From assembly GCA_903958625.1 (NCBI GenBank), contig CAJBTU010000090.1:1-34648 (forward strand): a DNA stretch of 34,648 nucleotides, written 5' to 3'. The position numbers were made by a program, and so were the translations under genes. The notes under the pieces were generated by a model. It was given only the letters and a program-made list of their open reading frames with translations. It was not told the DNA's origin and did not search any database. This DNA comes from an uncultured Ignavibacteriota bacterium. GTDB taxonomy: Bacteria; Bacteroidota; Ignavibacteria; UBA10030; UBA8401. Below are positions 1 to 34,648 of this stretch, in pieces. Within the stretch, counting starts at the first letter, position 1. Every line of letters begins with the position of its first letter.

Positions 1-964
1 GGCGGAATACGCAAAGATAGGGCCCGATGAATTTCCCGCTGAACAAAAATGGAACGGCAGTTCTTCATTTCCTCATGTGTTCGATCCCGAGAAAAAATCA
101 GAACAGATTATGGGAACGCCGTACGGTGATCTTTATGTGATCGATTTTTCTCTTGCGGCAATTCGAGGTGAAAAATTAGGACAACGCGGCGTGACGGATG
201 TTCTGTGCGTCTCACTTTCAAATTGTGATTACATCGGCCATGGGTACGGTCCGGACAGTCATGAATTATTGGACCTGCTTGCAAATACCGACCGTGGATT
301 GGGAAAATTATTTGACGAACTGGATAGAACGGTTGGGAAGAACAATTACGTAGTAGCACTAAGTGCCGATCATGCCGTGTGTCCCTTGCCGGAATTTAAT
401 TCGCAGTATCGGAATATAAATGCAAAGCGGTATATCTATGCAACGGATATCAAACCGAAACTTGATTCCCTTGCATCATTATTAAAATATGAACTGGATA
501 CATCAGAAGACATCTTCATTAAGAACAGTTTCATTAACTATGCATTAGCATCGAAAAATGGATGGGATAGTGTGAAACTTGAAAATGAAATCACGAAAGG
601 GTTCCTCAATATTGAAGCATTTGCCGGTATATATTTCCGGCATGAATTGACGAGCAAAGAAAAGTCCGATAAGCCGTACATCCAAAAATACCGGAACAGT
701 TATTATCCCCCGCGCGGCGAGGATTTCAAATACCGTATTCGGGAGAATTGCATCATTTCATCACGCACAACGGGAACAACCCATGGGTCACCATATACCT
801 ATGATACACACGTTCCGCTAATATTCTGGTGGAATGGCGCCGTGTCCAAAAAAATCTCCCGCGAAGTTCATTCGGCCGATGCCGCACCGACGCTTGCCAA
901 GATAGCCGGATTTCCTGCTCCGAAGAATCTTGACGGTGTTCCGTTGCCGGAAGTTGTGAAATAA
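1..964 (+). CDS. Alkaline phosphatase family protein (PafA-like phosphodiesterase/phosphatase), 5' end outside window
   Basis: The frame is open from base 2, so about 320 residues of the C-terminal part are visible; the start, any signal peptide and the nucleophile Thr/Ser lie upstream of the window. Metal-ligand motifs of the alkaline phosphatase superfamily are seen in order: DYIGHG (Asp codon at 227, His at 239), SADHAV (Asp-His at 368-373), and THGSPYTYDTHVPLIFW (His at 782). The spacing and wording of these motifs fit the periplasmic PafA-type alkaline phosphatases of Bacteroidota, monoesterases with two zinc ions, more than nucleotide pyrophosphatases. The C-terminus (SADAAPTLAKIAGFPAPKN) is the usual family ending. 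The role is probably phosphate scavenging in the periplasm, which is inference because the specificity loops are missing. The next gene follows after 56 bases on the same strand. Confidence 0.85.
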   Translation, partial: AEYAKIGPDEFPAEQKWNGSSSFPHVFDPEKKSEQIMGTPYGDLYVIDFSLAAIRGEKLGQRGVTDVLCVSLSNCDYIGHGYGPDSHELLDLLANTDRGLGKLFDELDRTVGKNNYVVALSADHAVCPLPEFNSQYRNINAKRYIYATDIKPKLDSLASLLKYELDTSEDIFIKNSFINYALASKNGWDSVKLENEITKGFLNIEAFAGIYFRHELTSKEKSDKPYIQKYRNSYYPPRGEDFKYRIRENCIISSRTTGTTHGSPYTYDTHVPLIFWWNGAVSKKISREVHSADAAPTLAKIAGFPAPKNLDGVPLPEVVK

Positions 965-1020
965 AGTATTAGCAAACATCAGAGCTCTGTTTCGAATCAT
1001 CGTACATCGTAAAGATTTTT

Positions 1021-1650
1021 GTGCCGAAACTCACTCCCAAAATAATTCTCGAAGGAACACGTCTGACGCACAAGACCGATCTTGCCTTTGCGTTGAACGA
1101 GCATCCCCGCATTGTCGGTCCCAGAAAGTACCGGTATCATTCTCCGCTTGTTTCGGCGGAGTGGTGTGCCTTCACCAATTTCCCCTGGGGAAGAGGATTG
1201 ATAAATTTCGATCTTACAGAAGAACAACAGGCGATGGAAACGTATCACACCTGGCTCCGGCTGTTTGAACTTCAGCGCTATTATTCCTGGATCGTCGATC
1301 GTTTTCACATTTCAACGATGATGCACCAGCGGAAATATTGCGGAAGGAACTATGACCTCGGGTGGATCGAGGAACGGCTGCTTCCTCTCGGATTTCACCT
1401 TGTATTCTGTCATCGCTCGCCGGATTCGTTTGAACAGGCAAGAAGAAAACGGATGAAAGTTTCCGGCAACCCAAAACAATACGACGATCTCAGTGTTTTT
1501 CTGGAAGAACAGGAAATATTGAGGGAACTCGTCGATCGGTCTCTCCTGCCAAAACTATATCTCGATGTCTCAGGAAACGCTATTCAAGGTTTGTCGGATT
1601 CAATTGCCGATTGGTTGGAGACAACGGGCAGATTATACTCCCGATCGTAA
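1021..1650 (+). CDS. Thymidylate-kinase-like P-loop protein with degenerate Walker A
   Basis: A 209-residue protein starting at GTG (1021), with only a weak AAAGA ahead of it. The beginning reads KIILEGTRLTHKTDLAFAL, which aligns by eye with the Walker A region of dTMP kinases and deoxynucleoside kinases (GxxxxGKS/T). Here the glycine before the lysine is His17, giving G12-xxxx-H17-K18-T19. A DRFHIST motif near residue 98 matches the DR(Y/F/S)xxS substrate motif of these kinases. A basic stretch (RRKRMKVSGNP) lies where the LID would be. The length is normal for the fold. Whether it still binds ATP is uncertain. It may be a kinase for an unusual substrate or a non-catalytic relative. It follows the phosphatase gene with a 56-base gap, so cotranscription is possible. 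Confidence 0.6.
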   Translation: MPKLTPKIILEGTRLTHKTDLAFALNEHPRIVGPRKYRYHSPLVSAEWCAFTNFPWGRGLINFDLTEEQQAMETYHTWLRLFELQRYYSWIVDRFHISTMMHQRKYCGRNYDLGWIEERLLPLGFHLVFCHRSPDSFEQARRKRMKVSGNPKQYDDLSVFLEEQEILRELVDRSLLPKLYLDVSGNAIQGLSDSIADWLETTGRLYSRS

Positions 1651-1691
1651 ATACTCTTACCCGTTTCATGTCACAATCCTGACTAGCTCTC

Positions 1692-1719
1692 TTGACTCCC
1701 TCATTTTGAAGTCTTAAAT
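1692..1719 (+). promoter_or_regulatory. Possible sigma-70-like promoter for the TPR/TonB cluster
   Basis: TTGACT (1692-1697), a 16-base spacer and TTAAAT (1714-1719) lie in the 157-base gap ahead of the TPR gene. The -35 match is good and the -10 match is moderate. The placement suits transcription of the downstream envelope cluster. No other strong promoter is seen in the gap. Confidence 0.3.
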
Positions 1720-1807
1720 TACATGTGGTTTAGTGGTTCAATTAAAACCGTTACTTTAAGTATAGTAGGTTTTTCGTTGTGGCTATTCATTGGTTATCGA
1801 GGAAATT

Positions 1808-4800
1808 GTGAAGCGATTTTATTTCATCCTTTTTATTGTGTTTTTTGCCGGAATCCTGCAGGCGCAGCAGACATCGGGAGAGCTGCAGGAAGAGCAGGAC
1901 TATGCATTTGCGTTCGGGCTTTTTGACGATAAATTATATCAACTTTCATTTGAACAATTTAAAAAGTTCATCGATCAATATCCGAACAGCGTAAAAAGAC
2001 CCGATGCGATCTTTCTTTCGGCAGAGTCCCAGTTTCGGCTGAACCAGTATCAATCTTCTGTTTCCATCTTCAAAAATTTTACCCAGGATTATCCGAAGCA
2101 CAAACTCCGGCTTGACGCACTTTTTCGTCTCGGTGAAATGAATTATGCGTTAACGGCGTATAAGGACGCGATGTTGTATTATCGCGAAGTCTACGAAAAA
2201 TTCCCGCTCAACGATCAGGCTGGCGAAGCTGCCTATTGGGTAGGAGAATGCTATTTGAAACTCAATGATATCGCAAATGCTCAGATCTATTTCAAAGTCA
2301 GCTACGAGCGCTATCCAAAACATCGTTTAGTAGATTATGCTCTTTATTCCATCGGTTGGACACATGAGCGGAAAAAAGAATATGCAAAAGCGATTGAAGT
2401 ATACCAAAAATTAATGACGGAAAAGAAGGAGAGTGATCTTCTTTCCGCAACAATGGTCCGGATCGGCGAGTGCTATTTTCAATCACATGATTATAAAAAA
2501 TGCATTGAATATCTCACGCAGGTGCAGTCCGTATTAACCGATTCAACGGAGGTTCAGCGGAGCGAATTTCTCATCGGTGAATCATACTATAGTCTTACCG
2601 ATTATGCAAAAGCAAGGTTACAGTACGGCGCATTCTTGCAGAAATATCCGAAAAGCATCATTTACCGTGATGTGAAGTTTTCCTATGCCTGGACATTTTT
2701 GAATCTCAAGGATTATGAACAGGCGGCGCAATTGTTTGGCGAACTTTCAATAGGAAACGATGACATTGCTCATAAGTCAATGTTCCGGAAAGGGCGTTCG
2801 CTTCAATTGAGCGGAAATATTGACAGTGCATTGACAACCTATCTGGCAACCGTTGCGGCACGGCCGACGGGGGAATTTTCCGACAATGCTCTCTATGAAT
2901 CCGGAATGATCTATTTTGAAAAGAAAGATTACGCGAAAGCCCTTGAATCGTTTCTGCAGATCACAACGAAATTCAAACAAGGCGATGTGATAGCCGATGC
3001 TTTGAGAATGGTCGGGGAGACCTATCTTGCACAAAAGAAATTCGATAGTGCGTTGACTGCTTTCCGCAGTGCGGGGAAGGCTGAAACGGCGAATCCTTCA
3101 ATGAAAAGCGATGCTCAATTCCAGGAAGCGTGGGCGTTGTATAAAATGAAGAAGTTCTCCGATGCAGCAAAGTTATTTGAACAATATGCCCGACGCAATG
3201 CAAAACAGCCCCAGAATGCCGAGGCAAATTTTTGGGCGGCGGAATCGTATTTCCAGATACAGAAATTTCTGGAAGCGGAACGCTTTTACGCTGAATCATT
3301 GAACGACCTCCCTGATTCAAAAAAGGCGGACGCTCAATATGGCTTGGCGTGGTCATATCTGAAGCAGGGAAAATTCCTTCCTGCCGCCAATACCTTTGAG
3401 AAAGTGGTCGGAATTGATTCTGCAAAAAAATATACGCAGGATGCACAACTTCGAATCGCAGACAGTTATTATGCCGCCAAAATGTATGAAAAGGCAAGTG
3501 ATGCCTACCGGAATTATATCAGATCAAATCCGGCGGCAACGAATAATGATTATGCGTTGTATCAGGTGGCGAACGCCGAATACCGTACCAATAATGATAA
3601 GGAAGGGATTGCGCGGTTCACCGAACTCATGAACAAATACGCCAGGTCGCAGTATGTTGATGATGCTCAATACGGAATAGGACTCATTCATTTCCAGAAC
3701 AAACGGTATCAACAGGCTATTACCGAGTTTGAAAAACTGATTAAGAATTTCCCCAAAAGCGAAATGGCTTCGCGGTCTCAATACAGTATCGCCGATGCAT
3801 ATTATAATCTTGAAAAATATCCGGAAGCAATCGCCGCCTACAGCGATGTTGTGAAAAATTATGACAGTTCGCCGCTGGCAAGCGATGCCGTCAACGGAAT
3901 GCAGTATTGCTTTGTTTTATTAGGGAAACCGCTCGATGCCATTACGGTGATTGATGATTTTGTGAAAGCGAATCCCAATGTCCGTCTGGCGGACGAACTC
4001 TTCTTTAAAAAAGGGGATCTCTATTACGGTCAGAAACAGTATGACAGCGCCATCGTTGCTTACAAGGACTTTTTGGACCGTTTCCCGAAAAGCAAGTTCC
4101 TTGGCGATGCACACTTTTGGTTGGGAAAATCTTATCAGGGATTAAGCAATGCTCAGGCGGCGCTTGAATCGTTCACAGCCTCTGCCGAAAAATACCCGGC
4201 AAGCCGCGTTGCCAGCGCAGCGCTGTTTGAAGTCGGAGGAATATCATCGCAGCGCGGGAAACCGGATGTTGCGTTAAGCGCCTATACGAAGATCGAAGAA
4301 CAATATCCCGGTTCCAACGAAGCATCGGAAGCATCGTACCAGCAGGCATTGGTCTTGAAAGGTACCGGACAACTGAATGCCGCTGTAAAAAAATTCGAAG
4401 AGACATACGGCAAATACGCAAAGACCACCGCTGCCGATAGAAGCAAACTTGCACTTGGCTGGCTGAATATTGAATCGGAACAATACACGAAGGCATTGGA
4501 GTATTTTAAATCGGTTGCAGGCAACCGTACCGATGAGATCGCTGCCGAAGCGCAATATGCCGTCGGGCTTACCTATCAGACACAAAATAATTTTTCCGAA
4601 GCGATCGTCAATTATCTGCGCGTGCGTTACGTATTTCCTGCTGCCGTGCAATGGATAGGACGTTCGTCTTTCAATCTCGGCGAATGTTATGAAAAGACGC
4701 ATCAGATCCAAAAGGCAAAAGATGCATTCAACTTTGTCGTGAAACAGAATAAAGTAGCGGACCTTATTCCGGCGGCCGAGAAAAAATTGAAATCATTGGA

Positions 4801-4810
4801 GCAGCTGTGA
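1808..4810 (+). CDS. Large periplasmic tetratricopeptide-repeat protein
   Basis: About 1000 residues. I choose GTG at 1808 because GAGG (1799-1802) sits 5 bases upstream and the protein then begins with a clean signal peptide (MKRFYFILFIVFF, cleavage near LQAQ-Q); the in-frame TTG at 1790 has no ribosome site. The rest is a long run of TPR/YbgF-like units with repeated phrases such as YPKSxxxxDAxYxxG and A-x-xYFKxxY, from about residue 40 to the C-terminus. No enzymatic motif is seen. Such arrays bind proteins or peptidoglycan-linked partners in the periplasm. Its stop overlaps the next gene's GTG (GTGA at 4807-4810), so translation of the barrel gene is probably coupled to it. A similar pair of a ~1000-residue TPR protein and a barrel is, as I recall it, common in Bacteroidota. 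The exact function is unknown. Confidence 0.85.
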   Translation: MKRFYFILFIVFFAGILQAQQTSGELQEEQDYAFAFGLFDDKLYQLSFEQFKKFIDQYPNSVKRPDAIFLSAESQFRLNQYQSSVSIFKNFTQDYPKHKLRLDALFRLGEMNYALTAYKDAMLYYREVYEKFPLNDQAGEAAYWVGECYLKLNDIANAQIYFKVSYERYPKHRLVDYALYSIGWTHERKKEYAKAIEVYQKLMTEKKESDLLSATMVRIGECYFQSHDYKKCIEYLTQVQSVLTDSTEVQRSEFLIGESYYSLTDYAKARLQYGAFLQKYPKSIIYRDVKFSYAWTFLNLKDYEQAAQLFGELSIGNDDIAHKSMFRKGRSLQLSGNIDSALTTYLATVAARPTGEFSDNALYESGMIYFEKKDYAKALESFLQITTKFKQGDVIADALRMVGETYLAQKKFDSALTAFRSAGKAETANPSMKSDAQFQEAWALYKMKKFSDAAKLFEQYARRNAKQPQNAEANFWAAESYFQIQKFLEAERFYAESLNDLPDSKKADAQYGLAWSYLKQGKFLPAANTFEKVVGIDSAKKYTQDAQLRIADSYYAAKMYEKASDAYRNYIRSNPAATNNDYALYQVANAEYRTNNDKEGIARFTELMNKYARSQYVDDAQYGIGLIHFQNKRYQQAITEFEKLIKNFPKSEMASRSQYSIADAYYNLEKYPEAIAAYSDVVKNYDSSPLASDAVNGMQYCFVLLGKPLDAITVIDDFVKANPNVRLADELFFKKGDLYYGQKQYDSAIVAYKDFLDRFPKSKFLGDAHFWLGKSYQGLSNAQAALESFTASAEKYPASRVASAALFEVGGISSQRGKPDVALSAYTKIEEQYPGSNEASEASYQQALVLKGTGQLNAAVKKFEETYGKYAKTTAADRSKLALGWLNIESEQYTKALEYFKSVAGNRTDEIAAEAQYAVGLTYQTQNNFSEAIVNYLRVRYVFPAAVQWIGRSSFNLGECYEKTHQIQKAKDAFNFVVKQNKVADLIPAAEKKLKSLEQL

Positions 4811-6564
4811 TTAGGAAAATGAATCGATTAAATTATCACAGCAGCAGCGGATGTGTACGAAGTTGTTCTTCCTCAGTGTTGGTAAGAATGATATTGATTG
4901 CAGGCGTCCTGCTGATGGGAACTGCGTCTGCCCAGGAAGCAGAGAAGAAAGAGGCGGCGAAAAAAAATGTCGACCTGCAAAATGTGCAGCCTCCCAGGGC
5001 CGAAGCACCTCTGCCGAAGATCGATCTTCCCGAATTTGTCATCACGGGAAACGAAAAGATCGATCTGAATATCGAATCGAAAGCGGAAGACGATCAGGAC
5101 AGGATCTTTTCTCCGGCGAAACCGATTCCCGGCGAGCGTCCGGTGAATGTCGGCGAAGCGCTGACGCCGAAACAAATTAAATCGTTCACGAAAACTCCCG
5201 GTGCATTGAATGGTAAAGTTTTTGGCGGCATCGGATTTTACGGCACACCGCAATTTGACGGATGGTTCGGCCAGTATGGTCCGACAAGTTCCGTTGTCGT
5301 GAATGGATATTATTCTGAAAGTCAGGGGCATTTGAGCGATGCAGGTTTTTGGAGGGGCGGCTTGGGAGTTCGCGGTTCATACACGCTGCCGGAATCGTCA
5401 ACGGTGTTCCCGTTCGCCCAATTGAGCGGAGAAACAAAATACGGCCGCGAGTCGTATCGTGCGTTCGCATCGCGTTCGCCGTATCGTGTTCGTGATCTCA
5501 GCGGAATAGAAGTAAGCGCAGGGATCGGATCGCGGTATGCACTGCCGTACAGATCGCTAAGCGGCGTCGATTATTCTGCAAAAGCAGGCTGGAGTTATTT
5601 TTCGGCAAGCGATTCCGGGAAATCTTCGGAATCGGAATTCTCACTTAATGGAAACGCCTCCACACGGTTCTTCGAAACGGCGTTCCGGGGACAAGTGGAA
5701 TACCGGGCAACCGGATATCAAATGGATCTACCGGGAGTTCAAACCGGTCAATGGTTTGTTCTTCGCGCCGATGGGCACCAACTGCTGCTGCCGTCGCTTC
5801 AATTCTCTTTTGCCTTACAGCAGTTCCTCTACCGCGGCAATATCGGTGCTGCCGGCGGACGGTTCTACCCGAATATTGAATTGCGGTATTCCTTTACCGA
5901 GAATGCTTCGATGTATTCCGGTTTTTCGCCGACCGTAGAACGGAATACGCTGCCATCGGTGATCAAACAAAACCGGTATATACAATTCAGCGCCCCCCTT
6001 GTTCCGTCCGATGTCCGGGTGAATTTCTATGCCGGAATGGAGATCACTCCCGTTGAAGAAATAACGGCAACGGTGAAATTAACCTATAAACATATCAATA
6101 ATTATCCCACTTTCTATGACAAGAATAGTGCAAAAGTGTGGGAAGTTCTTTATCTTTCAGGCGTTCGCTCGACGAAATTTGACTTGTCGTCATCGTACCG
6201 GTTGAATCAGAAGCAGAATGTAGCGGTGTATTTTTCAACTCAAACGGTGCGGCAAAAAGATTCGACCGGATCCATGCCGTACATCCCAAAGTTTACAATG
6301 GGTGCTGCTTATCATCACTTCTTTGATTTTGGACTGCATGCAGAGGCATTTGCCGAATTCAATTCGTCGCGGAGCACGAATTTTGCAAACACCCATTCCA
6401 ATGCCGGTTATGTGTTCACGGGAATGAAAGCAGAGATAGAGTTGTTGGCCCAGTTTCGCGGTTATGCGGAACTGAACAATATGATCGATCAACATTACTA
6501 TGTGTGGAACGGGTATCAAGAGCGGACGATTTTTTTGTTGCTCGGTATCAGTTATCAATGGTAG
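4807..6564 (+). CDS. Outer-membrane beta-barrel protein, TonB-receptor-like without a plug
   Basis: 585 residues from GTG at 4807, which has GGAG (4798-4801) 5 bases upstream and overlaps the TPR stop. An in-frame ATG at 4819 is less well placed. An N-terminal hydrophobic segment (about residues 28-43, ending SAQ-E) is a signal peptide preceded by an unusual Ser/Arg/Cys-rich stretch. After a Lys/Glu-rich linker comes PEFVITGNEKIDL, then many alternating aromatic/polar strands typical of a barrel. The chain ends GISYQW, with an aromatic last residue as BAM substrates have. It is shorter than a TonB-dependent receptor and I see no plug domain. The gene sits between a TPR protein and a SPOR/ExbB/ExbD/TonB set, suggesting an outer-membrane partner of that machinery. 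The substrate is unknown. Confidence 0.75.
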   Translation: MIRKMNRLNYHSSSGCVRSCSSSVLVRMILIAGVLLMGTASAQEAEKKEAAKKNVDLQNVQPPRAEAPLPKIDLPEFVITGNEKIDLNIESKAEDDQDRIFSPAKPIPGERPVNVGEALTPKQIKSFTKTPGALNGKVFGGIGFYGTPQFDGWFGQYGPTSSVVVNGYYSESQGHLSDAGFWRGGLGVRGSYTLPESSTVFPFAQLSGETKYGRESYRAFASRSPYRVRDLSGIEVSAGIGSRYALPYRSLSGVDYSAKAGWSYFSASDSGKSSESEFSLNGNASTRFFETAFRGQVEYRATGYQMDLPGVQTGQWFVLRADGHQLLLPSLQFSFALQQFLYRGNIGAAGGRFYPNIELRYSFTENASMYSGFSPTVERNTLPSVIKQNRYIQFSAPLVPSDVRVNFYAGMEITPVEEITATVKLTYKHINNYPTFYDKNSAKVWEVLYLSGVRSTKFDLSSSYRLNQKQNVAVYFSTQTVRQKDSTGSMPYIPKFTMGAAYHHFFDFGLHAEAFAEFNSSRSTNFANTHSNAGYVFTGMKAEIELLAQFRGYAELNNMIDQHYYVWNGYQERTIFLLLGISYQW

Positions 6565-6604
6565 CGAAAATTTATTATATCACAGCAAAAAAGGAGAACC
6601 AACA

Positions 6605-7201
6605 ATGCCAAATTTAAATGTTAAAGGTGATGCACCTAAAGCAACCGGATCATCGTCAACGGGGGGCGGAGGAGGAATTCCAAAGATCGTTATCATTATT
6701 ATTGCGGCAGTCATCGGACTCGGTGCGATCGCATTCATTCTTAATACGACCGGGATCGTTAAATTGTGGGGAAAGAAAAAACCTGTCCCTCAAGTAGTAT
6801 CGCTGCCGACGGAAAATCTTCCGCCGGTCACTCAGGATACATCGCTTGTGCCGCAGCAGCAAACGGTTGCGGAAACAACAGCACCGCCGTTGGATGAGAA
6901 TCTTACAAAGGTCGAGGCCGGTATTCAGCCGTCACGCACCAAACCTTCGTCATCGAAGAACATCGTTCACGGAACAGGAATGTTCACAGTTCAGATCTCG
7001 TCATGGCCGGTCGTAGCGAAAGCGAACTTGCAGGCGCAGGTTTTTACCGATGCCGGTTTCGATGCGTTTGTTGAACCTATGGGGTCTTACTTCAGGGTTT
7101 GTGTCGGCCGTTTTGAAACGAAGTCGGATGCGAAATCACAGCTGGAAAAAATGGAACATATGCTTGAGTCCAGACCGGTTATTGTGAAAGTCGGAAAATA
7201 G
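6605..7201 (+). CDS. Membrane-anchored SPOR-domain protein
   Basis: 198 residues from ATG at 6605, which has AGGAG about 9 bases upstream; the frame runs further 5' into the barrel gene but without a good start. A Ser/Gly-rich N-terminus precedes one transmembrane helix (IPKIVIIIIAAVIGLGAIAF, about residues 25-45). A Pro/Gln-rich periplasmic linker follows. The C-terminal ~70 residues form a SPOR domain (FTVQISSWP...ANLQAQVFTDAGFDAFVE...YFRVCVGRFETKSDA). SPOR domains bind denuded peptidoglycan glycans, usually at division sites. The position between an outer-membrane barrel and exbB suggests that it ties this envelope system to peptidoglycan; that is inference. Confidence 0.85.
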   Translation: MPNLNVKGDAPKATGSSSTGGGGGIPKIVIIIIAAVIGLGAIAFILNTTGIVKLWGKKKPVPQVVSLPTENLPPVTQDTSLVPQQQTVAETTAPPLDENLTKVEAGIQPSRTKPSSSKNIVHGTGMFTVQISSWPVVAKANLQAQVFTDAGFDAFVEPMGSYFRVCVGRFETKSDAKSQLEKMEHMLESRPVIVKVGK

Positions 7202-7228
7202 TTTTTTTGTCCATTCTCTCTTCTTATG

Positions 7229-7248
7229 CTCCCTCTTTTCGGAGGGAG
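7229..7248. other. Intergenic hairpin between SPOR gene and exbB
   Basis: CTCCCTC (7229-7235) and GAGGGAG (7242-7248) can form a 7-bp stem with a 6-base loop. No T-run follows, so it is not a standard terminator. It could act in mRNA processing or attenuation before exbB. Confidence 0.35.
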
Positions 7249-7286
7249 ATACTACATGTGTATGTACCATTTTCAGAGGATCCTTA

Positions 7287-8003
7287 ATGAATCTGTTAGA
7301 ACTATTTTTGAAGGGCGGATTGGTGATGTGGCCAATCCTCTTGTGCTCCCTCATTACCGTTGCGGTGATCATTGAAAAATATATTTTGCTTTCGCGTTCG
7401 AATGTCGATCCGAAACAGTTGATGACAAAGATCCGCAGTGCACTGACGCGGAACGATATCGCCAGCGCGGTCGAAGCGTGCACAAAAGTTAAAGCTCCGG
7501 TCTCAAACATTCTTAAACACGGCATCGTCAACTATAAATATGGTCACCAAGCGGTGAAGGAAGCGATTGAACTTGCCGGGAAAGAAGAAATATTTCATCT
7601 TGAAAAACGTCTTTCCGTTCTTGCCAATATGGCCGGCACGGCGCCGATGCTGGGATTTCTTGGTACGGTGACCGGCATGATCGCCGTGTTCCACACAATT
7701 GAACAATTGAGCGGCAATGTCAATCCAAGCGTATTAGCGGCTGGTATTTGGGAAGCAATGCTGACAACCGCATTCGGACTGATCGTTGGAATACCGGCCC
7801 TCTACTTTTACAACTATTTCGTTGCCAAAGTAAACCGTTTTGTGTTTGAAATTGAGAACAGTGCGGAAGAATTCCTCTCATTGATGAAGACGGGACAGCT
7901 GGATGATGACGGCACAGGCGCAGAGAAAAAATCCGAGCGTAAATCCGCGCCGACGCGGACCGTTTTCGCAGATGATGAATATTTTGAACCTAAGGATGAA
8001 TAA
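7287..8003 (+). CDS. exbB: ExbB/TolQ/MotA-family proton channel protein
   Basis: 238 residues from ATG at 7287 with AGAGGA 6 bases upstream. Three transmembrane segments are visible: near the N-terminus (GGLVMWPILLCSLITVAVII), at about residues 110-130 (the family signature GTAPMLGFLGTVTGMIAVF) and at about residues 150-180 (EAMLTTAFGLIVGIPALYFYN). The helices and the T/G-rich signature are those of ExbB/TolQ, the inner-membrane pentamer that conducts protons with ExbD. A charged C-terminal tail of about 45 residues extends beyond the usual core. It is followed by exbD and tonB in the standard order, so a TonB system is more likely than Tol or Mot. Confidence 0.92.
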   Translation: MNLLELFLKGGLVMWPILLCSLITVAVIIEKYILLSRSNVDPKQLMTKIRSALTRNDIASAVEACTKVKAPVSNILKHGIVNYKYGHQAVKEAIELAGKEEIFHLEKRLSVLANMAGTAPMLGFLGTVTGMIAVFHTIEQLSGNVNPSVLAAGIWEAMLTTAFGLIVGIPALYFYNYFVAKVNRFVFEIENSAEEFLSLMKTGQLDDDGTGAEKKSERKSAPTRTVFADDEYFEPKDE

Positions 8004-8043
8004 GGAGCCTATTTATTCCCCGAAATGCCGGAAATATTGAACT

Positions 8044-8451
8044 ATGAAATTTGAACGTAAACATAAGATCGAACCGAACTTTAATTATGCATCGCTCACG
8101 GATATTGTGCTGCAGCTGCTGATCTTTTTCCTTATTACGTCCTCGTTCGTTTCGTCGCCGGGAATCCAGGTGCAATTGCCGAAAGCTCAGACAAGCGAAA
8201 CACAGACCGACCGTCAGACCGTTCTCACCATTACTACTTCCGGCAGGATTTACATTAATTCCGAAGAAGTGACAACGGAAACACTTGGACAAAAACTGAT
8301 ACCAATCCTCGATCAAAACCGTTCACAGGTGATCATCGTTCGGGCGGACAAGGACGTGAGCCTTCAGAAAGCGGTGCAAGTAATCGATCTTGCAAAAGGC
8401 GTCGGCGCTCAGCGGTTCTTGATCGCTACGGAGCCTGTTGAAGGGAACTAA
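8044..8451 (+). CDS. exbD: ExbD/TolR-family proton channel protein
   Basis: 135 residues from ATG at 8044. One N-terminal transmembrane helix (TDIVLQLLIFFLITSSFV) carries the proton-carrying aspartate at residue 20, as in ExbD/TolR. The periplasmic part (VLTITTSGRIYINSEEV...VIIVRADKDVSLQKAVQVIDLAKGVGAQRFLIAT) is the normal ExbD fold. It forms the proton-driven motor with the ExbB-like protein encoded just upstream. The gene lies 40 bases after exbB and 1 base before tonB. Confidence 0.92.
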   Translation: MKFERKHKIEPNFNYASLTDIVLQLLIFFLITSSFVSSPGIQVQLPKAQTSETQTDRQTVLTITTSGRIYINSEEVTTETLGQKLIPILDQNRSQVIIVRADKDVSLQKAVQVIDLAKGVGAQRFLIATEPVEGN

Positions 8452-8452
8452 C

Positions 8453-9232
8453 ATGGTCCATTCTCGGCGCGAAGTACATATCGGGTGGGTCGTTTCAGTT
8501 TTTTTTCATATCGCCGTTGCGTTGATCCTCTTCTTTTCTACCTTCCGAAAATATATTCCCGAACCGCAGTTTGTGGAGATGACATGGGGTGATATCAACT
8601 CGCTACAATCTCCCGTTCCCGAAATTCCTTCCGAACGGACTGCCGCAAAAGAAGAGATTCAACAGGCAGATCAGACCGATAATTCGGTGGCACTTCCGTC
8701 GCGACGATACCTTGATCTTCCGGATGAGGTGATATCCGTGAAACAAAATAAAAAGAATATCAGCGCGGATATTTCCACCAATACAGGACGGAACGGGAAG
8801 ATCGCTGCCGAAGAACAGCGTTCGAATATTGTCTCGAGCGGACTTGGTGCACGCGAAAATATTGCCGGTAAATCTTCAAACACTTCCAATATGAAAGTTG
8901 CAACGCCGTTCGGTGCGGGAAATGAAGCGGGAGGATTGGGAGACAATGTAGCGTTTGCCGTTCAATGGGCCGGCGGCGGCAACAGGAAATTGCTGAATGG
9001 CGATATGCCGGTCTATCCGCCTGGAGTGAATATCTCCGCCCAGATTAAACTGAAGGTAAGAGTTCAGCCGGATGGGACAGTGCGATCTGCAGCACCGGCT
9101 CAAAAAGGGGATACACGATTGGAAAATGCGGCGATGAGCAAAGTAAAACTGTGGAAGTTTGAACCGTTGCTGAGCGCCCAGCCTCAACAGGAACAGGACT
9201 GCACCATTACGTTCAATTTTACATTGAAGTAA
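8453..9232 (+). CDS. tonB: TonB-family energy transducer
   Basis: 259 residues. I take ATG at 8453, with AAGGGA about 7 bases upstream and starting 1 base after the exbD stop; a TTG at 8438 is less plausible. One N-terminal membrane anchor (VSVFFHIAVALILFFSTF) is followed by about 140 residues of Ser/Asn/Gly/Lys-rich linker, not the Pro-Lys spacer of classical TonB. A C-terminal TonB domain closes the protein (YPPGVNISAQIKLKVRVQPDG..., AAMSKVKLWKFEPL). It would span the periplasm and pull on outer-membrane partners, perhaps the barrel at 4807-6564. Its last 14 bases overlap the end of a convergent gene. Confidence 0.87.
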   Translation: MVHSRREVHIGWVVSVFFHIAVALILFFSTFRKYIPEPQFVEMTWGDINSLQSPVPEIPSERTAAKEEIQQADQTDNSVALPSRRYLDLPDEVISVKQNKKNISADISTNTGRNGKIAAEEQRSNIVSSGLGARENIAGKSSNTSNMKVATPFGAGNEAGGLGDNVAFAVQWAGGGNRKLLNGDMPVYPPGVNISAQIKLKVRVQPDGTVRSAAPAQKGDTRLENAAMSKVKLWKFEPLLSAQPQQEQDCTITFNFTLK

Positions 9233-9527
9233 TTTTCCCGTGAGCGGTCTGCTCATCCGATTCTTTAAAATAAAAGAAGTAAAAGAATCCTTCGCATACC
9301 GTCAATATGACAAGCGCAAGCGTATCTCTGTTAAGCCAGAGACCGAATCCCGGCGCGTCAATTAGGTATTTCAGCATGAACGAACTGATCGACCAGCCGA
9401 CGGAAAAGATCAGAACAAAAAATCCTACCGAAAGAAATCCTGCACTGAGCCCTTCTTTTTGATATTCGGAAGTGAAGGCGGCAGTAATACCGACTATGTG
9501 AACGTAAAAAATCAATAGTGGAATCAT
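9219..9527 (-). CDS. Small integral membrane protein, unrecognised
   Basis: 102 residues from ATG at 9527, with a GGAG 7 bases upstream on the minus strand; an upstream TTG at 9566 would add 13 residues but has no such site. Three, perhaps four, hydrophobic segments are seen: LLIFYVHIVGITAAF, LSVGFFVLIFSVGWSISSFM, and LALVILTVCEGFFYFFYF, with a polar C-terminus. I do not recognise the family. The gene is last in a minus-strand run after the sugar transferase, 65 bases downstream of it. Its 3' end overlaps the convergent tonB gene by 14 bases. The sequence reads like a real membrane protein rather than antisense noise, but it could be a lineage-specific gene. Confidence 0.6.
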   Translation of the reverse strand: MIPLLIFYVHIVGITAAFTSEYQKEGLSAGFLSVGFFVLIFSVGWSISSFMLKYLIDAPGFGLWLNRDTLALVILTVCEGFFYFFYFKESDEQTAHGKITSM

Positions 9528-9592
9528 CGTCAATCTCCAAATTTCAAGAACTATCCGGCGCACCAACAGGTGACGCGGATCGTTACGCTGTT

Positions 9593-11011
9593 CTAATATG
9601 CATCCCTCGCAAAAATAACCGCTCGGATTGTTTTTAAGATAATTTTAATGTCGAGCACAAGGGACCAATTTTCAACATAATAGATGTCATATTTCGTTCT
9701 GTCTTCAATCGGTACATCGCCGCGTAGTCCGTTCACCTGTGCCCAGCCCGTCATTCCCGTCTTCACGCGATGCCGTTCAAGATATTTTGGCACATTCGAT
9801 TTGAACTGCTCAACAAAAAATGGACGTTCCGGTCTTGGACCGACGATACTCATTTGACCCGATAGTACATTAAACAATTGAGGTAATTCATCCAAACTTG
9901 TCCGGCGAAGTATCCTTCCGATCACCGTTGTTCGGCTGTCATCTTTTGTATTCCACACAGGCCCGGTGCTCTTTTCCGCGTCGATCCGCATTGACCGGAA
10001 CTTAATGAGCGGGAAGGATGTACCGTCCAAGCCGATCCGTTCCTGAATATAGAATACCGGTCCCGGCGATGTCAGTTTGATGACGACGGCGATGAGAGCC
10101 ATCACCGGAAGCGCAATAATCAGCGCGCAGAGTGAGAACGTAACATCGAAGCCCCTTTTCAGTATTCTGTTCCAGGTTGACATGGGAATATCTTTTAAAG
10201 TGATAAAGGGTATTCCTTCGATCTCCTGAATGCGTATGCGGCTCGTCATCAGTTCGAGCATATCGGGAACCATCATGAATTCAATGTTCTTTCCTTCGGT
10301 ATCGCGCAATAGTTCTATCAGATTTTCCTGTTCGTTGTGGGAAAGTGCTACAATCGCACTTTGGATACGCAACGGTAGTATATCATTCGGCAACGAGGAT
10401 GTTGCTCCCAGATAACGGCACTGTGCCAGCATGGACGAACTGCCGGCGGCGGAATCTGCATAATACCCGAGTACCTCATAGCCGAGTGCGAAATTATGAG
10501 TGAAGAGATGAAAGATCTGCTCTGCTGTCTTATTCTTTCCCACAATCACCACCGATTTCAGTTCTTTCTTTCTTCGGTACAGCCATTGCTCAAAGCGGAT
10601 CACCAACAGTCTGCCGATCGTGATCATGGTAATGGAAGTGATCCATAAAAGAATGAACACGCCGCGGGAGAAAGAGAACTCGCGATAAAAGAATGTTGCG
10701 CTCATCATGATCATCATGCCGATGGTAATGAGCCGGACAAGGGCAAAGAACTCATCGCTCAAATGGATGTTCCGGCGCGCACCGTAAAGTTTTCGTGATT
10801 GAAAAACAAGAAGGAAGATCGGGATGAAGACGACCGATGCCGTAATATAACTTCTGATCGGGGGAACGCCGAGCGTGATCTCAAAATATCCGGTCAGCGG
10901 TGAATAGAACCGGAGCCAGTACGAAAGAAGGAATGCCGACTCGAAGGCGGCGATATCCAGAAAAATGGAAAGGAATGGAATGAGAAGATCGTTTCGCCGG
11001 GGTTTGCTCAT
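9593..11011 (-). CDS. Polyprenyl-phosphate sugar-1-phosphate transferase (WcaJ/WbaP-type)
   Basis: 472 residues from ATG at 11011. The N-terminal half has several transmembrane helices and then a Rossmann-like region (VVIVGKNKTAEQIFHLF, about residues 150-170). The C-terminal bacterial sugar transferase domain (about residues 285-472) has all the expected blocks: KRGFDVTFS, SPGPVFYIQERIG, FPLIKFRSM, LDELPQLFNVLSG, SIVGPRPE and KTGMTGWAQVNG. This family transfers a sugar-1-phosphate to undecaprenyl phosphate, the first step of exopolysaccharide or O-antigen repeat-unit assembly at the inner membrane. The particular sugar cannot be read. Its start overlaps the stop of the CorC-like gene (ATGA, 11008-11011), so the two are translationally coupled. 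Confidence 0.93.
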   Translation of the reverse strand: MSKPRRNDLLIPFLSIFLDIAAFESAFLLSYWLRFYSPLTGYFEITLGVPPIRSYITASVVFIPIFLLVFQSRKLYGARRNIHLSDEFFALVRLITIGMMIMMSATFFYREFSFSRGVFILLWITSITMITIGRLLVIRFEQWLYRRKKELKSVVIVGKNKTAEQIFHLFTHNFALGYEVLGYYADSAAGSSSMLAQCRYLGATSSLPNDILPLRIQSAIVALSHNEQENLIELLRDTEGKNIEFMMVPDMLELMTSRIRIQEIEGIPFITLKDIPMSTWNRILKRGFDVTFSLCALIIALPVMALIAVVIKLTSPGPVFYIQERIGLDGTSFPLIKFRSMRIDAEKSTGPVWNTKDDSRTTVIGRILRRTSLDELPQLFNVLSGQMSIVGPRPERPFFVEQFKSNVPKYLERHRVKTGMTGWAQVNGLRGDVPIEDRTKYDIYYVENWSLVLDIKIILKTIRAVIFARDAY

Positions 11012-12318
11012 TTTTTTTCTGTTGGTGTCCTCTGGCTGATCAGTAATTTATCCACTCTGTTGCCGTCCATATCAACAACTTCAATTCTCAAATTCCGCCA
11101 ATCAAAGAATTGGCCTGCTGTCGGAATCTTTCCCATCTGATTGATGGTGAATCCAGCAAGCGTTTGATAATTTCCTGTCTCATCCTCGCTCATAGTATCG
11201 ATCTTGAACAGTTCTTTGAACTCATCGATCAACAGTGTTCCGTCGATCAGGTACGATCCGTCGGCCCGCTGCACCACGTATGGATTCGTCTTGTCTCCGG
11301 AATCGATCTCTTCACCCACAACGGCCTTCAGGATATCATTCAACGTCAGCAATCCCTGTATCCCGCCGTATTCGTCCACCAGAAATGCAAAATGTGTTCC
11401 GGATTCTTTGAACTGTTCGATCAGCTGTACAACAAGTACATTTTCGACAATGTATAACGGTTTCCGCAAATGATCTTCCAACGACACCATCTTCCCAGTC
11501 AGAGAAGCGGAAAAAAGATCTTTGACGTGAACAACACCAAGCACATTATCGATCCCTCCTTTACAGACAGGAAAGAATGAATGCGAACTCTCTTTGATCT
11601 TTTTGAAATTCTCTTCGAGCGTATCTTCCGTATCCAGCCAGATAATCTCGGTTCGCGGCGTCATCAGGGCATTCACGCTCTGATCCGCCAGCCGGAACAC
11701 CCGTTCCACCATTTCCTGCTCTACTTCGTTGAACGTACCGGCCTTCGTTCCTTCTTCCAGCATTACTTTGATCTCTTCTTCGGTGACGGAGGGATTCGCA
11801 TTGTCCTTGATGCCGAACGTCCGGATGATGATATTCGTTGAAAATGTCAGGAAGCGTACAATCGGATACATGACAACCGATAAACTGCGCATCGGAATGG
11901 CGATCATGCATGCGACACGCTCGGGGTCCTTTAATGCCAGCTGTTTCGGTATCAGTTCACCGATGATGAGTGATAGATATGTGATCGAAATAACTACGAT
12001 GGCAAGACTTAGCGGCTGTGCATATTCGGCAAGGGAAGGGATCTGAACGAAGTATGATGTGACAGAATCCGTTATTGTGGCGCCGCCGAACGCACCGGCA
12101 AGTATGCCGACGAGGGTGATACCAGCCTGCACCGTGGAAAGAAAATAGTCCGGTGCATTCGCCAGATCGAGAGCGACCTTTGCCCGGAGATTTCCTTTGT
12201 TTGCCAGATGCTGAAGCCGCGGTTTTCGGGAGGAAACAATGGCAATCTCGGAAAGTGCGAACACTCCGTTAAGAATAACGAGAAGAACAATAATAACTAT
12301 TTCTATACCAAGCGACAT
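11008..12318 (-). CDS. CNNM/CorC (HlyC/CorC) family membrane protein with CBS pair
   Basis: 436 residues from ATG at 12318. The order is: DUF21/CNNM transmembrane domain (about residues 1-190, starting IEIVIIVLLVILNGVFALSE); a CBS pair (about 205-330, with MTPRTEIIWLD, VLGVVHVKDL, FLVDEYGGIQGLLTLNDIL); and a CorC_HlyC transporter-associated domain (about 345-430, GNYQTLAGFTINQMGKIP). Family members are implicated in magnesium or cobalt efflux; the 'hemolysin' name is historical. The substrate is not determined. It is the first gene of the minus-strand run leading into the sugar transferase. A terminator on the same strand (12361-12381) separates it from the reductase gene further upstream. 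Confidence 0.92.
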   Translation of the reverse strand: MSLGIEIVIIVLLVILNGVFALSEIAIVSSRKPRLQHLANKGNLRAKVALDLANAPDYFLSTVQAGITLVGILAGAFGGATITDSVTSYFVQIPSLAEYAQPLSLAIVVISITYLSLIIGELIPKQLALKDPERVACMIAIPMRSLSVVMYPIVRFLTFSTNIIIRTFGIKDNANPSVTEEEIKVMLEEGTKAGTFNEVEQEMVERVFRLADQSVNALMTPRTEIIWLDTEDTLEENFKKIKESSHSFFPVCKGGIDNVLGVVHVKDLFSASLTGKMVSLEDHLRKPLYIVENVLVVQLIEQFKESGTHFAFLVDEYGGIQGLLTLNDILKAVVGEEIDSGDKTNPYVVQRADGSYLIDGTLLIDEFKELFKIDTMSEDETGNYQTLAGFTINQMGKIPTAGQFFDWRNLRIEVVDMDGNRVDKLLISQRTPTEKK

Positions 12319-12344
12319 AATGCCCTAAAGTACAAACATCGGAG

Positions 12345-12381
12345 GAGAAATAAAAATAAAAGCGCGGATTGAGACCGCGCT
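12345..12381 (-). terminator. Rho-independent terminator of the NAD-dependent reductase gene
   Basis: Read on the minus strand, a 7-bp stem AGCGCGG/CCGCGCT (12375-12381 with 12361-12367) and 7-base loop is followed by a T-rich run (complement of the A-rich stretch 12345-12360). It lies 26 bases past the reductase stop at 12408. This makes the CorC-like gene a separate transcription unit. Confidence 0.85.
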
Positions 12382-12407
12382 TGGGAAAACCGGACAAAAA
12401 ACGGGTG

Positions 12408-13400
12408 TTACATCCACTGGTGTTCCAGATACCAGGCGATTGTTTCCTTCACTCCGTCGGCAAGAGTCACTTCTTGTCTGTATCCCAGTTCATTCTTCGC
12501 TTTTGAAACGTCACAGCACCAATTGTCCTGAGTCAGGTCATAGGCTTTTTCAAAATTCAGCACGGAAGGTTTTTTCTTGAACTTCGATGCAATCTCGGAA
12601 ATTCCGGCGATGACGAACACCAGCGGTTTAGGAACACGAACACGGAACAATTTTTTATTCAGGACACTTTTTGTCACATATCCGATTTCGTTCCATGTAT
12701 AATATTGTTCGCTTCCGAGAAAATAGATTTGACCATTGGCGATTTCATTTTCTCCGGCAAGGATGATCCCGGAGACAAGATCTGTGGAATGAACCAAACT
12801 TACATACGTGTCGTGAAATCCGATCAGCAGTTCCAATCCCATGTATGCGGATTTAAAGTAATCAAATGTTGCCGTATCGCGCGGTCCGTAGACTGCAGAA
12901 ACGCGGAGTATAGTAACAGGAATTTTATCTTTGAACTTTAATACTTCATGTTCGGATGCGAGTTTGCTTTTTCCATACGTGGTCAAAGGATTTGTAGGAG
13001 TCGATTCTGTTACGGGTGCCATTCCTTTTCCCGGACCGACAGCGGTTTGGCTGCTGATATGGATGAACTTTTTAATCTTCGGGTTCACACGCGCCGTGAT
13101 TTCAACGATGTTGCGTGTTGCGTCCCTATTCCCGTTGAAAAATTCTTCTTTCGATCTGGCCGCCACCAGTCCGGCAACATGGTAGACAAAATCTGCCCCA
13201 TCAATAGCTTTTTCAAGGGCAGAATTTGAGAAAAGATCTCCTTCAACGATCTCAATGGGAAGTTTGTCCAAAAATCCGAGTTTTTTGGGATTGCGGACCA
13301 GTGCGCGGACGTGGTATCCCTGTAGAAGTAATCGGTCGATGAGATGGCTTCCAATGAAACCTGTTCCGCCTGTGACGAACGCGATTGGTTTAGTAGTCAT
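12408..13400 (-). CDS. NAD(P)-dependent epimerase/dehydratase-type reductase, candidate 3-ketosphinganine reductase (CerR-like)
   Basis: 330 residues from ATG at 13400. It is an extended short-chain dehydrogenase: the nucleotide motif VTGGTGFIGSHLID lies at residues 9-22, YHVAGLVAA near 73, ISSQTAVGP near 116, and the catalytic YGKSK near 142. It resembles the dihydroflavonol-reductase/3-beta-HSD-like branch. By itself the substrate is unclear. The gene is divergent from a serine palmitoyltransferase gene 103 bases away, with an N-acyltransferase gene beyond. In Caulobacter and Bacteroides an NAD-epimerase-type protein (CerR) reduces the keto group in ceramide synthesis, so the same role is inferred here. 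It has its own terminator. Alternative: a sugar-nucleotide or isoprenoid dehydrogenase. Confidence 0.8.
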   Translation of the reverse strand: MTTKPIAFVTGGTGFIGSHLIDRLLLQGYHVRALVRNPKKLGFLDKLPIEIVEGDLFSNSALEKAIDGADFVYHVAGLVAARSKEEFFNGNRDATRNIVEITARVNPKIKKFIHISSQTAVGPGKGMAPVTESTPTNPLTTYGKSKLASEHEVLKFKDKIPVTILRVSAVYGPRDTATFDYFKSAYMGLELLIGFHDTYVSLVHSTDLVSGIILAGENEIANGQIYFLGSEQYYTWNEIGYVTKSVLNKKLFRVRVPKPLVFVIAGISEIASKFKKKPSVLNFEKAYDLTQDNWCCDVSKAKNELGYRQEVTLADGVKETIAWYLEHQWM

Positions 13401-13426
13401 AAGACTTGTTTTCTCACAATCTGAAA

Positions 13427-13455
13427 TTGCATTTCGTATGATGATAAGGTATATT
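13427..13455 (+). promoter_or_regulatory. Possible promoter for serine palmitoyltransferase gene
   Basis: TTGCAT (13427-13432), a 17-base spacer and TATATT (13450-13455) in the divergent gap give a fair sigma-70-like match. A start point near 13462 would leave a ~40-base leader with AGGAG at 13491-13495. A weaker reverse-strand signal (TTGATA-N16-TATACC) overlaps it and could serve the divergent reductase gene. Confidence 0.35.
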
Positions 13456-13503
13456 CAACACACATAATATATCAATATATGAGTTAAAAAAGGAGTTGTA
13501 CCC

Positions 13504-14700
13504 TTGGATCTATTTCAGAAATGTGTTGAATTTACCCGCGCCGACGAAGTGAAGGCAGCGGGCCTGTATCCGTATTTCCGTCCTATCGAAGCAAATGAAG
13601 GCCCGATCGTTGAAATGGCCGGGCGAAAGATTATCATGGCCGGTTCGAATAATTATCTCGGACTGACCGCTCACCCCAAAGTAAAAGAAGCGGCGATCAA
13701 TGCCGTTAATAAATACGGAACGGGGTGTTCCGGTTCCCGCTATCTCACCGGCACGATAGATCTTCACGTTGAACTTGAATCGCGTCTGGCAAAATTCCTC
13801 GGATATGAAGATGTGCTGCTGATCTCCACCGGTTATCAAACGGCACAGGCAATTATCCCTTCGCTTGTTCAGCGCGGTGAATATGTCGTGTCGGACAAAG
13901 ATAATCATGCATGCATCGTTATGGCGAATATGATGGCGCTGGGAATGACGGCGGAAGTGGTTCGCTACCGGCATAACGACATGAAACATCTTGAAATGAT
14001 AATCTCGAAGCTTCCGGCGGATGCGGGAAAACTGATCGTCACCGACGGTGTGTTCAGCACCAGCGGCGAAGTGGTCGATATGCCCTCCATCGTTGCGATC
14101 GCACGAAAATATAATGCTCGCATCATGTGCGACGATGCGCACGCAACCGGCGTTATAGGTGTCGGCGGACGCGGAACAGCAAGCAAATTCGGTCTGACCA
14201 AGGATGTCGATATTACGATGGGAACATTCAGTAAATCATTCGCCTCTTTGGGAGGATTCATCGCATCCTCACGTTCCGTTGTGAACTATATCAAACATTC
14301 GTCACCGGCATTGATCTTTTCAGCGAGCCCGACCCCAGCATCAGTGGCATCGGCTCTGGCGGCACTTGATATTATTGAACAGCATCCCGAACTCGTGACA
14401 CAATTGCATAACAATGCAAATCGAGTGCGCGATGGTCTGCGTGGTTTAGGATTCAATGTTGTCGGTCAGCCGGAAACCGGTATTGTTTCCGTGATCATCG
14501 GCGATACGGAAAAGACCCTTGTGTTTACGAAGGAATTGTTCGATGCCGGCGTTTTCGTTAACGCATTTGTTCGTCCCGGTGTTCCTCCCGGTATGGAAAT
14601 GCTCAGAACGAGTTATATGGCAACGCATCAAAATGAACAACTTGATAAGATCATTGAGATATTTGCCTTGATCGGTAAAAAACTTGGCGTCATCAGCTGA
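13504..14700 (+). CDS. spt: Serine palmitoyltransferase (alpha-oxoamine synthase family)
   Basis: 398 residues from TTG at 13504, chosen because AGGAG (13491-13495) is 8 bases upstream. It is a PLP enzyme of the alpha-oxoamine synthase family. The PLP lysine is residue 244 in [13 protein letters not shown]. Other family blocks are [40 protein letters not shown] and [11 protein letters not shown]. The N-terminal [10 protein letters not shown] and the SKSFASLGG wording match Sphingobacterium-type SPT, as I remember it, better than AONS (BioF) or KBL, whose lysine motif is LGKAxG. SPT condenses serine with palmitoyl thioester to 3-ketosphinganine, the first step of sphingolipid synthesis. The reductase and acyltransferase neighbours fit. 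A terminator follows 20 bases after the stop. Confidence 0.85.
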
Positions 14701-14719
14701 AATATTTATTCTACCACTG

Positions 14720-14757
14720 AGCCACGCCGATAATGAACTTATCCGCGTGGCTTTTTA
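14720..14757 (+). terminator. Rho-independent terminator after spt
   Basis: An 8-bp stem AGCCACGC (14720-14727)/GCGTGGCT (14745-14752) is continued, past one mismatch, by GATAA/TTATC (14729-14733, 14739-14743), with a 5-base loop. A run of T follows (14752-14756). It ends the spt transcript before the acyltransferase gene and rules out the in-frame ATG at 14733 as that gene's start, since this ATG lies in the hairpin. Confidence 0.88.
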
Positions 14758-14771
14758 TTGAAAGAGAACAA

Positions 14772-15890
14772 ATGGCTAACTTCACCGTTCGACCTGTGCT
14801 TACCAAAGCCGATACGAAAAAGTTCATCGATTTCATCTACACGTTCTATAATAATGATCCGAACTGGGTGCCGCCGCTGCGGATGGACCGCGAGAAGCTG
14901 ATCGACAAAAAAAAGAATCCATTCTATAAACATTCATTGATGGAATTGTTTCTTGCCGAACGGGACGGGAAAGTGATCGGGAGGATCGGTGCCATTGTGA
15001 ACGATAACCATAACAGGGAACACAACGACAAGGTCGGTTTCTTTGGATTCTTTGAATGCGTGAATGAACAGGATGTTGCCAATGCGCTCTTCGACGAAGC
15101 AAAAAAATATCTTCGATCAAAAGGGATGAACGCGATGCGCGGTCCGGCTAGTCCGTCGGTCAATGACGAATACGGACTCCTCATTGAAGGATTCGATTCG
15201 CCGCCGGTTGTGTTAATGACCTACAATCCGGAATATTATGGAACACTCATCCAAAATTACGGTCTGAAAAAAGAAAAAGATCTTTACGCGTACATTATGG
15301 ACCAACATACCGTCTATACGGACAAGTTCAACCGTGCCAACGAGATCGTGAAACAACGGAACAGTCTTACATTCCGCACCATCAACATGAAAGACTTTGC
15401 GAACGAAGTAAGGCGGATCAAAGATGTCTACAATGGCGCATGGCAATATAATTGGGGTGCCGTGGCGATGACCGACGAGGAATTTGACGCACTAGCCAAT
15501 GATCTGAAAATGGTCGTTGAACCAGAATTGGTTCTTATCGCCGAATCAAAAGGAAAAATGGTCGGCTTTGGATTATCCCTTCCCGATATCAACGTGCGGC
15601 TGAAAGAGAACCGCAACGGCGGATTGATCGGCGGACTCCTGCGACTTCTTGTGTTCAAGAAAAAGGTCGATCTTGTCAGGGTCATTGTTCTCGGAGTTCT
15701 TCCGGAATATCAAAAAACAGGAGCGGCAGGTGTGTTATTCTATGAAACTGCCATCAGGGCAAAAAAACTCGGCTATCGATATGGGGAAGCAAGCTGGATA
15801 CTGGAAGACAATGTGATGATGAACCGCGCGGCGGAAGCGATGCAGGGGAAAATTTACAAGAAATACAGGATCTATCAGCAGGAAATTTAA
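14772..15890 (+). CDS. GNAT-fold N-acyltransferase, candidate bacterial ceramide synthase
   Basis: 372 residues from ATG at 14772; the in-frame ATG at 14733 is inside the spt terminator. The N-terminal part (VRPVLTKADTKKFIDFIY, NDPNWVPPL, KNPFYKHS) with ELFLAERDGKVIGRIGAIV and FGFFECVNEQDVANALFDEA matches a family of ~370-residue GNAT-like proteins. The C-terminal block (IVLGVLPEYQKTGAAGVLF near residue 300) is a typical acyl-CoA-binding GNAT motif A (QKTGAAG for Q/RxxGxG/A). The bacterial ceramide synthase reported from Caulobacter is, as I recall it, an acyltransferase of this sort. Next to spt and an SDR reductase, N-acylation of the sphingoid base is the likely role. A plain amine acetyltransferase cannot be excluded. 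It is separated from spt by a terminator, so readthrough or its own promoter is needed. Confidence 0.75.
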   Translation: MANFTVRPVLTKADTKKFIDFIYTFYNNDPNWVPPLRMDREKLIDKKKNPFYKHSLMELFLAERDGKVIGRIGAIVNDNHNREHNDKVGFFGFFECVNEQDVANALFDEAKKYLRSKGMNAMRGPASPSVNDEYGLLIEGFDSPPVVLMTYNPEYYGTLIQNYGLKKEKDLYAYIMDQHTVYTDKFNRANEIVKQRNSLTFRTINMKDFANEVRRIKDVYNGAWQYNWGAVAMTDEEFDALANDLKMVVEPELVLIAESKGKMVGFGLSLPDINVRLKENRNGGLIGGLLRLLVFKKKVDLVRVIVLGVLPEYQKTGAAGVLFYETAIRAKKLGYRYGEASWILEDNVMMNRAAEAMQGKIYKKYRIYQQEI

Positions 15891-15964
15891 TAGTGACTGC
15901 AAAGCAACTAATTCGTATTTTAATTAAACGATAGTATTGACAATTATAATTTTCGAGGGAAACA

Positions 15965-16882
15965 ATGGCCGTTAAACCTGTTGAAAAAATCTGGATGAAT
16001 GGAAAACTCATCGATTGGAACGATGCGAAGATCCACGTTCTTTCGCATGTGATCCATTATGGAAGTTCGTGGTTCGAAGGTATCCGCTGTTACGAAACAA
16101 AAAAAGGCTCGGCGATCTTTCGTCATAAGGAACATATTATCCGGCTGTTCGACTCAGCAAAACTGTATCGGGCGGAGATCCCTTATACGATAGAACAAGT
16201 GATGCTGGCGGATAAAGAAACGATAAAAGCAAACAAGCTAAAATCATGTTACATCCGTCCGATTGCATACCGCGGATACGGTGATGTCGGTGTCTATCCG
16301 ATGAACTGTCCGGTTGATCTGACGATCGCAGTCTGGGAATGGGGCAAATATCTCGGTCCGGAAGCACTGGAAAAAGGGATCGATGTGCGTTTTGCATCTT
16401 GGCAGCGTGCGGCTGGTAATACGTTCCCCACGATGGCGAAAGCAGGGGGGAACTATCTGAACTCGCAGCTGATGAAAATGGAAGCGCGCATAGACGGCTA
16501 CGAAGAGGGGATCGCGCTCGACATGAACGGACACATCTCCGAAGGAAGCGGCGAAAATATTTTCGTCATCCGGAACGGGGTGATGTATACGCCGCAATTC
16601 GTGAATGCCATTCTTCCCGGTATTACGCGTGCGTCGGTGATCCAGCTTGCAAAAGATGCCGGAATACCGGTGATAGAATCAAGTCTTCCGCGCGAAATGG
16701 TCTATGTTGCCGACGAGGTCTTCTTTACAGGAACAGCTGCAGAGATCTCGCCGATACGCTCCATAGACAGGATCCCGGTCGGCAGCGGAAAACCGGGACC
16801 GATCACGCGGGAATTGCAAAAACGATTTTTCGATGTCATTGAAGGCGGCAACGATCCGCACGGCTGGCTCGATTTTATATAA
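15965..16882 (+). CDS. ilvE: Branched-chain amino acid aminotransferase
   Basis: 305 residues from ATG at 15965 with GAGGGA just upstream. It is a fold-type IV PLP transaminase: MAKAGGNYLNSQ holds the PLP lysine (residue 159), followed by EEGIALDMNGHISEGSGENIF and VFFTGTAAEISPIRSID. The N-terminal VIHYGSSWFEGIRCY block is also as in E. coli IlvE. The length is normal. It interconverts leucine, isoleucine and valine with their 2-keto acids using glutamate/2-oxoglutarate, in the cytoplasm. No other ilv/leu gene is nearby. Next to the sphingolipid set, it could help provide keto acids for branched fatty primers; that is speculation. Confidence 0.95.
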   Translation: MAVKPVEKIWMNGKLIDWNDAKIHVLSHVIHYGSSWFEGIRCYETKKGSAIFRHKEHIIRLFDSAKLYRAEIPYTIEQVMLADKETIKANKLKSCYIRPIAYRGYGDVGVYPMNCPVDLTIAVWEWGKYLGPEALEKGIDVRFASWQRAAGNTFPTMAKAGGNYLNSQLMKMEARIDGYEEGIALDMNGHISEGSGENIFVIRNGVMYTPQFVNAILPGITRASVIQLAKDAGIPVIESSLPREMVYVADEVFFTGTAAEISPIRSIDRIPVGSGKPGPITRELQKRFFDVIEGGNDPHGWLDFI

Positions 16883-16941
16883 TGAATTGATTGTCCGGCA
16901 GCTGCGTGTAGGGCATCGTTTATCATAGCAAAGACAAAAGT

Positions 16942-17517
16942 ATGGGAAAAGATTTCGCATTCAAAGAGGTGTTCCGTTCAAAGATCAAGCCGGCATCCAT
17001 TGAAGAGATGCTCTCGAAGATTCCTGTGTTTGAAAAACTTGAACCGAAAGAACTCCGTCAAGTAGCTTCGATCGTCCATCACCGTCAATATGTAAAAGGG
17101 GAGTTCGTTTTCTATCAGGGTGATCCGGGACTTGGCATGTACGTTGTTGAAAAAGGAAAAGTGGGGATAGTTGTTGTCGGCGACGATGGTACACAAAAAG
17201 AGGTCACCGAGATGAACAATGGAGATTTTTTCGGCGAGATCGCTTTGCTCGATGAATCTCCCCGTTCTGCATCGGTGATCGTGAAAGAAGATACGGAACT
17301 GATCGGTTTTTTCCGTCCCGACCTTTTTGAGATCATCGAAAAAACACCGAAGACCGGACTCAAGATTGTTGTGAAACTTGCCGAAATGATCGGTGAACGG
17401 CTGCGGAATATGAACACCGAGTTCTCGAAACTTCGCGGGGAACTCGAACTACTAAAACAACAAAAGGAGGCGAGCAATGAAAAAGTCAACTCCAAAAAGA
17501 AAGCTGCAAAAACGTAA
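16942..17517 (+). CDS. Cyclic-nucleotide-binding-domain protein without DNA-binding domain
   Basis: 191 residues from ATG at 16942. A cNMP-binding beta-roll covers about residues 25-140: FYQGDPGLGMYVVEKGKVGIV, then the phosphate-binding cassette FFGEIALLDESPRSASVIV with the conserved Glu and Arg. A helical C-terminus follows (RNMNTEFSKLRGELELL, probably coiled coil) and a Lys-rich tail. There is no helix-turn-helix, so it is not a CRP-type transcription factor; it may be a stand-alone sensor that acts on a partner protein. Its 3' end overlaps the uspA-like gene by 41 bases in another frame, which implies coupled expression. Confidence 0.85.
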   Translation: MGKDFAFKEVFRSKIKPASIEEMLSKIPVFEKLEPKELRQVASIVHHRQYVKGEFVFYQGDPGLGMYVVEKGKVGIVVVGDDGTQKEVTEMNNGDFFGEIALLDESPRSASVIVKEDTELIGFFRPDLFEIIEKTPKTGLKIVVKLAEMIGERLRNMNTEFSKLRGELELLKQQKEASNEKVNSKKKAAKT

Positions 17518-18037
17518 TCCGGCACCTCGCACCGTATCAAAAAGTAATCAGAAAAGTGTGGTGTCGACGATCGGCCTGAAAAAAATTCTTGTCCCGATCG
17601 ATTTTTCCGACAACTCTAAGAAGGCACTGCGTTATGCAATTCCCTTTGCTCAGCAGTTCAATGCATCGCTGACATTAGTCTATATTGTTGAGCCGACCAT
17701 CTATCCTTCGGATTTTGGTTTTGGTCAAGTGGGATTTCCGGATGTAGAAAAGGAATTACATGAAAAGGCCATTGGTGAAATGTCAGCATTAATTGATTCC
17801 ATTGTTCCTAAATCGTTGAAGACGCAAACAATGGTCGGTTCGGGAATCCCTTTTGTTGAGATCACCACGTATGCAAAACAGGAAGAGGTTGATATGATCA
17901 TCGTGGCGACACACGGGCGTACCGGCGTTGAACATATTCTTTTCGGCAGTACAGCAGAGAAAATTATCCGAAAAGCGCCCTGTCCGGTTCTTGTCGTCCG
18001 TTCGGAAGAGCACGATTTTATTGATGAACGAGCATAA
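17477..18037 (+). CDS. Universal stress protein (UspA family)
   Basis: 186 residues from ATG at 17477, with a strong AGGAGG (17465-17470) six bases upstream, inside the preceding gene. A basic N-terminal extension of ~33 residues (KKSTPKRKLQKRN...) precedes one Usp domain (LKKILVPIDFSDNSKKAL ... MIIVATHGRTGVEHILFGSTAEKII...CPVLVV). The ATP-binding pattern G-x9-G-S is present (HG-RTGVEHILF-GS), so it is probably an ATP-binding Usp. The basic leader is unusual for the family and might bind nucleic acid, or part of it may be untranslated. Coupling to the cNMP-binding protein suggests a shared stress-response role. Confidence 0.87.
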   Translation: MKKSTPKRKLQKRNPAPRTVSKSNQKSVVSTIGLKKILVPIDFSDNSKKALRYAIPFAQQFNASLTLVYIVEPTIYPSDFGFGQVGFPDVEKELHEKAIGEMSALIDSIVPKSLKTQTMVGSGIPFVEITTYAKQEEVDMIIVATHGRTGVEHILFGSTAEKIIRKAPCPVLVVRSEEHDFIDERA

Positions 18038-18043
18038 GATTTC

Positions 18044-18074
18044 TTGCTGAAAGCAAACAACTTTCGTATATTTA
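18044..18074 (+). promoter_or_regulatory. Possible Bacteroidota-type promoter (TTG-N20-TAnnTTTG-like)
   Basis: TTG (18044-18046), 20 bases, then TATATTTA (18067-18074), 7 of 8 matches to the TAnnTTTG -7 element used by the Bacteroidota primary sigma factor. It lies 44 bases upstream of the TPR gene start. Support is by motif only. Confidence 0.35.
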
Positions 18075-18117
18075 GGACAAATAATTCACAGTTTTTCACT
18101 TTTGATTTGAAGAGACG

Positions 18118-18807
18118 ATGTTAAAAAAGCAAAAAGCACTCGCGACGCGAGTAAAAAAACAAGACGACCTTATAACTACGTATGAAAACGCGGTTTCATG
18201 GTACGAAACAAATAAGAAACTTCTCGCCAATGTTGGCATAGCAATTGCGGTTCTTATCGCCGGCGGTTGGTTCTATATCAATAATAACCGCACGAACAAT
18301 GAAAAAGCAGCAAACGAATTCGCAAAGGTATTTTCCTATTATGATAACGGACAATATCAGTTAGCGATCAACGGATTGCCGGAAAAAAATGTTCGCGGGT
18401 TACAGGCCATCGTGAATGATTACGGCTCAACGCAATATGGTAACATTGCACAGTTCTATCTTGCAAACAGTTATTTCAATTCCGGTGAGTTAGACAAGGC
18501 GCAGGCAGCATACGAGGATGCCAGTTTGGATGCACCGATCCTTGAGGCATCACGTATCGCGGGAATAGCAGCATGTTTTGAAGCAAAAATGAACCATGCC
18601 GATGCCGCCAAGTATTTTGAGAAAGCCGGAAAAGCGAATGCAAACGATCCGAACACGGCAGAGTATCTATCGAATGCCGCCCGGAACTACGCTCAAGCCG
18701 GCAACAAAGAGCAAGCAATTGAACTGTATAAGTTAATCAAGAAAGAACATTCGAGTTCGGCAGCAGCGAGAGATGCGGAAAGATATTTGGACGAGCTTCG
18801 AGGATAA
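18118..18807 (+). CDS. Membrane-anchored tetratricopeptide-repeat protein (YfgM-like)
   Basis: 229 residues from ATG at 18118. A basic cytoplasmic N-terminus (LKKQKALATRVKKQDD) is followed by one transmembrane helix (VGIAIAVLIAGGWFYI, about residues 40-57). The remainder is periplasmic helical repeats with TPR character (YGNIAQFYLANSYFNSGELDKA, ARNYAQAGNKEQAIELYKLI). The topology, size and repeats recall YfgM/YbgF-like ancillary proteins that assist periplasmic chaperones or the Sec translocon; homology is not certain. It has a candidate promoter upstream and a strong terminator downstream, so it is probably transcribed alone, before the nuo operon. Confidence 0.75.
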   Translation: MLKKQKALATRVKKQDDLITTYENAVSWYETNKKLLANVGIAIAVLIAGGWFYINNNRTNNEKAANEFAKVFSYYDNGQYQLAINGLPEKNVRGLQAIVNDYGSTQYGNIAQFYLANSYFNSGELDKAQAAYEDASLDAPILEASRIAGIAACFEAKMNHADAAKYFEKAGKANANDPNTAEYLSNAARNYAQAGNKEQAIELYKLIKKEHSSSAAARDAERYLDELRG

Positions 18808-18835
18808 GCACATTGCTTTTTTTCTCTCAAGTATT

Positions 18836-18884
18836 AACTGCGTCGCAGGGGGCTCAATTGCACTTTACGACGCAGTTTTGTTTT
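18836..18884 (+). terminator. Rho-independent terminator between TPR gene and nuoA
   Basis: A perfect 10-bp stem AACTGCGTCG (18836-18845)/CGACGCAGTT (18868-18877) with a 22-base loop is followed by TTGTTTT. It isolates the nuo operon from the upstream gene. Confidence 0.8.
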
Positions 18885-18923
18885 AAATTGTCCGGCTCAA
18901 AATTTTCACTAACAGTATAATTT

Positions 18924-19352
18924 ATGTTAACAGAATTTGGAAATATTCTCGTCTTCTTCATCGTCGGCGCAGTCTTCACGGCAGCCGGACTGACGGCATC
19001 GTGGCTTCTTCGTCCGCGGCGTCCGTATGCAGAAAAACTTTCCACCTACGAGTGCGGCGAGATTCCGGTCGGCGCATCCCATATCAAGTTCAATATCCGC
19101 TTCTATGTTGTGGCCTTGATCTTTCTTGTGTTCGAAGTGGAAACGGTGTTCCTGTTTCCGTGGGCTTTGGTTTTCAAGGATTACGGGATGTTTGCTTTCA
19201 TGGAGATGCTTGTTTTTCTTGGAATTCTGATCGTGGGATATGCATACGTGTGGGTGAAGGGTGATCTGGAATGGGACAAACCGAATCCGCAATTCTTACC
19301 GCAGGCAAAAAAATCCGTCTTTGAAGAACAAGAAGAAACTGTATTGAACTAA
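18924..19352 (+). CDS. nuoA: NADH-quinone oxidoreductase subunit A
   Basis: 142 residues from ATG at 18924. Three transmembrane helices are seen: [43 protein letters not shown], and [19 protein letters not shown]. The [20 protein letters not shown] loop carries the conserved Cys of ND3-type subunits that lines the quinone site. It is the first gene of an 11-gene complex I operon; only a TATAAT at 18915-18920, too near the start to judge, is seen as a promoter hint. The end is 8 bases before nuoB. Confidence 0.95.
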
Positions 19353-19360
19353 AATATTCT

Positions 19361-19855
19361 ATGGGATTACTCGACCAAAAATTTGAAAACTCGAACATCG
19401 TTGTTACCACGATGGACAATCTGTTGAATTGGGCACGGCTTTCATCGCTCTACCAGATGCAGTTCGGTCTTGCCTGCTGCGCGATAGAAATGATGGCCGC
19501 TTCCGCATCCAATTTCGATATGATGCGCTTCGGCGTTATTCCGCGCGCGACCCCGCGTCAGTGCGACGTAATGATCGTTTCAGGAACGGTAACGCTGAAA
19601 ATGGCGTCGCGCATTAAACGTTTGTATGACCAGATGCCGGAACCGCGCTATGTGATCTCCATGGGAAGCTGCTCCAATTGCGGCGGACCGTATTGGGAAC
19701 ACGGGTATCATGTTCTGAAAGGTGTTGACCGTGTGATTCCGGTTGATGTGTACGTGCCCGGCTGTCCGCCGCGGCCGGAAGCATTGCTCGAAGGTTTGAT
19801 CAAGTTGCAGGAAAAGATCCGCAACGAAACGATGGTAAAGAAAAAAGCAGTTTAA
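19361..19855 (+). CDS. nuoB: NADH-quinone oxidoreductase subunit B
   Basis: 164 residues from ATG at 19361. It carries the four cysteines of iron-sulfur cluster N2: the tandem pair in [11 protein letters not shown], one in [12 protein letters not shown] and one in [13 protein letters not shown]2 is the last electron carrier before quinone. The length and motifs are standard. It sits in the peripheral arm next to NuoD. Confidence 0.97.
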
Positions 19856-19882
19856 CTTATTACACGTACCGCGTACAACATT

Positions 19883-20359
19883 ATGACAGCACAGGAAATA
19901 CACGACATACTGAAATCACAGTTCGGCGACGCGATCCTTGAGGCTAAACTCGAGAATGTTCCCGATCCTTTCATCAAAATCCAAACGGAAAAGATCAAAG
20001 AAGCGGCCGAATTTACAAAAAGCGATGAGCGGCTGCAGTTCGATTATTTAATGTGTCTCTCCGGCGTGGATTATAAGGGAAAGCTCGGTATTACGTATCA
20101 TCTGTATTCAATGACCCATCGACACAAGATCGTCTTGAAAATAGAAGTGCCGACCGAAACACCGAATGTGCCGTCGGTTGAATCGGTGTGGAAGACAGCA
20201 AACTGGCATGAGCGTGAAGCATTCGATTTATTCGGTTTCAATTTTATCGACCATCCCGATCAACGGAGAATTCTTCTGCCGGACGATTGGGAAGGACACC
20301 CGTTGCGTAAAGATTACCAGACACCGGAATTTTATAATGGGATGAAAGTCCCGTATTAA
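19883..20359 (+). CDS. nuoC: NADH-quinone oxidoreductase subunit C
   Basis: 158 residues from ATG at 19883. The 30-kDa subunit signature is present (WHEREAFDLFGFNFIDHPD followed by RRILLPDDWEGHPLRKDY). It is a separate gene, not fused with nuoD as in E. coli. It is a structural subunit of the peripheral arm. Confidence 0.95.
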   Translation: MTAQEIHDILKSQFGDAILEAKLENVPDPFIKIQTEKIKEAAEFTKSDERLQFDYLMCLSGVDYKGKLGITYHLYSMTHRHKIVLKIEVPTETPNVPSVESVWKTANWHEREAFDLFGFNFIDHPDQRRILLPDDWEGHPLRKDYQTPEFYNGMKVPY

Positions 20360-20416
20360 TTTGCGAGCAGTCCGAAAGCTCAGGGCGGCCGGATGCTTCT
20401 TGAATAAAAAAAGACA

Positions 20417-21577
20417 ATGATAGAAACTCCAATACAAGCAATAAAAACCTCCACCGGAAGAATCCTTCGTACAGAAGAGATGGTGGTCAACATGGGACCG
20501 CAGCATCCGTCAACCCACGGTGTGCTCCGCCTTGAAGTAGTGCTGGACGGCGAGATTGTTGTGGATGTCATTCCTCATTTGGGATACCTGCATCGCTGCT
20601 TTGAAAAGCACTGCGAACATATGACGAGTTACCAGCAGGTAATTCCCTACGTCGACCGGATGGATTACGTGGCAGCAATGACGAACGAACATGCCTTTGT
20701 CGTTGCGGCGGAAAAATTATTAAAGATCGAAGTTCCGGAACGAGTGCATTATATCCGCATCATTATGGCGGAACTGCAGCGTATCGCATCACATTTGATC
20801 GCGATCGGCACGTTCGGCATTGATATGGGCGCATTTACGCCGTTCCTCTATTACTTCCGTGACCGAGAAAAGATCCTTGAATTATTTGAAATGACCTGCG
20901 GTGCCCGATTGCTCTATAATTACATTTGGATCGGCGGACTTTCGCACGATATTCCACCGCAATTTGTTGAAAAAACGAAAGAGTTCTGCACCGATTTCAA
21001 AAAGACACTGAAAGAAGTGAACGATCTGCTCAATTATAATGAGATCTTCATAAAGCGTACGGCAAATGTCGGTATTCTTCCCAAAGATTTGGCGATCAAC
21101 TATGCCTGCAGCGGCCCTATGCTCCGCGGTTCCGGTGTTGATTTCGATCTTCGCCGCGATGATCCATATACGCTCTATAATAAGTTCGAATGGGATGTGA
21201 TCGTAGGAAAAGGGGAGATGGGAACGGTCGGCGATGTGTGGGACAGAAATATCGTGCGACAACGCGAAATGTGGGAAAGTCTCCGCATCATCGAACAAGC
21301 CATAGCAACTCTACCCGAAGGTGATGTTCAGAAAGCGGTTCCGAAACGTATCCGCCCGGTACCGGGTGATGCGTACGGACGGGTGGAAGGTCCGCGCGGA
21401 GAATTGGGATTCTATATTGTTGCCGAGGACAGTGTTACACCGTACCGCATAAAAGCACGTGCACCGGCATTTGTGAATCTTAGTGTGATCAATGCCATTT
21501 CAAAAGGGGCCATGCTCGCGGACCTTGTTGCGATCATCGGGAGTATCGATATCGTGCTTGGTGAAGTAGACAGATAA
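20417..21577 (+). CDS. nuoD: NADH-quinone oxidoreductase subunit D
   Basis: 386 residues from ATG at 20417. The 49-kDa signature NMGPQHPSTHGVLRLEVVLDGE starts at residue 25 and holds the quinone-site His. Also present are RVHYIRIIMAELQRIASHL, RVEGPRGELGFYIV, and the usual C-terminus (IIGSIDIVLGEVDR). The cysteines that bind NiFe in related hydrogenases are absent, as expected. It forms the quinone-reduction site with NuoB. Confidence 0.97.
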   Translation: MIETPIQAIKTSTGRILRTEEMVVNMGPQHPSTHGVLRLEVVLDGEIVVDVIPHLGYLHRCFEKHCEHMTSYQQVIPYVDRMDYVAAMTNEHAFVVAAEKLLKIEVPERVHYIRIIMAELQRIASHLIAIGTFGIDMGAFTPFLYYFRDREKILELFEMTCGARLLYNYIWIGGLSHDIPPQFVEKTKEFCTDFKKTLKEVNDLLNYNEIFIKRTANVGILPKDLAINYACSGPMLRGSGVDFDLRRDDPYTLYNKFEWDVIVGKGEMGTVGDVWDRNIVRQREMWESLRIIEQAIATLPEGDVQKAVPKRIRPVPGDAYGRVEGPRGELGFYIVAEDSVTPYRIKARAPAFVNLSVINAISKGAMLADLVAIIGSIDIVLGEVDR

Positions 21578-21603
21578 ACATTCATGGTCATCCCGGATAT
21601 GTC

Positions 21604-21638
21604 CCGGCATCACCCAGAGCGAAATCGAAGGGTGCCGG
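21604..21638. repeat. Hairpin-forming, repeat-like spacer between nuoD and nuoH
   Basis: CCGGCA (21604-21609) plus CCC (21613-21615) pairs with GGG-TGCCGG (21630-21638), leaving a 3-base bulge and a 14-base loop. The 96-base nuoD-nuoH gap also repeats TCCCGG (21591, 21602) and resembles no coding sequence. It looks like a copy of a dispersed intergenic palindrome, but copies elsewhere cannot be checked here. An effect on mRNA stability is possible. Confidence 0.5.
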
Positions 21639-21673
21639 AAAGATTCGAAGGATGATGAAAAATAAAAATATCA

Positions 21674-22717
21674 ATGGAAAATATTCTCGCATTTTTGAAT
21701 GAACCGGCCGTGACGATGGTGTTGCTTGCCTTGATCCCGCTGGTATTCATTTTAGTCTATGCACTGGTAACGATCTATTTCGAAATGAAGGTGGCTGCAC
21801 ACATTCAGAACCGCCTTGCGTATATGGAAACCGGATGGCACGGCGTCATTCAGCCGATTGCCGATATGTTGAAACTTCTTCAGAAGGAAGATATCATTCC
21901 TACGTCTGCCGACAAGTTCCTGTTCATCCTTGCGCCGTATCTTGTTTTCATCGGCACGTACGCTTCGTTTGCGGTAATGCCGTTCAGCAGCGGGTTTATC
22001 GGAAGCAACATCGATCTCGGAATATTCTACCTGGTTGCAGCGTCATCGCTTGTTGTTGTCGGATTGCTGATGGCCGGTTGGGCGTCGAATAATAAGTGGT
22101 CGCTGTTCGGCGCGCTCCGTTCTGCGGCACAGATCGTTAGCTATGAGATCCCCGGAGTGCTTGCTATTCTCGGAGTTGTGATGGTGTTCGGCACCATGAA
22201 CATGCAAACGATGACGCAGATGCAGGACGGCGGAATCCAAAATTGGCTGATCATCGGCGGCAATTTCCCGCTCGGACAAAAACTTGCGCTCTTTCCCTTT
22301 ATGTTCATACTGTTCATCATCTATCTGCTCTCGTCGATGGCGGAAGTGAACAGAACACCGTTCGATCTTCCGGAAGCGGAATCGGAACTGGTGCAGGGAT
22401 ATAACACGGAATACAGCGGAATGAAATTCGCCATCTTCTATCTTGCGGAATACGCCAATCTGTTCCTGGTCTCGGCGATTGTTGTGGTGATGTTCTTCGG
22501 CGGCTGGACGAGTCCATTCGGTTCGTTCATGAGCGGTACGGTCTGGAGCGCATTCTGGTTCGTGTTGAAAGGAATGTCATTTGTTTTCCTGAACATCTGG
22601 CTCCGCTGGACACTTCCCCGGCTGCGCGTTGATCAATTGATGTATGTCTCGTGGAAAGTTCTGACGCCGTTTGCATTATTCTGCGTCATCGCGATCGGTT
22701 TTATCATGGTTATCTGA
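21674..22717 (+). CDS. nuoH: NADH-quinone oxidoreductase subunit H
   Basis: 347 residues from ATG at 21674. About eight to nine transmembrane helices. Conserved blocks are FEMKVAAHIQNRLAYMETGWHG, the loop EVNRTPFDLPEAESELVQGYNTEY with its acidic quinone-channel residues, and LRWTLPRLRVDQLM near the end. NuoH joins the membrane arm to the Q module. The usual RxGPxRxG stretch near residue 50 is replaced by AYMETGWHG. Confidence 0.96.
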   Translation: MENILAFLNEPAVTMVLLALIPLVFILVYALVTIYFEMKVAAHIQNRLAYMETGWHGVIQPIADMLKLLQKEDIIPTSADKFLFILAPYLVFIGTYASFAVMPFSSGFIGSNIDLGIFYLVAASSLVVVGLLMAGWASNNKWSLFGALRSAAQIVSYEIPGVLAILGVVMVFGTMNMQTMTQMQDGGIQNWLIIGGNFPLGQKLALFPFMFILFIIYLLSSMAEVNRTPFDLPEAESELVQGYNTEYSGMKFAIFYLAEYANLFLVSAIVVVMFFGGWTSPFGSFMSGTVWSAFWFVLKGMSFVFLNIWLRWTLPRLRVDQLMYVSWKVLTPFALFCVIAIGFIMVI

Positions 22718-22763
22718 TCTCTTTGCTGAGTCGCTGAGAGACAACAAGAAAATTACATTACTT

Positions 22764-23423
22764 ATGACAGCATTAACAATATATTTCAATGATATCTACC
22801 GTGCGATCAGTTCGGCATTGATCGGGATGCGAATTACGATCAGGCAGATGGTATCACCGACGGTAACGCTGCAATATCCGCATGAGAAAAAACAGATGCC
22901 GGATCGTGTCCGCAATCGCTTATACATGAATTATGACGACTGCATAGGATGCGAATTATGCGCGAAAGCATGTCCGGTTGATTGCATCGAGATCGAAGTC
23001 ATGAAAGCCCCTCCGACGGAGACACTGGGTGAGACTTCTACAGGACAAAAGAAAAGAATTTATGTCACAAAGTTCGACATTGATATTGCCAAGTGCTGTT
23101 ATTGCGGATTGTGCGTATTCCCTTGCCCGACAGAATGTTTGAAAATGACCGATGTGTATGAATTCTCGGAATACGACCGGAATAATCTTATCTATAATTT
23201 CGGAACAATGTCTCCCGTTGATGTTGAAACGGCAAAGTTAAAAGTAAAGCAGTACGACGAAGAACAGGCGGCAAAGAAAGCCGCAGCTGCAGCACAGGCC
23301 GCCGCTGCAAAAGCCGCAGCAGCCGCGCAGCCCGCTCCGGCGCCGGCGGTTCCCGACGCACAGGTTACACCGGCACAAAGCGAACAGCCCAAAGGTCCGG
23401 AAACACCACCAACACAGCAATAG
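22764..23423 (+). CDS. nuoI: NADH-quinone oxidoreductase subunit I with Ala/Pro-rich tail
   Basis: 219 residues from ATG at 22764; the frame is open upstream into nuoH but has no credible start. Two 4Fe-4S motifs carry N6a and N6b: CIGCELCAKACP and CCYCGLCVFPCP (an extra Cys follows the first ligand). After the core ends (near residue 160) comes a ~55-residue tail with runs of Ala/Lys, then Pro/Ala/Gln. This tail is not part of the usual NuoI. It may be disordered, on the cytoplasmic face of the Q module. Confidence 0.95.
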   Translation: MTALTIYFNDIYRAISSALIGMRITIRQMVSPTVTLQYPHEKKQMPDRVRNRLYMNYDDCIGCELCAKACPVDCIEIEVMKAPPTETLGETSTGQKKRIYVTKFDIDIAKCCYCGLCVFPCPTECLKMTDVYEFSEYDRNNLIYNFGTMSPVDVETAKLKVKQYDEEQAAKKAAAAAQAAAAKAAAAAQPAPAPAVPDAQVTPAQSEQPKGPETPPTQQ

Positions 23424-23430
23424 AATTATT

Positions 23431-23961
23431 ATGAATATGTATGAAATAGTTTTTTACTTCTTCGCGTTCGTCACTGTCGCTTCAGCTGCAGTTGTCGTCT
23501 TTTCGCGCAATATTGTTTATTCCGCATTTTCGCTCCTGTTCACATTCTTCGGCGTTGCGGGAATCTACGTGCTGCTCAATGCGGATTTTCTGGCGATCAC
23601 ACAACTGCTCATCTATGTCGGCGGTATTCTCGTTCTGCTGCTCTTTGGCGTTATGTTGACCACGAACACCGTCAACATTGATATCAAATCAGGATCGATG
23701 AACGTGATCCCGGCTGTCAGCGTTGTTGCCGTACTTGCCGGATTGCTTGGCGGGGTATTCTGGACAAGCGATTGGTTTGTAAGCAAACAAATGGGTGACC
23801 TGCCGGTGCAGACGACATCAAAAGAAATCGGCAACGCATTGATCACGACGCATGTGCTGCCGTTCGAAGTTGCATCGGTGATTCTGCTTATTGCGATCGT
23901 TGGTGCAGCGATGATGGCGAGAAGAGAGGGATTGAAATCACAAAATCCAAGTTCCAAATAA
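23431..23961 (+). CDS. nuoJ: NADH-quinone oxidoreductase subunit J
   Basis: 176 residues from ATG at 23431. It is a five-helix ND6-type membrane subunit: YFFAFVTVASAAVVVFSRN, AFSLLFTFFGVAGIYVLLNAD, LLIYVGGILVLLLFGVML, and a last helix ASVILLIAIVGAAMMARREG. The C-terminal residues KSQNPSSK are encoded inside a repeat-like inverted sequence (23948-23978) that also holds the stop codon. Confidence 0.95.
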   Translation: MNMYEIVFYFFAFVTVASAAVVVFSRNIVYSAFSLLFTFFGVAGIYVLLNADFLAITQLLIYVGGILVLLLFGVMLTTNTVNIDIKSGSMNVIPAVSVVAVLAGLLGGVFWTSDWFVSKQMGDLPVQTTSKEIGNALITTHVLPFEVASVILLIAIVGAAMMARREGLKSQNPSSK

Positions 23962-23978
23962 CAAACGATTGGAATTTG
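23948..23978. repeat. Inverted repeat spanning the nuoJ stop codon
   Basis: CAAGTTCCAA (23948-23957) pairs with TTGGAATTTG (23969-23978), one G-T wobble in 10 bp, with an 11-base loop. Phrases like CCAAGTTCCAAATAAC with a nearby TTGGAATTTG are familiar to me as a common intergenic repeat in genomes of environmental bacteria. The nuoJ stop (23959-23961) lies in the loop. Confidence 0.5.
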
Positions 23979-24008
23979 CTTACATAGATATTTGAAATTT
24001 TTACCATT

Positions 24009-24317
24009 ATGACAATTACACTAACACACTTTCTGATCATCAGCGCGGTCTTGTTCTCATTCGGGATCTATGCCGTTCTTACGCGCCGCAATGCGATCAT
24101 GGTCCTGATGGGCCTTGAGCTCATCCTTAATTCCGCCAACATCAATTTTCTTGCATTTTCACGCTTCGGCGGTATGAATATTGAAGGTCAGATGGCGGCG
24201 ATATTTGTGATCATCCTGGCGGCGGCGGAAGCAGCTGTTGCGCTGGCGATCGTGCTGAATATTTACAAACGTTTCAATACAGTCAATGTTGACGAAATTT
24301 CACTCTTAAAAGACTAA
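24009..24317 (+). CDS. nuoK: NADH-quinone oxidoreductase subunit K
   Basis: 102 residues from ATG at 24009. Three transmembrane helices carry the two conserved glutamates of the proton path, in VLMGLELILNSANINFLAF and IILAAAEAAVALAIVLNIY. The stop TAA shares its last A with the nuoL ATG at 24317, so the two are translationally coupled. Confidence 0.97.
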   Translation: MTITLTHFLIISAVLFSFGIYAVLTRRNAIMVLMGLELILNSANINFLAFSRFGGMNIEGQMAAIFVIILAAAEAAVALAIVLNIYKRFNTVNVDEISLLKD

Positions 24318-26371
24318 TGATACCTGAACTTAACATTGCTCTCGCAATTCTTCTCCTGCCGCTGGTCAGCTTTGTTCTTCTGATCTTTTTCGGCAAACGA
24401 TTCATGGAAAAAAGCGGTCTTGTGGGGACAACGTTCCTCGGAATAGATCTGCTGCTTGCCATCTATATTTTCTTTTCGAAACTTGCCGTCGAAACGCGGT
24501 GGGACTTCACGTTCACATGGATCGATTTCCATACCGTTGTCAACAATGTTCCGTTGAAGATCGATATCGGCATTATGGTGGACAATCTCACTGCGGTGAT
24601 GCTTGTTGTCGTAACGCTGATCAGCTTTTTAGTGCATCTCTTTTCGATTGCCTATATGAAGGATGATGTTCGATACTCACGCTACTATGCGAATCTGGGT
24701 ATCTTCACCTTCTCCATGCTCGGCATCGTTCTTACCAACAATTATCTTTTAATGTATGTTTTTTGGGAATTGGTGGGATTAAGTTCGTATTTGCTTATCG
24801 GACATTGGTATGAAAAGAAATCAGCATCCGATGCCGCGAAGAAGGCGTTCGTTGTCAACCGCGTCGGTGATCTTGGATTCTTTATTGGTATCATGATCGT
24901 CTGGATGCAGTTTTCCACGCTCACTTTCGACGGAATTTTCTCTGCGATCGGACATGGAAATATTCCATTTGGTTCGAATACATGGCTTACCGCAGCAGGG
25001 CTGCTGATCTTCTGCGGTGCCGTTGGTAAATCCGCACAGTTTCCGCTGCATGTTTGGCTTCCGGATGCCATGGAAGGTCCGACGCCTGTCAGCGCATTGA
25101 TCCACGCGGCAACGATGGTTGCGGCCGGTGTGTATCTTGTTGCGCGCACATTCCCGATGCTCACAGCCGATGCATTAATGGTCATCGCTTATACAGGAGC
25201 GATCACAGCATTTGTTGCTGCATCCATTGCTATTGTTCAAAACGATATTAAAAAAATTCTTGCATACTCTACGGTCAGTCAGTTAGGCTACATGGTGATG
25301 GGTCTTGGTGTTGGCGCCTACACTGCCGGAGTGATGCACCTTGTGACACATGCGGCATTTAAGGCGGGACTTTTTCTTGCTTCCGGTTCCGTTATTTATG
25401 CAATGCATCATGCTCTTCATCATTTGAACGATCACCATACCGATGCGCAGGATGTCCGGTTCATGGGCGGATTGAAATCAAAAATGCCGGTGACATTCTG
25501 GACGATGACAATTTTTACGCTGGCAATTTCGGGCGTTCCGCTGACCTCTGGTTTTTTAAGCAAAGATGAAATTCTTGCTGGCACACTGGCATACTCGCAT
25601 TTCACAGGGCATTCACTGATACCGATCATCGGATTTTTGGTTGCCGGACTGACGGCGTTCTATATGTTCCGAATGCTGATCCTTACCTTCATGGGCGAGC
25701 ATCATGACAAGCATCGTCTTGATCATATCCACGAATCACCCCGCGTGATGACGATCCCTTTAATGGTTCTTGCCGCATTATCGTTCTTTGTGTTCTTTTC
25801 TTTTAATCCTATCTCTGCCAGTCAAGGATGGTTCTTTCAAAAGATGACCTATCCGACGGTGGCGGTGCCTGAAGCGATCGCATCAACACCGACCGTCGAA
25901 TTCATCGAAGAGATCCATCACCAGCATACCATGGCAATGGTATTGTCTGTTGCTGTATCCGGAATCGGAATTCTACTGGCGTTTGTCACCTATTTCTGGA
26001 AAAAGATCTCCGCCGATGCGTTTGAGCGTGCGTTGAAACCTGTGCATACATTTCTTTACCGCAAATGGTTTTTCGATGAATTATACGATGCTACAGCCGT
26101 AGCGGCAACGCTCGGTACAGCCAGGCTCCTGGCATGGTTCGATGGAACGATCATCGACGGAGTTGTCAACGGTGCGGGATGGCTGACGAAACTTGTCTCT
26201 GTCTTTAGCGGAAAATTCGACTCGTACGTGGTTGATGGTGCGGTGAATTTTACGGCGTATTTTGCAGGGCTGCTTGGATTATCCGTGAGGAAAGTTCAAA
26301 CGGGTAAAGTGCAGACATATATGATCTTTGCGATCATTGGGTTCATGGTGCTGCTGGCGTTATATATTTAA
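24317..26371 (+). CDS. nuoL: NADH-quinone oxidoreductase subunit L
   Basis: 684 residues from ATG at 24317. It is an Mrp-antiporter-type subunit with about sixteen helices and a C-terminal lateral-helix region. The key proton-path glutamate is in MYVFWELVGLSSYLLIGHWY and lysines are in the FPLHVWLPDAMEGPTPVSAL and NDIKKILAYSTVSQLGYM blocks. A His-rich loop (MHHALHHLNDHHTDAQD) is normal in the family. It is the distal proton-pumping subunit. Confidence 0.97.
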   Translation: MIPELNIALAILLLPLVSFVLLIFFGKRFMEKSGLVGTTFLGIDLLLAIYIFFSKLAVETRWDFTFTWIDFHTVVNNVPLKIDIGIMVDNLTAVMLVVVTLISFLVHLFSIAYMKDDVRYSRYYANLGIFTFSMLGIVLTNNYLLMYVFWELVGLSSYLLIGHWYEKKSASDAAKKAFVVNRVGDLGFFIGIMIVWMQFSTLTFDGIFSAIGHGNIPFGSNTWLTAAGLLIFCGAVGKSAQFPLHVWLPDAMEGPTPVSALIHAATMVAAGVYLVARTFPMLTADALMVIAYTGAITAFVAASIAIVQNDIKKILAYSTVSQLGYMVMGLGVGAYTAGVMHLVTHAAFKAGLFLASGSVIYAMHHALHHLNDHHTDAQDVRFMGGLKSKMPVTFWTMTIFTLAISGVPLTSGFLSKDEILAGTLAYSHFTGHSLIPIIGFLVAGLTAFYMFRMLILTFMGEHHDKHRLDHIHESPRVMTIPLMVLAALSFFVFFSFNPISASQGWFFQKMTYPTVAVPEAIASTPTVEFIEEIHHQHTMAMVLSVAVSGIGILLAFVTYFWKKISADAFERALKPVHTFLYRKWFFDELYDATAVAATLGTARLLAWFDGTIIDGVVNGAGWLTKLVSVFSGKFDSYVVDGAVNFTAYFAGLLGLSVRKVQTGKVQTYMIFAIIGFMVLLALYI

Positions 26372-26420
26372 AATAATTTTGTGCACGCGTGTTTAATCAA
26401 TTTTTAATCTGAAAAATATT

Positions 26421-28022
26421 ATGGAACTCAATATCCTCAACATCGGTATTCTCACCTGGCTCACATTTCTTCCTGTCATCGGGATGATCATTGTCTTGCT
26501 CCTCCCGAAAGAACAAAAAACGGCGATACGTTGGACATCGCTGGTCTTTACGCTGTTACAGGTGGTTCTGGCATTCCTGCTCTTCGCAAAATTCGACCGC
26601 ACACTGGCCGGAGTGAATTCTGCCGATACGATGCAGTTCAAAGAAGTGTTCAATTGGATCAATGTGAAGAGCACAGGCTGGTTCGGTTCTATCAAGATCG
26701 ATTATTTTCTTGGTATCGACGGTATCAGCATGCCGATGGTTTTTCTTACAGCGATCATTTCCTGCATCGCAGTGATCTCATCATGGACTATCGAAAAATC
26801 GCTCAAAGGGTATTTTGCACTGCTTCTCTTGCTTGATACCGGTATGATGGGTGTGTTCGTGTCGCTCGACTTTTTCCTTTTCTATATTTTCTGGGAAGTG
26901 ATGCTGTTGCCGATGTATTTCCTTATCGGGGTATGGGGCGGACCGCGCAGAGAATATGCCGCTATCAAGTTTTTTCTTTACACACTGCTCGGATCGGTCC
27001 TTCTTCTGCTGGCAATGCTCGCGCTGTATTTCAGCGTGACGATCATCGATCCTGCATCAGGCGAAAAGATCCACACGTTCAATATGCTTGCAATGATGAA
27101 TCCTGCAAACTATGACGCCGGTTCGATACTCTCCGGAACTTCTACGACGTGGCGGTATCTGGCCTACATTGCCGTGTTCATCGGTTTTGCCATCAAAGTA
27201 CCTATCTTTCCGTTCCACACGTGGCTTCCCGATGCGCACGTTGAAGCTCCGACGGCGATCAGCGTAATTCTTGCCGGCGTTCTTTTGAAAATGGGAACAT
27301 ACGGATTGCTCCGGATCGGTTTTCCGATTTTCCCCGATGCGGCGATGCATTATCTCTATCCGCTCGCATTCCTCGGTTTTGTGAACATTATTTACGGCGC
27401 ATTCTGTGCCATGGCGCAGAAAGATTTCAAGAAACTGATCGCCTATTCGTCAGTCAGTCACATGGGAATTGTTATCCTTGGTATTGCGTCAATGAATACG
27501 CAGGGAATGCTTGGCGGAATGCTGCAGATGTTCAATCACGGAACGATCACGGCAATGCTCTTCTTGATCGTCGGCGTAATTTACGACCGTTCGCATACAC
27601 GCGGACTGGATGATTTCGGTGGCTTGATGAACAAGATGCCGAAATATTCTGGTATCATGGTCATTGCATTCTTTGCCGCGATCGGTCTGCCGGGATTGAG
27701 CGGATTCATTTCGGAAGCATTCTCGCTCCTCGGTGCATTCCAGACATTCCGCTGGCTCACGATTGCATCCGCATTCGGCATCGTATTAACAGCCGGCTAT
27801 ATGCTGTGGACTTTGCAAAGAGTATTTCTCGGAACACTTCCTGAAAAATGGAATGAACTGACCGATATCAACACCCGGGAACTGATCATGCTTATTCCGC
27901 TGGCGATCATTGTTCTTGCACTTGGTTTGTATCCGAACCTGATGCTTGATGTGATGAACGCGTCGGCAAACACATTGGTGGATTTTGTCAAGGGAAGTGC
28001 CGGAGCGGCGATCGTTCATTGA
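26421..28022 (+). CDS. nuoM: NADH-quinone oxidoreductase subunit M
   Basis: 533 residues from ATG at 26421. It is an antiporter-like subunit with about fourteen helices. The proton-path Glu is in FYIFWEVMLLPMYFLIGVWG; FPFHTWLPDAHVEAPTAISV and KDFKKLIAYSSVSHMG follow in the normal order. The length is standard. It lies 49 bases after nuoL. Confidence 0.97.
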   Translation: MELNILNIGILTWLTFLPVIGMIIVLLLPKEQKTAIRWTSLVFTLLQVVLAFLLFAKFDRTLAGVNSADTMQFKEVFNWINVKSTGWFGSIKIDYFLGIDGISMPMVFLTAIISCIAVISSWTIEKSLKGYFALLLLLDTGMMGVFVSLDFFLFYIFWEVMLLPMYFLIGVWGGPRREYAAIKFFLYTLLGSVLLLLAMLALYFSVTIIDPASGEKIHTFNMLAMMNPANYDAGSILSGTSTTWRYLAYIAVFIGFAIKVPIFPFHTWLPDAHVEAPTAISVILAGVLLKMGTYGLLRIGFPIFPDAAMHYLYPLAFLGFVNIIYGAFCAMAQKDFKKLIAYSSVSHMGIVILGIASMNTQGMLGGMLQMFNHGTITAMLFLIVGVIYDRSHTRGLDDFGGLMNKMPKYSGIMVIAFFAAIGLPGLSGFISEAFSLLGAFQTFRWLTIASAFGIVLTAGYMLWTLQRVFLGTLPEKWNELTDINTRELIMLIPLAIIVLALGLYPNLMLDVMNASANTLVDFVKGSAGAAIVH

Positions 28023-28072
28023 AATTGTTCATTAACACAATAATTATCCGTTGTCCTGAATAAAAATATATC

Positions 28073-29572
28073 ATGCGAGAAACTATCCTCAATAATCTAT
28101 CAAACATTCTGCCGGAAGTGATCGTCACTGCAACGCTCTGTATCGTTCTTCTCTATCATTTGATCGATCGGAAGAATACACAGATGCTGATGATCCTTGC
28201 CGTGTCAGGATTATTTGCATCGTTCTATGTCTTGACACAGAACATTGGCATTAATAACACAGCATTCAGCGGAATGTTGAGTATCGATCCGTTCGCCGTC
28301 TTCTTTAAGATCGTGATTGTTCTTGCTACGATCGTGGTCGTACTGATGTCGCGATTTTCCGACGAAGTGAACGCGGAACGCAGAACGATCGGCGAGTATT
28401 ATTTTCTGCTTCTCTCGATGTGTCTGGGAATGATGTTCATGGTCGGTTCATCGAATCTGCTGATGATGTATTTGACGCTCGAGATGAGTTCGCTTTCATC
28501 GTATGTCGCGTCGGGTTTCACTCGCAAAGCGAAAGATTCTTCCGAAGCGTCTCTCAAGTATCTGCTCTATGGCGCATTCTCTTCGGGCGTGATGCTCTAC
28601 GGAATCTCGATCGTTTATGGATTAACCGGCACGCTCGACATCGCGGGAATCAATCACGTTCTGATGCAGGGAAGTTCAAACCAACTTGCTTTGATCGTTG
28701 CCTCCATCTTCATCCTGGTCGGATTCGGGTATAAGATATCCGCAGTTCCGTTCCATTTCTGGACGCCGGACGTCTACGAAGGCGCACCGACGACGATCAC
28801 GGCATTTCTCTCCGTGGCGTCAAAAGCAGCCGGTTTTGCCATGATGATGCGTGCGTTCAAAGTGATGTTCATCGATTCATCGGTAATGGATCTTCCGGTC
28901 GGGACATGGACATTAATCAGCGGTGTGCATATACAAAATGCATTGATGATTCTTTCCGTACTGACGATGACTCTTGGAAACCTTGTTGCACTCTGGCAGG
29001 ATAACGTAAAGCGCATGTTAGCATATTCAAGTATTGCACAAGCCGGATATATGCTGCTCGGGCTTGTTGTTTTGAGTAATGACGGGTTTTCCGCCGTCAT
29101 GGTCTATTTTGTCGTGTATTTGTTCATGAATCTTGGCGCATTTTATGTTGTCATGCTCATTGCCAACAAGATCAATAGCGAGCACATCGACAAATATCGG
29201 GGACTTGGCAAACGGTCACCGTTTCTTTCGGTTTCCCTTGCGGTCTTCCTCGTGTCGCTCACCGGCCTTCCGCCGACAGCAGGTTTCATTGGGAAGTGGA
29301 TGATCTTTCTTTCGCTCATCAACGCAAAAATGATCGGAATTGCCATTGTCGGCGTGCTGAATAGTGTTGTTTCTTTATATTATTATGTCCGGATCATCAG
29401 GAACATGTTCCTGCGCGACGAACAAACCGTATCCGTTGAACCATTCTCCTTTCCTTTGGCGCAGAAGATACTTCTTTTGTCATTGCTTATTCCGACGCTC
29501 TATTTTGGATTATTCTTTAACCAATTGCTGGAGTTTGCGCAGCTGTCAGTGCAGATGTTCGGAGTAAAATAA
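28073..29572 (+). CDS. nuoN: NADH-quinone oxidoreductase subunit N
   Basis: 499 residues from ATG at 28073. It is an antiporter-like subunit with about fourteen helices: MMYLTLEMSSLSSYVASGF with the proton-path Glu, VPFHFWTPDVYEGAPTTITAF, and VKRMLAYSSIAQAGYML. It is the last gene of the nuo operon. No nuoE, nuoF or nuoG is present before or after. A terminator follows at 29632. Confidence 0.97.
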   Translation: MRETILNNLSNILPEVIVTATLCIVLLYHLIDRKNTQMLMILAVSGLFASFYVLTQNIGINNTAFSGMLSIDPFAVFFKIVIVLATIVVVLMSRFSDEVNAERRTIGEYYFLLLSMCLGMMFMVGSSNLLMMYLTLEMSSLSSYVASGFTRKAKDSSEASLKYLLYGAFSSGVMLYGISIVYGLTGTLDIAGINHVLMQGSSNQLALIVASIFILVGFGYKISAVPFHFWTPDVYEGAPTTITAFLSVASKAAGFAMMMRAFKVMFIDSSVMDLPVGTWTLISGVHIQNALMILSVLTMTLGNLVALWQDNVKRMLAYSSIAQAGYMLLGLVVLSNDGFSAVMVYFVVYLFMNLGAFYVVMLIANKINSEHIDKYRGLGKRSPFLSVSLAVFLVSLTGLPPTAGFIGKWMIFLSLINAKMIGIAIVGVLNSVVSLYYYVRIIRNMFLRDEQTVSVEPFSFPLAQKILLLSLLIPTLYFGLFFNQLLEFAQLSVQMFGVK

Positions 29573-29631
29573 TTCTACATAGTGATTCTCACGTTCAAAG
29601 AGACGATCACAAAAAATATATCAAAATAAAA

Positions 29632-29656
29632 ACGCCGTCGTAAGACGGCGTTTTTT
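29632..29656. terminator. Bidirectional rho-independent terminator between nuoN and coaX
   Basis: Stem ACGCCGTC (29632-29639)/GACGGCGT (29644-29651) with a GTAA loop, A-run on the left and T-run on the right, so it works on both strands. It ends the nuo operon and the convergent birA-coaX transcript. Confidence 0.92.
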
Positions 29657-29678
29657 ATTGGTGTTCAGCAAAAACGTG

Positions 29679-30464
29679 CTATTTCTTTTTCTTACTTTTC
29701 TTTTCCATCCGTTCTACGATCAACCGAATTCCTTCTAGTACAAGCGCCGGCTCATGTTTGTTGATCACCTTGGATTGTTTCTTCATCGTCTCCGAAAATC
29801 CTCCGGTAGCAATGACCGTTGGATAGTCATCCAGTTCCTTTGAGATACGGCGGACCATTGTTTCCATCGAATCGAGTGCGCCGTATAAAATGCCGGATTG
29901 CATGCTGTTGACCGTGTTTGTCCCGATCACTTTGTCTGGAAATTTCAGGTCGATCTTAGGCAGTTTTGCCGCCCGCCGGTGTAGTTCACCGGAAGAAGTC
30001 TCGATTCCCGCGTTGATGACTCCGCCAAGATATTCACCATTCTTTGACACGACGTCGAATGTTGTCGCCGTGCCAAAATCGATGATAACGATCGGTCCTT
30101 TGTATTTTGCATAGCCGGCAACGGCATTGCACAGTCTGTCGGCACCGACAGAACGGGGATCATCATAGAGCACTTTGATACCGAGATCAAGATCGGATGA
30201 CACGACGATCGGTTCGATTTCAAAATATTTCTGCGACATTTTTACACAGACTTCGGTCAGATTCGGTACTACCGAAGCGATACCGATGGAATCGATCTTT
30301 TTCATGGAAATATTCGCATCTTTGCAGAATTGCGTAACGAGTGCGCCGAACTCGTCTTCTGTACGAGTGACGAAACTGGTTACGCGCCAGTCGCCCAGCA
30401 GCTTGTTTCCATTGTAAATCCCGATGACCGTATGGGTGTTGCCGATGTCGATTGCAAGAATCAT
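29679..30464 (-). CDS. coaX: Type III pantothenate kinase
   Basis: 261 residues from ATG at 30464, with AAGGATG upstream. It has the acetate-kinase/Hsp70-like ATPase fold: the phosphate motif MILAIDIGNTHTVIGIY at the N-terminus, the substrate block SVGADRLCNAVAGY, IIDFGTATTFDVV with the catalytic Asp region, and GGVINAGIE. CoaX phosphorylates pantothenate, the first step of CoA synthesis, without feedback by CoA, and needs a monovalent cation. The C-terminus is a Lys-rich tail (MEKKSKKKK). It lies 44 bases after birA on the same strand, a common pairing. Confidence 0.95.
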   Translation of the reverse strand: MILAIDIGNTHTVIGIYNGNKLLGDWRVTSFVTRTEDEFGALVTQFCKDANISMKKIDSIGIASVVPNLTEVCVKMSQKYFEIEPIVVSSDLDLGIKVLYDDPRSVGADRLCNAVAGYAKYKGPIVIIDFGTATTFDVVSKNGEYLGGVINAGIETSSGELHRRAAKLPKIDLKFPDKVIGTNTVNSMQSGILYGALDSMETMVRRISKELDDYPTVIATGGFSETMKKQSKVINKHEPALVLEGIRLIVERMEKKSKKKK

Positions 30465-30508
30465 TATATCATCCTTTGTGTCTTAGTGATTGTTTTTGTT
30501 TCATCATA

Positions 30509-31321
30509 TTAGGTATAGGCGAGGCTAACGTCGCCTGCAAAAATATTCCGCTTATGTCCATCATCCGTTTGGATGATGAGGCTGCCGTCGTCCGCAACAT
30601 CGATTGCCGTAGCTGTGAAGCTGAACTCGCTCTCCAATACCGTGATCTTTTTGCCAAAAAGCAATGCTTTCATTCGCCAATCATTTAACAATTGTCCGGC
30701 AGGAAAGCGTGATAACTGTTCATAGCGGTTCTCCAGTTCTTCAAGGATCTTCTGCAGTAACCGGATACGGTCAACATCAAGACCGCATTCATTCTTCAAC
30801 GAAGTTGCCTTGTGACGAAGATCGTCAGAGAATTCCTCCTGGTTAACATTCAGACCGATGCCGAGGATGATTCGTTCTATTCCGGAATTCCCCGATGATG
30901 TTTCCAGTAACATTCCGCACACTTTTTTGTTATTGATCAGAACATCATTCGGCCATTTGCACGTGGGTGATAATTCTGTGACCGATTCAATTGCATCGGC
31001 AACGGCAAGAGAACCGGCGAATGGCAGCAGTGATATCTTTTTCAAGTCAAATTCAGGATAAAGGATCACTGAAAAAAGAAGGTTCATCCCATTTTCTGAA
31101 ACCCAATTCCGCTGCTGCCGTCCGCGACCTTCGGTCTGTTGATCAGCGATAATGACCGTTCCCTGCGGTGCCGCAGTTTTTGTTAGTGTTTTTGCAAATG
31201 TGTTGGTAGAGTCAATGGTGTCAAAAGCGAGAATGTTCTTCCCGAATTGTTTCGATGCTAATGTGCTTAATATTTGATCTTTGTTAATCAAGGGTGGTAT
31301 TTGTTTTCTTGTTGAGTGCAA
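30509..31321 (-). CDS. birA: Biotin-[acetyl-CoA-carboxylase] ligase, monofunctional
   Basis: 270 residues from TTG at 31321, the only start available, because an in-frame stop lies two codons upstream; the ribosome site is weak. The catalytic domain has DTIDSTNTFAK, the biotin/AMP-binding GRGRQQRNWVS, MNLLFSVIL, CKWPNDVLINNKKVCGMLLE and LGIGLNVNQE. There is no N-terminal helix-turn-helix, so it is a group I ligase that does not act as a DNA-binding repressor. It attaches biotin to the carboxyl carrier protein. A small C-terminal SH3-like domain closes the protein. It is upstream of coaX in the same transcript. Confidence 0.93.
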   Translation of the reverse strand: MHSTRKQIPPLINKDQILSTLASKQFGKNILAFDTIDSTNTFAKTLTKTAAPQGTVIIADQQTEGRGRQQRNWVSENGMNLLFSVILYPEFDLKKISLLPFAGSLAVADAIESVTELSPTCKWPNDVLINNKKVCGMLLETSSGNSGIERIILGIGLNVNQEEFSDDLRHKATSLKNECGLDVDRIRLLQKILEELENRYEQLSRFPAGQLLNDWRMKALLFGKKITVLESEFSFTATAIDVADDGSLIIQTDDGHKRNIFAGDVSLAYT

Positions 31322-31335
31322 AAATCATCTTGCAC
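31316..31335. promoter_or_regulatory. Palindrome over the birA start codon
   Basis: GTGCAA (31316-31321) and TTGCAC (31330-31335) form a perfect 6-8-6 inverted repeat that covers the birA TTG start. It has the shape of an operator, but no regulator is known for it. Part may be chance. Confidence 0.3.
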
Positions 31336-31420
31336 CAATACTTGTGAATGTAAACAAACCTTTTATCGTATGTCAAGTCAATATCCTGTATTTACCGTGG
31401 AAATATCTTTTGGCGAACAG

Positions 31421-31480
31421 CATGACATTTTTGCGGTAGATGGCAGGAAACAGACAAAATACATGACAATACGGCATGAA
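31421..31480 (+). promoter_or_regulatory. Possible activator-binding repeats upstream of the dnaK promoter
   Basis: CATGACA occurs at 31421-31427 and 31462-31468, 41 bases apart, near four helical turns; a related CATGAA is at 31475-31480. They lie about 60-120 bases upstream of the sigma-54 site, where enhancer-binding proteins usually bind. The grouping is suggestive only. Confidence 0.3.
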
Positions 31481-31538
31481 ATAAATTTTTCGAATTTGTT
31501 CCTCCTCCTGAATACTAACAAAAATGTATTGTTTTCTA

Positions 31539-31554
31539 TGGCACGATGGTTGCA
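31539..31554 (+). promoter_or_regulatory. Sigma-54 (RpoN) promoter for dnaK
   Basis: TGGCACG-ATGG-TTGCA matches the consensus TGGCACG-N4-TTGC(A/T) at every core base. The GG at 31540-31541 and the GC at 31552-31553 are 10 bases apart, the fixed sigma-54 distance. The predicted start is near 31565, 44 bases before the dnaK ATG. It is in the intergenic region, on the correct strand. Such a promoter needs an enhancer-binding ATPase. Confidence 0.75.
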
Positions 31555-31608
31555 AAGAGATACGTAGAAAAGTCTAAAACTACAACACTTAAATGAAGGA
31601 ATTATACT

Positions 31609-33531
31609 ATGGCTGGAAAAATTATTGGAATTGATCTTGGCACAACGAACTCCGTTGTAGCCGTCATGGAAGGAAACGAACCGGTAGTAATAGCAAACTC
31701 GGAAGGTGCGCGTACGACACCGTCCATCGTTGCCTTTGCGAAGAATGGTGAGCGGTTGGTCGGACAAGCGGCCAAACGCCAATCGGTGACAAACTCGAAG
31801 AATACCGTGTACTCCATTAAACGGTTTATGGGACGTTTTATGAACGAAGTGAACGAGGAGATGAAACTTGTTCCTTACGAAGTGGTTACCGGAGACAATA
31901 ATACGTCACGCGTAAAGATATCGGACCGCGTTTACTCTCCGCCGGAAATTTCGGCGATGGTCCTTCAAAAAATGAAACAAACTGCGGAAGATTATCTCGG
32001 ACAAAAAGTGACCGAAGCGGTGATCACCGTTCCGGCGTATTTCAATGATGCACAGAGACAGGCAACAAAAGAAGCAGGAGAGATCGCCGGTTTGATCGTT
32101 CGCCGCATCGTGAACGAACCGACCGCAGCAGCTCTTGCGTACGGTTTGGATAAGAAGCATAAGAATACCAAAATTGCGGTGTTCGATCTTGGGGGCGGTA
32201 CATTCGACATCTCTGTTCTCGATCTTGGCGACGGTGTCTTCGAAGTGAAATCAACGAACGGCGATACTCACCTCGGCGGCGATAACTTCGATCAGCGATT
32301 GGTGGAGTACTTTGCAGAAGAATTTAAGAAACTGGAAGGGGTTGATCTGCTGAAGGATGCGATGGCACTTCAGCGACTGCGTGAAGCGGCAGAGAAAGCG
32401 AAGATCGAACTCTCCTCATCGGCGCAAACGGAGATCAATCTTCCGTTTATCACCGCAACGCAGGATGGGCCGAAACACTTTACGATGACTCTGCAGCGAT
32501 CAAAATTCGAACAGCTTGTCGATGATTTACTGAAACGCTGCCTTACTCCGACGGAAAAGGCAATCAAGGATTCTGGATACAACATTAGTCAAATTGATGA
32601 AGTGATTCTTGTGGGCGGAATGACCCGTATGCCGGCAGTGCAGGAATTGGTGAAAAAGTTCTTCGGCAAAGAAGGACACAAAGGGGTGAACCCCGATGAA
32701 GTTGTTGCTATTGGTGCGGCGATTCAAGGGGGCGTTCTTGCCGGTGATGTCACCGATGTTCTTTTATTGGACGTTACTCCATTGTCGCTTGGAATTGAAA
32801 CGCTTGGCAGCGTAATGACGAAATTGATCGATGCGAACACGACGATCCCGACGAAAAAAAGTGAGGTCTTCAGTACCGCAGCCGACAGTCAAACATCAGT
32901 AGAGATACACATTCTGCAGGGTGAGCGTCCGCTAGCTGTTGATAACCGCTCGCTTGGGAAATTCCATCTTGATGGAATCCCGCCGGCTCCTCGCGGTGTT
33001 CCGCAGATCGAAGTTTCGCTTGATATTGATGCGAACGGTATGCTCTCCGTTTCCGCAAAGGATAAAGCGACAGGAAAAGAACAGAACATCCGGATAACTT
33101 CTTCTTCGGGATTAAGCAAGGAAGAGGTCGAGAAGATGAAGAAAGATGCGCAGGCGCATGCCGCTGATGATGCAAAGAAAAAGGAAGAGATCGAGACCAA
33201 GAATCAGGCTGACTCGCTGGTGTTCTCAACCAGGAAGCAATTGACCGATCTCGGCGATAAAATCGATGCAGATTCAAAAGTAAAAATCGAAGCAGCAGCA
33301 ACGGCGCTTGAAGAAGCAATCAAAGCGAATTCCGGCATCAAAGAAAAGAAAGAGGCGCTGGAAAAAATCTGGAACGAAGCATCAACGAAGATGTATGAAG
33401 CAGCCAAAGCAGCAGGGCCGCAGCCCGGTGCAGAGGCAGGCGAACAGCAGCAGCAGTCTTCCGGCGGCGGAACATCCGACGGCGGTAAGAAAGTTGAAAA
33501 CGCTGATTTCGAAGTGATGGATGATAAGTAA
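31609..33531 (+). CDS. dnaK: Chaperone DnaK (Hsp70)
   Basis: 640 residues from ATG at 31609 with AAGGA 8 bases upstream. The ATPase domain starts [20 protein letters not shown] and contains [45 protein letters not shown] and [13 protein letters not shown]. The linker is [13 protein letters not shown]. The substrate domain and helical lid follow, ending in a Gln/Gly-rich tail and [11 protein letters not shown]. Full length for the bacterial family. DnaK folds and protects proteins with DnaJ and GrpE in the cytoplasm; neither partner is in the window. It seems monocistronic. A near-perfect sigma-54 promoter lies upstream and no CIRCE element is seen. Confidence 0.98.
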
Positions 33532-33560
33532 TGCTTTGATTGAATAATACGGAAGAAACG

Positions 33561-33590
33561 ACGAAAGGCGGGGTTTTCCTCGCCTTTCGT
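33561..33590 (+). terminator. Strong hairpin after dnaK, terminator-like
   Basis: ACGAAAGGCG (33561-33570) pairs with CGCCTTTCGT (33581-33590); three more pairs (one G-T) close down to a TTTT loop. No T-run follows, so it is not a typical rho-independent terminator but may stop transcription or protect the dnaK mRNA 3' end. Confidence 0.6.
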
Positions 33591-33714
33591 ATATCGGACG
33601 CTGCAGTGTTTATTTAATTGCAGTGACTATTAGGGATTGATGGCGCAACAAAAAGGATGTACCTTTTGAAAATCAACATTTAATCAATGTCCAATTCCCG
33701 CAAGGAGATGTCAA

Positions 33715-34648
33715 ATGAAAGTCCTCATAGCAGATGCTTTACCGCAAAATGCAATTGACAATCTAACATTTCTGGGCATACAGGTTGTTAACAAACCGAA
33801 AATAAAAGCGGAAGAACTTGCATCCGTAATTGATGATACCGATGTCCTTGTCGTTCGTTCAACGGAAGTGCATGCGGATTGTATCTCCACGGCAAAGAAT
33901 CTTTCTCTCATCATTCGTGCCGGTGCAGGGGTCAATAATATTGATATGAATGCCGCGAATGCGCGGGGGATCTATGTCTCGAATTGTCCGGGAAAGAATT
34001 CCGTAGCAGTCGCTGAACTTGCCATGGGATTGCTTCTTTCTCTGGACCGGAGAATTCCTGAAAATGTCGTCGATCTACGGAATGCGAAATGGAATAAGAG
34101 TGAGTATTCCAAGGCTGACGGAATTTATGGGAAAACAGTTGGTGTGATCGGTGTTGGTCAGATCGGGAAAGAGTTCATTCATCGCGCACAAGCATTCGGG
34201 ATGAATGTTATAGCATGGTCACGGTCGCTGACAACGGAACAAGCCGATGAATTGGGAGTGAAAAAGTCGGAATCAATCGCGGAAATGATCCCACACTGCG
34301 ATGTCGTATCGGTACATCTTGCTTTGAAGCCAGAAACGAAAAAGATCATTACAAAAGAACTGATCAGTGCGATGAGACCGAATGCTGTTTTTTTGAACAC
34401 GTCACGATGGGAAGTGGTTGACGAAGAAGCATTGTATGAAGCGGCAAAAGCAGGAAAGATTCGTGTTGGTGCCGATGTGTTCTCCGGAGAACCGGAGGAT
34501 AATACCTCGCCCTTCATGAACAAACTTGCGTCGCTACCGAATGTTTATGGAACGCATCATATCGGTGCTTCAACCGAACAGGCGCAGAATGCCATTGCGG
34601 GTGAGACTGTCGCGATCATCAAGCAGTATCAAGAACGCGGCACGGTAA
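33715..34648 (+). CDS. serA: D-3-phosphoglycerate-dehydrogenase-like D-2-hydroxyacid dehydrogenase, 3' end outside window
   Basis: About 311 residues visible from ATG at 33715, which has AAGGAGATG upstream; the frame is still open at the window edge. It is a D-isomer 2-hydroxyacid dehydrogenase. IRAGAGVNNIDMNAA and CPGKNSVAVAELAMGLLL form the substrate side. The cofactor motif is VGVIGVGQIGKEFI. The catalytic Arg is in NTSRWEVVDEEAL, the Glu in SGEPEDN and the His in GTHHIGASTEQA. The phrase HIGASTEQAQ favours phosphoglycerate dehydrogenase (first step of serine synthesis). Two oddities: the residues after the catalytic Arg are Trp-Glu where Gly-Gly or Gly-Glu is usual, and the loop after the Rossmann motif reads VIAWSRSLT, without the acidic residue that binds the NAD ribose. 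The cofactor may therefore be NADP. Confidence 0.85.
   Translation, partial: MKVLIADALPQNAIDNLTFLGIQVVNKPKIKAEELASVIDDTDVLVVRSTEVHADCISTAKNLSLIIRAGAGVNNIDMNAANARGIYVSNCPGKNSVAVAELAMGLLLSLDRRIPENVVDLRNAKWNKSEYSKADGIYGKTVGVIGVGQIGKEFIHRAQAFGMNVIAWSRSLTTEQADELGVKKSESIAEMIPHCDVVSVHLALKPETKKIITKELISAMRPNAVFLNTSRWEVVDEEALYEAAKAGKIRVGADVFSGEPEDNTSPFMNKLASLPNVYGTHHIGASTEQAQNAIAGETVAIIKQYQERGTV

Follow-up and report, generated by a model that had tools for sequence, protein, structure and literature searches.

A conserved gene module joining a TPR protein, a plugless TonB-dependent-transporter-type barrel, a SPOR protein and ExbB-ExbD-TonB genes in Bacteroidota

Introduction

Motors of the ExbB-ExbD and TolQ-TolR kind are found in several described envelope systems. 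In Tol-Pal (TolQ-TolR-TolA-TolB-Pal-CpoB), one gene cluster encodes a proton motor of this family, a transducer, and TPR and peptidoglycan-binding proteins, and TonB-dependent transporters with a plug and a Ton box work with ExbB-ExbD-TonB. The Agl-Glt gliding machine of Myxococcus has an ExbB/ExbD-type motor together with TPR, barrel and TonB-ended proteins. A 2025 paper (PMC12204202), in the sections consulted, reports that Tol-Pal is absent in Bacteroidota and that undiscovered systems are to be expected, and describes vWA force transducers that sit beside TolQ/TolR-type motors. How Bacteroidota attach and constrict their outer membrane without Tol-Pal is an open question in the same sections (PMC12204202). 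Here we analyze a six-gene module that resembles these systems in part and provides a defined gene set and one short motif with which that question can be tested.

Results

The six-gene locus

The window, i.e., the whole stretch of DNA analyzed here, comprises 34,648 nucleotides of an uncultured Ignavibacteriota bacterium (contig CAJBTU010000090.1), whose draft genome is 3.99 Mb and 100% complete. A first-pass annotation had proposed six consecutive plus-strand genes for a TPR protein, a barrel, a SPOR protein, ExbB, ExbD and TonB, and all six were recovered at positions 1808-9232 from open reading frames and Pfam matches. The TPR gene (1808-4810; TPR_6, 1.1e-80) encodes 1000 residues from a GTG start, taken within a mechanical reading frame that begins at 1790. 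It is followed by the gene for the 585-residue barrel protein (4807-6564) and by that for a membrane-anchored SPOR protein of 198 residues (6605-7201), for which the ATG preceded by AAGGAG was taken as the start and the longer mechanical reading frame from 6500 was considered unlikely. The remaining genes encode an ExbB/TolQ-type motor protein (7287-8003), an ExbD/TolR-type motor protein (8044-8451) and a TonB-type transducer (8453-9232). The annotated GTGA overlap of the TPR and barrel genes (4807-4810) and the single base between exbD and tonB (8451/8453) were both borne out, and the remaining gaps in the module are 40, 85 and 40 bases. A scan for promoters and terminators gave no excess over shuffled sequences.

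Conservation of the module across genomes

The TPR profile matched 204 of 296 genomes of the phylum (E ≤ 1e-50), and the barrel was matched in 44 of 60 relatives (E ≤ 0.001). Loci L021-L060 were chosen by barrel match (40 of 45 barrel matches), therefore the presence of a barrel there is no test, whereas loci L061-L137 and L138-L177 were chosen by TPR match and thus allow a fair test of TPR-barrel adjacency. Among the 77 named TPR-selected loci, where 25 repeats of an already sampled genome were counted via a twin locus, a barrel gene lies within 200 bp of the TPR gene in 66 and at 274 bp in one, and none was detected in ten. The phylum-wide set (L138-L177) comprises 40 loci hand-chosen for family diversity from the 204 TPR-positive genomes; here the barrel is within 200 bp in 29, at 443-1121 bp in three and lacking in eight. 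Across non-redundant loci with a barrel, the exact four-base overlap of the two genes is present in 65 of 115.

The order barrel-SPOR-ExbB-ExbD-TonB was detected in 31 of the 48 named loci in which a barrel is present and the sequence extends 7 kb or more downstream. Two named records, L093 (titled Latescibacterota) and L124 (titled Zixiibacteriota), have TPR-barrel-ExbB-ExbD-TonB. Synteny had been named as the check on the first-pass annotation, and the genes are indeed kept together in relatives far outside the genus. Because the order recurs at high divergence, the module does not represent chance clustering, which the adjacency counts in the TPR-selected loci also rule out. We conclude that the module is real and old, and that it is widespread, usually with its own motor.

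Where a TPR gene stands alone, the barrel is usually encoded elsewhere in the same genome. All five genomes read in which the two are split (G147, G203, G099, G273 and G079, from related families) have SPOR-ExbB-ExbD-TonB after the barrel, therefore the cassette stayed whole while TPR and barrel parted. We searched for the barrel in 19 TPR-bearing genomes (15 identified by the TPR profile and four through loci), and found it near full-length in 17 and in pieces in two (G175 and G351). No clear barrel was found in two further TPR genomes, those of L104 and L108, where inspection by eye revealed a glycosyltransferase-like gene after the TPR gene. In 20 genomes without a TPR match at E ≤ 1e-50, there was at most a partial barrel match, of the ordinary receptor type. 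Several lineages (e.g., L036, L041, L044 and L045) have TonB at the locus without ExbB-ExbD there. The motor may be shared in such cases, because G031, G059 and G050 each hold a single ExbB-family match, located on a different contig.

A transporter-type barrel without a plug

The barrel protein had no Pfam match, including to Plug, and NCBIfam gave no match for four distant barrels. A barrel profile searched against the PDB retrieved TonB-dependent receptors over the last strands only (5fp1, E 5.3e-7). The AF2 model has a mean pLDDT of 83.1, with 410 of 585 residues at 90 or above, and its top matches by Foldseek and VIA-align were TonB-dependent transporters (BtuB, FhuA; Z 24.5); absences from the VIA-align list were not counted as evidence. 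Twenty-two strands were counted by eye in the barrel domain (residues 132-585; positions 5200-6561), which is preceded by a low-confidence tail (residues 42-131). When the tail was trimmed, the alignment began near residue 132 of the barrel protein, equivalent to BtuB residue 134, which is past the BtuB plug. The barrel is thus predicted to be a transporter-type fold that has no plug, in agreement with the "without plug" of the first-pass annotation, and it probably lies in the outer membrane. To our knowledge, it would be the first working TonB-dependent barrel of this kind. Elsewhere in the genome there are 28 matches to plug-bearing receptors.

A conserved Ton-box-like motif in the barrel tail

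Of all 8-residue windows in 65 aligned barrels, the most conserved is LPEFVITG (residues 74-81; positions 5026-5049), with 3.2 bits per column against a median of 1.14. A motif is present at this position in 64 of the 65 rows, the exception being L083, which is from the same contig as L043. Of the genome's 28 receptor matches, 20 were inspected by eye ahead of the plug, and 19 of these carry a comparable motif there (e.g., LNEVVVTG and LNDVVITG). Given this likeness between the best-conserved part of the barrel and the receptors' Ton boxes, TonB very probably couples to the plugless barrel and pulls it via this putative Ton box.

The genus of L042, L043 and L047 retains barrel and SPOR genes and lacks both ExbB-ExbD-TonB at the locus and the Ton box, in line with such coupling, although these genomes do carry other TonB and ExbB genes. 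As this is one genus, the loss was perhaps a single event. Two other cases count against a strict rule linking box and motor: L119 has kept the box with no motor genes within the locus, and L173-L175, which we guess to be Flavobacterium-like, have TPR and barrel genes, lack a clear box and show no motor genes in the vicinity.

The transducer and its motor

The ExbB (MotA_ExbB, 2.1e-32), ExbD (1.2e-28) and TonB_C (4.2e-6) domains are encoded in one cluster and all pass the Pfam cut-offs, as in an ExbB-ExbD-TonB energy-transduction system; the three proteins may transfer proton-driven force. They fall short of the models for Tol proteins: the ExbB protein scored 108.2 bits for the TolQ equivalog (cut-off 221) and was also under the cut-off of the ExbB equivalog, the ExbD protein scored 57.6 bits for the TolR equivalog (cut-off 127.3), and the TonB protein scored 23.6 bits for tolA_full (cut-off 59.45). 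The transducer consists of a membrane helix with His19, conserved in 40 of 40 aligned rows, a long linker, and a C-terminal domain (9029-9226). Owing to the linker, the model of the whole protein is of low confidence (pLDDT 68.8). The closest matches to the modelled C-terminal domain were the TonB C-terminal domains 1u07 (E 5.4e-4) and 6i97 chain D (E 9.1e-4), with TolA at E 0.11 at best, and the domain is thus predicted to be TonB-like, closer to TonB than to TolA.

TPR protein, wall anchors and division-related neighbors

The TPR protein has a Sec-type signal peptide, identified by eye, and is likely a periplasmic scaffold. It scored 375.9 bits (against 90.1) for TIGR02795 (CpoB/YbgF), a score summed over 11 stretches of the long TPR array. 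The PorW/SprE model gave 132 bits, below its cut-off of 250.

SPOR domains bind peptide-free glycan at septa. In the window, the domain covers residues 126-194 of its protein (6980-7186; Pfam SPOR, 1.7e-6), and it was detected in 51 of 53 position equivalents. Bac_DNA_binding, an HU-type family, was matched in 23 of the 53 and HU-CCDC81 domains in some, and the window's own SPOR protein has no HU-type match. In one branch (11 loci), no SPOR gene was recognized and a conserved protein of about 625 residues adjoins the module instead. In the three of the 11 that were scanned, a small barrel domain precedes an OmpA domain. Because this branch has swapped SPOR for another wall binder, wall binding seems to matter to the module. 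FtsK is encoded a few genes upstream of the barrel in all five split loci read. Together, the wall anchors, the HU-type domains and the FtsK neighbors point to envelope constriction or tethering.

Distribution relative to Tol-Pal

In the 296 genomes, 204 had the TPR protein (E ≤ 1e-50), 63 had TolB (E ≤ 1e-80, with scoring limited to the top few candidates in each genome), none had both, and 29 had neither. The full TolB model was used because the TolB_N marker gave weak and mixed matches, reaching 33.5 bits at most and E ≤ 0.01 in 24 of 60 genomes. TIGR02800 (TolB) was not above its cut-off in any of 31 TPR-bearing genomes, which included the window's own and some derived from named loci, and neither TolB nor Pal was found at the six-gene locus. 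All 63 TolB genomes belong to one family, and one of them has tolQ-tolR-tolA-tolB-pal-ybgF in a row, all above cut-off except tolA, which is just below. This family would fit the tol-pal of Chlorobi, where these genes are prominent according to the consulted part of a review (PMC7391070). The mutual exclusion of TPR and TolB is only suggestive of replacement, because the TolB genomes are a single family and SprA, a type IX secretion gene, is likewise found in none of these 63 genomes and in 227 of the 233 others. It may reflect a single event, and we dropped it as proof by itself.

Discussion

A possible force machine of the outer membrane

The computed features of this locus are a conserved gene order, a transporter fold without a plug, a conserved Ton box and a TonB-type transducer. 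From them we infer that TonB binds the barrel and that the proteins span the envelope, where they may act together as a Ton-type force machine with a Tol-Pal-like job, a tentative reading whose chances we put just short of even. ExbB-ExbD would be the inner-membrane motor, running on the proton gradient, and TonB would carry its force outward across the envelope and grip the barrel by the Ton box in its free N-terminal tail. Because the barrel has no plug to remodel or pull aside, the force would be borne by the outer membrane itself. Attachment to peptidoglycan, probably where the cell divides, would come from the SPOR (or OmpA) protein, and the periplasmic part of the complex would be organized by the long TPR protein. 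Such a machine could pull or tether the outer membrane to the wall and inner membrane, likeliest during constriction, as Tol-Pal does elsewhere.

Several observations speak against a Tol-like job. PorE-type proteins have already been proposed for the same gap in the consulted sections of PMC12204202. At the thresholds used, 29 of the 296 genomes have neither TPR nor TolB. ExbB-ExbD is absent from the locus in several lineages, the Flavobacterium-like loci have no clear Ton box or nearby motor genes, and L119 has the box without TonB at its locus. A broader version, which we regard as possible and somewhat less likely, is that most Bacteroidota and some relatives outside the phylum have no Tol-Pal and carry in its stead a separately evolved machine of TonB and a plugless barrel, by which the outer membrane is constricted and tethered when cells divide. 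In that case, a nutrient receptor would have become a force anchor, and HU-SPOR proteins would link the chromosome, septal wall and outer membrane.

The same parts could also serve energized transport, with the barrel as a channel for import or export that is opened by the pull of TonB, and with the role of the plug taken over by a partner, the simplest candidate being the TPR protein, which would cap the barrel from the periplasmic side. The transporter fold and a Ton box suited to gating are in line with this, as are the position of the TPR gene as the closest partner, with its frequent exact overlap, and the export of polysaccharide by TPR-barrel pairs in other systems. However, clustering of the neighboring genes revealed no conserved cargo gene beside the module, the wall anchor is part of the module and was swapped rather than lost in one branch, and in the five split lineages it is the TPR gene, encoding the would-be cap, that separated from the rest, so we consider transport rather unlikely. 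An accessory to outer-membrane assembly or type IX secretion, powering the insertion or movement of other outer-membrane or surface proteins, would explain why SprA is present in 201 of the 204 TPR-bearing genomes and why the TPR protein reaches 132 bits for PorW/SprE, though any long TPR array may give such a match. We judge this role quite unlikely, as it is weakened by G061, one of three TPR genomes without a SprA match, which keeps the whole cassette, and 26 SprA genomes have no TPR match.

A conventional TonB receptor that takes up nutrients and has a dedicated motor would account for the presence of TonB_C, ExbB, ExbD and a transporter-type barrel. It is highly improbable here, and we set it aside, given the missing plug, the SPOR and TPR genes in conserved order, and the plug-bearing receptors elsewhere in the genome. 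The missing plug and the wall anchor thus support the first-pass view that this is not a normal TonB receptor system. That view also suggested that the genes form one trans-envelope machine of unknown cargo; such a machine is supported, and the cargo may be the wrong question because a role in force or tethering suits the parts no less well than one in transport.

Comparison with known systems

The single parts of the module are all of known kinds. No description of the six-gene combination, or of a plugless barrel with a Ton box, was found in the one open-access paper library that was searched, which is without bioRxiv; PMC12204202, in the sections consulted, covers related force systems and the missing Tol-Pal and does not describe the six-gene module. 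Like Tol-Pal, the module brings together in one cluster the genes for a proton motor from this family and a transducer with those for a TPR protein and a protein that binds peptidoglycan. It differs in that TolB is absent and the cluster contains no Pal gene, in its SPOR wall anchor and TonB-like transducer end, and in having a barrel with a Ton box as its outer-membrane partner. With TonB-dependent transporters and their ExbB-ExbD-TonB, the module shares the barrel fold, the Ton box motif, the motor and the TonB C-terminal domain, whereas it lacks the plug and includes TPR and wall-binding proteins in the cluster. Agl-Glt belongs to a different phylum and has many more parts. The vWA systems, as presented in the consulted sections of PMC12204202, likewise have a TPR gene beside TolQ/TolR-type motor genes and a transducer, but the latter ends in a vWA fold rather than a TonB domain and a barrel is not part of the description. 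PorE of Bacteroidetes, in those same sections (PMC12204202), is proposed to fill the missing Tol-Pal gap in the same phylum; unlike the module, it is one lipoprotein that combines TPR, propeller and OmpA-type domains, and it has no motor genes.

Genomes and loci departing from the six-gene pattern

At the thresholds used, neither TPR nor TolB was found in 29 of the 296 genomes of the phylum sample (e.g., G060, G063, and G064), so there may be yet another solution besides these two, or a module that has diverged. By eye, a glycosyltransferase-like gene was seen to follow the long TPR protein gene, in the place of the barrel gene, at three loci (L104, L108, and L126).

A conserved protein of ~625 residues (L054 13173-15053, minus strand, plus ten equivalents) adjoins the module where SPOR is absent, and the three proteins of this type that were scanned contained small barrel and OmpA domains. 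In L043, from the genus that has lost the Ton box, a separate small HU-like gene (8228-8509, minus strand), recognized by eye, sits between the barrel gene and the HU-SPOR gene.

Genomic context of the module

In the window, the module is preceded by a phosphodiesterase/sulfatase-type gene (2-964) and a gene of unknown function (1021-1650), both on the plus strand, and such a pair is located 5' of the module in several loci from the same family. Downstream, a gene for a small multi-helix membrane protein (9219-9566, minus strand) lies tail to tail with tonB, followed by one for a bacterial sugar transferase (9593-11011, minus strand; PF02397, 2e-70). Neighbor clustering placed relatives of these two genes close to the module in 41 and 33 loci, respectively. 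In L214, the division-cluster genes for MraZ and MraW (1854-3457, minus strand) are a few kilobases away from the barrel cassette (barrel-SPOR-ExbB-ExbD-TonB), on the opposite strand.
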